Shown one piece after another: positions 1-64,000 of a stretch of 64,000 bases of DNA. A model generated the notes under the pieces. That model was not told the origin of the DNA, did no database searches, and saw only the letters and a program-made list of their open reading frames with translations. The position numbers and the translations under genes are program-made. This DNA is from Salinibacterium sp. ZJ450 (lineage in GTDB: Bacteria > Actinomycetota > Actinomycetes > Actinomycetales > Microbacteriaceae). Within the stretch, counting starts at the first letter, position 1; each line of letters starts with the position of its first letter. Location: the NCBI RefSeq assembly GCF_011751885.2, contig NZ_CP061771.1:3534001-3598000 (forward strand), read 5' to 3'.

Positions 1-678
1 CTCGACGAGGCACTGCACATGCGGGCCGACTACGGAATCACCACGTTCAAGCTCAAGGTCGGCCGGCGTCCGCTTGGGCTGGACATCGAGGCCTGCCATG
101 TGCTGCGCGCCGGACTGGGCGAGGACGTCGACCTGTATCTCGACGCCAACCGCGGCTGGACGGCCAACGAGGCCCTCGAGGTGCTGCGGCAGACCGCGGA
201 CGTGGGCCTCAGCCTGCTCGAGGAACCGTGCGATGCGAAAGAGGCGCTGAGTCGACGGCGGCTGGTCGACAAGTCCCCCATTCCCGTCGTCGGCGACGAG
301 AGCGTGCCCACCCCGGGCGATGTCTCCCGAGAGTTGCTGGCCGGCGGCTGCAATGCCATCAGCATCAAGACGGCCCGCAGCGGCTTCACCGAGGCGCAGC
401 AGATCCTGGGCCTCTGCGAGGGACTCGGCGTCGATGTCGTGATGGGCAATCAGATCGACACGCAGATCGGCACCCTCGCCACCGTGACCTTCGGGGCCGC
501 CTTTGCCGCGACCACCCGCCGCGCCGGCGAGCTCTCCAACTTCCTCGACATGAGTGACGACCTGTTGGCTGAACCCCTCGTCATCCGGGATGGCGTCATC
601 CCGACCCGGCGGGTGCCCGGAGTCGGCGCCGTGATCGACGACGACAAGCTCGACCGCTACCGTCAGGACAAGGACTAG
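1..678 (+). CDS. catB: Muconate cycloisomerase, C-terminal part (5' end outside window)
   Basis: The open frame enters from base 1, so about the last 225 residues are present. It is an enolase-superfamily (MR/MLE) barrel. The visible catalytic set is the KLK pair, an Asp in DANRGW, a Glu in LEEP, an Asp in GDES and a Lys in SIKTARSG. CatB converts cis,cis-muconate to muconolactone in the catechol ortho pathway. The next two genes encode muconolactone isomerase and catechol 1,2-dioxygenase, which favours muconate over other MR/MLE substrates such as dipeptides or chloromuconate. The gap to catC is 8 nt, so the two are probably cotranscribed. Confidence 0.9.
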   Translation, partial: LDEALHMRADYGITTFKLKVGRRPLGLDIEACHVLRAGLGEDVDLYLDANRGWTANEALEVLRQTADVGLSLLEEPCDAKEALSRRRLVDKSPIPVVGDESVPTPGDVSRELLAGGCNAISIKTARSGFTEAQQILGLCEGLGVDVVMGNQIDTQIGTLATVTFGAAFAATTRRAGELSNFLDMSDDLLAEPLVIRDGVIPTRRVPGVGAVIDDDKLDRYRQDKD

Positions 679-686
679 GAGACCCC

Positions 687-965
687 GTGCTCTTTCTCGT
701 GCGTATGGATGTCAACATCCCCACCACCATGCCCGCTGACGACGCCGCGGCCATCAAGGCCACCGAGAAGGCGTACTCGCAGCAGCTTCAACGCGACGGC
801 CGCTGGGTGCACATCTGGCGGGTGGTCGGCGAGTACGCGAACTACTCGGTATTCGATGTGGCGAGCAACGACGAGTTGCACGACATCCTCTCGGGCTTGC
901 CTCTGTTCCCTTACATGACCATCACCGTCACCCCTCTTGCGCAGCATCCGTCTTCGATTTCTTGA
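687..965 (+). CDS. catC: Muconolactone delta-isomerase
   Basis: The protein is 92 residues, the usual size for this small ferredoxin-like-fold enzyme. It begins MLFLVRMDVNIP, contains a conserved GRWVHIWRVVGEYANYSVFD stretch and ends near PLFPYMTITVTPL. It isomerises muconolactone to 3-oxoadipate enol-lactone. The start is GTG with AGGAG directly over the catB stop and a 5-nt spacer, so translation is probably coupled to catB. It lies between catB and catA. Confidence 0.95.
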   Translation: MLFLVRMDVNIPTTMPADDAAAIKATEKAYSQQLQRDGRWVHIWRVVGEYANYSVFDVASNDELHDILSGLPLFPYMTITVTPLAQHPSSIS

Positions 966-1023
966 GACCACACCAGACCACTGACAAAAGGCAACAACAC
1001 AAGCACTGACAAAGGAGTTAGTC

Positions 1024-1884
1024 ATGACTGACACGCGTGATGAGACCACCGCAACCGCGGCCGCCTCGGGCCAGACCGCCACGGAACGCTTCCGCGAGAG
1101 CGGGAGAGTCGGGGCGGCGGAGATCAGCACGGAGCGGGTCAACCTGCTCGCCTCCCGGGTGATCAAGGCCGTCAACGACACCGTGCTTGAGGAGAAGGTG
1201 ACCTACGACGAGTACAACGCGCTCAAGGCGTGGCTGATCAGGGTGGGCGAGGACGGCGAATGGCCGCTGTTCCTCGACGTCTGGATCGAGCACTCGGTCG
1301 AGCAGGTCGCGAACGAGAACCGGCACGGTTCACAGGGGTCGATCGAGGGCCCGTATTACGTGCCCGACGCCCCGGTGCAGCAGAGTCCGACCAAGCTGCC
1401 GATGCGCGAGGACGAACCCGGAACGCCGCTGCTGTTCCGGGGCCGGGTGACGAACGTCGCCGGCGATCCGCTGCCCGACGCGAAGATCGAGATCTGGCAC
1501 GCCGACGACCTCGGCTTCTACTCGCAGTTCGCCCCGGGCCTGCCGGAGTGGAACCTGCGGGCGACCGTCCCGGTGGAGCCAGACGGCCAGTTCCACATCG
1601 ATACGATGCAGCCGGCTCCGTACCAAATCCCCACGGATGGCGCGTGCGGGGCGCTGATCAAGGCGGCGGGTTGGCACGCCTGGCGCCCGGCCCACATCCA
1701 CCTCAAGGTGTCGGCGCCGGAGCACCAGCTGATCACGACACAGCTGTACTTCACCGGCGACGCGCATATCTCCGACGACATTGCGTCCGCCGTGAAGGAG
1801 TCTCTGATCCTCGATCCGCAGCCGCGGTCCGACGATCAGGGCAAGGAGGTCACCTACGACTTCGTGCTCGACCCGGCGGAGTAG
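1024..1884 (+). CDS. catA: Catechol 1,2-dioxygenase
   Basis: This 286-residue intradiol dioxygenase cleaves catechol to cis,cis-muconate using non-haem Fe(III). The expected iron ligands are all visible: Tyr166 (GFYSQF), Tyr200 (APYQIP), and His224 and His226 (RPAHIH). An N-terminal helical dimerisation domain precedes the catalytic beta-sandwich, which starts near GSIEGPYYVP. A strong AAAGGAG lies 7-8 nt before the ATG. Gene order here is catB-catC-catA, with catA last. A perfect hairpin follows the stop codon. Confidence 0.95.
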   Translation: MTDTRDETTATAAASGQTATERFRESGRVGAAEISTERVNLLASRVIKAVNDTVLEEKVTYDEYNALKAWLIRVGEDGEWPLFLDVWIEHSVEQVANENRHGSQGSIEGPYYVPDAPVQQSPTKLPMREDEPGTPLLFRGRVTNVAGDPLPDAKIEIWHADDLGFYSQFAPGLPEWNLRATVPVEPDGQFHIDTMQPAPYQIPTDGACGALIKAAGWHAWRPAHIHLKVSAPEHQLITTQLYFTGDAHISDDIASAVKESLILDPQPRSDDQGKEVTYDFVLDPAE

Positions 1885-1908
1885 CGCCGGAGCGGAGGAT
1901 TTCGGGGG

Positions 1909-1946
1909 CTCGGGCGGCCACAATCTCGCGATTGTGGCCGCCCGAG
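1909..1946. terminator. Bidirectional terminator between catA and purM
   Basis: A perfect 17-bp inverted repeat (1909-1925 with 1930-1946) has a TCGC loop. It begins 24 bp after the catA stop and lies between two convergent genes. Only a short T run follows on the plus strand. Confidence 0.85.
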
Positions 1947-2046
1947 CGCGCGTTTACCTCCCGAGCGAGCTACGTTCCCGGAGCGCAGAGCTACCGGCCA
2001 CGCGTTACTGGCGCAGCGTCACTGGCGCAGCGCTACCGGCGGGGCG

Positions 2047-3141
2047 TCAGGCCGCGTAGGCCGACACCAGGCGCACCGCACCGCCGTCGACGCCCTTGGC
2101 GCCCTGCTCGAAGCCGGTGAAGTCGCGCTTCTCCGTGCTGACGCGACCCGCCACCCAGGAACGGATACCGCGAGCCTCGAGCGCGCGCACAACGGAGGTG
2201 GCAGCATCCGCTGATACCACTGCGAACATGCCGATGCCGAGATTCCAGGTGCTTTCGGTTTCTTCCAGGCTCATCGAGCCCCAGTCGGCGAGCACGCGGA
2301 ACACGGGCGCCGGCGACCAGGTGGAGCGGTCGACCTCAACCCAAGAGCCGATCGGCAGCACGCGGGCCAGGTTCGCGGCGATGCCGCCGCCGGTCACATG
2401 ACTGAGCGAGTGGATCGCGCCGGGCAGCTCCTCGAGCACGCCCACCAGCGGGCCGGTGTACAGGCGGGTCGGCTCGAGCAGTACCTCGCCGATCACGCCG
2501 CCGAGGTCGTCGGAGTGGTCGCTGTAGCCAAGGTCACGGCCGGCGAGCAGGTGCCGCACCAGGGAGTATCCGTTGCTGTGCAGGCCGCTGGATTCCATCG
2601 CGATCACGACGTCGCCGTGACGAACCTTCTCGGCGCCGAGCATGGCGTCGGCTTCGACGACACCCACCGCGGCTCCCGCCACGTCGTAGTCGTCTGGGCC
2701 GAGCAGTCCGGGGTGTTCGGCGGTCTCGCCGCCGACCAGCGCGGTGCCGGTGGCCGAGCAAGCCTCGGCGATGCCGCGCACGATGGCCGCGATGCGCTCG
2801 GGAACCACCTTGCCGCAAGCGATGTAGTCGGTCATGAATAGCGGCTTGGCGCCGACCACGATGATGTCGTCAACCACCATGCCCACCAGGTCTTGCCCGA
2901 TGGTGTCGTGCTTGTCGAGCGCCTGCGCGATGGCCACCTTGGTGCCCACGCCATCCGTGGACGTCGCAAGCAGCGGCCGATCGAATTTTGTCAGGAAACT
3001 CACGTCATAGAGCCCGGCGAACCCGCCGACGCCGCCCAGAACACTGGAATTGTGGGTCTTCGCGACCGCCGACTTCATCAGTTCCACGGCGAGATCGCCG
3101 GCAGCCGTGTCGACCCCAGCCTCTTGGTACTTGTTGGCCAT
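2047..3141 (-). CDS. purM: Phosphoribosylformylglycinamidine cyclo-ligase (AIR synthetase)
   Basis: The protein is 364 residues. PurM closes the imidazole ring of aminoimidazole ribotide using ATP. The N-terminus reads YQEAGVDTAAGD. Typical GGFAGLYD, ATSTDGVGTK, DLVGMVVDDI, GGETAEHPG and HVTGGGIAANL motifs follow in family order. It is divergent from purF across a short intergenic region. Conserved purine neighbours (purF, purD, purC, purS, purQ, purL) make the assignment secure. Confidence 0.97.
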   Translation of the reverse strand: MANKYQEAGVDTAAGDLAVELMKSAVAKTHNSSVLGGVGGFAGLYDVSFLTKFDRPLLATSTDGVGTKVAIAQALDKHDTIGQDLVGMVVDDIIVVGAKPLFMTDYIACGKVVPERIAAIVRGIAEACSATGTALVGGETAEHPGLLGPDDYDVAGAAVGVVEADAMLGAEKVRHGDVVIAMESSGLHSNGYSLVRHLLAGRDLGYSDHSDDLGGVIGEVLLEPTRLYTGPLVGVLEELPGAIHSLSHVTGGGIAANLARVLPIGSWVEVDRSTWSPAPVFRVLADWGSMSLEETESTWNLGIGMFAVVSADAATSVVRALEARGIRSWVAGRVSTEKRDFTGFEQGAKGVDGGAVRLVSAYAA

Positions 3142-3213
3142 GCGTTGTTCCGTTCTGCGGCGTGAAAGACTGTCTTCGGCAATTACAACTCTATGGTCTG
3201 GAGCGCGTTCCGC

Positions 3214-4671
3214 ATGTGCGGCATCGTGGGCATCGTCTCATCACACCCCGTCAATCAACTCGTCTACGACAGCCTTGCGCTGCTCCAACACCGCGGTCAG
3301 GATTCCACCGGAATCGCGACCGCGGAGGGCAACATCCTGCATATGCAGAAGGCCAAGGGTCAGGTGCGCGAGGCGTACCGCACCCGTGACATGCGCAGCC
3401 TGCTCGGCAACATGGGCATCGGGCACGTGCGTTACGCCACCCGTGGGATCGCATCCGCCGAAGAAGAAGCCCAGCCGTTCTATGTGAACGCGCCGTACGG
3501 CATCACGCTGATCCACAACGGCAACCTGACCAACACCCGGGAACTGACCCGCGAGCTGTTCACCATCGACCGCCGGCACCTGAATACGTCGTCGGACACC
3601 GAGCTGCTGGTCAACGTGCTCGCGCACGAACTGCAGCAGGAGGTCTCGGGGCTCGACCTCGACCCCGACCAGATCTTCAACGCCGTCTCCCGGGTGCACC
3701 AGCGGGTCGAAGGCTCCTACGCGGCCATCGCGCTGATCGCCGGGCACGGGCTGCTGGCGTTCCGCGACCCGTTCGGCATCCGCCCGCTGATCCTCGGCGT
3801 GCGGCACGTCGAGGGCGAACCGGACGAGTGGGTCGTCGCCAGCGAATCGCTGGTGCTCGAGGCCGGCGGATACGAGATCGTCCGCGATGTCGCGCCCGGC
3901 GAGGCCGTGTTCATCAGCCGCGACGGCCGGATGGAGTCCCGCCAGTGCGCGGCCAACCCCCGACTGATCCCCTGCTCGTTCGAATACGTCTACCTGGCCC
4001 GGCCCGACTCGATCATGAACGGCATCTCGGTTTACGACGCGCGGCTGCGCCTCGGCGACCGGCTGGCCGACACCATCGCCACCCACGCGCCGCTCGGGGA
4101 CATCGACGTGGTGATGCCGATCCCGGACTCGTCACGCCCCGCCGCCATGCAGGTGGCCCAGAAGCTCGGCATCGAATACCGCGAGGGCTTCTACAAGAAC
4201 CGCTACGTCGGCCGCACCTTCATCATGCCCGGCCAGGCGGAGCGCTCCCGTTCGGTGCGACAGAAGTTGAACGCAATGAGCTCGGAGTTCAAGGGCAAGA
4301 ACATCCTGATCGTGGACGACTCGATCGTGCGCGGCACCACCTCAAAGCAGATCGTGGAGATGGCGCGCGCCGCCGGCGCGAACAACGTCACCTTCACCTC
4401 GGCAGCCCCGCCGGTGCGCTTCCCGCACGTGTACGGCATCAACATGCCGTCGCGGCAGGAGCTGGTCGCGCACGGCCGCAAGATCCCCGAGATCGCCACC
4501 CTGCTCGGCGCCGACCGCATGATCTACCAGGAGGTCGCCGACATGGAGTCGGCGATCATCGAGGGGTCGTCGGTCACGTCGCTCGAGATGAGCTGCTTCA
4601 CCGGCGACTACGTGACCGGCACGGTCACCCCGGAATACCTAGCTTGGGTCGAGGCGAACCAGCTGTCTTAG
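3214..4671 (+). CDS. purF: Amidophosphoribosyltransferase
   Basis: PurF makes 5-phosphoribosylamine, the first committed purine step. The N-terminal Ntn glutaminase domain begins MCGIVGI, which needs Cys next to Met as the nucleophile. The C-terminal phosphoribosyltransferase domain carries ILIVDDSIVRGTTS. An ATG at 3193 would add seven residues and bury the nucleophile. A TACAAC -10-like box at 3184-3189 lies almost on that ATG, while GGAG at 3202 serves the ATG at 3214, so I chose 3214 (485 residues). Confidence 0.95.
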   Translation: MCGIVGIVSSHPVNQLVYDSLALLQHRGQDSTGIATAEGNILHMQKAKGQVREAYRTRDMRSLLGNMGIGHVRYATRGIASAEEEAQPFYVNAPYGITLIHNGNLTNTRELTRELFTIDRRHLNTSSDTELLVNVLAHELQQEVSGLDLDPDQIFNAVSRVHQRVEGSYAAIALIAGHGLLAFRDPFGIRPLILGVRHVEGEPDEWVVASESLVLEAGGYEIVRDVAPGEAVFISRDGRMESRQCAANPRLIPCSFEYVYLARPDSIMNGISVYDARLRLGDRLADTIATHAPLGDIDVVMPIPDSSRPAAMQVAQKLGIEYREGFYKNRYVGRTFIMPGQAERSRSVRQKLNAMSSEFKGKNILIVDDSIVRGTTSKQIVEMARAAGANNVTFTSAAPPVRFPHVYGINMPSRQELVAHGRKIPEIATLLGADRMIYQEVADMESAIIEGSSVTSLEMSCFTGDYVTGTVTPEYLAWVEANQLS

Positions 4672-4695
4672 CCGGTGGTCGCGGGCTGGGTCGAG

Positions 4696-5025
4696 CTACT
4701 GCTCGATCTCGCCCTCGACCTCTTCCGGCACGGCGTCCACGTGGATGCGCTCGGCGTCGACCGCCTGGGCGTGCTTGCTGGCGCGCCGGTCGAGCAGCAG
4801 TGCCACCACGGCGCCGACCACGACGCCGGCGGGGATGCCGAAGATCAGGAAGTAGCCGAACAAGGTGCCGAAGCCGATGTTCGGGTCGGTGGGGTACAGC
4901 GCGGTCACGATGAAAGTGACGACGGCGCCGAGCCCTCCGCCGGCGATGAGGAACACCGGGATCTTCGGCGCGCGCCGAACGCGCACCTTCGCAGTGTCGG
5001 TGGTTCCCTCGCGGTCGTCGTTCAT
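4696..5025 (-). CDS. Small two-helix membrane protein, unknown function
   Basis: The protein is 109 residues. A charged N-terminus with RVRRAPKIPVF is followed by two hydrophobic segments (about residues 22-43 and 52-77) separated by YPTDPNIGFG, then a polar acidic tail. Similar small proteins are common in actinobacteria, often beside purine genes, and are sometimes labelled as potassium-transport proteins without good support. It is convergent with purF, whose stop lies 24 nt away. The ATG at 5025 excludes an out-of-context upstream extension. The function is not known to me. Confidence 0.75.
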   Translation of the reverse strand: MNDDREGTTDTAKVRVRRAPKIPVFLIAGGGLGAVVTFIVTALYPTDPNIGFGTLFGYFLIFGIPAGVVVGAVVALLLDRRASKHAQAVDAERIHVDAVPEEVEGEIEQ

Positions 5026-5093
5026 GCCTCCATTGTCGCGCACGTGAGTGTGGGCGGATGTCGGGAGGCGAATGTCGGTCAGACGGATGTCGC

Positions 5094-5462
5094 TCAGGCC
5101 GCGGCCACCCGCAACACGGGCAACTGCCCGGCCAGGTCGGCGCGCGAGCCCGACGCGCTCACCCGGTCGGCCGCCAGCGCGTCGTCCCAGGACAGCGAAC
5201 CGGTGGCGAGAGCCACCCAGGTGGCGGCATCCGTCTCGATCACGTTCGGCGGAGTACCGCGGGTGTGCCGTGGCCCTTCGATCGCCTGCACCGCACCGAA
5301 GGGCGGCACGCGCACCTCGACGGTGTTTCCCGGTGCCCGCTCGGCCAGCAGCTGCAGGAGGTAGCGCACCGCCAACGCAGTAGCCTCCCGGTCGGTGTCG
5401 CCACTCAACTCCTTGCGCACCGCCGCCTCGCCGACGATGGCAACGATCTTTGCCTTGCCCAT
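5094..5462 (-). CDS. Sterol-carrier-like small protein
   Basis: The protein is 122 residues. It starts MGKAKIVAIVGEAAVRKEL and continues with an alternating beta pattern and a TWVALATGSLSWDDALAADRVSASGSRADL segment. This resembles the SCP2-like C-terminal domain found in mycothiol-associated and purF-adjacent actinobacterial proteins (compare the gene next to purF in mycobacteria). It probably binds a hydrophobic ligand; the substrate is unknown. A TAGCGT box lies exactly 6 nt upstream of ATG 5462, which fits a leaderless transcript divergent from purD. Confidence 0.7.
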   Translation of the reverse strand: MGKAKIVAIVGEAAVRKELSGDTDREATALAVRYLLQLLAERAPGNTVEVRVPPFGAVQAIEGPRHTRGTPPNVIETDAATWVALATGSLSWDDALAADRVSASGSRADLAGQLPVLRVAAA

Positions 5463-5468
5463 GCTTCA

Positions 5469-5516
5469 ACGCTACCTGCCACGGTTGACGGGTGAGCCGC
5501 CGGGTACGCTGACAAG
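5469..5516. promoter_or_regulatory. Divergent leaderless promoters for the SCP-like gene and purD
   Basis: On the minus strand TAGCGT (5474-5469) is followed by TGAAGC and the ATG at 5462. On the plus strand TACGCT (5505-5510) is followed by GACAAG and the purD GTG at 5517. Both put the expected transcription start on the start codon. No Shine-Dalgarno sequence is evident for either gene. Confidence 0.6.
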
Positions 5517-6761
5517 GTGAGAATTCTCGTCCTCGGATCCGGTGCCCGCGAGCACGCCATCGTCACTGCTCTGCTCAGTGAGAACGTCGGCCATGAGATC
5601 ACCGCGGCACCCGGCAACGCCGGCATCGCCGCGGATGTCGCCGTGGTGGCGCTCGACCCCACCAACGGCGCCGTGGTCGCGGAGTACTCGATCGAGAACG
5701 ACATCGAGCTGGTCATCATCGGACCGGAGGCCCCGCTCGTGGCCGGCGTCGCCGACGAACTGCGCCAGCGCGGCATCGCCGTGTTCGGCCCGGGCAAGGC
5801 CGCCGCGCAGCTGGAGGGCTCCAAGACCTTCGCGAAGTACATCATGGAGACGGCGGGCGTGCCCACCGGCCGCGCCGACCGCGCCGGCACCATCGAGGAT
5901 GCGATCGCGCTGCTCGACGAGTTCGGCGCCCCATACGTGGTGAAGGCCGACGGGCTCGCCGCCGGCAAGGGCGTGATCGTCACCAGCGACCGGGACGCCG
6001 CCCTTGAGCACGCCCGGCACTACCTGCAGCAGGGCAGCGTGCTGGTCGAGGAGTTCCTCGACGGACAGGAAGTCTCCCTGTTCCTGCTCAGCGACGGGCA
6101 CACCGTGCTGCCGCTCAGCCCCGCCCAGGACTACAAGCGGCTCGGCGACGACGACGCCGGACCGAACACCGGCGGCATGGGCGCATACTCGCCGCTGCCC
6201 TGGCTGCCTGACGGCTTCGTCGACGAGGTGATCGACAGGGTGGCACTGCCCACCGTGCGGCAGCTCGCCCAGGAGCAGACGCCGTTCATCGGCCTGCTCT
6301 ACTGCGGCCTGATCATCACCGCCGACGGCATCCGCGTGATCGAGTTCAATGCCCGCTTCGGCGACCCCGAGACCCAGGTGGTGCTGCCGCGCCTGCTCAC
6401 CCCGCTGAGCGGCCTGCTTTACGCCGCCGCCACCGGCCGCCTGTCAGAACAGCCCAGACCGGAGTTCACAACGGATGTCGCGGTGGGTGTGGTGCTCGCC
6501 AGCGAGGGCTACCCCGAGGAACCGATCACCGGGCGCGCGATCACCGGCCTCGACCGGCTCGAGGGAGTAACCGTGGCTCACGCCGCCACCGCCCACGCCG
6601 CCGACGGACACTTCGTCGCCACCGGCGGGCGTGTGCTCACGGTCGTGGCCACCGCCCCCGACTTCGCGGAAGCCCGCGCCACCGTCTACCGGGAGCTGCA
6701 GAAGATCTCGCTCGAGGGCGGCCAGTTCCGCACCGACATCGCCGCGCGGGTCGCCCGATGA
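5517..6761 (+). CDS. purD: Phosphoribosylamine-glycine ligase (GAR synthetase)
   Basis: The protein is 414 residues, the normal length. It joins glycine to phosphoribosylamine with ATP. The N-terminus RILVLGSGAREHAI, the ATP-grasp segment VVKADGLAAGKGV and the GGMGAYSP and EFNARFGDPE motifs are all present. The start is GTG with a -10-like box 6 nt upstream, suggesting leaderless translation. Its stop overlaps the purC ATG by 4 nt, so the two are translationally coupled. Confidence 0.97.
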   Translation: MRILVLGSGAREHAIVTALLSENVGHEITAAPGNAGIAADVAVVALDPTNGAVVAEYSIENDIELVIIGPEAPLVAGVADELRQRGIAVFGPGKAAAQLEGSKTFAKYIMETAGVPTGRADRAGTIEDAIALLDEFGAPYVVKADGLAAGKGVIVTSDRDAALEHARHYLQQGSVLVEEFLDGQEVSLFLLSDGHTVLPLSPAQDYKRLGDDDAGPNTGGMGAYSPLPWLPDGFVDEVIDRVALPTVRQLAQEQTPFIGLLYCGLIITADGIRVIEFNARFGDPETQVVLPRLLTPLSGLLYAAATGRLSEQPRPEFTTDVAVGVVLASEGYPEEPITGRAITGLDRLEGVTVAHAATAHAADGHFVATGGRVLTVVATAPDFAEARATVYRELQKISLEGGQFRTDIAARVAR

Positions 6762-7621
6762 CCGCGCAGTCGCCGACCGAACAAGTCCCCGGCTGGGCGC
6801 ACACCTACTCCGGCAAGGTGCGGGATCTCTACACCCCGGCCGACGGCTCGTCCGACCGGATGCTGGTGGTCGCCAGCGACCGCGTCAGCGCCTTCGATCA
6901 CGTGCTCGAGCCCGGCATCCCCGGCAAAGGGAAACTCCTCACCGAGCTCAGCATGTGGTGGTTCGCCCAGCTGAGCGAGGTGCCGAACCACCTGGTGGAT
7001 GGCGACATCCCGGCGGCCGTGGCCGGCCGCGCCATGCTGGTGAAGACGCTGGATATGTTCCCCGTCGAGTGCGTCGTGCGCGGCTACCTCTCCGGCAGCG
7101 GCTGGGTTGAGTACCAGCAGTCGCAGAGCGTCTGCGGCGTCGCCCTGCCGAGCGGCCTGCGCGACGGCGACCGCCTCCCCGAGCCGATCTACACACCGGC
7201 GTGGAAGGCCCCCATGGGCGAGCACGACGAGAACATCACCTTTGAGCGCACTGTTCAGTTGGTGGGTGCCGAGGCGGCAACCTCCCTTCGTGACCTGTCT
7301 CTGCAGATCTTCCACCGGGCATCCGACATTGCGGAAAGCTGCGGCGTGATCCTGGCCGATACCAAGTTCGAGTTCGGTTCAGACGAGAACGGCGTGATCA
7401 CGCTCGGCGACGAGGTACTGACCTCCGACTCCAGCCGATACTGGGACGCCGAGCTCTACAACAGCGGGGATCGCACCGCCAGTTTCGACAAGCAGATTGT
7501 TCGTAACTGGCTACTGGCACACTGGGACCGCGTCGGCGACCCGCCGGTGTTACCTCCCGAGATCGTCGAGCAGACCGCAAGCCGATATCGCGAACTCATC
7601 AACCGACTGACTGGAGCCTGA
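6758..7621 (+). CDS. purC: SAICAR synthetase
   Basis: The protein is 287 residues and ligates aspartate to carboxyaminoimidazole ribotide. Motifs seen are YSGKVRDLY at the N-terminus, VASDRVSAFDHV, VECVVRGYLSGSGW, and DTKFEFG with DEVLTSDSSRYW. It overlaps purD by four bases (ATGA) and is followed one base later by a GNAT gene, so it sits in the middle of a purD-purC-GNAT unit. Confidence 0.97.
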   Translation: MTAQSPTEQVPGWAHTYSGKVRDLYTPADGSSDRMLVVASDRVSAFDHVLEPGIPGKGKLLTELSMWWFAQLSEVPNHLVDGDIPAAVAGRAMLVKTLDMFPVECVVRGYLSGSGWVEYQQSQSVCGVALPSGLRDGDRLPEPIYTPAWKAPMGEHDENITFERTVQLVGAEAATSLRDLSLQIFHRASDIAESCGVILADTKFEFGSDENGVITLGDEVLTSDSSRYWDAELYNSGDRTASFDKQIVRNWLLAHWDRVGDPPVLPPEIVEQTASRYRELINRLTGA

Positions 7622-7622
7622 G

Positions 7623-8072
7623 GTGCCTGAAGTCCGCGAAGTACCGTTTGAGCACGCCGACAGCACCATGCTGCGGGCCGCCCAGAAGGCGGAACTGGCC
7701 GCCCGCTACGGCACCCACGACTCCGAACCGGGCGTCGCGCCCTCGGCAGCAGACGTCACCGCGTTCTTCGTGGCCTACGAAGACGGCATGCCTGCCGGCT
7801 GCGGAGGCCTTCGCCTGCTCAGCGACGACGAAGCCGAAATCAAGCGGATGTATGTCACGCCCGCGCACCGCGGAACCGGCATCTCGGTGGCCGTGCTCGA
7901 GGCGATCGAGGCGTTCGGCCGCGAGAGCGGGCTCACCAAGCTGGTGCTCGAAACCGGAACACTGCAGCCCGACGCGATGCGTTTCTACGAGCGCGAGGGG
8001 TACACCCGCATCCCGAACTTCGGGGCGTACGTGGATTCCGAGCTGTCGGTCTGTTACGCGAAGGCGCTCTAG
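7623..8072 (+). CDS. GNAT-family N-acetyltransferase
   Basis: The protein is 149 residues with one GNAT domain. The acetyl-CoA loop is in the segment MYVTPAHRGTGISVAVLEAIE, followed by LVLETGTLQPDAMRFYEREGY, the usual motif A/B arrangement. The GTG start is one base after the purC stop. The acceptor substrate is unknown; association with purine genes may be only operon economy. Confidence 0.85.
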   Translation: MPEVREVPFEHADSTMLRAAQKAELAARYGTHDSEPGVAPSAADVTAFFVAYEDGMPAGCGGLRLLSDDEAEIKRMYVTPAHRGTGISVAVLEAIEAFGRESGLTKLVLETGTLQPDAMRFYEREGYTRIPNFGAYVDSELSVCYAKAL

Positions 8073-8138
8073 CCCCGCTCAGACCCGGGCAGACGCCCCA
8101 GCGAGCACGATCGCGGGAATGCTCGGAGTGCGCGCGCG

Positions 8139-8170
8139 GTTCAATTGTGCGAGAATAGTTGAACATTCAA
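8139..8170 (+). promoter_or_regulatory. Candidate operator with three TTCAA/TTGAA half-sites
   Basis: GTTCAA (8139-8144) is matched by TTGAAC (8159-8164), and a third copy completes the palindrome TTGAACATTCAA (8159-8170). The cluster lies just upstream of the ATG at 8183, with GGAAG as the likely ribosome site. A transcription factor of MarR or similar type is a reasonable guess, but no regulator gene is adjacent. Confidence 0.45.
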
Positions 8171-8182
8171 GGAAGTGGTGAA

Positions 8183-9055
8183 ATGAGCGCAGCACAGCAG
8201 GACATTCTGTCCGCCGGCACCGGGATGGGTGCGGTAACCCTCAAGGTCGGCAACCTGGACCGCATGATCGGGTACTACACCCAGGGAGTGGGCCTCGACC
8301 TGCTGTCCCAGGAAGGTGACACCGCGGTACTCGGCCGACCCGGCCGGCCGTCGCTGATCCTGCAGCTCACGCCCGAACTGAAGCATGCGCCGCAGGGCTC
8401 CGCGGGCCTGTATCACACGGCATTCCTGTTCGCCGAGAAGCCCGATCTCGCGGCATCCGTCTACTCTGTGGCCCGCAAGTTCCCGAACACCTTCACCGGC
8501 AGCTCCAACCATTACGTCAGCGAGGCCTTCTACTTCAACGACCCCGAGGGCAACGGCGTCGAGCTGTACTGGGACACCGACCCGGCAAGCTGGAAGTGGA
8601 ACAACGGCTCCATCCACATGGGCACGGAGTACCTCGACCCCAACCGCTTCCTGCAGGAGAACATCACCGAGGCCGGCATGACCGACACCGGTAACGGGGA
8701 CGCCGGAGTAGGCCACGTGCACCTCAAGGTCGGCGACATCCGCACCGCCAAGGAGTTCTACGTCGACACGGTCGGTTTCGAAACCACCATCGAGTACGGC
8801 ACCCAGGCGCTGTTCGTAAGCGCTGGCGGTTACCACCACCACCTCGGCATGAACACCTGGGAGAGCTCCGGAGCCGGCGCCCGCACGCCCGCGCTCGGAC
8901 TCGGCGAGGTGTCAATCAAGGTTCCGACCGCGGAGGAACTCGGCGCGCTCAGCGAGCGGCTCTCATCGCGCAAGGTCGAGGTGATCAACACGGGCACCGA
9001 GGTGCGCTTCAACGACCCGTGGGCGAACCTGGTGCGCGTGACCGCCGAGGTGTAA
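8183..9055 (+). CDS. Two-domain VOC (glyoxalase/extradiol dioxygenase fold) protein
   Basis: The protein is 290 residues with two vicinal-oxygen-chelate modules. One begins near GAVTLKVGNLDRMIGYYTQGVGL, the other near VGHVHLKVGDIRTAKEFYVDTVGF. Possible metal residues are His in YHTAFLF, Glu in GVELYWD, His in GHVHLKV and the HHHLG run. The layout resembles CatE-type catechol 2,3-dioxygenase-like proteins of Firmicutes and actinobacteria. The exact substrate cannot be read. The ATG at 8183 with upstream AAGGAAG is preferred over 8159, which lies inside the palindrome. Confidence 0.85.
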   Translation: MSAAQQDILSAGTGMGAVTLKVGNLDRMIGYYTQGVGLDLLSQEGDTAVLGRPGRPSLILQLTPELKHAPQGSAGLYHTAFLFAEKPDLAASVYSVARKFPNTFTGSSNHYVSEAFYFNDPEGNGVELYWDTDPASWKWNNGSIHMGTEYLDPNRFLQENITEAGMTDTGNGDAGVGHVHLKVGDIRTAKEFYVDTVGFETTIEYGTQALFVSAGGYHHHLGMNTWESSGAGARTPALGLGEVSIKVPTAEELGALSERLSSRKVEVINTGTEVRFNDPWANLVRVTAEV

Positions 9056-9071
9056 CCCGCTCGACGACAGG

Positions 9072-9102
9072 AACGCCCGGCTCCCGCGAGGAGCCGGGCG
9101 TT
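9072..9102 (+). terminator. Terminator after the VOC gene
   Basis: A perfect 13-bp stem (9072-9084 with 9090-9102) and 5-nt loop lie 16 bp after the stop codon and end in TTT. Confidence 0.85.
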
Positions 9103-9128
9103 TGCCGTGTGTGCCGATCCACGCCCGC

Positions 9129-9185
9129 TGAGGTACGCCTTTCGGCCCTTAACCGGGCGCTCGAAGAACCAAACGCCAGACCTCA
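9129..9185. repeat. 57-bp dispersed palindromic repeat, copy A
   Basis: An imperfect palindrome runs from TGAGG to CCTCA. The right arm carries GAAGAACCAAACGCCAGACC. It is exactly the same length as the copies at 11377, 18576 and 29469, and shares with them the CCAAA...CAGACCTCA arm. It lies between two terminators in a non-coding gap. Confidence 0.75.
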
Positions 9186-9229
9186 CCCGCAGATAGCGGC
9201 CCACCCAACCCAAACCTCACCGCACGCCA

Positions 9230-9261
9230 AAACGGCCGGCCCCCGAGGGGACCGGCCGTTT
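9230..9261 (-). terminator. Terminator after katA
   Basis: The inverted repeat AAACGGCCGG/CCGGCCGTTT (9230-9239 with 9252-9261) has a further CCCC/GGGG pairing inside. It lies just downstream of the catalase stop codon on the minus strand. Confidence 0.8.
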
Positions 9262-9282
9262 CGCACCTTCAGCTGACGGGAA

Positions 9283-10776
9283 CTACTCCCCGACACCCAC
9301 GTATTCGGCCGACTCGTTCGCGGTCTCACCGGCGGTCGCCAGGTTCTCACGGAGCTTGGCGCCGAGGGTGGCGTCGACGTTGGTCCAGTACTGGATCGCG
9401 CGCTCCTTGATCTCGGGGCTCTTCACACCACCGACCGCGCCAGTGATGGTCTCGAGGAAGCGCTCCTTGGCGGCGTCGTCATACACCTCGCGGTAGAGCG
9501 TGCCGGCCTGGCCGAAGTCGTCATCCTCGGCGTGCAGGGTAGCCGCGGCGCGGATGAGCGCACCGTCGCTCTCCCAGCTGCCCATTCCGGCTGCAGCGGC
9601 GTCAGCCACCGGGCCGCCCTTCGAGTTCGGCGCGTACACCGGGACATCGGGCGCGTTGTAGGCGTGACGCTGGGCGCCATCCTGGGTGTAGCTGTGCACG
9701 GATGCGGCGTGCGGAGCGTTCACCGGAATCTGGTTGTAGTTCGTGCCGACACGGTAGCGCTGGGCGTCCGGGTACGAGAACACGCGCGCCATCAGCATCT
9801 TGTCGGGGCTGACGTCGATGCCGGGAACCAGGTTCGCCGGGCTGAAGGCGGCCTGCTCGATCTCGGCGAAGAAGTTCTGCGGGTTGCGGTTCAGGGTGTG
9901 CGTGCCGACCTTGATCAGCGGGTAGTCCGCGTGCGGCCACACCTTGGTGAGGTCAAACGGGTTGAACCGGTAGCTCTTCGCGTCCTCGTACGGCATGACC
10001 TGCACGTGCACGTCCCACGACGGGAAGTTGCCGGCCTCGATGGCCTCGTAGAGGTCGCGACGGTAGTGGTCGGCGTCCGCGCCGGCGATGATCTCAGCCT
10101 CGGAGCCGCCGATCTCGACGTTGCCCTGGTTCGAGGTGAAGTGGTACTTCACCCAGAAGCGCTCACCGGCGGCGTTGATCCACTGGTAGGTGTGCGAGCC
10201 GAAGCCGGGCATCTCACGCCAGGACAGTGGGATGCCGCGGTCGCCCATCAGGTAGGTGACCTGGTGTGCCGACTCGGGCGAGAGGCTCCAGAAGTCCCAC
10301 TGCATGTCGGCGTCGCGCAGGCCGGAGCCGGGCAGACGCTTCTGCGAGTGGATGAAGTCGGGGAACTTGATCGCGTCGCGAATGAAGAACACCGGGGTGT
10401 TGTTGCCGACGATGTCGTAGTTGCCCTCGGTGGTGTAGAACTTCACCGAGAAACCGCGCACGTCGCGCCAGGTGTCGGGGCTGCCCTGCTCGCCGGCGAC
10501 GCTGGAGAAGCGCTGCAGCGTCTCGGTCTTCGCGCCGGGCTGGAAGACGGCCGCGCGAGTGTACTGCGAGACATCCTCAGTCACCACGAACTCACCGAAC
10601 GCTCCGCCGCCCTTGGCGTGCACGATGCGCTCCGGGATCCGCTCGCGGTTGAACTGGGCGAGCTTCTCAACCAGGTAGCGGTCGTGCAGCGCGGTGACGC
10701 CGTCGGCGCCAACGGTCAGCGAGTGCTCGTCGCTGGCAACCGGGCTTCCGGTCTGGGTGGTGGTGTTCTCAGACAT
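9283..10776 (-). CDS. katA: Monofunctional haem catalase
   Basis: The protein is 497 residues, small-subunit catalase size. Hydrogen peroxide is dismutated in the cytosol. The distal His is in [14 protein letters not shown] (about residue 53), the distal Asn is in [12 protein letters not shown], and the proximal haem Tyr is in [12 protein letters not shown]. The start MSENTTT is preceded by a strong AAGGAG; the frame open further upstream lacks support. The gene lies 53 bp downstream of a Fur-family gene on the same strand, forming a fur-kat operon under the operator at 11294-11320. Confidence 0.95.
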
Positions 10777-10829
10777 TGATCTCCTTGTTTCTCGGTGGGG
10801 ATGGTCTCGTAGGGATGGAAGGGAAAGAT

Positions 10830-11282
10830 TTAGGGGCGAGCGGATGTCGCGGACGCGGCAGCCTGGCAGTCGGCGCACAGTCCCCAGAAGGTGACCTCTG
10901 CCGCGTGCACGGTGAAGCCGGCGGCATCCGACGGGGTGAGGCAGGGCGCCGCACCGACCACGCAGTCGACATCCTGCACCGCGCCGCAGCCGCTGCAGAT
11001 GAGGTGATGGTGGTTGTCGTCGACGCGGCGTTCGTACAGCGCGGGCGAGCCGGCGGGCTGGATGCGGCGGATCAGCCCGGCATCGGCGAGCGCGCCGAGC
11101 ACGCCGTAGACCGCCTGCAGCGAGGTGTTCGGAAGCTCCTCGTGCACGGCCGCGAACAGTTGCTCCGCGGCAGCGTGCGGGGATCGCTCCAGCGCCTGCA
11201 TCACGGCGAGCCGCGGGGCGGTCACCTTGAGCCCGGCACCCCGGATGCTCTGGGTGAGCACTTCGAGGCTGGGCGCGATCAT
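10830..11282 (-). CDS. Fur-family peroxide/metal repressor (FurA/CatR type)
   Basis: The protein is 150 residues. An N-terminal winged helix ([14 protein letters not shown]...[19 protein letters not shown]) is followed by the metal/dimer domain with [12 protein letters not shown] and a second CADC pair. Placement directly upstream of a catalase matches FurA-katG and CatR-catA pairs in actinobacteria, where the repressor is inactivated by peroxide. TAGGGT lies 6 nt before the ATG, suggesting a leaderless, autoregulated gene. I infer peroxide sensing from context only. Confidence 0.88.
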
Positions 11283-11288
11283 TCCTCT

Positions 11289-11320
11289 ACCCTAGTTGTT
11301 TTTAGCCGTTCAAAACAACT
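11289..11320 (-). promoter_or_regulatory. furA promoter with embedded inverted-repeat operator
   Basis: On the minus strand TTGTTT (-35, 11318-11313), an 18-bp spacer and TAGGGT (-10, 11294-11289) precede ATG 11282 by 6 nt. A perfect inverted repeat AGTTGTTTT/AAAACAACT (11294-11302 with 11312-11320) covers the promoter, the expected place for autorepression by the Fur-like protein. Confidence 0.65.
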
Positions 11321-11376
11321 GTCAGAAGCAACCGTTCAACCACCGTTCACCAGAGCCGTCGCCACCGATAGCGGGC

Positions 11377-11433
11377 TGAAGTCTGGCAATCGGCCCTTCC
11401 CGGGCGCCAGCAACGACCAAACGGCAGACCTCA
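11377..11433. repeat. 57-bp dispersed palindromic repeat, copy B
   Basis: This is an imperfect palindrome from TGAAGTCTGG to CAGACCTCA, 57 bp, in the fur-padR intergenic gap (11283-11537). The right arm has ACGACCAAACGGCAGACC. It aligns without gaps to copies A, C and D. Confidence 0.72.
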
Positions 11434-11500
11434 GGTGGCAGAATGCGGGCATGCGCAACCCAGGCGGGTAAAGAGGCCACGGCCAAAAGCTCGTGAATAC

Positions 11501-11537
11501 TTGCGCTGTCCTATATGTGTAGTGTCTAATATGGGAC
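11501..11537 (+). promoter_or_regulatory. padR promoter and operator
   Basis: TTGCGC (11501-11506), an 18-bp spacer and TCTAAT (11525-11530) are followed after 7 nt by GTG 11538, consistent with a leaderless transcript. A near-palindrome CCTATAT (11510-11516) / ATATGGG (11529-11535) overlaps the spacer and -10 box. Autoregulation by the PadR protein is inferred. Confidence 0.5.
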
Positions 11538-12098
11538 GTGAGTATGAAACACGCCATCCTCGGACTCCTCGACCTTGCGCCGATGACCGGCTACGACCTG
11601 AAGAAGAACTTCGACGCGACCGTCGCCCACTTTTGGAGCGCCGACCAGTCGCAGATCTATCGCACCCTTTCCGGCTTGGTCGACGGGGGTCTCGCCAGCG
11701 TTTCGGTGGTCGAACAGAGCAGCAAGCCCAATCGCAACGTGCACAGCATCACCGAGCAGGGTCGGGCGGCTCTCGACGACTGGCTGCGCTCCCCGCTGGA
11801 GCAGCAGCCCACCCGCGAACCGTTCCTCGCCCGGCTGTTCTTCGCCGGGCGGATGGGCGCCGACCGCGTCAGCGCCCTGCTCGACGAGCGCCGCGCCGCC
11901 GCCGCGGCCCAGCTCGCCGCACTCCGCGCCTTGCAGCAGCAGGAGTCCGCGACATCCGACCTCGCCGCCCGTCTTCGGCTGGCCACTCTCGATAACGGCA
12001 TCGCGCACACCCAATCCGAACTCGACTGGCTCGACGAGCTGACGGCCACCCTGGCGGCCGCACCGATCACCACACCGACACTGGAGACCGCACCATGA
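11538..12098 (+). CDS. PadR-family transcriptional regulator
   Basis: The protein is 186 residues. It has an N-terminal winged-helix PadR domain (KHAILGLLDLAPMTGYDLKK...SQIYRTLSGLVDGGL) and a C-terminal helical PadR_C/Vir-like dimerisation region. The stop overlaps the next gene's ATG by four bases, so the regulator and the alpha/beta hydrolase form one unit; the hydrolase is the likely regulated gene. The GTG is chosen because it sits at the predicted transcription start; an in-frame ATG at 11544 is the alternative. Confidence 0.9.
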   Translation: MSMKHAILGLLDLAPMTGYDLKKNFDATVAHFWSADQSQIYRTLSGLVDGGLASVSVVEQSSKPNRNVHSITEQGRAALDDWLRSPLEQQPTREPFLARLFFAGRMGADRVSALLDERRAAAAAQLAALRALQQQESATSDLAARLRLATLDNGIAHTQSELDWLDELTATLAAAPITTPTLETAP

Positions 12099-12868
12099 CC
12101 ATGCACGTCACCGAACAGAACACGCAGGCGGCCGAGTCCGTGCTCTTCATTCACGGCGGAAACGTCGCCGGCTGGATGTGGGAGGCGCAGGTTGACGCGC
12201 TGCCCGACTTCCACACGATCGTGCCCGACCTTCCCGGGTTCGGCGCATCGAACGGTGAGCGCTGGGAATCGCTCGCCGATACCGCCGACCAGCTCGCCGC
12301 GATCATCCGCGAGCGGGCGAATGGCGGCACCGCCCATGTGGTCGGGTTGTCGCTCGGCGCCCTCGTCGGGACTGTGCTTGTCGCGCGACATCCGGAACTC
12401 GTCCGCTCGGCGATGCTCACCGGCGCACCGCTTGGCGGCGTGCACGGCTTTGCCAACTGGGCGGGCATGTTTCAGTTGCGCATGTGGGGCAGCCGCGGTT
12501 ACTGGAAGACCCTGGCGAAGGCGTACCGGATGCCGGACGACGTGCTCGACATCTTCATCGAGACGGGCCTCGGCATCGACCGGCCAAGCGCGCGCCGCAT
12601 GATGGCCGAAACCTACAGCGGCGTCACGGAACAGCTGTCCGGGCTGGTCGGCAGCACCGTGCCGCTGCTCGTGCTCGCCGGGGAGAAGGACGACCCGAGC
12701 GTCGCCCGCTCCTTCCCCGACTTCACCTCACGCAGCACCGCCGCGACAACCCACATCGTGCCGAAGATGCACCATGCCTGGAACGCGGAGGATCCCGAGC
12801 TGTTCAACCGCATCATGCGGGAGTGGCTGACCCGGCGCACAGCATCTGCCGAACTACTGGCCGGGTAG
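12095..12868 (+). CDS. Alpha/beta hydrolase
   Basis: The protein is 257 residues with the alpha/beta-hydrolase fold. Oxyanion loop is HGGNVAG, nucleophile elbow is GLSLGA (Ser), the acid is likely Asp in GEKDDPS, and the catalytic His is in MHHAWN. It is cytosolic with no signal peptide. The ATGA overlap with padR implies coupled translation. The substrate is unknown; PadR pairs often control detoxification genes. Confidence 0.88.
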   Translation: MTMHVTEQNTQAAESVLFIHGGNVAGWMWEAQVDALPDFHTIVPDLPGFGASNGERWESLADTADQLAAIIRERANGGTAHVVGLSLGALVGTVLVARHPELVRSAMLTGAPLGGVHGFANWAGMFQLRMWGSRGYWKTLAKAYRMPDDVLDIFIETGLGIDRPSARRMMAETYSGVTEQLSGLVGSTVPLLVLAGEKDDPSVARSFPDFTSRSTAATTHIVPKMHHAWNAEDPELFNRIMREWLTRRTASAELLAG

Positions 12869-12911
12869 ACTGAGGCGATCCCCCATCAGACGACTCACTC
12901 GGGAGTAATGC

Positions 12912-13172
12912 GTGCCCACCATCGTCGTAGAAGTCATGCCCAAGGCAGAACTGCTTGACCCCGCGGGCAAGGCCGTCGCCGGCTCGCTCGCCCGTCAGGG
13001 CAAGACCCAGTTCACCGGTGTGCGCATCGGCAAGCGTTTCGAAATCACCGTGGACAGCGAGGTGACGGATGCCGTGCTGGCCGAGGTTCAGCAGCTGGCC
13101 GACGACATGCTCTCCAACTCTGTGATCGAGGATGTCGTCTCGATCAGCGTGCTCGAGGACGCGGCCGCGTAA
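12912..13172 (+). CDS. purS: FGAM synthase subunit PurS
   Basis: The protein is 86 residues, typical of PurS, which bridges PurL and PurQ in the three-part FGAM synthase. It reads [18 protein letters not shown] and [12 protein letters not shown], with [13 protein letters not shown] near the end. The start is GTG with GGGAG upstream. A TAGACT box lies at 12866-12871, overlapping the upstream hydrolase stop. It shares one base with the purQ start. Confidence 0.96.
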
Positions 13173-13870
13173 TGCGCGTCGGCGTCATCACCTTCCCCGG
13201 CTCCCTCGACGACCGCGACGCCCAGCGCGCGGTGCGCCTGGCCGGCGGCGACGCCGTGCCCCTCTGGCACGGCAACCACGACCTGCAGGGCGTCGACGCG
13301 ATCGTGCTGCCCGGCGGGTTCAGCTACGGCGACTACCTGCGCTGCGGAGCCATCGCCGCCCACTCGCCGATCATGGCCGAGGTGGTCAGCGCCGCGAACG
13401 CCGGCATGCCCGTGCTGGGCATCTGCAACGGCTTCCAGATCCTGGTCGAGTCACACCTGCTGCCCGGCGGCCTGGTGCGCAACGACCACGGCTCATTCAT
13501 CTGCCGCGACCAGAAACTGCGGGTGGAGAACACCTCCACCGCGTTCACCACCGCCTACAGCGAGGGTCAAGAGATCACCATCCCGTTGAAGAACGGCGAG
13601 GGTGGCTTCATTGCGGATGCCGAGACGCTGGCCCGCATCGAGGGTGAGGGTCAGGTCGTCTTCCGCTACCTCGACGTGAACCCGAACGGGTCGCTGAACG
13701 ACATCGCCGGCATCCGGAACGAGCGCGGCAACGTGGTCGGCCTGATGCCGCACCCCGAGCACGCCGTCGAGGAGGGCTTCGGCCCGAACACGCCCGAGGC
13801 GATGTCCTCCGGCACCGACGGGCTGGCCATGTTCGTGAGCGTCATCCAGAACTCACTGCTGTCGGCGTGA
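13172..13870 (+). CDS. purQ: FGAM synthase glutaminase subunit PurQ
   Basis: The protein is 232 residues, a class I glutamine amidotransferase supplying ammonia to PurL. It shows [15 protein letters not shown], nucleophile Cys in GICNGFQIL, and the His-Glu pair in PHPEHAVE. Its ATG overlaps the purS stop (TAATG), and the next membrane-protein GTG overlaps its own stop. PurL itself is about 2.4 kb further on. Confidence 0.97.
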
Positions 13871-14358
13871 GCCTGACCACCCCGCGCACCCGACTCACCC
13901 CGCGGCTGTTCTACCGCACGCTGGCGATCGCGGAAGCGGTCACCTGGAAGCTGCTGATCGTCGGCATGCTGTTGAAGTATGCGGCCGGCATCGACACCCC
14001 GTTCAGCTTCGCCGCCGGGCTCGCGCACGGCTTCGTGTTCATCGCCTACGCGGCGACCGCGGTGCTGGTGGGGATCAACCAGCGCTGGGGCTTCCCGCTG
14101 ATCGCGGGCGCGGTCGCCACCGCGATCGTTCCCTACGCCACCGTCCCGTTCGACCGCTGGCTGGAGCGCACCGGTCGCCTTGAGGGCAGCTGGCGCATCG
14201 AGAAATCCGACGACCCGCGCGACCGCTCCGTCATCGACGGTCTGGTGCGCTGGATGCTGCGCCGGCCGATCCTGCTCGGCACCGTGTTCGTGGTCGCTGT
14301 CGTCGGCGTGGTCGCGGGCATGCTGGTCGCTGGCCCGCCCAGCGAGTGGGGCGCGTAA
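13867..14358 (+). CDS. DUF3817-type integral membrane protein
   Basis: The protein is 163 residues. The N-terminal hydrophobic half has [21 protein letters not shown] and an AHGFVFIAY segment, giving three helices of DUF3817 style. A charged segment ([10 protein letters not shown] to DDPRDRS) follows, then one more helix near the C-terminus. It is translationally coupled to purQ by a 4-base overlap. The function is unknown; such proteins often sit beside guaA or purine genes in actinobacteria. Confidence 0.8.
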
Positions 14359-14436
14359 CGGAGGCAACCCCTCGACGGTTTTCCAGTTCGGGCTTAGCGT
14401 GGGCTGCGACGCATTGGTCGAACAAGGAGTCTTTCG

Positions 14437-14904
14437 ATGGCCGAGCTCTCACCGATCCAGCCTTGCCTGTGGTTTGACAACCAGGCTCGCGAGGCGATGA
14501 CGTACTACGTTGATGTGTTCCCGAACTCGCGAATCATCTCAATCGACGAGTATCCCGACGAGTCGCTCGACGAACACTTCGTCGGGATGTCGGGCAAGGT
14601 GATCAACGGGCAGTTCACCTTGAACGGGGTGGACTTCGTCTGCCTCGACGGCGGACCGATCTTCACGCTCTCCGAGGCGGTCTCCTTCATCGTGTCCTGC
14701 AAGGACCAGGACGAGATCGACTACTACTGGTCGAAGCTGTCGCACGTGCCCGAATCCGAGCAGTGCGGCTGGTGCAAGGACCAGTTCGGGCTGAGCTGGC
14801 AGATCATCCCGGCGAACATGGGCGAGCTGATCCGTCGGCCCGAACAGATGCAGGTGTTCATGCAGCAGAAGAAGATCGTGATCGCCGAGCTCGAGAGCGC
14901 CTAA
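14437..14904 (+). CDS. VOC-superfamily protein, PhnB-like
   Basis: The protein is 155 residues. The opening IQPCLWFDNQAREAMTYYVDVFPNS and later GQFTLNGVDFVCLDGGP, CGWCKDQFGLSWQIIP match the PhnB-like group, sometimes mis-labelled as 3-demethylubiquinone methyltransferase. No catalytic role can be assigned. AAGGAG precedes the ATG. The TAA stop overlaps the stop of the convergent hydrolase gene by four bases. Confidence 0.87.
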   Translation: MAELSPIQPCLWFDNQAREAMTYYVDVFPNSRIISIDEYPDESLDEHFVGMSGKVINGQFTLNGVDFVCLDGGPIFTLSEAVSFIVSCKDQDEIDYYWSKLSHVPESEQCGWCKDQFGLSWQIIPANMGELIRRPEQMQVFMQQKKIVIAELESA

Positions 14905-15710
14905 CGCCCGGCGGTGAAGAACTCCACCGCCGATTCCCGGAACACCCGCGACCCCGGCGCGTTGAAGTGATGCCGGTCGGGTAGTTCGACGAAGGAGCCG
15001 TGGGGTGCGGCATCCGCGAGTCGGCGCGATTGCGCGAGGATCGCGTCTTCGCTGCCGGTCGCGAACAGGATCTGCTGCTGCGGCGGGCTTGCCGGATCGG
15101 GGTCAGAGTCGGCGAACCGCATTCCTTCGGCGAGCGCGATCAGCGCCCGCAGGTCGTTGCCGGCGACGCGCTCGGCGACCGTGCAGTAGTTGAGCGTGAC
15201 CTGATCCTCGACCGGGGTGCCGTGTTCGGCGTAGGCACGTGCCTGATCGAGCTGCAGCCTCGCCAGCGGACGGCCGTCGGGGATGCCGCCGAGCACCGCC
15301 CGGTCGATGCGGTGCGGAAGAAGCACGGCGAGCTGCCAGCCGACGCGCCCGCCGAGCGAATACCCGGCGTAGTGCACGGTGTCGAGCATGTAGGTGTCGA
15401 GCACGGTCACCAGGTCGTTCACGAGCGTGTCCATGCCGTAGGCGGTCGCTTCATGCGGTTTGTCGCTCGCGCCGTGGCCGCGCTGGTCGACCGCGAGCAC
15501 CCGGAACCCGGCCCGCGTCAGATCCCGCACCCAGCCTGTGTTCGCCCAGTTGTCTCGGCTGCTCGAGGCGAACCCGTGCACGCACATCACTACCGGGGCA
15601 TCTTCCTCGCCCCACAGGTAGGTCGCGATCCGGCGTCCGTCGGCGGACATCACGTACTGCGGCGACGGCATCTCGGTCAGGGCAAGCAGGGCTGAGCTCA
15701 TGTCTGCCAT
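14901..15710 (-). CDS. Alpha/beta hydrolase
   Basis: The protein is 269 residues. It shows VCVHGFASSSRDNW (oxyanion), DQRGHGASDKP, nucleophile elbow GYSLGGR, acid Asp in GSEDAIL, and catalytic His in ELPDRHHFNAPG. This is the haloperoxidase-like/esterase type. The ATG at 15710 is taken, but 15701 is possible since neither has a clear ribosome site. It is convergent with the VOC gene. Confidence 0.85.
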   Translation of the reverse strand: MADMSSALLALTEMPSPQYVMSADGRRIATYLWGEEDAPVVMCVHGFASSSRDNWANTGWVRDLTRAGFRVLAVDQRGHGASDKPHEATAYGMDTLVNDLVTVLDTYMLDTVHYAGYSLGGRVGWQLAVLLPHRIDRAVLGGIPDGRPLARLQLDQARAYAEHGTPVEDQVTLNYCTVAERVAGNDLRALIALAEGMRFADSDPDPASPPQQQILFATGSEDAILAQSRRLADAAPHGSFVELPDRHHFNAPGSRVFRESAVEFFTAGR

Positions 15711-15782
15711 TCTTTCCGGTCGAGCGGATGTCGCGGACTTTCGACGCTCACGTCGCTGGCGAGTGCAGGCGCCTCAGGCACC

Positions 15783-16145
15783 TCAGGCGTCCTGCGCGGC
15801 GATCCACGCGCGGATCAGACCCTGCAGCGACCCCCGCTTGCGCTCGAGGTCGTCAGCATCGAGGAACTTCGCGACCCGGGACACGTCGCCCTCGCCCTCC
15901 AGCAACCCGTCGGGGTCGGGCAGCGACGCTCCCCTGTGGAACATCAGGCTGACGTGCTTGGTCGACTTCGGGTAGAACGAGGCGATGTTGCCGCGGTACA
16001 CGAAGGTCGGCGCCTGCCACTTGATCACCTCGCTCACCCGATCATCGGCGTCGAGCACCGCATCCCGAACCGCCATGACGAGCTCCCGCTGCGGATTGGA
16101 GTAGGACTCGAACCAGGCGTCAACCTCTGCGCTGTGAGTGGCCAT
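15783..16145 (-). CDS. DUF1801-domain protein
   Basis: The protein is 120 residues. The sequence VDAWFESYSNPQRELVMAVRDAVL...SEVIKWQAPTFVYRGNIASF is the DUF1801 (YdhG-like) pattern, with HVSLMFHRGASLPDP following. The function is unknown. ATG 16145 is chosen because the upstream in-frame extension is low-complexity; CATACT lies 6 nt upstream, so it may be leaderless. Confidence 0.8.
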   Translation of the reverse strand: MATHSAEVDAWFESYSNPQRELVMAVRDAVLDADDRVSEVIKWQAPTFVYRGNIASFYPKSTKHVSLMFHRGASLPDPDGLLEGEGDVSRVAKFLDADDLERKRGSLQGLIRAWIAAQDA

Positions 16146-16246
16146 GCGCCGAGTATGGCATCCACGAGCGCTGGGGCATCTTGCAGGTGGGCCGCCGGTA
16201 GACTTGGGCAGTCCGGCATCCGCTTTTCTCTTGGAGTTCGCCACTC

Positions 16247-18568
16247 GTGACCGACACATCCACCTCCCCTTCCCGCGCTGTCGCTGACACCGTTCAGAAC
16301 GCCGCCGTCACCCCCGAGAAAGAGCAGCCATACGGCGCGCTCGGCCTCAAGGAAGACGAGTATCTGAAGATCCGCGAGATCCTCGGCCGCCGTCCCACCT
16401 CGGGTGAGCTGGCGATGTACTCGGTGATGTGGAGCGAGCACTGCTCATACAAGAGCTCGAAGAAGTACCTGCGTGAGTTCGGCAAGAAGGTCACGCCCGC
16501 CATGAAGAAGAACCTCATGGTCGGCATGGGCGAGAACGCCGGCGTCGTGGATGTCGGTGAGGGCTGGGCCGTCACCTTCAAGATCGAGAGCCACAACCAC
16601 CCCAGCTACATCGAGCCGTTCCAGGGCGCCGCGACCGGCGTCGGCGGCATCGTGCGCGACATCATCTCGATGGGCGCCCGCCCGGTCGCCGTGATGGACG
16701 CGCTGCGCTTCGGCGCCATCGACCACCCCGACACCGCCCGTGTGGCGCACGGCGTGGTCTCGGGCATCAGCTTCTACGGCAACTGCCTCGGCCTGCCGAA
16801 CATCGGCGGCGAGACCTACTTCGACCCGATCTACCAGGGCAACCCACTGGTCAACGCGCTCGCGGTCGGCGTGCTGCGGCACGAAGACCTGCACCTGGCG
16901 AACGCCCGCGGCCCGGGCAACAAGGTCGTGCTGTTCGGTGCCCGCACCGGCGGCGACGGCATCGGCGGGGCATCCATCCTCGCCTCCGACACCTTCGCCG
17001 ACGGCGGACCGACCAAGCGCCCCGCGGTGCAGGTCGGCGACCCGTTCGCCGAGAAGGTGCTCATCGAGTGCTGCCTCGAGCTGTTCCAGCAGGAGCTGGT
17101 GGAGGGCATTCAGGACCTCGGCGCCGCCGGCATCAGCTGCGCGACATCCGAACTCGCCTCCAATGGCGACGGCGGCATGTTCATCGAGCTCGACAAGGTG
17201 TTGCTGCGCGACCCGTCGCTCACCGCCGAAGAGATTCTGATGTCCGAGAGCCAGGAGCGGATGATGGCCATCGTCCGCCCGGAGAAGCTGGACGCCTTCC
17301 TCGCGGTCGTCGCCAAGTGGGATGTCGAGACCTCGGTGCTCGGCGAAGTGACCGACACCGGCCGGCTGATCATCGACTGGCACGGCGAAGAGATCGTCAA
17401 CGTCGAGCCGCGCACCGTGGCCGTCGACGGCCCGGTCTACGACCGTCCGGTCGCCTACCCGACCTGGCTTGACGCGCTGCAGGCGTCTTCGGCCGCCGGG
17501 CTGCCCCGGCCGACCAGTTCGGACGAGCTGCGGGACCAGTTCCTGCGCCTGCTCGGCTCGGCGAACCTCGGCGACAAGAGCTGGGTCACCAACCAGTACG
17601 ACAAGTACGTGCTCGGCAACACCGCGCTCAGCTTCCCCGACGACGGCGGCATGGTTCGCGTCGACGAGGAGTCGGGCCTCGGTTTCGCCGTCGCCACCGA
17701 CGCCAACGGCCGCTACTGCCAGCTCGACCCGCGCCAGGGCGCCAAGCTGGCCCTCGCCGAGGCGTACCGCAACGTCGCCGTCACCGGCGCCACCCCGGTC
17801 GCCGTGTCGGACTGCCTGAACTTCGGCTCTCCCGAGAACCCCGAGGTGATGTGGCAGTTCAGCGAGACCGTCGACGGACTGGCCGACGGATGCCTCGAGC
17901 TTGAGATCCCCGTCACCGGCGGCAACGTGTCGTTCTACAACCAGACCGGCGACGTGCCGATCTTCCCGACCCCGGTGGTCGGCGTGCTCGGCGTGATCGA
18001 CGACGTGGCCCGCCGCATCCCGTCCGGCTGGCAGGACGAGGGCGACAACATCTACCTGCTCGGCACCACCGCGCTCGAGCTGGACGGCTCGGCCTGGGCC
18101 GGCGTCATCCACGACCACCTCGGCGGACGCCCGCCGGCCGTCGACCTGTCCCGCGAGAAGGATCTGGCCGAACTGATCTCGGCCGGCGCCCGCGAATCGC
18201 TCATCGGCTCCGCGCACGACCTCGCCGACGGCGGCCTCGGCCAGGCCCTCGCCGAGAGCGTGATGCGCTTCGGCGTCGGCGCCCGCGTCTGGCTGACCGA
18301 GATCATGGAGCGCGACGGAGTGGACGCCGCGACCGCGCTGTTCAGCGAGTCCACCGGCCGCGTCATCGTGTCGGTGCCCCGCGAGGACGACGTGAAGTTC
18401 CGCGGGCTGTGCGAGGGCCGCGGCTACCCCGTGCTGCGAATCGGCGTCACCGACGCGGCATCCGCCTCGCTCGAGATCCAGGACGAGTTCACGCTGACCG
18501 TCGACGAGCTGCGCGCCACGCACCGCGCGCCGCTGGCCGCCGCGTTCGGCGCCGTCGTCGGCCAGTAG
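16247..18568 (+). CDS. purL: FGAM synthase large subunit PurL
   Basis: The protein is 773 residues, the short PurL that works with PurS and PurQ. It converts FGAR to FGAM with ATP and ammonia. Visible motifs are [41 protein letters not shown]-like text, [16 protein letters not shown] and the C-terminal AIRS-like [18 protein letters not shown]. The GTG start has TGGAG upstream; a TAGACT box (16199-16204) resembles that in front of purS. Confidence 0.97.
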
Positions 18569-18575
18569 TTGACCG

Positions 18576-18632
18576 TGAGGTCTGGGCTTTGGTCCTTCAT
18601 CGAGCCGGTGAAGAACCAAAGCCCAGACCTCA
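18576..18632. repeat. 57-bp dispersed palindromic repeat, copy C
   Basis: This is the most perfect copy: TGAGGTCTGGGCTTTGGT pairs with ACCAAAGCCCAGACCTCA across a 21-nt centre. It starts 7 bp after the purL stop and could act as a purL terminator, though no T run follows. Confidence 0.8.
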
Positions 18633-18656
18633 ACCCATATTTAGAGCGGATGTCGC

Positions 18657-19109
18657 ATGGTTGAGCGCTTTCAGGTGGTGCCTGCCGCGTACCTGTTCCT
18701 GCGGCGCGGCGATGAGGTTCTGCTGCAGCTGCGGCGCGACACCGGCTACTTCGACGAATACTGGGCGGCCGGGGCGGCCGGCCACGTGGAGCATAACGAG
18801 TCGGTGTTCGACGCCGCCCGCCGGGAGGCGGCCGAGGAGCTCGGGATCTCCGTGGCATCCGCCGATCTGGTGCCGCTGACCGCCATGCACCGCACCCACG
18901 ACGGCCACCAGCTGATCGACGAGCGGGTCGACTTCTTCTTCGAATGCCGGGTATGGGGCGGTGAGCCGGTGCTGCAGGAGACCAAGGCCGCCGATCTGCG
19001 CTGGTTCCCACTGGACGCGCTGCCGACGCCGGTGGTTCCGCACGAGCTGTTCGTGCTGGAGCGGATGCTCGCCGGCAGCGTGCCGCCGGTGGTCAGCTTC
19101 GGGTTCTAG
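18657..19109 (+). CDS. Nudix hydrolase
   Basis: The protein is 150 residues. The Nudix box is visible as GHVEHNESVFDAARREAAEELGI, matching the GX5EX7REUXEEXGU consensus. It likely hydrolyses a nucleoside diphosphate-linked substrate with Mg2+. The N-terminal FQVVPAAYLFLRRGDEVLLQLR strand pattern is usual. The substrate is unknown. Confidence 0.9.
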   Translation: MVERFQVVPAAYLFLRRGDEVLLQLRRDTGYFDEYWAAGAAGHVEHNESVFDAARREAAEELGISVASADLVPLTAMHRTHDGHQLIDERVDFFFECRVWGGEPVLQETKAADLRWFPLDALPTPVVPHELFVLERMLAGSVPPVVSFGF

Positions 19110-19120
19110 CCCCCGCGGGG

Positions 19121-19432
19121 TTACTCGCTCTCGCCGTTGGCCGCGATTTGCTCGTGGTGGTGGATGACCTCGGCCACCACGAAGTTGAACCACTTCTCGG
19201 CGAACGCGGGGTCGAGCTGCGCCTCCTCGGCGAGCGCCCGCAGCCGCGCGATCTGAAGGCGCTCACGATCGGGGTCGGACGGCGGCAGGTGATGGCGCGC
19301 CTTCAGCAGGCCGACCTGCTGGGTGAAGCGGAACCGTTCGGCCAGCATGTGAATGAGCGCCGCATCGATATTGTCGATGCTCTTGCGGATCCTGGCCAGT
19401 TCATCGAGGGGCGCGCGCTCTTCCAATGCCAT
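19121..19432 (-). CDS. Chorismate mutase, AroQ type
   Basis: The protein is 103 residues, an all-helical mutase of the AroQ class that converts chorismate to prephenate. The pattern LARIRKSIDNIDAALIHMLAERFRFTQQVGLLKARH, then DPDRERLQIARLRALAEEAQLD, is diagnostic. TAGGCT lies exactly 6 nt before the ATG, indicating a leaderless transcript. It is convergent with the Nudix gene. Confidence 0.9.
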   Translation of the reverse strand: MALEERAPLDELARIRKSIDNIDAALIHMLAERFRFTQQVGLLKARHHLPPSDPDRERLQIARLRALAEEAQLDPAFAEKWFNFVVAEVIHHHEQIAANGESE

Positions 19433-19523
19433 GGGTCGAGCCTAATTGACCGGTGGTGTCGGGTCCGACAGCACCAGCCGCCGGGCGTGGTCGGCTGCCG
19501 GCAGGTGCGGTCGGCTGCCGGGC

Positions 19524-20447
19524 TTAGGCGCGCTCGATGGCCGCCGGCTCTGGCACCCTGGCCCGCGGTTTGCGCTGGGTCAGCAGGATGCCGAGCAGCA
19601 CGAGCACCGCGCCGACGGGCTCGTGCCAGCTGAAGGTCTCGCCGAGCAGCACGGCGCCGAGGGCCACTCCGACGACCGGGGTGACGTAGGTGACCGTCGA
19701 CGTGCTGGTGGGTCCCCAGGCCTCGAGCACGTTGTAGAACCAGACGTAGGCGATGCCAGTGCCGAGGGCGCCCAGCAGTACGAGGCTGCCGACGACTCGC
19801 CAGTCAAGCACGACCGGCTGCCAAGCCAGCACGGGGGTGAGCAGCAGCATGACCACGGCGGCCATGCCGATGTTCATGAAGGCCTGGGTGGTTCCGGGAA
19901 CCTTGTGCTTCGCCACGAACTTGCGGTTGTAGCCGAAGCTGAAGCCGTAGCAGGCGGTGGCGCCGAGGCAGGCCAGCTGTCCCCACAGCTCACCGGTCAG
20001 CGCCGTGTGCTGCCAGGGGCCGATGATCATCAGCACCCCGAAGATGCCGATCAGGATGCCGCCGATCTGGCGTCGCGACAAGCTCTCGACCCGGAAGCCC
20101 AGGGTCACCACGAGCGCGGTCATGATCGGCGTCACCGCGTTGTAGATGCTGGCGAGCCCGGACGACACGTACTGCTCACCCCACGCGAACAGCAGGTGCG
20201 GTAGCACGCAGTTCGTCACGCCGAGCACGGTGAAGTGCAGCCACAGCGTGCGGTCGCGCGGGAGGCGCTGCCGCGACAGCAGCATCACCACGGCGAGCGC
20301 CAGGGCGCCCAGAACCTCTCGCGACCACGCCACCTGCCCGTAGCTGACACCCTCGAGCGCCACCTTCATGAACAGGAAGCTGGCACCCCAAATCAGCCCC
20401 ATTCCGAGGAACTGCAGGCCGATGGAGAGGTTCGACGATGACTTCAC
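19524..20447 (-). CDS. EamA/DMT-family transporter
   Basis: The protein is 307 residues with about ten hydrophobic segments forming two EamA repeats. MGLIWGASFLFMKVALEGVSYGQVAWSREVLGAL opens the first, and GTGIAYVWFYNVLEAWGPTSTSTVTYVTPVVGVALGA lies in the second. It probably exports a metabolite or drug at the cytoplasmic membrane. The GTG start is preceded by TAGCGT and a 6-nt spacer, so leaderless translation is likely. Confidence 0.88.
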   Translation of the reverse strand: MKSSSNLSIGLQFLGMGLIWGASFLFMKVALEGVSYGQVAWSREVLGALALAVVMLLSRQRLPRDRTLWLHFTVLGVTNCVLPHLLFAWGEQYVSSGLASIYNAVTPIMTALVVTLGFRVESLSRRQIGGILIGIFGVLMIIGPWQHTALTGELWGQLACLGATACYGFSFGYNRKFVAKHKVPGTTQAFMNIGMAAVVMLLLTPVLAWQPVVLDWRVVGSLVLLGALGTGIAYVWFYNVLEAWGPTSTSTVTYVTPVVGVALGAVLLGETFSWHEPVGAVLVLLGILLTQRKPRARVPEPAAIERA

Positions 20448-20531
20448 GTGTCGACGCTATCGGTAGCCAGCGACAGTTCTCCGCCAAACATCGACGCTCG
20501 CCTGCCAGAGTGCGGAGTCGAGGCGAGCCCC

Positions 20532-21221
20532 CTAAGCGGATGCCTCGAGCCCGCCCGCCCGGAACAGCACCGGCTGCGCGCCGAACCGCTCCAGGCGCTG
20601 CTCCAACGACGCGGCCACCTCGGGCCACTCGTCGGTCAGGATCGAGTACACCGCGGTGTCGCGCCAGCTGCCGTCGGGCCGCTTGCGGTCGCGACGGTGG
20701 ATGCCCTCGAAGCGGGCTCCGAGGCGTTCGATCGCCGCGCGGGAGCGCAGGTTTGCGGCATCCGCTTGGATTTTCACGCGTCCGAAGCCATGCGTGTACG
20801 CGAGCCGCAGCAGCAGCTGTTTCGCCTCGGCGTTCACCTGAGTGCCCCAGACGCGCGGGTCAAAGGCGGTCCAGCCGAGATGGCTGTGCTCGTTGGCGAG
20901 GTCGAAGTCACTGAGCGAGGTGGTGCCGACCAGGTGGGAGTCGTACGGTCCGCCCTGCACGAAGACGGCGTAGACGTTGCCGCGCTGCCAGGGAAAGTAG
21001 CTGCGCGCCCAGTCGACGAAGCCGGGTTCGGTATCGCGCAATCCCGCCGCGCCGCCGCCGAATCCGCCGGCGAAGACGCTCGGCTGACCGATCACGCGCC
21101 ACAGCTCGGGAAGCAACGCTTCGGTCAGCGGTTCGAGGCGGATGTAGCGACCGTCGAGAGGCGACAGGTCGGGACGCACGGCGGTCATCGGCACATCGTG
21201 CAGCCCGTCCGTGAATCGCAC
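20532..21221 (-). CDS. RimJ/RimL-type GNAT acetyltransferase
   Basis: The protein is about 229 residues. RYIRLEPLTEALLPELWR, then LVGTTSLSDFDLANEHSHLGWTAFDPRVWGTQVNAEAKQLLLRLAYTHGFGRVKIQADAANLRSRAAIERLGARFEGIHRR covers the usual N-terminal acetyltransferase motifs. The GTG at 21221 has GAGGTG 5 nt upstream; ATG 21188 is an alternative start. The target is unknown. Confidence 0.87.
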   Translation of the reverse strand: MRFTDGLHDVPMTAVRPDLSPLDGRYIRLEPLTEALLPELWRVIGQPSVFAGGFGGGAAGLRDTEPGFVDWARSYFPWQRGNVYAVFVQGGPYDSHLVGTTSLSDFDLANEHSHLGWTAFDPRVWGTQVNAEAKQLLLRLAYTHGFGRVKIQADAANLRSRAAIERLGARFEGIHRRDRKRPDGSWRDTAVYSILTDEWPEVAASLEQRLERFGAQPVLFRAGGLEASA

Positions 21222-21333
21222 GTGAACACCTCAGGACCTGCGGATAGCAAGTCCATGTCGAGGGATTGGTGACCGCTCGTGGGGAGCGGAGGAAGCGTCA
21301 AATGCCTCCTCGAATAGATGCGACGATGGAGCC

Positions 21334-21942
21334 ATGGGTGAAGCACAGTTGTTCAGCCAGTCCGGCAGCGCTTTTATCTCCGTGGTGGGCTCGATCGCGC
21401 CCGACCAGTGGCAGGCGGCCGGCCTGGGTGTATGGGATGTTCGCGGGTTGGTCGGCCATACGGCGCGGGCCATGTTGACGGTAGAGAACTACCTTCACGC
21501 CGACGAACCGGGAGTGGTGTCGATTCCGGATGCCGAGACCTATTACACGACCGTATTCGAGCAGTACACCGACCATGCGTCGGTCGCGGCTCGCGGTGTC
21601 GAGGCGGGCGAGTGGCTCGGCGACGACCCCGTCGCTCAGCTTGTCGACCTGCACGACCGCACCGACGCGCTGATCGCGGAGCAGCCTCCCGGGCGCCTGG
21701 TCTCCATCGGCGGCATGGGCATCACGCTGGACCAGTACCTGCGCACCCGCATCTTCGAACTGGTGGTGCACACCATGGACCTGTGCCTTGCCACCGGGCT
21801 GTCGCATCAGCTGCCCGAGAAGGCGGTGTCCGACTCTGCCGCGATGGCGGCACGCATCGCCGTGGCCAAGGGCAAGGGCCGGGACGTCCTGTTCGCTCTC
21901 ACCGGTCGTGGTCAGCTGCCCGAGGGCTTCAGCATCGTCTGA
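21334..21942 (+). CDS. Maleylpyruvate-isomerase-like (mycothiol-type DinB fold) protein
   Basis: The protein is 202 residues. WDVRGLVGHTARAM and FELVVHTMDLCLATG carry the two histidines typical of the MDMPI N-terminal domain, which with a third acidic or His residue binds a divalent metal. Members use mycothiol or act as unknown hydrolases/transferases. It fits an actinobacterial host. GACGAT lies 6 nt before the ATG, but GGAG also lies close to it, so the initiation mode is unclear. Confidence 0.8.
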   Translation: MGEAQLFSQSGSAFISVVGSIAPDQWQAAGLGVWDVRGLVGHTARAMLTVENYLHADEPGVVSIPDAETYYTTVFEQYTDHASVAARGVEAGEWLGDDPVAQLVDLHDRTDALIAEQPPGRLVSIGGMGITLDQYLRTRIFELVVHTMDLCLATGLSHQLPEKAVSDSAAMAARIAVAKGKGRDVLFALTGRGQLPEGFSIV

Positions 21943-21987
21943 GCCGGTCCTCGCGTGAGCCAGTACTCGACGGGCGCGAGCGCCGGA

Positions 21988-22034
21988 GAAACGGACGAGC
22001 GCCGCTGACGTGGCAGCGGCGCTCGTCCGTTTTC
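21988..22034. terminator. Bidirectional terminator before purA
   Basis: A 20-bp near-perfect stem (21988-22007 with about 22014-22034) has a six-base loop and ends in TTTTC. It lies between convergent genes. Confidence 0.85.
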
Positions 22035-22087
22035 GCGGCGTTCACCGCGGGAGGCGGCGTTCACCGCGAGCAGGCGGCGTTCACCGC
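22035..22087. repeat. Triple short tandem repeat before purA stop
   Basis: The 14-mer GCGGCGTTCACCGC occurs at 22035, 22054 and 22074, with periods of 19 and 20 bp. It lies between the terminator stem and the purA stop codon. No gene uses it. Confidence 0.75.
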
Positions 22088-22107
22088 AAGCCAGGAGCTC
22101 GGGCGCG

Positions 22108-23394
22108 CTAGTCGACCAGGTCGTGCCGCACGATGATCTCGTCACGGTCGGGGCCGACCCCGATCACCGAGATGCGCGAGCCGCTCATCTTCTCCAGGGC
22201 GATGACGTAGTCCTGGGCGTTCTTCGGCAGGTCCTCGAAGGTACGCGCCCCGCTGATGTCTTCGGACCAGCCCGGGAACTCCTCGTAGATCGGCTTCGCG
22301 TGGTGGAAGTCGCTTTGCGACACCGGCACCTCGTCGTGGCGCACGCCGTCGACGTCGTAGGCGACACAGACCGGGATTCTCTCCAGGCCGCTCAGGATGT
22401 CGAGCTTGGTGAGCACGAAGTCGGTTACGCCATTGATGCGCGCCGAGTATCGGGCGATCGGGGCGTCGTACCAGCCGGTGCGGCGCGGGCGGCCGGTGGT
22501 GGTGCCGAACTCGAAGCCGGCTGAGCGCAGGAACTCGCCCGACTCGTCGTGCAGCTCGGTCGGGAACGGGCCGGCTCCGACGCGGGTGGTGTACGCCTTG
22601 ACGATGCCGATCACCCGGTCGATGCGGTTCGGGGCGACACCGGATCCGGTTGCCGCGCCACCCGAGGTGGCGTTCGACGAGGTGACGAACGGGTAGGTGC
22701 CGTGGTCCACGTCGAGCATGGTGGCCTGGCCGCCCTCGAACAACACGGTCTTTCCGGCATCCAGAGCCCGGTTCAGCTCAAGCGACGTGTCGGCGACCAT
22801 CGGGCGCAGCCGCTCGACGTAGCTCAGCAGGTCGTCGACGATCTCGTCGACGGTGATGGCGCGACGGTTGAACACCTTCACGAGCAGGTGGTTCTTCTGA
22901 TCGAGGGATGCCTCGACCTTCTGCCGCAGGATGTTCTCGTCGAAGATGTCCTGGATGCGGATGCCGACGCGGTTGATCTTGTCGGCGTATGTCGGGCCGA
23001 TGCCGCGACCGGTGGTGCCGATCTGGCGCTTGCCGAGGAAGCGCTCGGTGACCTTGTCGAGCGTGCGGTGGTACTGGGTGATGACGTGCGCGTTCGCGCT
23101 AACCAGCAACTTCGAGACGTCGACGCCACGGGCGCTCAGGGCGGTGAGTTCGTCGAAGAGCACCTCGATGTCGACGACGACGCCGTTGCCGATGACCGGG
23201 ATGACGCCGGGCGTGAGGATGCCGGATGGCAGCAGGTGCAGCGCGTACTTCTCGTTGCCCACCACGACGGTGTGCCCGGCGTTGTTACCGCCGTTGAACT
23301 TGACGACGTAGTCGATGCGGCCGCCGAGCAGGTCGGTGGCTTTTCCCTTGCCCTCATCGCCCCATTGGGCGCCGACGATAACGATTGCTGGCAT
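22108..23394 (-). CDS. purA: Adenylosuccinate synthetase
   Basis: The protein is 428 residues, full length. It makes adenylosuccinate from IMP, aspartate and GTP. The N-terminal [17 protein letters not shown]-loop, [48 protein letters not shown] and the Asp-binding [11 protein letters not shown]-type loop are visible. It is a separate transcription unit on the minus strand. Confidence 0.98.
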
Positions 23395-23474
23395 GGGGGG
23401 ATCCCTTCAGATCGGTGGGGATTACACCTCAGTCTACCGAAGGGTCGCTGAGCCTTTGTCGGGGAGGCCCCCGC

Positions 23475-23843
23475 CTACGCCGCCGTCTGCTGGTGCGCCG
23501 CGATCTTCCAGCCGCCGTCTTCCCAGACATAGGTGGTGCTGACCAGCATTTCCACCGGCTGCCCACCGCTGGTCGCAACGGCACGGTAGACGAGCATGCC
23601 GGCATGATCTCCGAGACGGATGACGCGGGGTTCGCGTATCTCGTACGTCTCAAACGGCGGCGCACCGGTGAACGACGCGGCCACCTCGTCTCGCCCGCCG
23701 ACGAGACCGGGCAACACCATCACTCCGTCAGCGGTCATCTCGCGCTGGAAGTGGGCACCGGCACGGCCCTCACACAGGGCGCGCCAGCTGTTGTGCTCTT
23801 CGCGCAGCAGGCGGGCGGGCAGATCGTCGGTGATCTCAGTCAT
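23475..23843 (-). CDS. NTF2/SnoaL-like fold protein
   Basis: The protein is 122 residues. It has an N-terminal helix (LPARLLREEHNSWRALCEGRAGAHFQREM), then strands ending VEMLVSTTYVWEDGGWKIAAHQQT, the DUF4440/SnoaL-like cone fold. The function is unknown. The ATG at 23843 has TACGGT 6 nt upstream, which fits a leaderless start and excludes the longer frame. Confidence 0.75.
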   Translation of the reverse strand: MTEITDDLPARLLREEHNSWRALCEGRAGAHFQREMTADGVMVLPGLVGGRDEVAASFTGAPPFETYEIREPRVIRLGDHAGMLVYRAVATSGGQPVEMLVSTTYVWEDGGWKIAAHQQTAA

Positions 23844-23887
23844 GCCCCCACCGTAGCCCCAGCACCGGGCATCCGGCACCCGGCGCG

Positions 23888-24583
23888 TCAGGACGCGGAC
23901 TGCCCTCCGAGCACGATCCGGATGTTGAAGTCCCAGGTTCCGGTGGCCTGCATGAGGTCGACCCAGAGCAGCAGGAACATCTCCAGCGCCCTCGCCGCCA
24001 CGAGACCGCCGAGGTCGATGATGTCGTCCTCCGGCCAGCCGAACTGCCGGAGCAGCCCGGCGACCTCCGCCTTGGCCGCCGCGTCGTCGCCGGCGATGAA
24101 GACGTTGTGCGGTGCCGGCAGCCGCTGCGGATCGACCATCAGCACGTGGTTAACGGTGTTCAGCGCCTTGACCACCCGGGCGGCCGGAAATTCGCGCTGC
24201 AGCTGCTCCGCGAGGCTGTCCGTGTTGCAGACCGAGAGGAACGGCGGGAAGCCGCGGGAGTAGTCCAGCGGATTGGCGACATCCATGATGATCTTGCCGT
24301 CCAGCGACCCGACCGCCCGCAGCGCCTCGACCGACGCGGTGCCGGCGGTGGCGTTGACCACGAGGTCGCCGTGCGCGCCGGCTTCGGCCAGCGTGACAAC
24401 CGGGATCTCTGGATGGTCGGCGTGCCATTCCTTGAATGGGCCGGCGCCCGTGACTGAACCCTCGGTGCGCGCGAGCGTCTGCTCCGGCTCGCGCGTGCCG
24501 ACGACGACGGTGTGGCCGGCCTGGCTCAATGCCGCCGCCAGGAATTGGCCCGCGGCACCGGTCCCAATGACCGAGATGTTCAT
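23888..24583 (-). CDS. NADPH:F420-reductase-like Rossmann protein
   Basis: The protein is 231 residues. The N-terminal dinucleotide site ISVIGTGAAGQFLAAAL and VVVGTREPE loop belong to the F420_oxidored/NADP-binding group. DVANPLDYSRGFPP and VVKALNTVNHVLMVDP follow as in that family. It may reduce F420 or another cofactor with NADPH; the true substrate is unknown. TAGCGT lies 7 nt upstream of the ATG. Confidence 0.82.
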   Translation of the reverse strand: MNISVIGTGAAGQFLAAALSQAGHTVVVGTREPEQTLARTEGSVTGAGPFKEWHADHPEIPVVTLAEAGAHGDLVVNATAGTASVEALRAVGSLDGKIIMDVANPLDYSRGFPPFLSVCNTDSLAEQLQREFPAARVVKALNTVNHVLMVDPQRLPAPHNVFIAGDDAAAKAEVAGLLRQFGWPEDDIIDLGGLVAARALEMFLLLWVDLMQATGTWDFNIRIVLGGQSAS

Positions 24584-24668
24584 GCCGCACACGCTAGACC
24601 GGCGGGGCGGCCGGGTCAACGGATCCCGGTGCTCGCGAGGCTCAGGCGATTGCCGGGCGGGTCACCGC

Positions 24669-25334
24669 TCAGCCGCGCGGGAACGACACGTGCTGCATCA
24701 CCCAGGCGTGCATCGCGACGGCCGCCGCGGCCGACGCGTTGATCGACCGGGTGGAGCCGAACTGGCTGATCTCCAGAACGGCGTCGGAGGCCGCGATCGC
24801 CTCCGGCGACAGGCCGGGGCCCTCCTGGCCGAACAGCAGTACGCAGGATTCCGGCATCCGGAACGTCTCGATGATCACGCTGCCCGGCACGTTGTCGATG
24901 GCGATGATCGGCAGCCCCTGCGCGCGGGCCCAGACGACGAAGTCGGCGACATCCGGATGATGCATCACGTGCTGGTAGCGGTCGGTGACCATCGCGCCGC
25001 GCTTGTTCCAGCGACGGCGGCCGATGATGTGCACGGTGTCGGCGCCGAACGCGTTGGCGCTGCGCACGATCGAGCCGATGTTCATGTCGTGCTGCCAGTT
25101 CTCGATCGCGACATGGAACGGATGCCGGTGCTGATCGAGATCCGCGACGATGGCTTCCATCCGCCAGTACCGGTAGCGGTCGATCACGTTGCGGGTGTCG
25201 CCGTCGCGCAGCAGGTCCGGGTCGTAGTGCTCGTCCGCCGGCCAGTCACCGGGCCAGGGCCCCACGCCGTGGGTACTCAGTTCGTGAGTGCCGGGGCGGT
25301 CGTGTGTGGAGTTGTCAACGGGCATATCAGTCAC
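24669..25334 (-). CDS. TrmH/SpoU-family RNA 2'-O-methyltransferase
   Basis: The protein is 221 residues with a SPOUT domain from about residue 70. Motif 1 is NIGSIVRSANAFGAD, motif 2 is LLFGQEGPGLS, and motif 3 is SQFGSTRSINASAAAAVAMHAW. It transfers methyl from SAM to a ribose in tRNA or rRNA; the target base cannot be read. The first 60 residues are a polar extension. TAACGT is 6 nt before the GTG start, so the message is probably leaderless. Confidence 0.9.
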   Translation of the reverse strand: MTDMPVDNSTHDRPGTHELSTHGVGPWPGDWPADEHYDPDLLRDGDTRNVIDRYRYWRMEAIVADLDQHRHPFHVAIENWQHDMNIGSIVRSANAFGADTVHIIGRRRWNKRGAMVTDRYQHVMHHPDVADFVVWARAQGLPIIAIDNVPGSVIIETFRMPESCVLLFGQEGPGLSPEAIAASDAVLEISQFGSTRSINASAAAAVAMHAWVMQHVSFPRG

Positions 25335-25382
25335 GGTTCGACGTTACGCGGTATCGAGGGCCAGTCAGCTGACCGGACGACA

Positions 25383-25423
25383 GAAGCGCCCCGCCAAACC
25401 GTGAAGGTTCGACAAGGCGCTTC
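25383..25423 (-). terminator. Hairpin after the DUF898-like gene
   Basis: GAAGCGCC (25383-25390) pairs with GGCGCTTC (25416-25423), with an inner AACC/GGTT stem. It lies just downstream of the minus-strand gene ending at 25435. There is no clear T run. Confidence 0.5.
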
Positions 25424-25434
25424 CATGCTGCTGC

Positions 25435-25842
25435 CTAAGCGGTGACCGAGATCTGCGACTGCGGCTCCGCGAGAACCGGCTGCGCCTGGGCCGGCTGGCC
25501 CGCTGACCACGACTGCAGCGGTGCGACAGGCTTCGCGAACTCAGTGTGCACCGTCACCCAACGCTGGATGCGAGGACCGACCCAGAACAGGTAGATGCCG
25601 GCGGTGATGAGGCTCAGGAGGAACCATTTGATCCACAGCCCGAACAGGCCGGTGGCCGAGCCCGTGAACACGAGCTGCTGACCGTCAATGAAGGTGTGCT
25701 TCGCGCGCCAGCGTTCGTTGAGGACAAGCGCGAACGGGTAGCAGATGCCGAGGGTGCATACGGTGACGAGTAGACCCAGGATTGCGGTCCCGAAGTAGGT
25801 GGCGGCGCCGCCGTCGAAGCTGAAACGGGTTTCTCTAGCCAT
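25435..25842 (-). CDS. DUF898-like membrane protein
   Basis: The protein is 135 residues. FSFDGGAATYFGTAILGLLVTVCTLGICYPFALVLNERWRAKHTFIDGQQLVFTGSATGLFGLWIKWFLLSLITAGIYLFWVGPRIQRWV shows the DUF898/YjgN pattern of helix pairs with WRAKHTFIDGQ between them, and three membrane helices. A Gln/Pro-rich tail follows. The ATG at 25842 has AGGAG with good spacing. The function is unknown. Confidence 0.8.
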   Translation of the reverse strand: MARETRFSFDGGAATYFGTAILGLLVTVCTLGICYPFALVLNERWRAKHTFIDGQQLVFTGSATGLFGLWIKWFLLSLITAGIYLFWVGPRIQRWVTVHTEFAKPVAPLQSWSAGQPAQAQPVLAEPQSQISVTA

Positions 25843-26107
25843 GCGGTGGTTCTCCTGGATTGTGTAGCGAAAGGGCTGCGGCCGCGCAGGCTTTACTCCG
25901 GCGCTGGCCGTCAATGAGTATGGGTCAGGCGCCGGTATCCCTCGCGCACTCGCGGCCCCCAGTTCTGGGGTTACGGGGGGATGGTCCGGAGATTCGCGCC
26001 CGCGTACCGTGCTTCCGTGCGGATCTGCGTTTATCCGTGGCGCCCAGATTGGGGGGGAGAGAAAGTCCGTCCGATGAGCCCGCGCCGGACGAAGAGGTGC
26101 CGACCGC
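25843..26107. other. Non-coding gap upstream of the DUF898-like gene
   Basis: No convincing gene is seen in these 265 bp. On the minus strand, a TACACA/CACAAT element about 20-26 nt before the ATG at 25842 could be the promoter of the DUF898-like gene. G-rich runs occur near 25970-26060. Confidence 0.4.
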
Positions 26108-26275
26108 TCAGCCGACGATCGTCGGATCTGGCGTCATTAGAGGCTCGATGAACGGCAGGATCGCCGGGAACACCCAGAAGAACAGCACCGCCACCACCGC
26201 GGCGACCAGCACGATGGCCAGCAGGATGCGCAGCCACAGCGGGCCGGGCAGGACTTTGAAGAGAGCGGCGTACAT
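26108..26275 (-). CDS. Small single-helix membrane protein of the sortase E operon
   Basis: The protein is 55 residues, beginning MYAALFKVLPGPLWLRILLA. One long hydrophobic helix (about residues 13-42) is followed by a short polar tail. Similar 50-70 residue proteins follow class E sortases in other actinobacteria. Its ATG begins one base after the sortase stop codon, so it is translationally coupled. The function is unknown; a role in anchoring or assisting the sortase is a guess. Confidence 0.75.
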   Translation of the reverse strand: MYAALFKVLPGPLWLRILLAIVLVAAVVAVLFFWVFPAILPFIEPLMTPDPTIVG

Positions 26276-26276
26276 G

Positions 26277-27053
26277 TCAGGCTCCGTCCGGGGCGGCGAG
26301 CGAGGCGGGCGGCCCGTCGACGCGTGGCGTGAATGATTCGAGGGCGCCGTAGCCGATGAAGCGCTCCCTGGCTGAGAACATCGGATGGCACGCGACCAGC
26401 GTGATCATCGCTTCGGTGGGTTCGACGCCGGGTTGGCGGGGGACAGGGAGCAGCACGTCCGTCGCCTGCGGTTTGACGATCTCGCCGGACCGGTAGCGGT
26501 AGGTGTACCAGCCGTCCGCAGTTTCCACCACGAGCGCGTCGTTCGGTACGAGTTCGTGGATGAGGTTGAGCGGCCTGCCCCAGGTGGTGCGGTGCCCTGC
26601 CACGGCGAAGTTGCCGATCTCGCCGGGCTGCGCGGTGCCCTCAAAGTGCCCGATGTGCTGCTCGAGCACGCTGAGCACGGCTCCTTCGGCGATGACCGTC
26701 GCGTAGTCGCTGCCGAAGCGCGGAACCTTCAGCACCGCGTAGCCCTCGCCGAACTCCGGCGCCGGTACCACTGCCGGTTCGGGCTCCGGTGCGGCGGTGG
26801 GCTTGGGAACCGTCCACTGGTCGCTCATCGCCGCGGCGGTCTCGTTCTGCTCGGCCCGCTGCTGCGCGTCGTGCACGCCGAAGTACCAGCCGAGGAAGAG
26901 GAACACCAGCACGCCCGCGGTGATCAGCAGCTCGCCGAGCACTCCGACCACGCCCAGCGCGCGCGACGGACGCCGCCCAGACGCACCCCGCTTCGAGGCC
27001 GCCTTGGAGGCACCCCGCTTGCTTCGGCGGGGCCGTAGCGACGTGTCAGACAT
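26277..27053 (-). CDS. Class E sortase
   Basis: The protein is 258 residues. A basic N-terminus is followed by a membrane helix (VVGVLGELLITAGVLVFLFLGWYFG) and then an extracytoplasmic sortase domain. The catalytic His is in VAGHRTTWG, the Cys in ITLVACHPMF and the Arg in SARERFIGYG. Class E sortases attach LAXTG-type proteins to peptidoglycan in high-GC Gram-positives. GAGGA precedes the ATG. No sortase substrate is seen nearby. Confidence 0.9.
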   Translation of the reverse strand: MSDTSLRPRRSKRGASKAASKRGASGRRPSRALGVVGVLGELLITAGVLVFLFLGWYFGVHDAQQRAEQNETAAAMSDQWTVPKPTAAPEPEPAVVPAPEFGEGYAVLKVPRFGSDYATVIAEGAVLSVLEQHIGHFEGTAQPGEIGNFAVAGHRTTWGRPLNLIHELVPNDALVVETADGWYTYRYRSGEIVKPQATDVLLPVPRQPGVEPTEAMITLVACHPMFSARERFIGYGALESFTPRVDGPPASLAAPDGA

Positions 27054-27159
27054 TCAATTCCTCGGAGCTTCCCTCACCGGCGGCAAACACCGGCGGCAAA
27101 CACCGAGAGCCTATCGGAGGTGTCTGTCCGGCTCCCGCAGGCCTGTTAAGGTCGAGTTC

Positions 27160-28017
27160 GTGAACGGGCTGAACTGGACAAACGATGGCCCTGACCTCAT
27201 CGTGCACGGCGATAACCTGCCGGCGCTCGAACAGTTGCCCGACGCATCCTTTCGTCTGATCTATCTCGACCCGCCGTTCAACACCGGCCGGCCGCAAAAG
27301 CGGCAGACGATCACGACCGTGCGCAGCGCCACCGGCACCCGCGTCGGGTTCAAGGGCCGCAGCTACGACACCATCAAGGGCACCCTGTACGGCTACGACG
27401 ACTCGTTCGCCGACTACTGGGAGTTCCTGGAGCCGCGGCTACTCGAGGCCTGGCGCCTGCTCGATGACCGGGGCACGCTCTACCTGCACCTGGACTACCG
27501 CGAGGCGCACTACGCCAAGGTGGTGCTCGACGCGCTGTTCGGCCGGGAGTGTTTCCTGAACGAGATCATCTGGGCATACGACTACGGCGCCCGCGCCACC
27601 AAGCGCTGGCCGTCGAAGCACGACACGATCCTGGTTTATGTCAAGAACCCGGCCACGTACTACTTCGACAACGAGGCGGTCGACCGGGAACCGTACATGG
27701 CGCCCGGCCTGGTGACGCCGGAGAAGGCGGAGCGCGGCAAGCTGCCGACGGATGTCTGGTGGCACACGATCGTGTCGCCGACAGGTAAAGAGAAGACCGG
27801 CTACGCCACGCAGAAGCCCGAGGGCGTGCTGCGTCGCATCGTGCAGGCCTCAAGCGCTCCCGGCGACTGGGTGCTCGACTTCTTCGCCGGCAGCGGCACC
27901 ACCGGCGCGGTTGCCGGCAAGCTCGGCCGGCGGTTCATGCTGGTCGACGCGAACCCCGACGCCATCGAGGTGATGCGGTCGCGCCTGGGCTCGGCCGAGG
28001 TGGTCACGCTGGGCTGA
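27160..28017 (+). CDS. DNA methyltransferase (N4/N6, beta-class order), orphan
   Basis: The protein is 285 residues. LIYLDPPFNTG (residues 33-43) is the DPPF-type catalytic motif, and DFFAGSGTTGAVAGKLGRRFMLVD in the C-terminal part binds SAM; this motif order is that of beta-class enzymes such as CcrM. No restriction endonuclease or specificity subunit is adjacent. GTG 27160 is chosen because TAAGGT lies 7 nt upstream; the longer open frame would run through the divergent sortase gene. The recognition site cannot be read. Confidence 0.85.
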   Translation: MNGLNWTNDGPDLIVHGDNLPALEQLPDASFRLIYLDPPFNTGRPQKRQTITTVRSATGTRVGFKGRSYDTIKGTLYGYDDSFADYWEFLEPRLLEAWRLLDDRGTLYLHLDYREAHYAKVVLDALFGRECFLNEIIWAYDYGARATKRWPSKHDTILVYVKNPATYYFDNEAVDREPYMAPGLVTPEKAERGKLPTDVWWHTIVSPTGKEKTGYATQKPEGVLRRIVQASSAPGDWVLDFFAGSGTTGAVAGKLGRRFMLVDANPDAIEVMRSRLGSAEVVTLG

Positions 28018-28058
28018 GGCCGGAGGCCGCGATGGGCCCTGCGCGATAACCTCGTCGC

Positions 28059-28580
28059 GTGGATGCCTTGGACCGCGACATCCCGGACATCGATCCGGCC
28101 CGCCCGACCGTCGTGATGATGTGCGGTGTCGCCGGGTCGGGGAAGACCACCTATGCGACCGCCCTCGAACAGCGAGGCTTCGTGCGCCTGTCCATTGATG
28201 AGGCGATCTGGGCGGCGGTCGGCAGGGACGGCGCCGAGCTGGATGCCGCCGTATACGAAGAGCACAAGAGGGCGGCCCAACGGATGCTCGACGGTGAACT
28301 GCTGCGGCTGCTCGCCGGCGGGCGATCCGCGGTGCTGGACTACAGCTTCTGGCAGAAGACCACGAGGGATCGCTACAAGGCGCTCATCGAACAGGGCGGC
28401 GGCAGGTGGGAGCTGGTCTACCTGCGGGTGCCCGCCGAGATCCTCCGACGACGGCTCGCGCGGCGGAACCAGCTGACCGGCGCCAACGCAGTGTCCGTGT
28501 CCGAGGAGCTGCTCGATCGTTATCTCGCCGGGTTCGAGGCCCCGCTCGGCGAAGGTGAGCGGGTCATCGAGCAGTCCTGA
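28059..28580 (+). CDS. P-loop kinase-like ATPase (AAA_33 type)
   Basis: The protein is 173 residues. It has Walker A GVAGSGKTTYA, then DEAIWAAVG, a Walker-B-like AVLDYSFW, and a lid with RVPAEILRRRLARRN. Proteins of this type phosphorylate small molecules or inactivate antibiotics; the substrate is unknown. GATAAC lies 8 nt before the GTG start, suggesting a leaderless message. The gap to the upstream methyltransferase is 41 bp. Confidence 0.82.
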   Translation: MDALDRDIPDIDPARPTVVMMCGVAGSGKTTYATALEQRGFVRLSIDEAIWAAVGRDGAELDAAVYEEHKRAAQRMLDGELLRLLAGGRSAVLDYSFWQKTTRDRYKALIEQGGGRWELVYLRVPAEILRRRLARRNQLTGANAVSVSEELLDRYLAGFEAPLGEGERVIEQS

Positions 28581-28621
28581 CGCTTCACGGGTCGTCAATA
28601 TCGCCCGCCTAGGATTGCGGC

Positions 28622-29419
28622 ATGCGAAACCGAGGCGAGATCGAGTGTTGGCTGACCGACATGGACGGCGTGCTGGTACACGAGAACAGTGCCCTGCCCG
28701 GCGCCCAAGAGCTGATTCAGCAGTGGCGAAACGACGGCACGCCGTTCCTGGTGCTGACCAACAACTCCATCTTCACGCCGCGTGACCTGAGCGCCCGGCT
28801 GCGGTCATCCGGGCTCGACGTTCCCGAAGAGTCGATCTGGACCTCCGCGCTCGCCACCGCCGACTTCTGCGCCTCGCAGATGCCCGGCGGATCCGCCTTC
28901 GTCATCGGCGAGGCGGGAATCACCACCGCGCTGCACGAGGCCGGCTTCATCATGACCGAGACCGACCCCGACTACGTGGTGGTCGGCGAGACCCGCAACT
29001 ATTCGTTCGAAGCGATCACCAAGGCGATCCGGCTGATTATCAACGGCGCTCGCTTTATCGTGACGAATCCGGATGCCACGGGGCCCAGCGCTGAGGGACC
29101 TTTGCCTGCAACCGGGGCGATTGCCGCCCTGATCACCAAGGCCACCGGCAAGGACCCGTATGTGGTCGGCAAGCCGAACCCGATGATGTTCCGCTCGGCG
29201 ATGAACCGGATCGGCGCGCACTCCGAGAACACCGGCATGATCGGCGATCGGATGGACACCGACATCGTCGCCGGCATCGAGGCCGGCCTGCACACCATCC
29301 TGGTGATGACCGGCATCAGCGATGAGGCCGAGATGGCGCGGTACCCGTTCCGGCCCGACGAGGTGCTCTCCGGCGTGCACGAGCTGCTGGCGGTCGAGCC
29401 GTACGACTCCGACCTCTAG
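28622..29419 (+). CDS. HAD-superfamily IIA phosphatase (NagD-like)
   Basis: The protein is 265 residues. Motif I is DMDGVLV, motif II is VLTNNSI, the C2a cap lies between, and motif III/IV is GKPNPMMF and IGDRMDTDIVAG. It probably dephosphorylates a sugar phosphate or nucleotide in the cytosol. TAGGAT is exactly 6 nt upstream of the ATG, so a leaderless start is likely. Confidence 0.9.
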   Translation: MRNRGEIECWLTDMDGVLVHENSALPGAQELIQQWRNDGTPFLVLTNNSIFTPRDLSARLRSSGLDVPEESIWTSALATADFCASQMPGGSAFVIGEAGITTALHEAGFIMTETDPDYVVVGETRNYSFEAITKAIRLIINGARFIVTNPDATGPSAEGPLPATGAIAALITKATGKDPYVVGKPNPMMFRSAMNRIGAHSENTGMIGDRMDTDIVAGIEAGLHTILVMTGISDEAEMARYPFRPDEVLSGVHELLAVEPYDSDL

Positions 29420-29468
29420 GGAAGGGCGGCCAGCCGCCAGGTTGGGTCGCGCGGCGCCAACTTTCCCG

Positions 29469-29525
29469 TGAGGTCTGGAGTTTGGTTGTTCGAGCGGCCC
29501 ATGAACGACCGAATGCCAGACTTCA
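29469..29525. repeat. 57-bp dispersed palindromic repeat, copy D
   Basis: This runs from TGAGGTCTGGAGTTTGG to CCAGACTTCA, 57 bp. It aligns with copies A-C without gaps. It is intergenic between the convergent HAD and septum-formation genes. Confidence 0.75.
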
Positions 29526-29544
29526 GCGGCCTATCGCCAGCCGA

Positions 29545-30369
29545 CTACTGCTGCGGGACCGCCACGCTTACGGTCAGCGGCTCGCCGGAGGAGCGGGTGG
29601 CGAAGCAGAAGTAGTCGTGGTGACCGGCATCCCATTCCTCCGCGGTCGCGGCGTAGCTGGCCTGCACCTGGATGTCCGAGAACTGGCCGGCCGCGGCGAA
29701 GTCGATCACGGTGGGCGCGCTGCAGAGCAGGTTGATCTGGGTCTGCAACCCGTCGACGCCCGGGTAGCTCGGGTTGGCGGCATCCATCGGGAAAGTGCCC
29801 CGATCGACCAACTGCGCGGGATGCGGCACGGCGCAGTCGACGACGGTGAACTCCTCCGCCCAAGGATCGGTGTACGGGTCGATGCACTCACCGCCCAGCA
29901 GTTCTGACCAGTCGTAGACGCCAGCCGGCAGCGGACCGACCGCGGGCGCCTCTGGCGTGGACGTCGGGGTTGGCTCGGCGGTTGCGCTCGGCGTCACGAC
30001 CGCGGCCGGCTCGTCAGTGCCACCCAGCCGGGTTCCGACGAAGTAAAGCGCCACGATGGCGAGCACGGCCACCAGTGAGCCGGCGATCCACAGCAGGATT
30101 TGCTGATTGCGGGGGATGGGCGCGTGCCCCTGGGCGGCGACATCCGGTTTCCCGTCCGCTGCCTGCCCGAAACCGCCCTGCGTCTGCCCGACCGGTTCGG
30201 CCGGTTCGGCCTGGCGGCGTCCCGGCTGAGACTCCCGTCGCGTCGACCGCGACGGCGTGAACACGGGTTCGTCGCTGTAGTCGCGGAACGCCGTCTCGCC
30301 GAACACGTCGTCCAGTTCGGAGGGATCCCCGTCCTGTGGCTCTCGCGAGGGGTCGGTGCGGTCGGTCAT
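29545..30369 (-). CDS. Septum-formation-domain membrane protein
   Basis: The protein is 274 residues. A polar, acidic cytoplasmic N-terminus (about 90 residues) is followed by one membrane helix (ILLWIAGSLVAVLAIVALYFVG), a Pro/Thr-rich linker and an external domain with GECIDPYTDPWAEEFTVVDCAVPHPAQLV, the paired-Cys pattern of the actinobacterial septum formation domain. Its start overlaps the pyrE stop by four bases. A role in septation is a family label, not shown here. Confidence 0.78.
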   Translation of the reverse strand: MTDRTDPSREPQDGDPSELDDVFGETAFRDYSDEPVFTPSRSTRRESQPGRRQAEPAEPVGQTQGGFGQAADGKPDVAAQGHAPIPRNQQILLWIAGSLVAVLAIVALYFVGTRLGGTDEPAAVVTPSATAEPTPTSTPEAPAVGPLPAGVYDWSELLGGECIDPYTDPWAEEFTVVDCAVPHPAQLVDRGTFPMDAANPSYPGVDGLQTQINLLCSAPTVIDFAAAGQFSDIQVQASYAATAEEWDAGHHDYFCFATRSSGEPLTVSVAVPQQ

Positions 30370-30917
30370 CCGTCCAGGCCCAGATCGGCCAGGCCGATCG
30401 CGGCGAAGTATGGGTAGCCGGCCGCTTCGATGCGTTCGCGGGCGCCGGTGTTGCGGTCGACGACCACGGCGACGCCCACCACCTCGGCGCCGACCTTCTT
30501 CAGCGCCTCGATGGCGGCGAGCGGCGATCCGCCGGTGGTTGAGGTGTCCTCCAGCACGATGACGCGCTTTCCGGCGAGGTCGGGGCCCTCCACCTGCTTG
30601 CCGCGGCCGTGGTCCTTGGGCTCCTTGCGCACGACGAAGGCGTGGTAGTTCCTGCCGAGGCTGGCACCCTGGTGCAGGATGGCGGCCGCGATCGGGTCGG
30701 CGCCCATGGTCATGCCGCCGACCGCATATACGTCGTCGATGTCTTTGATCAGGTCGACCATCACCTGGCCGATCAGCGGCGCGACCCGGTAGTCGAGGCT
30801 CACCTTGCGCATGTCGACGTAGTACGTCGCCTTCTTGCCGCTCGTCAGGGTGAAGTCACCGTGGAAAACGGCGTCACTTGCGATGTAGTCAATAAGCTGC
30901 TGCCGTACGTCAGTCAC
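30366..30917 (-). CDS. pyrE: Orotate phosphoribosyltransferase
   Basis: The protein is about 183 residues. It makes OMP from orotate and PRPP in pyrimidine synthesis. FTLTSGKKATYYVDMRKVSLD, AVGGMTMGADPIAAA and the PRPP loop VIVLEDTSTTGGS are visible. GTG 30917 gives the N-terminus MTDVRQQLIDYI, which matches relatives; GTG 30926 is also possible. Its stop overlaps the following septum-formation gene. Confidence 0.95.
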   Translation of the reverse strand: MTDVRQQLIDYIASDAVFHGDFTLTSGKKATYYVDMRKVSLDYRVAPLIGQVMVDLIKDIDDVYAVGGMTMGADPIAAAILHQGASLGRNYHAFVVRKEPKDHGRGKQVEGPDLAGKRVIVLEDTSTTGGSPLAAIEALKKVGAEVVGVAVVVDRNTGARERIEAAGYPYFAAIGLADLGLDG

Positions 30918-30949
30918 GTCCTTCACTTTAGCGATTCGGCGGGGAGCCC

Positions 30950-31598
30950 ATGACGACAACTACCTTCAGGCGCAATCGTTGGCCGTTCGCGCTGGCGGGG
31001 TTGGCGGCATCCGCCTGGGCATTCTTCCTGCTGCCACCGCAGTTGAAGGTGTGGGCGACGGATGGCGCGATGCCTCCGTGGATCCGGCAGCTCAGCGACC
31101 TGCCGGTTTACGACGGTCTGCGGGCCGCGGCCGATGGCGCCGGGCTGACCGACCACTACGCGCTGTTCGGCGCAGCGGTCGCGCCGTCTTTCCTGCTGCT
31201 GGCCGTGGCGCTTCGCCCGGCGACCCGGACCCTCGGCATCCTGGGAGCCTTGTTGCACTGGGTCGCCTTGCTCACCGCCCTGGTCGTGGTGGTCAGCTAC
31301 GTCACCCACGCCCTGCCCGCACCGTGGAACAGCCTGTGGGGCGCCGAGGCGCTCGGGCTGGCGCTAATGGGATTGCTGGCGATTGCCTGCGGGGTCGTTG
31401 CCTTGCTGCGGGGTCGTTGCCTTGCTGCGGCGGATGCGTCCGACCTGGCCCGCGGTGATGCTGGCGCTGCTACTGCCGGTGACGGTGGCCGGCACAGTTC
31501 TGTTCGGCTATTGGCCGCACGGTTCACTGGTGCTGATGGGCATCTGGCTGGCGATCATCGCGCTCGGCTGGCCCGAGACGGTGCCGGGACGCCGGTAG
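30950..31598 (+). pseudogene. Membrane-protein gene frameshifted by a 19-bp tandem duplication
   Basis: Reading from ATG 30950 gives a hydrophobic protein with about five helices (LAGLAASAWAFFLLPPQ, ALLHWVALLTALVVVVSYV and others). At 31388 a 19-bp segment is repeated at once, shifting the frame. The natural continuation (LRRMRPTWPAVMLALLLP to GWPETVPGRR, stop 31596-31598) is in another frame. Removing one 19-bp copy gives 630 bases, a clean 209-residue protein. The shifted frame runs on into xthA, so it is not real. The function is unknown. Confidence 0.85.
31388..31425 (+). repeat. 19-bp perfect tandem duplication
   Basis: The 19-mer TGCGGGGTCGTTGCCTTGC occurs at 31388-31406 and again at 31407-31425. 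It lies inside the membrane-protein gene and breaks its frame. It could revert by strand slippage. Confidence 0.97.
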
Positions 31599-31607
31599 CG
31601 TTGAGGC
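31596..31607 (+). promoter_or_regulatory. xthA leaderless promoter
   Basis: TAGCGT (31596-31601) is followed by TGAGGC and the ATG. The 15-mer TAGCGTTGAGGCATG is identical to that before the NatA-like gene and differs by one base from the histidine-kinase one. It overlaps the stop of the upstream pseudogene. Confidence 0.65.
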
Positions 31608-32447
31608 ATGCGTGTTGCCACCTGGAATGTGAACTCGATCCGTACCCGCGCCGGCCGTGTCGTGGACTGGCTGGTGCGCGAGGACATCGACGTGCTCGGC
31701 ATGCAGGAAATCAAGTGCAAGCCGGAGCAGTTCCCGGTGCAGCTGTTCGAGGAGGCCGGGTACGAGGTCATCGCGCACGGCACCAACCAGTGGAACGGCG
31801 TGGCGTTCGCCAGCCGGCTGCCGATGACGGATGTCGCCACCCACTTCGAGCACCAGCCGGGCTTCCTGAAGGGTGAGGAAGGTCCCGACCTGCCGATCGA
31901 GGCGCGCGCGATGGGCGTCACCGTCGGAGAGCTGCGGCTGTGGAGCCTGTATGTGCCGAACGGGCGGGCGCTGGGCGACCCGCACTACACGTACAAGCTC
32001 GACTGGCTGAACGCGCTGCGCACCGCCACCATCGAGCGGCTGGCCGCCGAGCCGCGCCTGCCGCTCGCCCTGATGGGCGACTGGAACATCGCGCCCACCG
32101 ACGTGGACAACGGCGACCCGACCGTGATCGAGGGCATCAGCACCCACGTCTCACCCGAGGAACGCGCCGCGTTCGCCTCATATGCCGAGATCGGCATGCA
32201 GGATGTCGTGCGTCCGCACGTTCCCGAGGGGCTGTTCACCTACTGGGACTACAAGCAGCTGCGGTTCCCGCGCAATGAGGGCATGCGGATCGACTTCATC
32301 CTCGGCTCGCCCGGCTTCGCCGAGCTGGTGACGGATGCCTCGATCCACCGCAATGAGCGCAAGGGCACCACCCCGAGCGACCACGTGCCCGTCGTGGTCG
32401 ACCTGGCGATCGACGAGGATGACGATGACCGCCCGATGATCTTCTAG
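31608..32447 (+). CDS. xthA: Exodeoxyribonuclease III
   Basis: The protein is 279 residues of the ExoIII/AP-endonuclease family in base-excision repair. VATWNVNSIRTR, GMQEIKCK (metal Glu), LYVPNGR, ALMGDWNIAPTDVD and the C-terminal GTTPSDHVPVVVDL (catalytic His) are present. No ribosome site precedes the ATG; the -10 box lies 6 nt upstream. Confidence 0.95.
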   Translation: MRVATWNVNSIRTRAGRVVDWLVREDIDVLGMQEIKCKPEQFPVQLFEEAGYEVIAHGTNQWNGVAFASRLPMTDVATHFEHQPGFLKGEEGPDLPIEARAMGVTVGELRLWSLYVPNGRALGDPHYTYKLDWLNALRTATIERLAAEPRLPLALMGDWNIAPTDVDNGDPTVIEGISTHVSPEERAAFASYAEIGMQDVVRPHVPEGLFTYWDYKQLRFPRNEGMRIDFILGSPGFAELVTDASIHRNERKGTTPSDHVPVVVDLAIDEDDDDRPMIF

Positions 32448-32448
32448 C

Positions 32449-32485
32449 TGGTAGACCTCTACCCCTCACGGGTAGAATGGTAGAC
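32449..32485 (+). promoter_or_regulatory. vapBC promoter/operator
   Basis: TGGTAGAC occurs twice (32449-32456 and 32478-32485), flanking the inverted repeat CTACCC-N5-GGGTAG (32459-32475). TAGAAT (32473-32478) is a likely -10 box 7 nt before the ATG. Overlap of the palindrome with the promoter is typical of toxin-antitoxin autoregulation. Confidence 0.65.
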
Positions 32486-32730
32486 ATGAGTCTCAACATC
32501 AAGAACGAGGCGGTGCACCAGGCGAACTCGCCAGACTCACCGGGGTGAGCCAAACCCGCGCCGTAGAAGACGCTGTCAACCGCCGCCTCGACGAATTGAG
32601 GCGACACGCGCCCGAGGACAAGGCCGAGCGCATTCTCGCGGTCGGCCGGGAGATCGCGGGCCGACTCGGGCCCGACAGTTTCGGCGATGTCGACGACCTG
32701 CTCTATGACGAACACGGGCTGCCTCGATGA
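32486..32730 (+). pseudogene. vapB: VapB-type antitoxin with split reading frame
   Basis: ATG 32486 encodes MSLNIKNEAVHQ, the usual start of the PSK/VapB antitoxin group, but the frame ends at TGA 32546-32548. The rest of the family pattern (ELARLTGVSQTRAVEDAV, then EELRR-like helix and acidic tail) is in the frame that ends at 32730. One base appears to be missing near 32521-32524. A GTG at 32545 overlaps the early stop and could restart translation of the C-terminal part (61 residues). It may be damaged, re-initiated or a sequencing error. Confidence 0.8.
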
Positions 32731-33125
32731 TCGTCGACTCCTCTGCGCTGATCGCCATTGCGCGCCAGGAACCGGACGCTGCAACCTACGCTCGGGCGCT
32801 GGCCCGGTCGGAGGCAAGCTTCCTGTCGGCGGCGAACTACGTCGAGGCGGCGATCGTGGTCGACCGCTCCCACGACCCGATCGCGAGCCGGGCATTCGAT
32901 GACCTCCTGAGCCTGGCCTCGATCAGAATCGAACCGGTCACCGTCGAACAGGCGCGTATTGCTCGCGATGCGTATCGCGATTTCGGCGAGGGCAGTGGAC
33001 ATCCGGCCGGTCTCAACTTCGGCGACTGTTTCGCCTACGCCCTCGCCAAGGACCGCGGACAGCCCCTTCTTTTCAAGGGCGATGACTTCTCACAGACCGA
33101 CGTGCAGAGCGCACTGGACAGCTGA
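32727..33125 (+). CDS. vapC: VapC-type PIN-domain toxin RNase
   Basis: The protein is 132 residues with an intact PIN domain: Asp4 in IVDSSAL, Glu40 in NYVEAA, Asp100 in [20 protein letters not shown] and Asp119/120 in KGDDFSQTD. It should be a Mg2+-dependent endoribonuclease. The ATG overlaps the antitoxin stop by four bases, the normal coupling. An intact toxin beside a broken antitoxin frame is unexpected. Confidence 0.92.
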
Positions 33126-33154
33126 GCGCCTACTCACCGAGTGAGAGTGCCCTG

Positions 33155-34075
33155 CTAGTGCAGCAGGGCCGTCCAGGCCAGCAGCACCAGGATCGACCCG
33201 AACGTGGTGATGAACACGGTGTCGCGGGCGATGATCACGCCCCGGTCATAGCGTTGCGCGTAGTTGAACACGTTCTGCGCGGTGGGCAGCGCCGCCAGCA
33301 CCACCACCGCGAACAACGCCTGCCCCTCAAGCCCGAACAGGACACGTCCCACCAGCCACGCCACGGCTGGCATGATCGCCAACTTGATCGCCGAGGCCAG
33401 CACCACGTCACGTCGACCGGATCCCGCCTGCAGGATGCGTTGGCCATGCAGCGACATCCCGAAGCTGATCAGCATCACCGGAACCGCCGCGGCGCCGATC
33501 AGTCGGAATGGTTCCATCACCGGGGCCGGCAGCTGCAGCCCGGTGAGCGCGACGATCAGTCCGAGCGCCGATCCGATGATGATCGGGTTGCGCAGCGGTT
33601 GCAGCAGCACCCGGGCAACCGTGGTGCGTCCGCCGGTGCGCACGTCGAGGATGGTGAGGATCACCGGGGTGAACACCAGGAGCTGCAGCAGGACCACCGG
33701 GGCGGAGTACGCCGCATCGCCGAGCACATATACCGAGACTGGAATACCGATGTTGTTGGCGTTCACGTAGCCTGCTGCCACGGAGCCGATGGTCGCTTCC
33801 GGCACCGGACGCTTCCAGACGAACACGGCCACCACCGCGAAAAGCGCGAAGCAGATCAGCGCGGCGATCAGCGACACCACGAGCAGCGGAGAGAACAGCT
33901 GCTCGACCGAGGCGTCGGCCAGCACCGTGAACAGCAGGAACGGGGACAGCACGTAGAACACGGTGCGGGCGATCACGGGCTGGGCGTGCACGCCGAGGAC
34001 GCCGCTGCGTCCGACGATGTAACCGACCAGGATGATGGCGGCGATGACACCGAACCCCGTTAGAACGCCAGACAC
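33155..34075 (-). CDS. AEC-family (auxin efflux carrier-like) transporter
   Basis: The protein is 306 residues with about ten hydrophobic segments. GFGVIAAIILVGYIVGRSGVLG opens the first half, YVNANNIGIPV is the family's conserved crossover segment, and LRNPIIIGSALGLI and the C-terminal ALPTAQNVFNYAQRY follow. It may transport a dicarboxylate or aromatic acid at the membrane. The start is GTG 34075. It is convergent with vapC. Confidence 0.88.
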   Translation of the reverse strand: MSGVLTGFGVIAAIILVGYIVGRSGVLGVHAQPVIARTVFYVLSPFLLFTVLADASVEQLFSPLLVVSLIAALICFALFAVVAVFVWKRPVPEATIGSVAAGYVNANNIGIPVSVYVLGDAAYSAPVVLLQLLVFTPVILTILDVRTGGRTTVARVLLQPLRNPIIIGSALGLIVALTGLQLPAPVMEPFRLIGAAAVPVMLISFGMSLHGQRILQAGSGRRDVVLASAIKLAIMPAVAWLVGRVLFGLEGQALFAVVVLAALPTAQNVFNYAQRYDRGVIIARDTVFITTFGSILVLLAWTALLH

Positions 34076-34114
34076 TCGTTCATTCTGTCAGCCGGGCGAG
34101 GCGCGGCCGCGCGG

Positions 34115-34699
34115 TCAGACACGAGTCGGCTGCCGCACGATCTCGATCGCCTGTTCAGCCCACTCGATCCGATGCGTCGCGGTGTCGATGAGGTAGTCGA
34201 AAACATGCGTCTTCAGCTGCACGATTCGGTCGTGATCGGCCGGGTCGCGACGCGCCAGTCGCTCCCGAATCAACGGAGTGTCAATGGCAGCCAAGCGTGC
34301 CCTGTGCGCGGCCCATTGCTCGAGCCGCTCGCGCACCTCTGCGATATGGGCGCGCAGCACGGCCTCGGCGTCGGCCGCGGGGATCGTGTCGAGAAACAGG
34401 GTCTGCAACAGGAACGGATCGCGCACGCTCGGCTCGCTATGCGGCTCGGCCAGCCAGCGGCGCAGCTCGGTCAGCCCCGCCTCGGTGATCGAGTACGAGG
34501 TGCGCTTCAGCTTGCTGCCGCGCACCTGTTCCTCGCCCGAAATCAGTCCCTCTTTGGCCATCTTCGCCAGCAAGGGGTAGATCTGGCTCTGCGGCGCGGT
34601 CCACACCCAGCGGGCGGACGCCTCAAAGAACTGGGTGAGCTCATAACCGCTCATTTCGCGTGCCTCAAGCACGCCGAGCACCGCATGCTGCAGGGACAT
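34115..34699 (-). CDS. PadR-family regulator of the aldolase-dioxygenase genes
   Basis: The protein is 194 residues: winged-helix PadR domain (LQHAVLGVLEAREMSGYELTQFF...APQSQIYPLLAKMAKEGLI) and a C-terminal helical domain. It is divergent from the ring-cleavage genes, with a shared operator between them. ATG 34699 is chosen because TAAGAT (34712-34707) lies 7 nt upstream; the ATG at 34708 is inside that box. PadR proteins often respond to phenolic acids, a good fit to this context. Confidence 0.9.
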   Translation of the reverse strand: MSLQHAVLGVLEAREMSGYELTQFFEASARWVWTAPQSQIYPLLAKMAKEGLISGEEQVRGSKLKRTSYSITEAGLTELRRWLAEPHSEPSVRDPFLLQTLFLDTIPAADAEAVLRAHIAEVRERLEQWAAHRARLAAIDTPLIRERLARRDPADHDRIVQLKTHVFDYLIDTATHRIEWAEQAIEIVRQPTRV

Positions 34700-34706
34700 G
34701 GGCCTC

Positions 34707-34758
34707 ATCTTAGGCACAAACACTCCTACATTGACATTTCTATTCATACATGTAGGCT
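34707..34758. promoter_or_regulatory. Divergent padR / ring-cleavage promoter with operator
   Basis: On the plus strand TTGACA (34731-34736), a 16-bp spacer and TAGGCT (34753-34758) form a strong promoter. The inverted repeat CCTACAT (34725-34731) / ATGTAGG (34750-34756) encloses it, with TACATGTA (34747-34754) inside. On the minus strand TAAGAT serves padR. This is the expected PadR-type ATGTA/TACAT operator. Confidence 0.7.
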
Positions 34759-34793
34759 GACAACGTTTTACAGAGTCGTAGAGAGGTACGCAG

Positions 34794-35462
34794 ATGTCGC
34801 TGAACCACCCGTCCGAGCTGCGCGAAGCCGGCGCCGTTGTCGCCGCGTTCGGCCTCTCCGATGCCTTCGGCCACCTGTCAGTGCGCTCCTCCGCGCACGC
34901 TCTCACTATCACCCCGCCGGTTCCTCTCTCGCTGCTCACCGACCAGGACGAATACCCGGAGCTCAGCCTGGACGCCACCGAGCTTCCGCCGGCCGCCCCG
35001 AAGGAAGCCTGGATCCACCTCGCGATCGCCGAAGCGCGACCCGAGGTCGGCGCGATCTGCCGCGCTCAGCCCCCGGCCGTCGCCGCTCTGGTCGCGGCGG
35101 GCCAGCCCGTGCTGGCGCTGAACGGGCACGGCTCGTTCCTCGGCGAGACGGTGCCGGTGTACCCGGACTCCCGCCTGATCCGCGATGCGGATAGCGCCAG
35201 CCGCGTGAGCGAGACTCTCGGCGAATCAACAGCGGTCATCCTGCGCGGCAACGGGGCGGTGACCACCGGGCCCGACATCGCCAACGCTGTCGCGCTGATG
35301 TGGGTGCTCGAGAAGACAGCCCAGCTGAACCTCGCCGCACTCGGTGCCGGCACGCCGCATCCGCTGCCCCTCGACGAACAGTCCTGGTGGCGCGATCGTG
35401 CCACCGAACTGCTGCCTAGGATCTACACCTACCTCACCAACACCTACCGAAAGGGTCAATGA
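34794..35462 (+). CDS. Class II aldolase/adducin-fold protein lacking the usual metal ligands
   Basis: The protein is 222 residues. The fold is recognisable from FGHLSVRS, the KEAWIH segment (Glu71) and LRGNGAVTTGPD. In zinc enzymes of the family an HxH pair and a later His bind metal; here residues 90-92 read R-A-Q and residue 153 is Asn. The otnC product at 60751-61383 keeps all three (His93, His95, His160). Family members include aromatic-acid decarboxylases (CmtD, PhtC). GAGAGG precedes the ATG; the stop overlaps the dioxygenase start. Activity is doubtful or altered. Confidence 0.8.
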   Translation: MSLNHPSELREAGAVVAAFGLSDAFGHLSVRSSAHALTITPPVPLSLLTDQDEYPELSLDATELPPAAPKEAWIHLAIAEARPEVGAICRAQPPAVAALVAAGQPVLALNGHGSFLGETVPVYPDSRLIRDADSASRVSETLGESTAVILRGNGAVTTGPDIANAVALMWVLEKTAQLNLAALGAGTPHPLPLDEQSWWRDRATELLPRIYTYLTNTYRKGQ

Positions 35463-36367
35463 TGATCGAAATCACCGACATCGCGTATGTGCGATCAGGA
35501 TCGGCGGATGTCGACGCGGCTGTGCGTTTCGCCGTGGACATCGTCGGCATGCAGTACGCCGGCAACGACAACGGCGTGCACTACCTCCGCGCCGACCACC
35601 GTCACCACTGCCTCGCCTTCGTCGAGGGTGAAGCGGGCGTACTCAGCTCCGGCCTCACGCTGAAAGACGAGGACGCCCTGCGGCTTGCCGAGACCGAACT
35701 CACGCTCGCGGGCGTGAAGGTCGTGCGCGGCACCACCGAAGAGGCGCGCTCACGCCGCGTTAGCAGTTTCATCAGCTTCGACGACCCCTGGGGCAACCGC
35801 TTCGACCTGGTCGTCGGCCAGGTCTACGACGCCGACACGGTGCACTGGGGGCGGCAGGCCGGCATCATCGAGTTCGGGCACCTTTGCGTCGACGCGCCGG
35901 ATGTCAAGGCGGCCTACGAGTGGTGGAGCTCGCTCTTCAATATCAAGATCAGCGACTGGATCGGCGATTGGGCGGCGCTCATGCGCTTCGACCCGGTGCA
36001 CCACAAGCTGGCCGTGTTCAAGGGCAGCGAGCCAGGGCTCTGCCACATCAACTTCCAGGTCGAGTCGCTCGACGACGTGATGCGCAGCTGGAACTTCCTG
36101 CTCGAGCAGGGCGTCGAGATCGAGCAGGGCCCGGGCCGCCACCCGCAGTCCACCGCGATATTCCTCTACTTCAAGGGGCCGGAGGGGCTCACCTACGAGT
36201 ACTCGTACGGCGTGCGCCGGATCGAGGATGACGCCACTTGGCAGCCGCGCACCTTCGACCCGCTGCACCCTAAGTCGATCGACATGTGGGGTGGCGTCAC
36301 GCAGCGCGTGCAGACGCAGAAGCAGATCCGTCGTCCGCTCGACTCGTCCGAACTGCAGGAGGCGTAA
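35459..36367 (+). CDS. Type I extradiol dioxygenase (VOC)
   Basis: The protein is 302 residues with two VOC domains. The second carries the Fe ligands His141 (EFGHLCVDAP), His196 (LCHINFQVES) and Glu247 (GLTYEYSYGV), the BphC/HpaD pattern; His181/182 may help catalysis. It cleaves a catechol-type ring next to the hydroxyls. The ATGA overlap with the aldolase-like gene and TAATG overlap with the tautomerase show one tightly coupled unit. The substrate is unknown: a substituted or carboxylated catechol is inferred. Confidence 0.87.
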   Translation: MMIEITDIAYVRSGSADVDAAVRFAVDIVGMQYAGNDNGVHYLRADHRHHCLAFVEGEAGVLSSGLTLKDEDALRLAETELTLAGVKVVRGTTEEARSRRVSSFISFDDPWGNRFDLVVGQVYDADTVHWGRQAGIIEFGHLCVDAPDVKAAYEWWSSLFNIKISDWIGDWAALMRFDPVHHKLAVFKGSEPGLCHINFQVESLDDVMRSWNFLLEQGVEIEQGPGRHPQSTAIFLYFKGPEGLTYEYSYGVRRIEDDATWQPRTFDPLHPKSIDMWGGVTQRVQTQKQIRRPLDSSELQEA

Positions 36368-36561
36368 TGCCGCTCGTTGAGATCAGCATCGCCGAAGGGC
36401 GTACCGAAGAGCAGTTGCGCGACCTGATGGGCCGTGTGCACACAGCCATTGAGGAGTGGGGTGCGCCGGGCCAGAGTGTCCGCGTGCTGGTACGGGAGGT
36501 GCCGCCCGCGCTGTGGCTGTCCGGTGGAGTAACCCTCGCCGAGAAGGCCGCCGCCAAGTAA
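36367..36561 (+). CDS. 4-Oxalocrotonate tautomerase-family protein
   Basis: The protein is 64 residues, the classic 4-OT size. Catalytic Pro1 follows the initiator Met (MPLVEISIAEGRTEEQL), with Arg residues near positions 12 and 40. It likely turns 2-hydroxymuconate into the oxo form for the decarboxylase encoded at 43253. The start overlaps the dioxygenase stop by one base. Confidence 0.9.
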   Translation: MPLVEISIAEGRTEEQLRDLMGRVHTAIEEWGAPGQSVRVLVREVPPALWLSGGVTLAEKAAAK

Positions 36562-36569
36562 CCACCTCG

Positions 36570-36614
36570 CTGGTTGAGGAGCGCCCGAGCGAAGCGAGGC
36601 CGCGTCGCGAAATC
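36570..36614. repeat. Dispersed GGTTGAGGAGCG-type repeat
   Basis: The segment begins CTGGTTGAGGAGCGCCCGAG and runs to GTCGCGAAATC. It matches a short repeat that I recall as common between genes in this family. It contains partial self-complementarity (GCGCCCGAGC...). It is directly followed by a terminator. Confidence 0.5.
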
Positions 36615-36617
36615 ACG

Positions 36618-36646
36618 GGCCCGCAGTCGAACGACTGCGGGCCTTT
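36618..36646 (+). terminator. Terminator after the ring-cleavage operon
   Basis: A perfect 12-bp stem GGCCCGCAGTCG/CGACTGCGGGCC (36618-36629 with 36632-36643) has a two-base loop and is followed by TTT. Confidence 0.85.
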
Positions 36647-36749
36647 CGCGTGCTCGGGGGCCTTGCCGCCGCAATCTCCCTGCGCGTAGCCTCGTGGCGA
36701 ACTCGCGCGACGGCGCCGAGCCGAGGGTGCTGAGGCAATTGGAGGCATC

Positions 36750-38102
36750 ATGGCCACTGACACCACCGCCGCGGCCGCCATCCGAGACCGGCTCGACGGA
36801 ATTGTGCTTCTGCCGGGCGAACCCGGGTACGACACCGCACGTACCGTCTGGAACGCGATGATCGACCGGCGGCCGCGCATGGTCGTCCGCTGCGCAAGCG
36901 CCCGGGACGTGGTGACGGCGATCCGTACCGCCCGTGAGCTGGACGTCGAGATCGGCGTGAAGTGTGGCGGCCACAGCGTGGTCGGCCACTCGGTCCCGGA
37001 TGGCGGGCTGATGATCGACCTCACCCCGATGGGTGGCGTGCGGATAGACCCGGAGCGTCGGACAGCCCACGTGCAGGGAGGCGCATTGCTCCGCGCGCTC
37101 GACCGCGAGGCGCAGCAGCACGGGCTGGCCACCACGGCCGGCAACGTCTCGCACACCGGCGTCGGTGGCCTGACCCTCGGTGGCGGGATGGGCTGGCTGG
37201 CGCGCCGGTTCGGCCTCACCTGCGACAACGTCGCCTCCTTCGAGATGGTGACCGCCGACGGCGAGGTCGTGCGGGCCAGCGAGGACGAGAACCCCGACCT
37301 GGACTGGGGGCTGCGCGGCGGAGGCGGCAACTTCGGCGTGGTGACCGACTTCGAGCTGCGGCTGCACCCGGTAGACGGCCGCACCCTGTTCGCTGCGCTG
37401 TCCTTTCCGCTTGAGGAGGGTCAGTCGGTGCTCAGCCGCTGGCGCGACCTCAGTGCCGAGGCGCCGCGTGAGGCGACCTTCACCGCGTTGATCACGCCGG
37501 ACGGCACCGTGAGCGTCGGCTTCATCTGGGTCGGCGACCCGGACCAGGGTCGGCTGTTACTGCCGTCACTGCGTGCGCTGGGTCGGCCCACGTCGGAGCA
37601 ACTGATCGAGAAGTCGTACGTCGACCTGCAGCGAATGGACGATACGGGCCGCCGGGGCGGAACGGCGCGCCGGTATTGGAAGGGCCACTACCTCAAGTCC
37701 CTGCAGGAGGGGGCGATCGAGGCCCTGCTCATGCGGGGCACCGCCGACGGTCACGGCGACATGCCCCCGAATGCGTCCCTGCAGGCCTACGGCGGCGCCA
37801 TCGCCGACGTCGCCGACGAGGCCACTGCCTTCAGCCACCGCGACACGCTGTTCGAGTACGTCGCGTCAACCGGGTGGACCGACCCGGCCGAGGATGAGAC
37901 CCGCATGGCGGGCGCCCGTCGCAGTGCGGCGGCGCTGGAGCCATTCGCCAGCGGGCTGTACGTCAACGCGATCGCCGACGAGGGAGCCGCCGGCGTCCGG
38001 CGCGCGTACCCGCCCGGCAAGCTCGGACGACTCCAAACGCTGAAAGCCAAGTACGACCCGCACAACGTGTTCCACCTCAACGCGAACATCACGCCCGCCT
38101 GA
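36750..38102 (+). CDS. BBE-type FAD-linked oxidase
   Basis: The protein is 450 residues. It has an N-terminal PCMH FAD domain with covalent-flavin His75 in CGGHSVVGHS, VSHTGVGGLTLGGGMGW, RGGGGNFGVVTDF, and a C-terminal berberine-bridge segment KYDPHNVFHLNANI. The second Cys of bicovalent enzymes is absent, so single attachment is likely. These oxidases act on alcohols, sugars or alkaloid-like substrates with O2. GGAGG lies upstream of the ATG. It may oxidise a side chain of the island's substrate; that is inference. Confidence 0.88.
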   Translation: MATDTTAAAAIRDRLDGIVLLPGEPGYDTARTVWNAMIDRRPRMVVRCASARDVVTAIRTARELDVEIGVKCGGHSVVGHSVPDGGLMIDLTPMGGVRIDPERRTAHVQGGALLRALDREAQQHGLATTAGNVSHTGVGGLTLGGGMGWLARRFGLTCDNVASFEMVTADGEVVRASEDENPDLDWGLRGGGGNFGVVTDFELRLHPVDGRTLFAALSFPLEEGQSVLSRWRDLSAEAPREATFTALITPDGTVSVGFIWVGDPDQGRLLLPSLRALGRPTSEQLIEKSYVDLQRMDDTGRRGGTARRYWKGHYLKSLQEGAIEALLMRGTADGHGDMPPNASLQAYGGAIADVADEATAFSHRDTLFEYVASTGWTDPAEDETRMAGARRSAAALEPFASGLYVNAIADEGAAGVRRAYPPGKLGRLQTLKAKYDPHNVFHLNANITPA

Positions 38103-38118
38103 AGTCAGAAAAGCCGAA

Positions 38119-38159
38119 AACCCGGGCCGATCGACAGCATCTGTCGATCGACCCGGGTT
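38119..38159. terminator. Bidirectional terminator between convergent genes
   Basis: Arms 38119-38137 and 38141-38159 (AACCCGGG...CGATCGACAG) pair over 19 positions with one mismatch and a three-base loop. They serve the FAD oxidase and the aldehyde dehydrogenase operon. Confidence 0.85.
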
Positions 38160-38183
38160 CACGACATCCGGAATCGCGTCAGA

Positions 38184-39656
38184 TCAGTGCGCTCCGGTGA
38201 GCACCACGGGCGGGTGCGCGACCGGCGGCTCCAGCTGCATCACGACGGCCTTCGGCTCGGTGAAGAACTCCCGGCTGAAGTTGCCGCCCTCACGGCCGAC
38301 TCCGGATGCCCCGACCCCGCCGAACGGGGCGCGCAGGTCGCGAATGAAGAAGCAGTTCACCCACACCGTGCCGACCCGGAGAGCACCGGAGACGCGGTGC
38401 GCCTTGACCAGGTTCTCGGTGAACAGCATGGCGTTCAGGCCGTACGGGCTGTCGTTGACCTCGTGCACGACCTCTTCTTCGGTGTCGAACGGGGTGATGG
38501 TGACGATCGGGCCGAAGATCTCTTCGCGCTGGTGCTTCGCATCGCGGTCGAGACCGGTGACCACGGTGGGCTTCACGATCCAGCCGTCGCCGAGTCCGCC
38601 GGTGACCTTGGTGCCGCCTTCCTCCTCGATGGTGTCGAAGTAGCTGCGCACCTTGGTGTAATGCTCCTCGCTGGCGAGCGGGCCGATCTGGGTGGCCGGG
38701 TCCTTCGGGTCACCGATCACCATGGCGTCGGCGGCCGCGGTGAAGCGCTCGATGAACTCGTCAAAGATCGGTCGTTCGACGTAGATGCGGCTGCCGGCGA
38801 GGCAGACCTGCCCGGCGTTGGTGAAGATGGCGCGGATCGACCAGCTGATCGCGTTGTCGAGATCGGCGTCAGCGAACACCACGTTCGCGCCCTTGCCGCC
38901 GAGCTCGAGGCTCACCGGGGTCAGGTTGGCGGCGGCGGCGCGGGCGATGATCCGGCCGGTGTTCGATTCGCCGGTGAACGTGATGCGGTCGACATCCGGA
39001 TGCTGCGTGAGCCGCTCGCCCACCGAGTCCGGGCCGTACCCGTGGACGACGTTGAAGACGCCGGCCGGGATGCCGGCCTCGAGCGCGAGCCGGGCAAGGA
39101 TGGTGGCGGATGCCGGGGAGTCTTCGGCCGGCTTCAGCACGACCGTGTTGCCCCAGGCGAGCGCCGGAGCGACCTTCCAGCTCTCGAGCATCATCGGGAA
39201 GTTCCACGGCGCGATCGCGGCGACAACTCCGGCGGCGTCGTAGCGCGTGTAGGTGTGGTGGCCGGAGTCCATCGGCAGCACGTCGGCCGGGGTCAGGTGC
39301 GCGTGGTCGGCGAAGAAGCGGAAGTTCTGCGCGGTGCGGGCGACGTCGTTGCCGAGGCTCTGCGTGATGGGCTTGCCCATATCACGGGTGTCGGCCATGG
39401 CGAGTTCCTCGCCGTGCTCGATGATCAGGTCGGCGAACTTGTTGATCAGCTCGCGGCGCTTGCCGGCCGTCATCCGGGGCCACGGGCCCTCATCGAAGGC
39501 GCGGCGGGCGGCGGCGACGGCCAGATCGGCGTCGTCCTGGCCGCCGAGGGCGATCTCGGCCCATGGTTCGCGAGTGTATGGATCGATGCTCGGGAAGGTC
39601 GCCCCGGAAATGGACTGGACTTCCTGGCCATCGATGATGTGACCGAATGTCTGCAT
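38184..39656 (-). CDS. 2-Hydroxymuconic semialdehyde dehydrogenase-like ALDH
   Basis: The protein is 490 residues. The NAD-dependent aldehyde dehydrogenase signature is complete: Asn152 in APWNFP, Glu251 in LELGGKG and Cys285 in NAGQVCLAG. FIRDLRAPFGGVGASGVGREGG near the C-terminus resembles DmpC/AmnC-type hydroxymuconic semialdehyde dehydrogenases. It would oxidise the ring-cleavage aldehyde. It is the last gene of the minus-strand operon, directly after the ABC substrate-binding protein. Confidence 0.88.
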   Translation of the reverse strand: MQTFGHIIDGQEVQSISGATFPSIDPYTREPWAEIALGGQDDADLAVAAARRAFDEGPWPRMTAGKRRELINKFADLIIEHGEELAMADTRDMGKPITQSLGNDVARTAQNFRFFADHAHLTPADVLPMDSGHHTYTRYDAAGVVAAIAPWNFPMMLESWKVAPALAWGNTVVLKPAEDSPASATILARLALEAGIPAGVFNVVHGYGPDSVGERLTQHPDVDRITFTGESNTGRIIARAAAANLTPVSLELGGKGANVVFADADLDNAISWSIRAIFTNAGQVCLAGSRIYVERPIFDEFIERFTAAADAMVIGDPKDPATQIGPLASEEHYTKVRSYFDTIEEEGGTKVTGGLGDGWIVKPTVVTGLDRDAKHQREEIFGPIVTITPFDTEEEVVHEVNDSPYGLNAMLFTENLVKAHRVSGALRVGTVWVNCFFIRDLRAPFGGVGASGVGREGGNFSREFFTEPKAVVMQLEPPVAHPPVVLTGAH

Positions 39657-39723
39657 GGCCTGGGGCCCTTTCTTGGTGTGCCGGGCGGGCGTTTCCGCCC
39701 GCCCGGCGGGGTGGTGAAGGGTG

Positions 39724-40740
39724 TTACTTGCCGGGGACGTAGACCATCTTGTCCATGTCGACCGGTGCCGAGATCGCGCCCTGATCGACCATGATGTCGT
39801 TCCAGACCTCGAGGTTCTTGGCGCTGGCAGCGCCGGCGACCCACTTGGGCAGCTTGAGCTTGGCGGCGAGCTCCGGCGTGGTGCTCGAGTAGGTCGGGAC
39901 GATCTCGCGAGCGGCATCCGGGTTCTCGGCGAGCAGCGCGTTGGCCTTCTCCATGGCGCGGATGAACGCGGCAACCGTGTTCGGGTTTGCCTTGACGAAC
40001 TCGGCGGTCATGCCGAGACCGGACAGCGGCACTCCGTCGGTCGGGCCGGAGAAGTTGGCGAACAGCTTCTTGGCGCCCGAGGCCTCAGCAGCGGTCTGGA
40101 ACGGTTCGACGACCCAGATGGCGTCCACGCCGCCGGACTGCAGGGTCGGCACCATGTCGGGGAACGGCAGTTCCTGGAACTGGACCTTGCTGACGTCGAC
40201 GCCGGCTTCGTCCATCAGGACCTTGATGGTCAGCTCGCCGGTGTTCTTCAGCGTGTTGACGGCGACCTTCTTGCCCTCGAGGTCGTTGATCGAGTCAATG
40301 CCGGAGTCGGCCTTAACCCAGACGCCGTTGCTCTCCTCGTTACCGCGCACACCCTCGGCGACGATGTTGATGTCGATGCCGCCGGCCTGCGCGAGCAGGA
40401 ACGACGGGTAGGTTGCGAACGAGGCCTGGATGTCGCCGGCGATCATCGCGGGCACCAGCGCGGCGCCGCCCTGGGCGGGCTGCGGGGTGACGGTGAGGCC
40501 CTCTTCTTCGAAGAAGCCCTCGGCGACGGCGATGTACACCGATGCCTGGTCGGCGACCGGGGTGATACCAACGATGAGCTCGCTGATCTCCGGCTTGCCG
40601 TTGCCTGCCGGAGCGGGTTCGTCGGCGGCCGGGGCTGTGCTGCTGCCGCCGGAACAGGCGGCGAGGCTGAGCGCCAGCGCGGATGCCGCGGCGACGCCGA
40701 GCCAGGTCTTCTTGGGGCGGATTTGGGATGTGATGGGCAC
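39724..40740 (-). CDS. ABC transporter substrate-binding lipoprotein, NitT/TauT type
   Basis: The protein is 338 residues. A lipoprotein signal ends at ALALSLAACS (Cys29). The mature part has VGITPVADQASVYIAVAEGFFEEEGL, the opening typical of NMT1/ThiY- and SsuA-like proteins, and later LPFPDMVPTLQSGGVDAIWVVEPF. GGAGG stands before the GTG start. Given the neighbouring enzymes it likely binds the aromatic substrate of this island rather than nitrate or taurine; this is inferred. Confidence 0.88.
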   Translation of the reverse strand: MPITSQIRPKKTWLGVAAASALALSLAACSGGSSTAPAADEPAPAGNGKPEISELIVGITPVADQASVYIAVAEGFFEEEGLTVTPQPAQGGAALVPAMIAGDIQASFATYPSFLLAQAGGIDINIVAEGVRGNEESNGVWVKADSGIDSINDLEGKKVAVNTLKNTGELTIKVLMDEAGVDVSKVQFQELPFPDMVPTLQSGGVDAIWVVEPFQTAAEASGAKKLFANFSGPTDGVPLSGLGMTAEFVKANPNTVAAFIRAMEKANALLAENPDAAREIVPTYSSTTPELAAKLKLPKWVAGAASAKNLEVWNDIMVDQGAISAPVDMDKMVYVPGK

Positions 40741-40787
40741 GTTTTCCTCCTTGAATGGTGCGGTGCTATTGGTGGTGCTGGGGGCTG

Positions 40788-41582
40788 TTAGGCGACGTCT
40801 GCCACGGCGGCGACGTCGTCGTCCTTGGGGTGACGGATGAGCCGCGCGACTTCGCCGCGCAGGCGAATGAACTCCGGGTCTTCCTTCGTCTCGATCTGGT
40901 CGCGGGTGTCCGAGAGCGGGATGTCGAGGGTGGTGACGACGAATGTCGGCGGCTTGGACAGCACGACAACACGGTCGGCCAGGTAGACGCTCTCGTCGAT
41001 GTCGTGGGTGACGAAGAGGATGGTCATGTTGAACTTCTTCTTCACCGACAGCACGAGGTCTTCGAGGTCTTCGCGGGTCTGCGCGTCGACCGACGCGAAG
41101 GGCTCGTCCATCAGCAGGATCTTTGGGCGGTAGGCCAGTGCGCGAGCGATGGCCACGCGCTGCTGCATGCCGCCAGACAGCTGCGACGGGAACCGGTCTT
41201 CGAAGCCGGAGAGTCCCACGGCGACAAGCGACTCGGAAACCCGCTCGTCGAGGTCGGCCTTACTGAGGCCAAGTCGCTTGAGGGGGAAGCGGACGTTCGC
41301 CTCGACGCTGAGCCAGGGGAACAGCGAGCCGCGGTAGTCCTGGAACACCATCGCGAGGCCTTCCGGTACCGCGGTGATCCGGTCGCCCAGGAAGCGCAGG
41401 TCGCCGCCGGTCGGCCGCATGAGTCCTGCCATCGTGCGCAGCAGGGTGGTCTTGCCGCAGCCGGACGGGCCGACGATGGAGACCAGCTCGCCGGGTTCGA
41501 CCGAGAATGTGATGTCCTTCAGCGCCAGGTGCGCCTTCGCGCCGGTGCCGTAGGTGTGAGTGAGGTTTTTGACGTCAAGCAT
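40788..41582 (-). CDS. ABC transporter ATPase, NitT/TauT type
   Basis: The protein is 264 residues. Walker A is GPSGCGKTTLL, the signature is LSGGMQQRVAIARAL, Walker B is ILLMDEPFASVD, and the switch is FVTHDIDES. It energises the importer formed with the two permeases encoded at 41599 and 42456. The gap to the permease is 16 bp. Confidence 0.95.
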   Translation of the reverse strand: MLDVKNLTHTYGTGAKAHLALKDITFSVEPGELVSIVGPSGCGKTTLLRTMAGLMRPTGGDLRFLGDRITAVPEGLAMVFQDYRGSLFPWLSVEANVRFPLKRLGLSKADLDERVSESLVAVGLSGFEDRFPSQLSGGMQQRVAIARALAYRPKILLMDEPFASVDAQTREDLEDLVLSVKKKFNMTILFVTHDIDESVYLADRVVVLSKPPTFVVTTLDIPLSDTRDQIETKEDPEFIRLRGEVARLIRHPKDDDVAAVADVA

Positions 41583-41598
41583 GATTTTTCCTTACGGA

Positions 41599-42456
41599 CT
41601 AGGCGGTTTCGCGACCGGAGCTGCGCTGCCAGGCGAGGATGCGGCGCTCGATGACGGTGAGCACCGTGTTGAGGAGGAAGCCGATGATGCCGAGCAGCAC
41701 GATTCCGGCCCACATGTCGAGGAATCCGAAGCCACGCTGCGCCTGCACGATCGAGAAGCCGATGCCGCTGGAGGCGGCCACCATCTCGGAGATGACCATG
41801 AGGATCAGGCCGAGCGAGAGGCTGGTGCGCACACCGGCGAGGATCTTCGGGGCGGCACCCGGCAGCACGATGCGGGTGAGCCGGCCGACGACGCCGATCC
41901 GGAACACCGTTGCCGTCTCGTACTTGAGTTCCTCGATGGAGCGCACGCCCTCGATGGTGTTCAGCAGGATCGGCCAGGCCGTGCCGAACGCGATCAGCAG
42001 CACCCGCATCTCGTCGCCGGTGCCGAACACCACGAGGAAGATCGGGATCAGTGCCGGCGGCGGAACCGCCCGCAGGAACTGGATGATCGGGTCGATGTAA
42101 TCACCGAACTTGCGGCTGAGCCCGATCGCTACGCCGACGGCGATCGCGAGTACCACCGAGATGCCGAAGCCGAGCAGCACCCGGCCAAGGCTCGGGATGA
42201 CGTCGTTCTGCATGCTCGGGGTGAGCACGCCGTTCGCGCCGGGCAGCCACAGCAGCGCGGCTCGCTCGAAGATCAGGAACGGCTGGGGGAAGAACGGTGA
42301 GGGGAAGGCCACCGTCGCCACCTGCCATGCGGTGATCAACACGACCAGCACGACCCAGCGCAGGGCGAAGCTGCCCCACCACTGACGTTTTGCGGCCTGC
42401 TGTTCGCGACTGGCGCGGGGCCGGTTGGCGGTGGTTACCGCGGTTGTGAGGGCCAT
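41599..42456 (-). CDS. ABC transporter permease, NitT/TauT type
   Basis: The protein is 285 residues with about six membrane helices. The EAA loop region is seen in FRAVPPPALIPIFLVVFGTGDEMRVLLIAFGTAWPILLNTIEGVRSI and GVRTSLSLGLILMVISEM. Its start shares a base with the previous permease stop. Two different permeases imply a heterodimeric channel. Confidence 0.93.
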   Translation of the reverse strand: MALTTAVTTANRPRASREQQAAKRQWWGSFALRWVVLVVLITAWQVATVAFPSPFFPQPFLIFERAALLWLPGANGVLTPSMQNDVIPSLGRVLLGFGISVVLAIAVGVAIGLSRKFGDYIDPIIQFLRAVPPPALIPIFLVVFGTGDEMRVLLIAFGTAWPILLNTIEGVRSIEELKYETATVFRIGVVGRLTRIVLPGAAPKILAGVRTSLSLGLILMVISEMVAASSGIGFSIVQAQRGFGFLDMWAGIVLLGIIGFLLNTVLTVIERRILAWQRSSGRETA

Positions 42457-43256
42457 TACGCCACCCCCTCCTTCTTCCAGGCGAAGATCTTCTTCTCGAT
42501 GGCCACCAGCACGCCGTTGACCAGCATTCCGAGGAGCCCGGCGACGATGGTGCCGGCGAACACCAGCGAGGTGTCACCGCCGCCCGAACTGATCCGCAGG
42601 ATGTATGAGCCGATGCCGCTGGCGGAGCCGGCCAGCAGCTCGGCACTGATGGTGACGATCAGGGCGATCGCGGCAGAGATGCGAACGCCGGTCGCGGCCA
42701 GCGGTGCGGCATAGGGCAGGCTGACCCGGGCCAGGATGCCGACGCGGCTGAGCCGGAAGGTGCGGGCCGTTTCCTTGGCGATGGGGTCAACATCCCGCAC
42801 GCCGTAGACGGTGTTGAAGAAGATCGGCCACAGCGAGGCGTACACCACGAGCGCGATCTTCATGTCGGTTCCCAGACCGAAGACGAGGATGGCGAGCGGG
42901 ATCAGCGCAACCGAGGGGATCGGCCGCATGAACTCGACCACGGCGGATGACGCCTCGTAGGCGATCCGGAAGGAGCCCAGCACCAGACCGGCCGGCACAG
43001 CGATCACGATGGCGATGCCGAGGCCGATAGCCCAGGCGGTCAGCGTCGAGCCGACGTCACCGAGGAACGCGGGGTTGACGATCAGGCCGGCGGTGTCGAG
43101 CAGCACCCGCGACATCGGCGGCAGGATGTTTTCCGGAATGATCCCGAGCCGGCTCACCAGTTCCGCCAGCACGAGCAGAACAACGACCCCGATCAGGCCG
43201 CGAGTGAGCTTGGGGCTCACCCGTCGACGGACGGGCAGGGTGGCGACGGCACTCAT
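42456..43256 (-). CDS. ABC transporter permease, NitT/TauT type
   Basis: The protein is 266 residues and paralogous to the permease encoded at 41599. FMRPIPSVALIPLAILVFGLGTDMKIALVVYASLWPIFFNTVYGVRDVD and GVRISAAIALIVTISAELLAG are the cytoplasmic-loop landmarks. Its ATG overlaps the stop of the upstream decarboxylase gene by four bases, tying transport and catabolism together. Confidence 0.93.
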   Translation of the reverse strand: MSAVATLPVRRRVSPKLTRGLIGVVVLLVLAELVSRLGIIPENILPPMSRVLLDTAGLIVNPAFLGDVGSTLTAWAIGLGIAIVIAVPAGLVLGSFRIAYEASSAVVEFMRPIPSVALIPLAILVFGLGTDMKIALVVYASLWPIFFNTVYGVRDVDPIAKETARTFRLSRVGILARVSLPYAAPLAATGVRISAAIALIVTISAELLAGSASGIGSYILRISSGGGDTSLVFAGTIVAGLLGMLVNGVLVAIEKKIFAWKKEGVA

Positions 43257-44050
43257 GCCGACCTCCTTACGGGTGCGGTGATCTGGCCGAGCGAGGTGAA
43301 CTCGACCGACACCTCGTCGCCGTCATTGATGAACACGGCGTCGGTCATGCCGCCGGTGAGCACGATGGATCCGGCTTCGATGGCCTCGCCGCGGGCGGCC
43401 AGCGCGTTGGCGGCCAGCGCCAGTGCTTCGGCCGGGTGACCCTGCACCGCGGCGCCGGTTGCCGTGTCGACCACAACGCCGTTGATGCGCAGCACGCAGG
43501 CCTCGAGGGCAAGGTCCAGTCCGATGGGGGAGACGGATGTCGCGCCGACGATGAACCGGGCGCTGGAGGCGTTATCGGCCACCACGTCGGGCATCGCGAA
43601 GCTGAAGTCGCGGTAACGGCTGTCGATGACTTCGAGCCCGGCGTGCACCGACGCGACGGCGCGCATGGCCGAGGCGGCAGTGACGCCGGGGCCCTGCAGC
43701 CGTTCGCCGAGCACGAAGACGATCTCCGGCTCCACGCGCGGGTGGATGAGCTCGTCCAGGGCAATCGGCACGCCGGCCTCGAGCACCATTTTGTCGGTGA
43801 TCACGGCGGTCAGTGGTGAGTCGATGCCCATCCGCTGCTGCTTCGCGCGGGAGGTGAGGCCGAGCTTCACGCCGACGACGGTGTGCCCGTCGGCCTTCTT
43901 ATGTTCGATCAGCACCCGCTGCGCGGCGTAGCCGGTTTCCAGGTCGAGGCCTGGCCATTCGTCGGTGATGCGGCCGCGGTCGGTGCGGCTCGCTTCAGCG
44001 TCGAGCAGGATGTCGGCGACCTTCTCGGTCGTCCATTCCGTTGTCGTCAT
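43253..44050 (-). CDS. 4-Oxalocrotonate decarboxylase-like protein
   Basis: The protein is 265 residues of the hydratase/decarboxylase (FAH-related) family. VGVKLGLTSRAKQQRMGIDSPL, HPRVEPEIVFVLGERLQGPG (acidic metal ligands) and LEVIDSRYRDFSFAMPDVVADNASSARF fit DmpH/XylI-type decarboxylases. It would decarboxylate 4-oxalocrotonate to 2-oxopent-4-enoate. The protein pairs with the hydratase encoded just upstream, as in other meta pathways where they form a complex. Four-base overlaps on both sides. Confidence 0.85.
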   Translation of the reverse strand: MTTTEWTTEKVADILLDAEASRTDRGRITDEWPGLDLETGYAAQRVLIEHKKADGHTVVGVKLGLTSRAKQQRMGIDSPLTAVITDKMVLEAGVPIALDELIHPRVEPEIVFVLGERLQGPGVTAASAMRAVASVHAGLEVIDSRYRDFSFAMPDVVADNASSARFIVGATSVSPIGLDLALEACVLRINGVVVDTATGAAVQGHPAEALALAANALAARGEAIEAGSIVLTGGMTDAVFINDGDEVSVEFTSLGQITAPVRRSA

Positions 44051-44850
44051 GCTGCGGTCTCCTTCGACGCTGGGCTGAAACGAGCGCTGACTGAACCGAG
44101 GTGCGCGAACGTGGCGGTGACCACATCGCCGGGCGCGACCGGAATGGCGGCGGTGATCGATCCGGCCATCACGACCGAGCCGGCCTCGAGGGTCTGCCCG
44201 AGCGAGCCGAGCATGTTCGCCAGCCAGAGCACGCCGTTGAGGGGGTGCCCGAGCACGGCGGCGCCGGCGCCGGTGGCGACGACGTCGCCGTTCTTCACGA
44301 GCACGCAGCCGGCGAGGCCGAGGTCCGCGACATCCAGCCGCACCGGGCGGGTGCCGAGCACCAGCGCTCCGGATGACGCGTTGTCGGCGACCGTGTCGGA
44401 CAGCGTGATCTTCCAGTCCGCGACGCGGGAGTCGATGATCTCGAGCGAGGCGATCGCGTAGTCGACCGCGCCGATGACATCGGCGACGCTCAGGCCGGGA
44501 CCGCGCAGGTCGTGCTTCAGCACGAACGAGATCTCCGGTTCGATCTTCGGGCTGATGAACGCGCCGGCGTCGATGGCCGTGCCGTCCAGGATCATGTCGC
44601 TGAACACGTGCCCGAAGTCGGGCTGGTCGACGCCGAGCTGTCGCTGCATGGCGAGGGACGTGAGCCCGACCTTGTAGCCGGCGACGCGTCGGCCGGAGTT
44701 CTTCCAGTGCTCGACCTGGTGCAGCTGCACCCGGTAGGCATCTTCGATCCGCAGGTCGGGGTGCGCTTCAGTCAGCGGGCGCACCGGCTCGCGGCTGTCA
44801 TACGCCGCAAGCAGCGTGTCGCCGAGATCGGCGATATCAGTGTCGTTCAT
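44047..44850 (-). CDS. 2-Oxopent-4-enoate hydratase-like protein
   Basis: The protein is 267 residues and a paralogue of the neighbouring decarboxylase. GYKVGLTSLAMQRQLGVDQPDFG, SPKIEPEISFVLKHDLRGPG and LEIIDSRVADWKITLSDTVADNASS are typical of DmpE/MhpD hydratases. It adds water to give 4-hydroxy-2-oxovalerate. The ATG has GAGG upstream. It is the first gene of the GntR-controlled operon. Confidence 0.86.
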   Translation of the reverse strand: MNDTDIADLGDTLLAAYDSREPVRPLTEAHPDLRIEDAYRVQLHQVEHWKNSGRRVAGYKVGLTSLAMQRQLGVDQPDFGHVFSDMILDGTAIDAGAFISPKIEPEISFVLKHDLRGPGLSVADVIGAVDYAIASLEIIDSRVADWKITLSDTVADNASSGALVLGTRPVRLDVADLGLAGCVLVKNGDVVATGAGAAVLGHPLNGVLWLANMLGSLGQTLEAGSVVMAGSITAAIPVAPGDVVTATFAHLGSVSARFSPASKETAA

Positions 44851-44902
44851 TCAAGACCTCGTTGTCGTGGAATCGTCGTAGATTCCGATAGACGGCATGA
44901 CC

Positions 44903-44930
44903 ATCCTATTCAACATGTCGAATACGTCAA
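44903..44930 (-). promoter_or_regulatory. Operon promoter with GntR operator
   Basis: On the minus strand TTGACG (44930-44925), a 16-bp spacer and TAGGAT (44908-44903) form the promoter. The 16-bp palindrome ATTCAACATGTCGAAT (44908-44923, plus-strand reading) fills the spacer. A near-identical site lies in front of the GntR gene. Confidence 0.75.
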
Positions 44931-45010
44931 ATCGATTTCGACAGATTGTCGGATGCCGGTTCAGCTCAGGACGTGCGGATACCGTCAGTCCACGACCCTG
45001 CGGATGCCGG

Positions 45011-45754
45011 TTAATTCAGGGTGTCGCTCATGCGTTCTGCGTATGGCGCATGCCGCTCGGCGGCGATGCGAGCACGCCCGGGGCTGCCCGACGCGATCGC
45101 GTCGACCAGTTCGCGGTGCAGTGCCCAGTTCTCTTGCCACGATTCATGGAATTGTGGGTCGGGCGCCACGTGTTTCAGCGACTGGCGGGCGGTGTCCAGC
45201 AGGGAGATGTAGATGGTGCGGAGCATTTCGTTGCTCGACATCTTGGCGATCTCCTCGTGCAGCTGCCAGTTCTGGCGCAGGTATTCGGCCGGGTCATCGC
45301 GTAGCTGGCCCATCCTGGTGACGATTCTCTCCAGCAGCGCCAATCCCTCACGATCCGCCTGAATGGCGGCATGCGCGGCCAGCGGGATCTCCAGCGCGTT
45401 CCGGATCTCCAGCCCGTCGGCCACCGGCAGGGAGTTGCTGTCCAGGTCGAGAATCAGGTGACTGAGCCGAAGGTGCGCCGACGGCTGCGCCACAAAGATG
45501 CCACCCTGCGGCCCCGGGCGGGTCTCCACCAGTCCGCGACTCTCCAGCAGTCGGATGGCCTCGTTGAGCGTGGATGCCGCGACACCGAACTGCTCGCGCA
45601 GGTCGGACTTGCGCCCCAGTCGGGATCCCGGCGCCAGCTGCTGCCGGGTGATCATCTCGCTGACCTGATGCGCCACGGACTCGGACCGCGAGACGCGGTC
45701 GTCCTGTAGGCGCTCGAAGGTGACGCCGCTGTCGACGTCGGGCTGCTCAATCAT
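45011..45754 (-). CDS. GntR-family (FadR subgroup) regulator
   Basis: The protein is 247 residues. The N-terminal winged helix spans LAPGSRLGRKSDLREQFGVAASTLNEAIRLLESRGLVETR. The C-terminal FCD ligand domain has metal-type His residues in WQLHEEIAKM and ERHAPYA. It lies 160 bp upstream of the hydratase operon in the same direction. ATG 45754 has TACGAT exactly 6 nt upstream, so the gene is probably leaderless; the TTG two codons earlier is less likely. Confidence 0.9.
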   Translation of the reverse strand: MIEQPDVDSGVTFERLQDDRVSRSESVAHQVSEMITRQQLAPGSRLGRKSDLREQFGVAASTLNEAIRLLESRGLVETRPGPQGGIFVAQPSAHLRLSHLILDLDSNSLPVADGLEIRNALEIPLAAHAAIQADREGLALLERIVTRMGQLRDDPAEYLRQNWQLHEEIAKMSSNEMLRTIYISLLDTARQSLKHVAPDPQFHESWQENWALHRELVDAIASGSPGRARIAAERHAPYAERMSDTLN

Positions 45755-45760
45755 TCCCAA

Positions 45761-45790
45761 ATCGTACTATTGAACATGCTGAATTGGAAG
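45761..45790 (-). promoter_or_regulatory. GntR gene promoter with matching operator
   Basis: TTCCAA (-35), a 17-bp spacer and TACGAT (45766-45761) precede the ATG by 6 nt. The palindrome ATTGAACATGCTGAAT (45769-45784) lies in the spacer, in the same place as in the operon promoter. This supports autoregulation. Confidence 0.7.
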
Positions 45791-45838
45791 AGTTTGCCGG
45801 CGTGGATTGGTCCAGATCACCTCTATTGAGTCGCCGCC

Positions 45839-47166
45839 GTCGGGTTTGAGCCACCCTGTCGGGTTTGAGCCAGGGCAATGTCAAGTGGTGGTTGCAACTG
45901 TGTCGATCAGGCTGCCTGGAGGAACTGGGCGAGGGCCTGCGCGGGGGTGCGGTAGTCCAGGGTCGGCCGGGGCCGCTTGTTCAGGGTGTCCTGAACCTTG
46001 CGCAGGTCGGCCGCCGTGTGAGTCGAGAGGTCGCTGCCCTTCTCGAACCAGAACCGGAGCAGCCGGTTGGTGTTCTCGTTGCTGCCCCGCTGCCAGGGCG
46101 AGTGCGGGTCGCAGAAGTACAACCGGGTGTTCAGCTCGAGTTGGATGCGTTCGTAGTCGGCCAGCTCGGTTCCCCGGTCCCAGGTGACCGACCGGCGCAG
46201 ATGCTCGGGCAGGTGCCGCATCTGTTCGATCATCGCGTCGGCGACCTCCGGGGCGGTGTGTCGACCGGGCAGGTGCAGCAGGATCACGAACCGGCTGGCG
46301 CGTTCCACCAGGGTGCCGATCGCCGACCGGTTCCCTCCACCTATGATCAGGTCGCCCTCCCAGTGCCCCGGGACGGCGCGGTCGGCGGCCTCGGCCGGCC
46401 GCTGACTGATGGTGAACGCCTCCCGATACGGGTTCTTCGGGTTAGCCCGGCTCGACCGGGAGACCCGGGATCGCCGTTTCAGGCTGAGCTGCTGGTTCAG
46501 ATCCGCCCGCAGATTCCCACGCGTCTGCACATATAGCGCCTGGTAGATCGTCTCGTGACTCACCCGGCTAGTCTGATCCCTCCCGGCCGTGCGGCGGAGC
46601 ATGTCCGCGATCAGTCGCGGGCTCCAGCCCTGGTCCATCCAGGCCGCAATCCGGCGACACAGCAGCTCGTTCACCGCGAGCTTGAACGGTTTCGGACGAG
46701 CTCGCCGAGATCCCGCGAGCCGGTCGGCGATCCGCGCCCGATAGACCCCGTCCGGGCCGCGGTTGCGGCTGATCTCACGGGAGACCACGGACTTGTCCCG
46801 GTCGATCAGCGCCCCGATCTGCGACAGGGGCAACCGCTGACCCAGCCCCGCCTGGATCACGGCGCGATCCTCCGAGCTCAGAGAGCGCCCGGACTTCTCC
46901 CGCGGCGGCGGCACCGGTTCGGCCATCCCACCGTGCGGGCCCATCCGCAAAGGTGTCATCGGCCCAGATTGCGCCCACCACCGTCTCACGGCGCCCCGCG
47001 ACGCGCCCACCGCAGCACTCGCGGCATTCATCGACGACCCTGCGGCCATCAACTCGAAGAACCGTTCTCGCTCCGCCGGCCCGAACTTCGGCTTCATCGC
47101 AACACCCTTCCGCAGCGTTGCAACGACCATATGAATCTGCCCAGAGCGCGGTGGCTCAAACCCGAC
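45839..47166. mobile_element. IS30-family insertion sequence
   Basis: The element is about 1.33 kb. Terminal inverted repeats begin GTCGGGTTTGAGCCACC on the left (45839) and end as its complement on the right (47150-47166). The left end is tandemly repeated: the motif GTCGGGTTTGAGCCA recurs at 45858, and only this second copy continues with sequence like the right end. No clear target duplication is visible. The right end lies 17 bp from the stop of the next gene. Confidence 0.88.
45907..47097 (-). CDS. IS30-family transposase
   Basis: The protein is 396 residues. An N-terminal helix-turn-helix (SSEDRAVIQAGLGQRLPLSQIGALIDRDKSVVSREISRN) is followed by a DDE integrase core: Asp in GHWEGDLIIGGG, Asp in VTWDRGTELADY and Glu in DPHSPWQRGSNENTNRLLR. 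The ATG at 47097 has GGAAGGG with good spacing; the longer frame upstream runs out of the element. It appears intact. Confidence 0.95.
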   Translation of the reverse strand: MKPKFGPAERERFFELMAAGSSMNAASAAVGASRGAVRRWWAQSGPMTPLRMGPHGGMAEPVPPPREKSGRSLSSEDRAVIQAGLGQRLPLSQIGALIDRDKSVVSREISRNRGPDGVYRARIADRLAGSRRARPKPFKLAVNELLCRRIAAWMDQGWSPRLIADMLRRTAGRDQTSRVSHETIYQALYVQTRGNLRADLNQQLSLKRRSRVSRSSRANPKNPYREAFTISQRPAEAADRAVPGHWEGDLIIGGGNRSAIGTLVERASRFVILLHLPGRHTAPEVADAMIEQMRHLPEHLRRSVTWDRGTELADYERIQLELNTRLYFCDPHSPWQRGSNENTNRLLRFWFEKGSDLSTHTAADLRKVQDTLNKRPRPTLDYRTPAQALAQFLQAA

Positions 47167-47182
47167 GAAGTGGATCAGATGC

Positions 47183-48571
47183 TCAACTGTGGGTGGGGGC
47201 GCTCGTCGTGACCTTGTACTGTGCACCGCGGTGCTCGGGCGGCAGGCTGGCGCCGCGACCGTGCAGCTTGTGGCGCAGTGTGCCCTCCTCGTACTCCGTT
47301 GGGTAAACGCCCCGTCGCTGCAGCTCGGGAACCACGAAGCGCACGACATCCTCGAAGGTGCCGGGGGTGATCGCGTAGGAGAGGTTGAAGCCGTCGACAT
47401 CCGTCGCCTCCACCCACTCCTGCAGTTGGTCTGCGACCTCGCTCGGCGACCCGACGATCACCGGCGCGTAGCCGCCGACCTTGGAGTATTCGGCTATGTC
47501 CCCCACGCTCCACTCGCGGCCTTCGTTCGCTTCCTGCTGGAATGAGGCGACGGTGGACTGGATCGCGTTGCTCTTCACGTCACCGACGGGGTCGGCGAGG
47601 TCGTATTTGGAGAGGTCGACCCCCATCCAGCCCGACGTCAGCACCAGCGCAGCTTCCGGGCTGGCGTACTCGAGCAGCTTCTCGTACTTGGCTCGCGCCT
47701 TCTCGCTGGTCTCATCGACCACGATGGTCAACATCGCGTAGATCCGTGCGGCGTTGCGGTCACGGCCGGCCGCCTCGAGTCCGGCGCGGATCTTCGCCAC
47801 CTGCGCGGCGAGGGTCTGCCGCGAGGGCGCCCCGATGAAGATCGCCTCGGCGTTCTCGCCGGCGAACGCAACGCCGCGGGCGGAGGCGCCGGCCTGGAAG
47901 ATCACCGGGGTGCGCTGCGGCGACGGCTCGGAGATGTGAATGCCGGGGACCTTGAAGTGTGTGCCCTCGTGGTTGATCGGATGCACCTTGGACGGGTCGG
48001 TGAACACGCCGCTCTCGCGGTCGCGCACCACCGCGTCGTCCTCCCAGGAGCCTTCCCACAGCTTGTAGAGCACCTCGAGGTACTCGTCGGCGTAGTCGTA
48101 GCGGGCATCGTGCTCAAGCTGGTCGTCGTTGCCCATGTTGCGTGCGGCCGACGGCAGGTATCCGGTGACGACGTTCCAGCCGATCCGGCCCTTGGTCAGG
48201 TGGTCGAGGGTGGTCATCCGCCTGGCGAACGGGTACGGGTGCTCGTACGCGGTTCCGGCGGTGACCCCGAAGCCGAGGTGCTCGGTGACGGCGGCCATCG
48301 CAGAGACCACCATCAGCGGATCGGTCACCGGAACCTGCGCGGCGTGCCGGATCGCGGCATCCGCGCTGTCACCGTAGACGTCGTAGGTGCCGAGCACGTC
48401 GGCGATGAAGATCCCGTCGAACCGGCCGCGCTCCAGCGTCTTCGCCAGCTCGGTCCAGTACGAAATGTCGGTGTACCGGTACGCCTGATCGTCGGGGTGC
48501 CGCCAGAGTCCGGCGGAGATGTGCCCCACACAGCTCATATCGAACGCGTTGAAACGGATGCGTCGTGCCAT
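47183..48571 (-). CDS. NtaA/SnaA/DszA-family FMN-dependent monooxygenase
   Basis: The protein is 462 residues with a luciferase-like barrel. RIRFNAFDMSCVGHISAGLWRHPDD, FDGIFIADVLGTYDVYG, RRMTTLDHLTKGRIGWNVVTGYLPSAARNMG and PVIFQAGASARGVAFA are the group's landmarks. These two-component enzymes use reduced FMN and O2 to attack sulfones, chelates or heterocycles. No flavin reductase is seen nearby. It is divergent from a DszC-like gene; the stop lies 17 bp from the IS30 end. Confidence 0.9.
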   Translation of the reverse strand: MARRIRFNAFDMSCVGHISAGLWRHPDDQAYRYTDISYWTELAKTLERGRFDGIFIADVLGTYDVYGDSADAAIRHAAQVPVTDPLMVVSAMAAVTEHLGFGVTAGTAYEHPYPFARRMTTLDHLTKGRIGWNVVTGYLPSAARNMGNDDQLEHDARYDYADEYLEVLYKLWEGSWEDDAVVRDRESGVFTDPSKVHPINHEGTHFKVPGIHISEPSPQRTPVIFQAGASARGVAFAGENAEAIFIGAPSRQTLAAQVAKIRAGLEAAGRDRNAARIYAMLTIVVDETSEKARAKYEKLLEYASPEAALVLTSGWMGVDLSKYDLADPVGDVKSNAIQSTVASFQQEANEGREWSVGDIAEYSKVGGYAPVIVGSPSEVADQLQEWVEATDVDGFNLSYAITPGTFEDVVRFVVPELQRRGVYPTEYEEGTLRHKLHGRGASLPPEHRGAQYKVTTSAPTHS

Positions 48572-48649
48572 GGTGTGCGCCTTTCTAGCCTGCCGAAACT
48601 GATCCGGCCCGGATATCTCCGGTTCGAGCATGCACCGACCGGATCGCGG

Positions 48650-48664
48650 GTTACCCCGTGTTAC
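48650..48664. promoter_or_regulatory. GTTAC direct repeat in the monooxygenase intergenic region
   Basis: GTTAC occurs at 48650-48654 and 48660-48664, a 10-bp step. It lies in the divergent region between the two flavoenzyme genes. The same spacing occurs at 51224-51238. No adjacent regulator is known. Confidence 0.4.
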
Positions 48665-48748
48665 GGGTCGTCTTGGCGAGCACGCTGCGCGGCCAGAGCA
48701 TGGAGGGGGCTGCATCCCGGCAGTCGCCTGCCCCAAGGAAGCGGTCTC

Positions 48749-49975
48749 ATGAGCACCACCACCCCGTTCGTTCGCACCCCATGGCGCGGTCACGCCGACC
48801 AGTCCGAGCTCGACCGTTGGCTGCCGGTGGCGGAGACGGTGCGCGAACGGCTCGCCGCCGGCGCCCTCGAGCGGGACCGGGCCTCGGCGCGGCCGGCGGC
48901 AGAACTTGACGTGCTGCGCGAGGCTGGCCTTGACGGGCTGCTTGTGCCGATCGAGTTCGGCGGCCACGGCGCACACTGGGAGACGGCCTTCGCGATCACC
49001 CGCATCCTGGCGCGGGCCGACGCCTCGGTCGCGCAGATCCTCGGCTACCACTACCTCAACCAGGCGTGCATCACGTTCTACTGCCCAAGCGGCGAGCAGC
49101 AGGCCGACTGGTACCGGCGCACCAGCGAGGGGCGGTGGTTCTGGAGCGACTCGTTCAACCCGGTAAGCCCGGATCTCAGCGTGGTCGCCGAGGGCGAGAA
49201 CTACCGGCTCAACGGGCTGAAGCGGTTCGCCACCGGCGCATCGGTCGCCGACAAGATCATCACCGGCGGCATCGCGCAGGGCGGCTGGCATGACGGACAG
49301 CTGCTGATCTTCGCCGTCGACGGGCAGCGTGAGGGTGTTGAGCATCTCGACGACTGGGATCACCTCGGCCAGCGCGCGTCGGCCAGCGGCTCGGTGCGCT
49401 ACTCCAACGTGCTGATCACGCCGGACGATGTGATCGGTGTCGACCTGGAGGAACCGTTCTCGACCGTGGTCACCCCCGGCGTGCAGCTGCTGTTCGGCAA
49501 CGTCTACCTCGGCATCGCCGAGGGTGCCCTCGCCCAGGCGAGGGAACTCACCCTGGCGCGCAAGAACTCGTGGTTCCTCAGCACTGTCGACCGCTACTCG
49601 GACGACCCGTTCGTGCACCGGGTGTTCGGAGAGCTGGTCTCCCGCACCGCCGCCGTCGAGGCGCTGGCCGACAAGCTGGGCCGCCGCTTCGACACGGCCG
49701 CGGCGCTCGGCGCTGATACCACCGCGGCAGACCGCGCAGAGCTGGAGATCGCGATCGCGCAGCTGAAGGTGGTGTCCACCGAGGTGGGTCTCGACGTGGC
49801 ATCCCGCGTGTTCGAGGTGACCGGGGCCAGCTCCACCAGTTCCGCGAACGGGCTGGACATCTACTGGCGCAACCTCCGCACCCACAGCCTGCACGATCCG
49901 GTGGACTACAAGAAGTCTGAGGTCGGGGCGAACTACCTGACCGGCGCCGTGGCACCGATCTCGCTGTACACCTGA
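48749..49975 (+). CDS. DszC-like (acyl-CoA dehydrogenase-fold) flavin monooxygenase
   Basis: The protein is 408 residues. The acyl-CoA dehydrogenase fold is seen in LREAGLDGLLVPIEFGGHGAHWETAFAITRILARADASVAQILGYHY, FWSDSFNPVSPDL and a C-terminal helical bundle ending NLRTHSLHDPVDYKKSEVG. The RTHSLHDP pattern is typical of DszC/SfnB-like oxygenases rather than true dehydrogenases. It likely needs reduced flavin. AAGGAAG precedes the ATG. Confidence 0.86.
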   Translation: MSTTTPFVRTPWRGHADQSELDRWLPVAETVRERLAAGALERDRASARPAAELDVLREAGLDGLLVPIEFGGHGAHWETAFAITRILARADASVAQILGYHYLNQACITFYCPSGEQQADWYRRTSEGRWFWSDSFNPVSPDLSVVAEGENYRLNGLKRFATGASVADKIITGGIAQGGWHDGQLLIFAVDGQREGVEHLDDWDHLGQRASASGSVRYSNVLITPDDVIGVDLEEPFSTVVTPGVQLLFGNVYLGIAEGALAQARELTLARKNSWFLSTVDRYSDDPFVHRVFGELVSRTAAVEALADKLGRRFDTAAALGADTTAADRAELEIAIAQLKVVSTEVGLDVASRVFEVTGASSTSSANGLDIYWRNLRTHSLHDPVDYKKSEVGANYLTGAVAPISLYT

Positions 49976-49979
49976 TCCG

Positions 49980-51182
49980 ATGAGTGCTACTTTCGACGCC
50001 CTCGCGCAGAAGTACCGTCCCGTTTTCGCCCGCATCGCCGACGGCGCCCTCGCCCGGGAGCAGGACCGCGTGCTGCCCACCGAGCAGGTTGGCTGGCTGA
50101 AGGACGTCGGGTTCACCGGCATCCGTGTTCCCGCCGAATTCGGCGGTGACGGCGCGAGCCTGGTCGACCTGTTCCGGCTGCTGATCGAACTCGCCGCCGC
50201 CGACCCGCACGTGCCGCAGGCGTTCCGCGGCCACCTGGCGTTCGTCGAAGACCGCCTGGTCGCGCCCGGTTCTGCGGAACGCGACGAGTGGCTGCACCGC
50301 TTCGCCGGCGGCGAGATGGTGGGCAACGCGGTGACCGAGATCGGATCGGTCGCCCTCGGCGACACCACGACCCGGCTCAGCAGCGCTGAGGGCGACGGCT
50401 GGCTGCTCAGCGGGCGCAAGTACTACACGACCGGCAGCATCTTCGCCGAGTGGATCGACGCCACCGCGCTGCTGCCCGACGGCACCGAGGTTGCCGCGCT
50501 GGTGAGCACCGCCGGTGGCCGGGTCACCGTGTCGGATGACTGGAACGGCTTTGGCCAGCGGCTCACTGGCAGCGGCACCGCGATCTTCGAGCAGGCGCCG
50601 GTACGGGCCGAGCACGTCTATCCGTTCAGCCGCCGGTTCTGGTATCAGACCGCGCTGTACCAGCTGGTGCTGGTCGCCGTGCAGGCCGGCATTGCGCGGG
50701 CGAGCGCCCGCGACGCGGTGACGCAGCTGTCCACCCGCGCCCGCGCGTTCAGCCACGGCAACTCGGCCGAGAGCCGACACGACCCGCAACTGCTGGAATC
50801 GGTCGGACGGGTGGATGCCGCGGCGTACGCGGCGGAAGCGGTGGTCCTGCGGGCCGCGGCCAGCCTGCAGGCGGCCTATGACGCCCGCGACGGTTCGGAG
50901 ACGGAGCGCGCAACACTCAAACGTGACGCGGAACTGGACACCGCCCGCGCGCAGGTCATCGCCGGTGACCTCGCGCAGCAGGCGGCGACCCGGCTGTTCG
51001 ACGCCCTCGGGGCCTCGGCCACCGCCGCCCCGTTGCAGCTCGACCGGCACTGGCGGAATGCCCGCACGGTCAGCTCGCACAACCCCGCCCTGTTCAAGGC
51101 GCGGGTGATCGGTGACGCCCTGGTGAACGACGCCGAGCCGCCGTACGAGTGGTACGTGGGCGTGCCGAAAAAGGTGGACTGA
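49980..51182 (+). CDS. Second DszC-like flavin monooxygenase
   Basis: The protein is 400 residues and related to the product of the preceding gene. It shows VGFTGIRVPAEFGGDGASLVDLFRLLIELAAADPHVPQAFRGH, GNAVTEIGS, a conserved KYYTTGS, and a C-terminal RHWRNARTVSSHNPALFKARVIGD. It begins 4 nt after the previous stop, so they are one operon. Two paralogues next to a DszA-type enzyme suggest successive attacks on one substrate. Confidence 0.86.
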   Translation: MSATFDALAQKYRPVFARIADGALAREQDRVLPTEQVGWLKDVGFTGIRVPAEFGGDGASLVDLFRLLIELAAADPHVPQAFRGHLAFVEDRLVAPGSAERDEWLHRFAGGEMVGNAVTEIGSVALGDTTTRLSSAEGDGWLLSGRKYYTTGSIFAEWIDATALLPDGTEVAALVSTAGGRVTVSDDWNGFGQRLTGSGTAIFEQAPVRAEHVYPFSRRFWYQTALYQLVLVAVQAGIARASARDAVTQLSTRARAFSHGNSAESRHDPQLLESVGRVDAAAYAAEAVVLRAAASLQAAYDARDGSETERATLKRDAELDTARAQVIAGDLAQQAATRLFDALGASATAAPLQLDRHWRNARTVSSHNPALFKARVIGDALVNDAEPPYEWYVGVPKKVD

Positions 51183-51214
51183 CCGGGTTTCCACAATGCC
51201 TCTGTCACACGGCG

Positions 51215-51246
51215 AAACATGCGGTAACGGCGGGTAACCGATGTTT
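51215..51246. promoter_or_regulatory. GTAAC direct repeat inside an AAACAT/ATGTTT inverted repeat
   Basis: GTAAC lies at 51224-51228 and 51234-51238 (10-bp step), flanked by AAACAT (51215-51220) and ATGTTT (51241-51246). It is upstream of the permease gene, in the same relative orientation as the site upstream of the DszA-like gene. Confidence 0.45.
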
Positions 51247-51305
51247 GCCGCGGGGCGGCGGGAGCCCCACAGTTGCTACACCTCATTCCTCCCGATTGGA
51301 TCCCC

Positions 51306-52742
51306 ATGTCAGACACCGCCCAGGTCGAGGCGCCGCCGCAGTCGGCGACCCATCGCCGCCTACGCGGCTCGCTCGGAGTCGCCAGCATTGTCTTCATCGT
51401 CGTCGCCGCGGCCTCACCGTTGGGCGTCATCGGCGGCCCCGTGCCGCTCGGCATCGCGTTCGGCAACGGCGCCGGCTTCCCGTTCATCTTCGTGGTGGTC
51501 ACGGCGGTGCTGCTGTTGTTCGCCGTCGGGTTCACCAACGCCACGCCGTTCGTGAAGTCGGCCGGCGCTTTCTTCGCCTACGTCGAGAAGGGCCTCGGCC
51601 GCGGGCCGGGCTTCGGCGCCGCGTTCGCCGCGCTGCTGTCTTACCTGGCCCTTGAGGCCGGCGTCTATGGCCTGATCGGCCCCGGCGCCAATGCCCTGCT
51701 GCAGTCGTATGGCCTGCCCGACATCCCGTGGTGGCTGTACGCGGCCGTCGCGTTCGTGGTGGTCACCGCGCTCGGCTACTTCAACATCGCGCTGTCCGGC
51801 CGCGTGCTCGGCGTGCTGCTGATCGCCGAGGTGGCGATCGTGCTGGTGCTCGACGCGGTCGTCGTCTTCTCCGGCGGCGGGCCGGAGGGGTACTCGTCCG
51901 GCATCCTCTCGCCGACCGACATCGTCTCGGGAGCGCCCGGCTTCGCCATCCTGTTCGCCATCCTCAGCTTCGTCGGCTTCGAGGCCACCGCGGTGTTCCG
52001 CGACGAGGCGCGCGACCCGCAGCGCACCATCCCGAAGGCGACGTACATCTCGCTCATCCTGATCGGTGTCTTCTACACGCTGTCCAGCTGGGTGCTGATC
52101 TCCGCCAATGGCGAGAGCACCATCGTTCAGAACGCCACGGACAACGCCGGTAGCATTCTCGCCACCACCACCGAGCAGTACCTCGGCGTCGTCGGCGGCC
52201 ACATCATCCAGGTGCTGTTCGTGACCAGCCTGTTCGCCTGCATCCTGTCGTTCCACAACATCGGATCCCGCTACGTCTACACGCTCGCCGACCGCGGCGC
52301 GCTGCACCGCTCGCTCGGCCAGCCGCACGCCCGGCACGGCTCGCCCGCGCTGGCCTCGATCGCGACCTCGGCCGTGGTGGCCGTGCTGGTCGCCATCGCG
52401 GTGCTGCTCCACCTCGACCCGATCACGCAGCTGTACACCTGGCTCGGCGGGATCTCGGCGGTGGGCATCATGCTGCTGTTGGTGCTGACCAGCGCCTCGG
52501 TGCTGATCATCTTCCGCCGCAACGACCACGGACTCGGCCGGTGGAAGACGCTGGTCGCCCCGGGCCTCGGCCTGGTCGGCCTGCTCGGCTTCACGGTGAT
52601 CGTGTTCCAGAACCTGCCCGTGCTCGTCGCCGAGGAATCCTACGGGCCGTTCTCGTTCGGCATCATCGCGCTGTTCGTGATCGCGTTCGCGCTCGGCCCG
52701 ATCGTGGCGGCGCGCCGCCGCATCCCCACCGCGGCGGAGTAG
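51306..52742 (+). CDS. APC-superfamily amino acid/amine permease
   Basis: The protein is 478 residues with about twelve membrane helices. SLGVASIVFIVVAAASPLGVIGGPVPLGIAFGNG and SFVGFEATAVFRDEARDPQRTIPKATYISLILIG are the APC landmarks. It probably imports an amino acid, amine or related compound. It may serve the monooxygenase group next door. ATG 51306 is chosen over 51273, which would add a poorly conserved stub. Confidence 0.88.
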   Translation: MSDTAQVEAPPQSATHRRLRGSLGVASIVFIVVAAASPLGVIGGPVPLGIAFGNGAGFPFIFVVVTAVLLLFAVGFTNATPFVKSAGAFFAYVEKGLGRGPGFGAAFAALLSYLALEAGVYGLIGPGANALLQSYGLPDIPWWLYAAVAFVVVTALGYFNIALSGRVLGVLLIAEVAIVLVLDAVVVFSGGGPEGYSSGILSPTDIVSGAPGFAILFAILSFVGFEATAVFRDEARDPQRTIPKATYISLILIGVFYTLSSWVLISANGESTIVQNATDNAGSILATTTEQYLGVVGGHIIQVLFVTSLFACILSFHNIGSRYVYTLADRGALHRSLGQPHARHGSPALASIATSAVVAVLVAIAVLLHLDPITQLYTWLGGISAVGIMLLLVLTSASVLIIFRRNDHGLGRWKTLVAPGLGLVGLLGFTVIVFQNLPVLVAEESYGPFSFGIIALFVIAFALGPIVAARRRIPTAAE

Positions 52743-52768
52743 CACCCGCCCCACCCGCATGCGACGAA

Positions 52769-52805
52769 GAAAACGTGCGCGTCCCGTTCGGGCGCGCACG
52801 TTTTC
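52769..52805 (+). terminator. Terminator after the APC permease
   Basis: A perfect 13-bp stem GAAAACGTGCGCG/CGCGCACGTTTTC (52769-52781 with 52793-52805) has an 11-nt loop. T-rich end on the right arm. Confidence 0.85.
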
Positions 52806-52901
52806 TCGTCTGGGGACAACCAAACGCTACGAATCCCCGCCTAGGCTCAGGAACAGGGGCAGAACGCCCCGCGGTCACGACAGACGACGGGAGGTTGGAC
52901 C

Positions 52902-54299
52902 ATGGCACAGGCAACTGCACACGACGCAGCGCAGCACGCGATCATCGGAGAACCCGAGGTCGTCGAAGACGTCACTGCCAGCCACCCCGCCTGGCTCGAA
53001 CTGAAGTCCGCGGCATCCGCTCTGCGCGTCCATCAGATTCACGACGGCAGCATCCCCGACGAGACGAAGCACGACGAGGCCCGCGACGCCGTCGAGCGCA
53101 TCCGGGCCCAGCTGCCGACGCTGGCCGCGGCGCTGCCGCACGACGCCGACTATCTCACCGCCGCCGCGCGTGACTTCGAGCGCTGGGCGGCCGAGGGGTT
53201 CGGCATCCCCGACTTCTACGACTCGCTCGTGGCGTTCCATCCGCAGCTGCACCGGGTCGACGGCACCAAGCACGTCGTGGTGTTCCCGATGCATACCCAG
53301 AACGGGTCGCCCGACCGGCTGGTCGAGGCGGTGCTCATCGAAGTGATCTGGCCCGACTTCATCGCCGGGCTGGAGGCGGGCCCGTACTCGAACAAGCTGT
53401 TCGTGCCGATCCGTTTCCTCGACTTCACCGACGGATACGACACCAACTCGGCCGTACTGTTCCCCGAGACGGTGGCGATGCGACAACTGCCGACCTTCGC
53501 CTGGGGCGCGATCTTCGCCGACCGGGAGGCCGCCCGGTTCCGCCGGGTGGTGGCCGCGGCATCCGAGATCACAAAGCTGGATATTCCGGATGACGCGAAA
53601 CGACTGCTCGACGACCAGTCGCTGACCGAGCAGACCTTCGTGATGTGGGACCTGATCCACGACCGCACCCACATGCGCGGCGACCTGCCGTTCGACCCGT
53701 TCATGATCAAACAGCGGATGCCGTTCTTCCTCTACTCGCTCGAGGAGTTGCGCTGCGACCTGACCGCGTTCCGCGAGGCGGTGCGCCTGGAGCGCGACGA
53801 CGAGACCGACGAGCTCACCCGCGACCGGGCCCGCCTGGTGCAGTACGCCGTGATCTTCGACCGGATCTTCCGGTTCGCGATCACCGGCAGCCGGGTGCGC
53901 AATTACGACGGACTCGGCGGGCAACTGCTGTTCGCCTGGCTGCACCAGCACAACGTGCTGCACTGGACCGACACCCAGCTCACCTTCGACTGGGCCGAGG
54001 TGCCCGCCGTGGTGAACCAGCTCGGCGAGGCGATCGACGACCTGTACTGGCGCTCGATCGACCGGCCGAAGACCGCGCACTGGCTCGCCGCCTACGAGCT
54101 GGTCTCGGCCACGGTGACCCCGCACCCGGCATCCGCGTGGGCGCGCGGGCTGCCAGACGAGGTGCTGGCCGGGCCGCCGAAGGGCTACACCGATCAGGTT
54201 CTGGACGACGAGTTCCCGCTGTCGATGTTCTACGAGGCCCTGCAGAAGAAGATGGCCTCCGTGATCGAGTCGACCTCGGGCATCACCGGGCGGGACTGA
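52902..54299 (+). CDS. DUF6421-type protein of unknown function
   Basis: The protein is 465 residues, soluble, with no membrane segment. Notable stretches are FPMHTQNGSPDRLVEAVLIEVIWPDF, MWDLIHDRTHMRGDLPFDPFMIKQRMPFFLYSLEELRCDL and LLFAWLHQHNVLHWTD. The HDRTHMRGDLP segment and nearby acidic residues could form a metal site. I recall the family as DUF6421, actinobacterial and uncharacterised; this label is from memory. GGGAGG precedes the ATG. No neighbour indicates a role. Confidence 0.7.
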   Translation: MAQATAHDAAQHAIIGEPEVVEDVTASHPAWLELKSAASALRVHQIHDGSIPDETKHDEARDAVERIRAQLPTLAAALPHDADYLTAAARDFERWAAEGFGIPDFYDSLVAFHPQLHRVDGTKHVVVFPMHTQNGSPDRLVEAVLIEVIWPDFIAGLEAGPYSNKLFVPIRFLDFTDGYDTNSAVLFPETVAMRQLPTFAWGAIFADREAARFRRVVAAASEITKLDIPDDAKRLLDDQSLTEQTFVMWDLIHDRTHMRGDLPFDPFMIKQRMPFFLYSLEELRCDLTAFREAVRLERDDETDELTRDRARLVQYAVIFDRIFRFAITGSRVRNYDGLGGQLLFAWLHQHNVLHWTDTQLTFDWAEVPAVVNQLGEAIDDLYWRSIDRPKTAHWLAAYELVSATVTPHPASAWARGLPDEVLAGPPKGYTDQVLDDEFPLSMFYEALQKKMASVIESTSGITGRD

Positions 54300-54364
54300 C
54301 GAGCGGCTGACGTCCGCCGCGCTAACTCCGCCGCGCGGCGGATGGCAGCCCGCCGCCCGCTCGA

Positions 54365-54376
54365 TAGCGTTGAGGC
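54365..54376 (+). promoter_or_regulatory. Histidine-kinase leaderless promoter
   Basis: TAGCGT (54365-54370) and TGAGGC are followed by GTG 54377. Apart from the GTG/ATG base, the 15-mer is the same as before xthA (31596) and the NatA-like gene (58758). Confidence 0.65.
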
Positions 54377-55636
54377 GTGACTGATCAGTGGACCCGGCCC
54401 CGACCCGCCACGCGCGCCTATCAACGCGATGCCCTCGCGGCGGGCCTGCTCGCCATCGGGGCAACCGTGTCCGCGCTGCTGTACACCCGCGTCGGCTGGT
54501 ACTTGGAGCCGGCCCCGCTGTGGTTGAGCGTGGTCGCCATCGCCGGGATGACGGTGCCGCTGGCCTTCCGCCGGCGAGCGCCGGAGCTGGTGGCGATCGT
54601 GGTGGCGATCGCGTTCTTCGTCTGCGGCCAGTTCTCTGTACCCGAGCTGCTGTTCTGCAACATCGCGCTGTTCGTGGCGATCTACACCCTCGGCGCCTGG
54701 GGACGCGACCGGCGCCGGGCCGCCATCATGCGCGCGGCGATCATCGCGGCCATGTTCGTCTGGGTGATCGTCAACCTGCTCATGACCGTGAGTGACCCCG
54801 AGAAGCTGCCCGACGTGTCGCGCTCGGGCGTCTTCTCGCAGTTGGCCGCCCTCGCGGTGATCCAGGTGCTGACCAACGCGCTGTATTTCGGTGCGGCGTA
54901 CTTCTTCGGCAACATGGCATATGCCGCCGCCGCCGAACACGCCACCCTCGAGGCGCGCACCGCGGAACTAGCCGAAGAACGCGAGCGTGGCGCCGCGCAG
55001 GCGGTCGCCCTCGACCGGGTGAACATCGCGCGGGAACTGCACGACGTGGTCGCCCACCACGTCTCGGTGATGGGCGTGCAGGCCGGAGCGGCCAGGCGGG
55101 TGCTGCACAGTAACCCGGCCCAGGCATCCGCGTCATTGGAGGTGATCGAGCAGAGCGCCCGCAGCGCCGTCGAGGAACTGCAACAACTGCTGACCACACT
55201 CCGCACTGACGAGTCGGATGCCGCCAGCCACAGTGCCTCGACCCGCGGGCTCGACCAGCTGGGCGAACTCGTCGAGGAGTCCCAAGCCGCCGGCACCCCC
55301 GCGACCCTGACCGTGATCGGCGACCCCCGCCCGGTAACCGCCCTGGTCGGTTTCACCCTGTATCGCGTGGCACAGGAAGCGCTCACCAACACCCGTAAGC
55401 ACGCCGGCAGCCGTGCCAGCGCCGACCTGCGGCTGCGCTACGCACCGGATGCCGTGGAGCTGGAAGTTGTGGACAGCGGCGTGGGACACAGCTTGGCCAC
55501 GACCGGGGGACTGGGCCAGGTCGGCATGCGGGAACGCGTCACCGCGATCGGCGGCGATCTCGAGGTGGGTCCGCGCTCCCGCGGCGGGTACCGGGTGCGG
55601 GCGAGCATCCCCCTTTCGGCGGAGGCGGTCCGATGA
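54377..55636 (+). CDS. NarL-type sensor histidine kinase
   Basis: The protein is 419 residues. About five membrane helices (residues 20-180) form the input part. A short coiled segment (ARTAELAEERERG) leads to the HisKA_3 box RVNIARELHDVVAHHVSVMG with phospho-acceptor His222. The C-terminal HATPase has ALTNTRKHAG and GLGQVGMRERV. The signal is unknown. Its stop overlaps the response-regulator ATG. Confidence 0.92.
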   Translation: MTDQWTRPRPATRAYQRDALAAGLLAIGATVSALLYTRVGWYLEPAPLWLSVVAIAGMTVPLAFRRRAPELVAIVVAIAFFVCGQFSVPELLFCNIALFVAIYTLGAWGRDRRRAAIMRAAIIAAMFVWVIVNLLMTVSDPEKLPDVSRSGVFSQLAALAVIQVLTNALYFGAAYFFGNMAYAAAAEHATLEARTAELAEERERGAAQAVALDRVNIARELHDVVAHHVSVMGVQAGAARRVLHSNPAQASASLEVIEQSARSAVEELQQLLTTLRTDESDAASHSASTRGLDQLGELVEESQAAGTPATLTVIGDPRPVTALVGFTLYRVAQEALTNTRKHAGSRASADLRLRYAPDAVELEVVDSGVGHSLATTGGLGQVGMRERVTAIGGDLEVGPRSRGGYRVRASIPLSAEAVR

Positions 55637-56355
55637 CCCGGGTGCTGCTCGTCGACGATCAGGAACTGGTGCGCGCTGGATTCCGCATCATCCTGCAGAG
55701 CGAACCGGGAATCGATGTGGTCGGTGAGGCGGCGAACGGCGCGGACGCCGTGCAGCTCGCCCGGGAGCTTGCGCCCGACGTGATCTGCATGGACATCCAG
55801 ATGCCCGGCGTGGACGGGCTCGAGGCGACGCGGCAGCTGGTCGCCGATGCCGGCGTCTTCAGCCGCATCCTGATGCTCACCACGTTCGACCGGGACGATT
55901 ACCTGTTCGCGGCACTGCGCGCCGGGGCGAGCGGGTTCCTGCTGAAGACCGCATCCCCCGAGGATCTGGTCGAGGCGGTGCAGGTGATTGCGCGCGGCGA
56001 CGCGCTGCTGTCGCCGAAGGTGACCGCGCGGGTGATCGCCCGGTTCGGCGCGGCAGCGTTCGAGCAGCCAGCGCCCGCCGCCGACGGCACGCCCGGGGTG
56101 CCCGCGGCGCCCGCGCCGTCGTTGCCCGCGAACGGCCTCACCGACCGCGAGTCCGAGGTGCTCTCCTTCGTGGCGCAGGGCTGGTCGAACGGGGAGATCG
56201 CGACGGAGCTGTTCGTCGGCGAGGCGACCGTCAAAACCCACGTGTCCAAGGTGCTGATGAAACTCGGTGTGCGCGACCGGGTGCAGGCCGTCGTCTACGC
56301 CTATGAAAACGGCCTGGTATCCAAGAAGGAAAACGGGCTGGCCTCGACGAAATAG
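55633..56355 (+). CDS. LuxR-type response regulator
   Basis: The protein is 240 residues. The receiver domain has Asp8/Asp9, phosphorylation site Asp54 (ICMDIQMPG), Thr83/84 and Lys105. An Ala/Pro linker leads to an HTH of LTDRESEVLSFVAQGWSNGEIATELFVGEATVKTHVSKVL type. The last 17 residues are a partial tandem duplication (ENGLVSKKENGLASTK), an unusual tail. It is coupled to the kinase by a 4-base overlap. Confidence 0.93.
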   Translation: MTRVLLVDDQELVRAGFRIILQSEPGIDVVGEAANGADAVQLARELAPDVICMDIQMPGVDGLEATRQLVADAGVFSRILMLTTFDRDDYLFAALRAGASGFLLKTASPEDLVEAVQVIARGDALLSPKVTARVIARFGAAAFEQPAPAADGTPGVPAAPAPSLPANGLTDRESEVLSFVAQGWSNGEIATELFVGEATVKTHVSKVLMKLGVRDRVQAVVYAYENGLVSKKENGLASTK

Positions 56356-56359
56356 GGGC

Positions 56360-56418
56360 TTGACCTCGACCCTAGCCCGCCTTACGTTTAAGCCATCCAT
56401 TAATTAAGGGGTTGCTTA
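56360..56418 (+). promoter_or_regulatory. arsR promoter and operator
   Basis: TTGACC (56360-56365), 17 bp and TACGTT (56383-56388) form a promoter. TAAGC (56389-56393) pairs with GCTTA (56414-56418) around TTAATTAA, an AT-rich site of the kind used by ArsR repressors. Confidence 0.55.
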
Positions 56419-56425
56419 CATACAG

Positions 56426-56764
56426 ATGGCTACCGACGAGCTGAGCACAGTCTTCGCGGCCCTGGCCGACCCCACGCGGCGGGCGATCCTGTCGCGGTTG
56501 CGGCAGGGCGCGGCGACGGTGGGCGAGCTCGCCGAACCGTTCGCGATGAGCAGGCCCGCGATTTCGCAGCACCTGCGGGTGCTGCAGAACGCGCGGCTGA
56601 TCGAGCGGACCACCACGGCGCAGTGGCGCACCTGCACGCTGCGCACCGAGCCCCTCGACGATGTCTCCGACTGGATCGACCGCCACCGCGGCGCCTGGAA
56701 CGAGCGCTTCGACCTGCTCGATGAGCGACTCCGCGAGCTGAAGGAGAGGTCGGCAGATGCCTGA
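56426..56764 (+). CDS. ArsR-family repressor
   Basis: The protein is 112 residues. The winged helix reads FAALADPTRRAILSRLRQGAATVGELAEPFAMSRPAISQHLRVLQNARLIERT. No metal-binding Cys pair is present, as in the ArsR members paired with AHSA1 proteins. It overlaps the next gene by 8 nt. It likely controls this two-gene unit. Confidence 0.9.
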   Translation: MATDELSTVFAALADPTRRAILSRLRQGAATVGELAEPFAMSRPAISQHLRVLQNARLIERTTTAQWRTCTLRTEPLDDVSDWIDRHRGAWNERFDLLDERLRELKERSADA

Positions 56765-57209
56765 CCGTACAACGCAAGAGAAGCAGTTCACCATCATCCG
56801 CGTGTTCGACGCCCCCCGCGAGACGATCTGGCACGCCTGGACCGACCCCGACGAGGCCAGCCGGTGGTGGCACCCGCGCGAGGTCGTCACGCCCCGCGAA
56901 TCCGTCCGCATCGACCTGCGCGTCGGCGGCAGCTACGAGTACCGGATGATCGCGCCCGACAACTCCGAATACCCCACCTACGGCGAGTACCTCGAAGTAG
57001 TTGAACCGGAACGGCTGAAGTTCACCTGGGGCAACCCGGGAGACCTGCAGGCCGAGGCGCCGGTCATTACCGTCACCCTCGTGCAGCTGGCCGACGGCAA
57101 GACCGAGATGACGTTCCTGCTGGAGGGCATCGACGGGCAGCCCGGCGATGACAACGTCTACGACGGCTGGGACCAGGCCTTCGCCATCCTGGTCGAGCAG
57201 CTCGCCTGA
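56757..57209 (+). CDS. SRPBCC/AHSA1-domain protein
   Basis: The protein is 150 residues of the START-like fold. FDAPRETIWHAWTDPDEASRWWHPREVV at the start and VTLVQLADGKTEMTFLLEGI later match the AHSA1 group. The ligand is unknown. It is translationally coupled to the ArsR gene, a very common pairing in actinobacteria. Confidence 0.88.
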   Translation: MPDRTTQEKQFTIIRVFDAPRETIWHAWTDPDEASRWWHPREVVTPRESVRIDLRVGGSYEYRMIAPDNSEYPTYGEYLEVVEPERLKFTWGNPGDLQAEAPVITVTLVQLADGKTEMTFLLEGIDGQPGDDNVYDGWDQAFAILVEQLA

Positions 57210-57268
57210 GGCAGAACCTGTCGGACGACGGATGCCGCAGGCCCGCGACATCCGTACGTCCGTACCGG

Positions 57269-57304
57269 TTGACCCGCCCCCGCACACCGACCTACTCTGG
57301 GGCC
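57269..57304 (+). promoter_or_regulatory. Promoter of the second BBE gene
   Basis: TTGACC (57269-57274), an 18-bp spacer and TACTCT (57293-57298) are followed after 6 nt (GGGGCC) by GTG 57305. A leaderless transcript is likely. Confidence 0.7.
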
Positions 57305-58687
57305 GTGACCAGCGTTGCTTCGGCGCGACAACTGGACGCCACGGCATTCCGCGGCGACGTCATCGGCCCGGCCGACGACGGATACGACACCCATCGCGCG
57401 GTGTGGAACGGGGCCTTCGACCGGCATCCGGCCGTGATCATCCGCTGCGCGGGCGTCGCCGACGTCATCGCCGCGGTGAACTTCGCCACCTCGAGCGGCC
57501 TGCCGATCGCCGTGCGCAGCGGCGGGCACTCCTTCGCCGGCCTCTCGGTCGCCGACGACGCCGTGATGATCGACCTGTCGCCGATGCGAGGCGTGCGGGT
57601 CGACCCGCAGCGGCGCACCGCCCGGGTGCAGGCGGGCGTGCTGCTCGGCGAGCTGGACCACGAGACTCAGGCCTTCGGGCTGGCCGTGCCGTCCGGCGTG
57701 GTCACGCACACCGGCGTCGCCGGGCTCACCCTCGGCGGCGGAATCGGCTGGACCATGCGCCACCACGGCCTGACCATCGACCAGCTGCGCCGCGTCGACG
57801 TCGTCACCGCCGACGGCAGCTTCGTCCAGGCGAGCGCGGACGAGAACGCCGACTTGTTCTGGGGAATCCGCGGCGGCGGAGGCAACTTCGGCATCGTCAC
57901 CGAGTTCGAGTTCCACTGCGTGCCGCTCGGCCCGCAGGTGCTCGCCGGGCCGGTGATCTGGCCGATGCAGCGCTCGGTCGAGGTGATGCGGTTCTACCGC
58001 GAGTGGTGCGCCGACGCACCGGATGAGCTGATGACCGCGATCGTGCACCGCAAGGCGCCGCCGCTGCCGATGATCCCCAGCGAATTGCACGGCACGCCGG
58101 TGGTGATGGTGATCCCGTGCTGGAGCGGAGACATCGAGGCGGGGGAATCGTTCATCCGCCCGCTCCGCCGGTTCGGCAACCCGGCCGTTGACGCGTGCGC
58201 GCCCACGCCCTACCTCGCGCATCAGGCGATGTTTGACCCCAGCTTCCCCGCCGGTCGCCGGTACTACACCCGGAGCTGCGACGTCGACGAACTCAGCGAC
58301 GAGGTGATCGAGATCACGGCGGAGCACTCGCTGCGCGTCGCATCGCCGCTCACCTCCTTCCCGATCTGGCAGCGCGGTGGCGCCTTGGCCCGCGTCGGCG
58401 ACGACGAGACCGCATTCGGTGGCCGCACCGCGGGCTTCACCTACAACATCACCGGCAGCACCGAGGCCGCCGCCGGCTTCGACGAGGAACGCGACTGGGT
58501 GCGCGAATTCTGGTCGGCGCTTCAGCCATGGCACGCCGGGGTCTACGTCAATTTCCTCGGCGACGAGGGCACCGACCGGGTGCGGCAGGCCTACGGGCCG
58601 GCCAAGTACGAGCGGCTGCGGCTGCTCAAGGCGAAGTACGACCCGCAGAACGTGTTCCGTCTCAACCAGAACATCGCACCGAGCTAG
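57305..58687 (+). CDS. BBE-type FAD-linked oxidase, second copy
   Basis: The protein is 460 residues. The PCMH domain has His75 in RSGGHSFAGL for covalent FAD, VTHTGVAGLTLGGGIGW and RGGGGNFGIVTEF. The C-terminal KYDPQNVFRLNQNI completes the BBE fold. It is paralogous to the protein encoded at 36750 but stands alone, away from the catabolic island. GTG 57305 fits the promoter; the frame open to 57269 would begin inside the -35 box. Confidence 0.88.
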   Translation: MTSVASARQLDATAFRGDVIGPADDGYDTHRAVWNGAFDRHPAVIIRCAGVADVIAAVNFATSSGLPIAVRSGGHSFAGLSVADDAVMIDLSPMRGVRVDPQRRTARVQAGVLLGELDHETQAFGLAVPSGVVTHTGVAGLTLGGGIGWTMRHHGLTIDQLRRVDVVTADGSFVQASADENADLFWGIRGGGGNFGIVTEFEFHCVPLGPQVLAGPVIWPMQRSVEVMRFYREWCADAPDELMTAIVHRKAPPLPMIPSELHGTPVVMVIPCWSGDIEAGESFIRPLRRFGNPAVDACAPTPYLAHQAMFDPSFPAGRRYYTRSCDVDELSDEVIEITAEHSLRVASPLTSFPIWQRGGALARVGDDETAFGGRTAGFTYNITGSTEAAAGFDEERDWVREFWSALQPWHAGVYVNFLGDEGTDRVRQAYGPAKYERLRLLKAKYDPQNVFRLNQNIAPS

Positions 58688-58757
58688 GCCGGTCTCCGCC
58701 CGGAGGGGGATGCCGGAAACCATCCACGAGGCGGATGCCGCAGGCTCGCGACATCCG

Positions 58758-58769
58758 TAGCGTTGAGGC
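58758..58769 (+). promoter_or_regulatory. Leaderless promoter of the NatAB-like operon
   Basis: TAGCGT (58758-58763) and TGAGGC precede ATG 58770. The same 15-mer precedes xthA. Confidence 0.65.
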
Positions 58770-59654
58770 ATGCTCGAACTCAACGGAATTAATCGCTCCT
58801 TCGGCGACCGACGCGTGCTGCGCGACGTCTCGTTCACCGTGGCACCCGGCCGGATGACCGGTTTTGTCGGCGGCAACGGCGCCGGCAAGACCACCACGAT
58901 GCGGATCGTGCTCGGGGTGCTCGGCGCCGACGCCGGCACGGTCACCTGGAACGGCTCGCCGCTCACCGCGAACGCGCGCACCCGCTTCGGCTACATGCCG
59001 GAGGAACGCGGCTTGTACGCGAAGATGAAGGTGGCCGAGCAGATCATTTACCTCGGTCGGTTGCACGGCATGTCGACGGATGCCGCGAAGCGCAGCACCG
59101 CGCACCTGCTCGACCAGCTCGGCCTGGCCGAACGCGCCGACTCCACCATCGAGAGCCTGTCGCTCGGCAACCAGCAGCGCGCGCAGATCGCGGCGGCGCT
59201 GGTGCACGACCCCGAGGTGCTGATCCTCGACGAACCGTTCTCTGGCCTCGACCCGATCGCGGTGGAGGTGGTGCAGGGCGTGCTCACCGGGTTCGCCGCG
59301 AAGGGCGCCCCTGTGCTGTTCTCGTCGCACCAGCTCGACATCGTGGAGCGCCTCTGCGACGACCTGGTCGTGATCGCGGACGGCGAGATCCGCGCCAGCG
59401 GCTCCCGCGAGGGGCTGCGCGCGGCGCATTCCCGTGACCAGTTCGAACTGCACCTCGACGGAGATGCCGGCTGGCTGCGCCAGGAGGCCGGCGTCACCGT
59501 GCTCGATTTCGACGGCGGCTACGCCCTGTTCGAGGTCGACCACCACGACACCGCGCAGCGCGTACTGCAGCGCGCCGTCGCCACCGCGCCCGTGCGGCAG
59601 TTCGCTCCGCAGCATCCGTCGCTCGCTCAGATTTTCAAGGAGGTCATCAAGTGA
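58770..59654 (+). CDS. ABC exporter ATPase (NatA-like)
   Basis: The protein is 294 residues. Walker A is GGNGAGKTTTM, the signature is LSLGNQQRAQIAAAL, Walker B is VLILDEPFSGLDP and the switch is LFSSHQLD. A C-terminal DUF4162-like region follows. It powers export by the permease encoded at 59651, possibly Na+ or a drug. The stop overlaps the permease GTG. Confidence 0.93.
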   Translation: MLELNGINRSFGDRRVLRDVSFTVAPGRMTGFVGGNGAGKTTTMRIVLGVLGADAGTVTWNGSPLTANARTRFGYMPEERGLYAKMKVAEQIIYLGRLHGMSTDAAKRSTAHLLDQLGLAERADSTIESLSLGNQQRAQIAAALVHDPEVLILDEPFSGLDPIAVEVVQGVLTGFAAKGAPVLFSSHQLDIVERLCDDLVVIADGEIRASGSREGLRAAHSRDQFELHLDGDAGWLRQEAGVTVLDFDGGYALFEVDHHDTAQRVLQRAVATAPVRQFAPQHPSLAQIFKEVIK

Positions 59655-60754
59655 CCAGCTCCCGCTACGCCACACCCGGATTCCTGCAGGCCACCTGGCT
59701 CGTTGCCGAACGGGAGGTGAAGATGCGGCTGCGCAGCAAGGTGTTCCTGATCTCCAGCGGCATCCTGTTGCTCATCGTGCTCGCCGGCGTGGTGCTGCCG
59801 CCGCTGTTCGGCGCAAACTCGTCGCTGCCGAAGGTCGCCGCGGTCGGCTCGGCGGTCGCGGTCGCCGAGCAGACCGGTGCACTCGAGGTCACCGAGGCGG
59901 CGTCGGTCGCCGAGGCGGAGGATCTGGTGCGCACCGAAGAGGTCGAGGCGGCGCTGGTGCCCGCATCCGGCGGGGATTCGCCGTTGGATGTCTCGGTGAT
60001 CGCCCTTGAGGAGGCGCCGTCGTCGATCGTCGGCCTGTTCAGCGTCGCGCCGTCCGTCGAGCTGCTCGACCCATCCGGTGAGAATCCCGGGCTGGTCTAC
60101 CTGGTGGCGCTCGCGTTCGGCATGATCTTCTTCGTGTCGGCGCTGACCTTCGGCTCGATCATCGCGCAGAGCGTCGTCGAGGAGAAGCAGACGCGCATTG
60201 TGGAGATCCTGATGGCCACCGTGCCGGTGCGGGTGCTGCTCGCCGGCAAGATCGTCGGCAACAGCCTGCTCGCGTTCGGCCAGATCCTTCTGATCGCGGT
60301 CGTGACCGGGGTGGGCATGCTGGCATCCGGTCAGGACCTGCTGCTCGCCGACGTCGGGCCGTCGATCGTCTGGTTCGTGGTGTTCTTCCTGTTCGGCTTC
60401 GTGCTGCTGGCCGCGCTGTTCGCGGCGACCGGCGCGATGGTGTCGCGCCAGGAGGACATCGGCTCGACCACCACGCCGGTGACGATGCTGGTGATGATCC
60501 CGTACTTCCTGATCATCTTCTTCTACGACAACCCGCTGGTGCTGACGATCATGTCGTACGTGCCGTTCTCCGCGCCGGTTGGGATGCCGATGCGGGTGTT
60601 CCTCGGCGACGCGCTGTGGTGGGAGCCGCTGGTCTCGCTGGTGGTGCTGGTGCTCTCGACCCTCGTGGTGATTGCCCTCGGATCGCGCATCTACTCGAAC
60701 TCGCTGCTTCGCACCGGCGCGCGAGTCACCCTGAAGGAAGCGCTGCGCGGCTAG
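59651..60754 (+). CDS. ABC-2-type exporter permease (NatB-like)
   Basis: The protein is 367 residues. One N-terminal helix, a large external domain (about residues 50-150), then five helices with IIAQSVVEEKQTRIVEILMATVPVRVLLAGKIVGNSLLAFGQI, the ABC2 membrane signature. It forms the membrane part of the exporter. The GTG overlaps the ATPase stop by four bases. Confidence 0.9.
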   Translation: MTSSRYATPGFLQATWLVAEREVKMRLRSKVFLISSGILLLIVLAGVVLPPLFGANSSLPKVAAVGSAVAVAEQTGALEVTEAASVAEAEDLVRTEEVEAALVPASGGDSPLDVSVIALEEAPSSIVGLFSVAPSVELLDPSGENPGLVYLVALAFGMIFFVSALTFGSIIAQSVVEEKQTRIVEILMATVPVRVLLAGKIVGNSLLAFGQILLIAVVTGVGMLASGQDLLLADVGPSIVWFVVFFLFGFVLLAALFAATGAMVSRQEDIGSTTTPVTMLVMIPYFLIIFFYDNPLVLTIMSYVPFSAPVGMPMRVFLGDALWWEPLVSLVVLVLSTLVVIALGSRIYSNSLLRTGARVTLKEALRG

Positions 60755-61383
60755 GCCTGCGGCGGCGCCAAGGCGGCCGCCTGCTCCACGGTGAGTGGGC
60801 GAGCCGCCCGGCCGTCGAGGAGCAGCTGCAGCCGTGCGGTGGCTTCGAGCTCCTCGATCGCGTCCATCGCCGCGTCCAGGGTCAACCCCGAGACGATGGC
60901 GCCATGGTTGCTCAGCAGCATCGCCGAATGGGATGCCGCGGTGTGCTCAGCGAGTGGGCCGAGGGCCGCATCCCCTGGCGCGTGGTACGGGAGAAGGGCG
61001 GCGCGGCCGACGCGCATCGCGAAGTACGCCGTTAGCGGCGGGATGGCATTCGTGGGATCGAGCCCGGCAAGGCACGACACGGCCGTGCTGTACGTCGAGT
61101 GAGTGTGCACTACAGCTGTGTCCTGCGGCCGTGCCCGCAGGATCGCGGCGTGTAGGAAGCTCTCCTTCGACGGTTTTCGGCCGGAAACGTGGGCGCCGGA
61201 ACGATCGATGACCGAGAGGTCCGCCGCCTGAACTGTCCCGAGGCTGCTTCCGGTGGGCGTGACGTAGATCTGCTCCCCGACGCGCACGCTGACATTGCCG
61301 GTCCTGCCGTGCGCGAGTCCGCGGCTGAATAGGGAGTGGGCGGCGCTCACGATGTCGGCCCGAGCGCGTGCCTCGGCGGTCAT
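60751..61383 (-). CDS. otnC: 3-Oxo-tetronate 4-phosphate decarboxylase-like class II aldolase
   Basis: The protein is 210 residues. The zinc-ligand set is complete: Glu74 in PSKESFLH, His93 and His95 in VVHTHSTY and His160 in LLSNHGAIVSG. In the otn pathway it decarboxylates the phosphorylated keto acid to a triose phosphate. Its start overlaps the otnK stop by four bases. It is convergent with the ABC exporter genes, stop overlapping stop. Confidence 0.85.
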   Translation of the reverse strand: MTAEARARADIVSAAHSLFSRGLAHGRTGNVSVRVGEQIYVTPTGSSLGTVQAADLSVIDRSGAHVSGRKPSKESFLHAAILRARPQDTAVVHTHSTYSTAVSCLAGLDPTNAIPPLTAYFAMRVGRAALLPYHAPGDAALGPLAEHTAASHSAMLLSNHGAIVSGLTLDAAMDAIEELEATARLQLLLDGRAARPLTVEQAAALAPPQA

Positions 61384-62657
61384 GCAAGGTCCTTCGCGGG
61401 TTGACGTGGTTGGACGGCGCGGACCAGCAGGTCCTTGTCACCGAAGTTTCCGGACTTGAGCAGCAGCGCGCGGCGCGGCTCACTGCCTGTGTAGATCCAC
61501 GGCACGCCAGGTGCGGCTTCGGCACCGATGACGCCGCCGCTCACGGCGAGCGCCGAGACCACCGCCCCCGATGTTTCCCCGCCCGCCACGACGATTCGCC
61601 GGATGTCACGTTCGATGAGTCCCTGTGCGATGCGGGCGGTCGCCGATTCCAAGATCTCCGAGGCTCGCTGTGCACCGAGAGCCTCTTGCGTTGCGCGCAA
61701 CTCGTCTGGTGGAAGTGACGAGTAGATCAGTGCCGCGGTGGGCGGGCGTTCGGAGTCGAACCAGGCGAGGGCAGCGTCCGCGAGGGCGTCAGGGTCTGGC
61801 GTCTTCACTGCGTCGAGTCGGTATGAGGGGTAGCTGCGCTTCATTTCGGCAAGCTGCTCGAGGGTTCGTGCCGAGCAGCTTCCAGCAAGCACAACCGACA
61901 CCGCGCTTCCTACCGGGTCCGAGTCATCCGACTCCATTTCGCCGAGTCCCAGCCCGCGGGCTCGTGCAATGCCTAATCCACTAGCCAATCCGGCGGCGCC
62001 CGTGACCAGGGGCGCATCGAGGATGGCCTCACCGATGACCCTGAGGTCATCCTCGGTGGCGGCGTCCACGACGGCGTACCGATCGCCGCTGAGTTCTGCG
62101 TCGGAGAGAGCGGCCGCGATGGCGTTCACTCCTGCCGAGACCGTACGGATATCCACCAGTCTTACTGGCCGCTCCGTCTGCGACTGCAGCACGCGGGGGA
62201 TGAACGAATCCGTCATCGGCGTGAGGGGATGGTTGCTCATCGCGGATTCACTGAGCAGATTCTGGCCGACGAACAGCTGCCCCATGAACTGGCGACGGTC
62301 GTGACCGGGCGAACTGGGCACGACCGTCGTCACGGGCGCGCCGACCAGATCCGCCAACGCGTCAGCGACCGGTCCGATGTTTCCTCGGGAAGTCGAATCG
62401 AAGGTCGAACAGTACTTGAAGAAGAGCTGACTCATTCCGTGTGCCTGAAGCCAGGCTCCCGCCTCAAGCGACTGCCGCACGGCCTCGTCGGGCGCGATCG
62501 TGCGCGACTTGAGTGCGATGACGATCGCGTCGGCGGCCGTCAATTCCAGGTCGTCAGCGGGGATTCCGAAGAAGATCAGCACCCGTAGCCCGGCGCGACG
62601 AAACGCCACCGCGACATCCGTTGCTCCCGTGAAATCGTCGGCGATCGCGCCGATCAT
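61380..62657 (-). CDS. otnK: Four-carbon acid sugar kinase
   Basis: The protein is 425 residues. The N-terminal IGAIADDFTGATDVAVAFRRAGLR matches the substrate-binding domain of the DUF1537/OtnK family, and IVVAGGETSGAVVSAL in the C-terminal half is the nucleotide-binding loop. It phosphorylates 3-oxo-tetronate or a related acid. ATG 62657 has GGAG 8 nt upstream. It lies between the GntR gene and otnC. Confidence 0.9.
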   Translation of the reverse strand: MIGAIADDFTGATDVAVAFRRAGLRVLIFFGIPADDLELTAADAIVIALKSRTIAPDEAVRQSLEAGAWLQAHGMSQLFFKYCSTFDSTSRGNIGPVADALADLVGAPVTTVVPSSPGHDRRQFMGQLFVGQNLLSESAMSNHPLTPMTDSFIPRVLQSQTERPVRLVDIRTVSAGVNAIAAALSDAELSGDRYAVVDAATEDDLRVIGEAILDAPLVTGAAGLASGLGIARARGLGLGEMESDDSDPVGSAVSVVLAGSCSARTLEQLAEMKRSYPSYRLDAVKTPDPDALADAALAWFDSERPPTAALIYSSLPPDELRATQEALGAQRASEILESATARIAQGLIERDIRRIVVAGGETSGAVVSALAVSGGVIGAEAAPGVPWIYTGSEPRRALLLKSGNFGDKDLLVRAVQPRQPAKDLA

Positions 62658-62676
62658 GACTGGGGCTCCGGCAGCA

Positions 62677-63393
62677 TCAAAATCCCTTAACGCCGAGCGC
62701 GCGCGAGACGTCCTCAAGGTGATCGCGCATGTGCGCGACCGCGGCGTCAGCATCACGGCGACGGATGGCGTCGAGAATTGCGCTGTGGTATTCGAAGCCG
62801 CGGTGCCCGCGGCCGGGGACGTGCAGCGCGGATTGGCGAACCTGGAACAGCACGTCGCGGAGCGAATCGAGGATGATCGCGTACAGCGGATTGTGGGTGG
62901 CCTTGGCGATCATGCCGTGGAACTCGACGTCGGCCGCAGCAGCGTCCTCGGTGGTTGGGTCACCCGCCATCCGCGCGTGAATGGCCTCCAGCTGCTTGAT
63001 GTCATCATCAGTGGCGTTCTCGCAGGCGATCTTGGCAATTTGCAACTCGAGCATGAGGCGGACCTCATGCACGTGCGAGTACTCGAGTTCTTCGGAGCCC
63101 CGCAGGAAGGAGCGGAACGCGTCGGTGACCAGGGAGGCATCCGCCGAGGCGACGCTTGCTCCCACGCCCGAGCGCACCGTCACGATGCCGCGGGCGGCGA
63201 GCCCCCTCAGCGCCTCACGCACAACGGTGCGCGATACCCCGAATCCGTCGCAGAGTTCCCGCTCGGACGGGAGCTTGTCTCCCGCGACCAGCTTGTTGTC
63301 GATGATCGTCTTGGCGATCTGATCGCTGACCTGTTCGGCCAGAGTGTGCGCCTTCAGCCCGTCGCCGAAGGCGGTGACGTGGGTCGTGGTCAT
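62677..63393 (-). CDS. GntR/FadR-type regulator of the otn operon
   Basis: The protein is 238 residues. The winged helix is in LVAGDKLPSERELCDGFGVSRTVVREALRGLAARGIVTV. The FCD domain has FHGMIAKATHNPLYAI and FEYHSAILDAI with likely metal His residues. Its ATG overlaps the stop of the upstream isomerase gene by one base, so it is inside the operon it probably controls. Confidence 0.9.
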   Translation of the reverse strand: MTTTHVTAFGDGLKAHTLAEQVSDQIAKTIIDNKLVAGDKLPSERELCDGFGVSRTVVREALRGLAARGIVTVRSGVGASVASADASLVTDAFRSFLRGSEELEYSHVHEVRLMLELQIAKIACENATDDDIKQLEAIHARMAGDPTTEDAAAADVEFHGMIAKATHNPLYAIILDSLRDVLFQVRQSALHVPGRGHRGFEYHSAILDAIRRRDADAAVAHMRDHLEDVSRALGVKGF

Positions 63394-64000
63394 CAGGCTC
63401 GCTCCTTCAATACGGGAACCATCCTCGCGAGTCCGGCGAGGGACAGTTCGGGGGTTCTGCCCCCTGCGGACTGCAGATGTTCCATTGTGATCCACCCGGC
63501 GTATCCCCGGCCGAGAAGATCGGTGAGGAACGATTCGAGCGGTTCATCAGGATATTCGATGGCGCCTCTGGATGTGGTTTCCGCGATCTGGACCAGCGCC
63601 GGCAGTTCGTCCGAGCCGGCGAGCGCGTCGGCCGCCACGTGCCCGGACTCGACGACGTGGTAGGTGTCGAAGATCAGCCCGACGGTCGCCAGCCCGTGCT
63701 GGGTCAGGAAGCGCGCCGCGGCGCCCTGCTCGGTGATCAGTGTCACGAGCTTGGGGTTCTGGGGCTCAATGAGTACCCGCGCGTCCAGGCGCTCGGCGTG
63801 AGCGGCCACCTGCGCGAGCGAATCCGCGAGCAGCTCGTAGTGACGGGCGGGGTCGGTGACGACATCCGGCTCCATGATCCGACCGAAGGAGACCCCGGTG
63901 CCCAGCTCGGCCGCGTGCTCGACCAAACGCTTGGACTCGGCGACGGTCTGCGCCCGCAGGTCGTCGTCGGCGGAGCTGAGGCTCAGGCCACGTTCCTGCC
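63393..64000 (-). CDS. Sugar isomerase/epimerase-like TIM barrel (5' end outside window)
   Basis: About 200 residues are present and the frame stays open to the window edge. VLIEPQNPKLVTLITEQGAAARFL, VGLIFDTYHVVESG (metal Asp/His) and YAGWITMEHLQSAGG (Glu) are the xylose-isomerase-like AP_endonuc_2 pattern, as in OtnI or hydroxypyruvate isomerase. Context suggests OtnI-like isomerisation of a four-carbon acid sugar. Confidence 0.82.
   Translation of the reverse strand, partial: QERGLSLSSADDDLRAQTVAESKRLVEHAAELGTGVSFGRIMEPDVVTDPARHYELLADSLAQVAAHAERLDARVLIEPQNPKLVTLITEQGAAARFLTQHGLATVGLIFDTYHVVESGHVAADALAGSDELPALVQIAETTSRGAIEYPDEPLESFLTDLLGRGYAGWITMEHLQSAGGRTPELSLAGLARMVPVLKERA

Follow-up and report, generated by a model that had tools for sequence, protein, structure and literature searches.

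The removal of a carboxyl group after extradiol ring cleavage, and the use of the class II aldolase fold for this reaction, are already known. DhbB of P. reinekei MT1 belongs to the class II aldolases and decarboxylates the ring-cleavage product of 2,3-dihydroxybenzoate (PMC6362003), and the dhb genes are named there as dioxygenase (A), class II aldolase (B), hydratase (D), tautomerase (F), acetaldehyde dehydrogenase (G) and aldolase (H). CmtD of P. putida F1 and B. xenovorans LB400 is the HCOMODA decarboxylase of the p-cumate pathway, acting after ring cleavage by CmtC (PMC5224996). The ring-cleavage product is a stable beta-keto acid, the decarboxylation of which requires an enzyme (PMC12442788), and in Pseudomonas PTH10 post-cleavage decarboxylation is carried out by OpaD, a member of the metallo-dependent hydrolase superfamily. 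Within the class II aldolase fold, the decarboxylase HMPDdc (2z7b) is Mn(II)-dependent (PMC11841055) and the aldolase domain of adducin serves the cytoskeleton as a binding domain and has no catalytic activity (PMC12599920). The accessible part of the description of the 2-aminophenol microcompartment locus (PMC10470539) mentions no class II aldolase gene.

We compared these systems with a locus of Salinibacterium sp. ZJ450 that encodes a class II aldolase-fold protein (ALD) directly ahead of an extradiol dioxygenase (Table 1); the window referred to below is the whole stretch of 64,000 nucleotides analysed. Both the profile match (PF00596, E = 1.3e-21, above the gathering score) and the predicted fold place ALD in the class II aldolase/adducin superfamily, as a complete, full-length, stand-alone protein of 222 amino acids with a single domain spanning its length. 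Other PF00596 matches in the genome were the otnC product and one protein at 99 kb, and no second ALD copy was found in it. The ALD stop codon shares four nucleotides (ATGA) with the start of the dioxygenase gene, an overlap that 10 of the 12 orthologous loci preserve, confirming the tight translational coupling proposed in the first-pass annotation; the dioxygenase gene in turn overlaps that of the 4-oxalocrotonate tautomerase (TAATG). DmpG and DmpF, both over cut-off, are encoded adjacently at 295-297 kb of the same genome. The two FAD-linked oxidase genes look like paralogues, and the one that comes after the tautomerase gene was not found in the orthologous modules, save at one edge of L035, where a weak match covers part of it. 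Synonymous divergence from the Mycetocola locus (L032) was ~0.9-1.0 for the PadR and ALD genes vs ~0.5 for those of the dioxygenase and dehydrogenase; the locus may therefore consist of two halves (34115-35462 and 35462-39677) with different histories.

Table 1. Features of the window considered in this analysis
Feature	Position	Strand	Remarks
PadR-type regulator	34115..34708	-	divergent; most orthologous loci have a homologue beside ALD
Class II aldolase-fold protein (ALD)	34794..35462	+	222 aa; E71, H75, R90-A91-Q92, R130, R151, N153; proposed DhbB/CmtD-like decarboxylase
Type I (VOC) extradiol dioxygenase	35459..36367	+	probable 2-His-1-Glu iron site H141, H196, E247
4-oxalocrotonate tautomerase-like protein	36367..36561	+	64 aa
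FAD-linked oxidase	36750..38102		
2-hydroxymuconic semialdehyde dehydrogenase-like	38184..39656	-	TIGR03216 545 bits, below cut-off 693; start set at MQTFG methionine
SsuABC-like ABC transporter: binding protein, ATPase, two permeases	39724..43256	-	assigned by reading sequence
DmpH-like 2-oxo-3-hexenedioate (4-oxalocrotonate) decarboxylase	43253..44050	-	252 bits, below cut-off
DmpE-like 2-oxopent-4-enoate hydratase	44047..44850	-	282 bits, below cut-off
GntR-type regulator	45011..45760	-	assigned by reading sequence; homologues in several orthologous loci
FAD-linked oxidase	57269..58687		
otnC product	60751..61383	-	HTH and NHG intact

Alignment to solved relatives (2z7b, 4xxf and others) placed R90-A91-Q92 of ALD on the HxH pair, N153 on the third His and E71 on the conserved Glu of the family, bearing out the residue assignments made in the first-pass annotation. 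Its statement that all zinc ligands are missing was accurate for the three histidines and a slight overstatement otherwise, as Glu71 is retained and its counterpart in FucA is also a zinc ligand. ALD thus lacks the three metal-binding histidines of FucA-type metal-dependent class II aldolases, carrying R90, Q92 and N153 instead. In the same alignment the otnC product of the window retained its metal histidines, as had been claimed, and R90, Q92 and N153 were invariant in the window protein and its 12 orthologues (13/13); chance or misalignment is ruled out by this conservation together with the His-type control. Neither alternative ligands in place nor a homologue proven to be a zinc aldolase was found.

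The 12 orthologues, obtained from a scan of species genomes, are actinobacterial (Mycetocola, Raineyella, Micromonospora, Parafrankia, Georgenia, Nocardiopsis and Nonomuraea), show 50-76% identity over the matched part and all share CRAQP...RGNG. More distant relatives with R90 and N153, encoded by plasmids from Cupriavidus, Caballeronia, Tistrella, Sphingopyxis, Novosphingobium, Sphingobium and Streptomyces, differ at position 92, which is Met, Leu or Ile. Among 79 family proteins, a set collected with a profile of the Arg/Asn branch and not a superfamily census, R90 was paired with N153 in 30 of 30 and H90 with H153 in 49 of 49. A maximum-likelihood tree of these proteins, built without the motif columns, grouped the 30 R90/N153 proteins as one branch (support 99/98), with the 49 His-type proteins on the other side. 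Six of the 30 retain one histidine (R-x-H...N), perhaps an intermediate state, and monophyly of the other 24 was left unsettled by the tree. E71, H75, R90, R130, R151, N153 and R209 were invariant in 24 aligned Arg/Asn members spanning Actinomycetota and Pseudomonadota. The best NCBIfam profile for ALD was PhtC (NF053537), at 65.9 bits well below the curated cut-off of 200, and no equivalog at or above cut-off was found for any Arg/Asn member scanned. Comparison of the window and Mycetocola copies gave a dN/dS of ~0.21, indicating purifying selection, and this, with the conservation of the replaced residues, rules out a pseudogene; judged from sequence, ALD is a conserved class, neither a decayed nor a damaged copy.

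The AlphaFold2 model of ALD (13-sequence alignment, mean pLDDT 94.6) showed a high-confidence class II aldolase fold, for which the best PDB match (Foldseek and VIA-align) was the decarboxylase 2z7b (Z 29.9, rmsd 1.8, 220 residues), ahead of an Fe(II) pyruvic oxime dioxygenase and fuculose aldolases (Z 25-27). When the third metal histidine of pyruvic oxime dioxygenase is changed to Asn, the tetramer remains folded and activity is abolished (PMC5216522). The Asn of ALD is therefore the residue that inactivates this Fe(II) relative, and by this analogy ALD is unlikely to run the metal chemistry of the family. The same change weighs against ALD being a decarboxylase and yet a metalloenzyme, with the metal held by other residues (e.g. 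E71 with H75, or H110/H112) or chelated by the substrate. E71 and H75 are indeed invariant and His110 is clade-specific (27 of 30 members), but H27 and H75 are about equally conserved in His-triad relatives, which argues against a role as replacement ligands, and the window and Mycetocola proteins are without H110, having N110 with H112, which may be the shifted equivalent of the clade His110. Retention of a metal in this form is thus unlikely.

Gene neighbourhoods tied the altered site to ring cleavage. ALD adjoins a dioxygenase in all 12 orthologous loci, most of which also contain a semialdehyde dehydrogenase, a tautomerase, DmpH/DmpE-like enzymes or an ABC transporter; homologues of the SsuABC-like transporter, likely an aromatic-acid importer, occur in several. 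An extradiol dioxygenase lay within 1.5 kb of 20 of 23 Arg/Asn relatives (window left out) vs 1 of 48 His-type proteins (Fisher p 1.6e-13, a descriptive value that ignores relatedness); one Arg/Asn member (L065) had no adjacent dioxygenase. In Parafrankia, a single run encodes ALD, dioxygenase, hydratase, acetaldehyde dehydrogenase, aldolase, 4-oxalocrotonate decarboxylase, tautomerase and semialdehyde dehydrogenase (DmpF and DmpG assigned by reading sequence). The order on plasmid pBB1 of Cupriavidus necator N-1 is VOC-ALD-ALDH-hydratase-4OD-4OT-DmpF-DmpG, which fits dhbA-H as far as those genes are named in PMC6362003, with the roles of dhbC and dhbE as we infer them. This plasmid carries two dhb-like cluster copies ~135 kb apart (L103, 5947-12840, and L044), in one of which an MFS transporter gene is inserted after ALD.

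A positional exchange points to the step involved. Tistrella has the order VOC-VOC-ALD-dehydrogenase, and Pseudosulfitobacter plasmids (L101, 5114-7954) have VOC-VOC-amidohydrolase-hydratase, a ring-cleavage operon that is otherwise alike but in which an amidohydrolase, next to a dioxygenase of 40% identity, occupies the place of ALD. By analogy, this exchange is a match for the DhbB/OpaD pair of decarboxylases, amidohydrolases being the second family known for the step. In Paraburkholderia (L102, L104), dioxygenases ~43% identical to that of the window sit beside an apparent MFS transporter, and no decarboxylase of either kind was found nearby. The exchange also bears on the reading of ALD as a catalytically inactive protein that partners or regulates the dioxygenase, comparable to adducin domains after loss of the His triad. 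Such a role would accord with the translational coupling and has the adducin precedent (PMC12599920), yet the polar pocket (E71, H75, R90, R130, R151, N153) is invariant, the partner dioxygenases come from two unrelated families, and in one operon ALD is replaced by an enzyme of an unrelated decarboxylase-containing family; we regard it as very improbable.

ALD was present with the semialdehyde dehydrogenase branch (L044, L051, L103) as well as with the ring-product hydrolase branch (L045, L046, L047, L052), the Caballeronia relative L052 sitting in a cmt-like operon. It therefore most likely acts upstream of the dehydrogenase/hydrolase branch point. This distribution also makes it improbable that ALD converts the ring-cleavage product in a different way, for example by tautomerization, hydrolysis or aldol cleavage: the fold does host aldolases, epimerases, decarboxylases and dioxygenases, but ALD is accompanied by dedicated genes for a tautomerase, a hydrolase, a hydratase and an aldolase.

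The plain catechol meta-cleavage pathway uses every gene of this set but ALD. As the sole gene beyond that pathway, ALD is thus the candidate for the extra decarboxylation needed with a carboxylated catechol. We consider it probable that ALD is a DhbB/CmtD-like decarboxylase acting after the extradiol dioxygenase, with an Arg/Asn/Glu pocket in place of the metal. This reading is built on the computed residue replacement, one-branch grouping, fold, operon and gene-set conservation and amidohydrolase positional swap, from which we infer the reaction, substrate and metal-free mechanism. The metal-independent decarboxylase put forward in the first-pass annotation accordingly stands as a prediction well supported by the active-site replacement, operon logic, dhb-like gene set and amidohydrolase swap. 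Its alternatives of a hydrolase or a regulatory subunit found no support, many relatives having a separate hydrolase gene and the pocket residues being conserved as in an enzyme.

In the proposed pathway, the dioxygenase would cleave a carboxylated catechol, most likely 2,3-dihydroxybenzoate, to carboxy-2-hydroxymuconate semialdehyde, a beta-keto acid when in the keto form. ALD would take CO2 off this compound. The resulting 2-hydroxymuconate semialdehyde could be processed further by enzymes of the locus (dehydrogenase, tautomerase, 4-oxalocrotonate decarboxylase, hydratase), and the aldolase/acylating dehydrogenase pair encoded elsewhere in the genome would complete the route to pyruvate and acetyl-CoA. 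The presence of the dehydrogenase, tautomerase and 4-oxalocrotonate decarboxylase in actinobacterial loci suggests an aldehyde product and hence, as substrate, a carboxycatechol that bears no 4-alkyl group. The simplest candidate is 2,3-dihydroxybenzoate; 2,3-cleavage of protocatechuate is a possible alternative. Decarboxylation of a beta-keto acid does not in principle need a metal, only stabilization of the enolate. R90 and N153 at the old ligand positions, together with R151 (the neighbour of N153 on the same strand), R130, E71 and H75, may hold the substrate carboxylate and keto oxygen, and the same putative pocket could stabilize the dienolate once CO2 leaves and then reprotonate it. These invariant residues would be suitably placed provided that ALD has the usual pocket of its family.

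No extradiol dioxygenase was nearby in any of the six R-x-H...N sisters (L095-L097, L068-L074), so the R90/N153-type change is not specific to ring cleavage. The sisters, in which the active site is altered in a similar manner, probably belong to a nitrogen-heterocycle pathway; the L095-L097 clusters contain genes for DUF1989, amidohydrolase, isochorismatase-type hydrolase, aldehyde dehydrogenase or NMT1-type transporter proteins. On balance, we slightly favour an ancestor that gave rise to a branch of the superfamily with metal-free catalysis across Actinomycetota and Pseudomonadota, serving at least two kinds of pathway, ring cleavage and the probable nitrogen-heterocycle pathway. No description of a fixed loss of the metal site across a whole branch was found in the searchable literature, outside of which the primary DhbB paper lies. 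If this is true, a fold regarded as metal-dependent includes a whole branch that catalyses without metal, which would offer a clean test system for Arg/Asn replacement of a metal site. In many degradation clusters, two residues (R90, N153) and the gene neighbours would then suffice to identify likely decarboxylases of ring-cleavage products among genes labelled just 'class II aldolase/adducin family protein', and ALD-bearing actinobacteria would be predicted to degrade a carboxylated catechol.

Compared with the known systems, ALD shares with the adducin aldolase domain the fold and the loss of the His triad, and is not the N-terminal domain of a longer multidomain protein. The closest solved fold, HMPDdc (3-hydroxy-2-methylpyridine-4,5-dicarboxylate decarboxylase; ~26% identity), differs in its intact HTH and RHG and its Mn(II) dependence. 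PhtC (3,4-dihydroxyphthalate decarboxylase) has the same fold and is likewise a decarboxylase of aromatic catabolism, but retains HAH...RGHG where ALD has R90-A91-Q92 and N153, and works before ring opening. The likeness to DhbB and CmtD rests on gene order, the sequences compared being those of the gene-order relatives L044, L103 and L052, and ALD has the context of this type, an adjacent extradiol dioxygenase and downstream meta-cleavage genes. CmtD carries out the step proposed for ALD, after ring cleavage and on an alkyl-substituted product, whereas the window locus has a semialdehyde dehydrogenase in place of the hydrolase. DhbB resembles ALD in belonging to the class II aldolase family and in lying beside a type I extradiol dioxygenase with similar downstream genes (PMC6362003).
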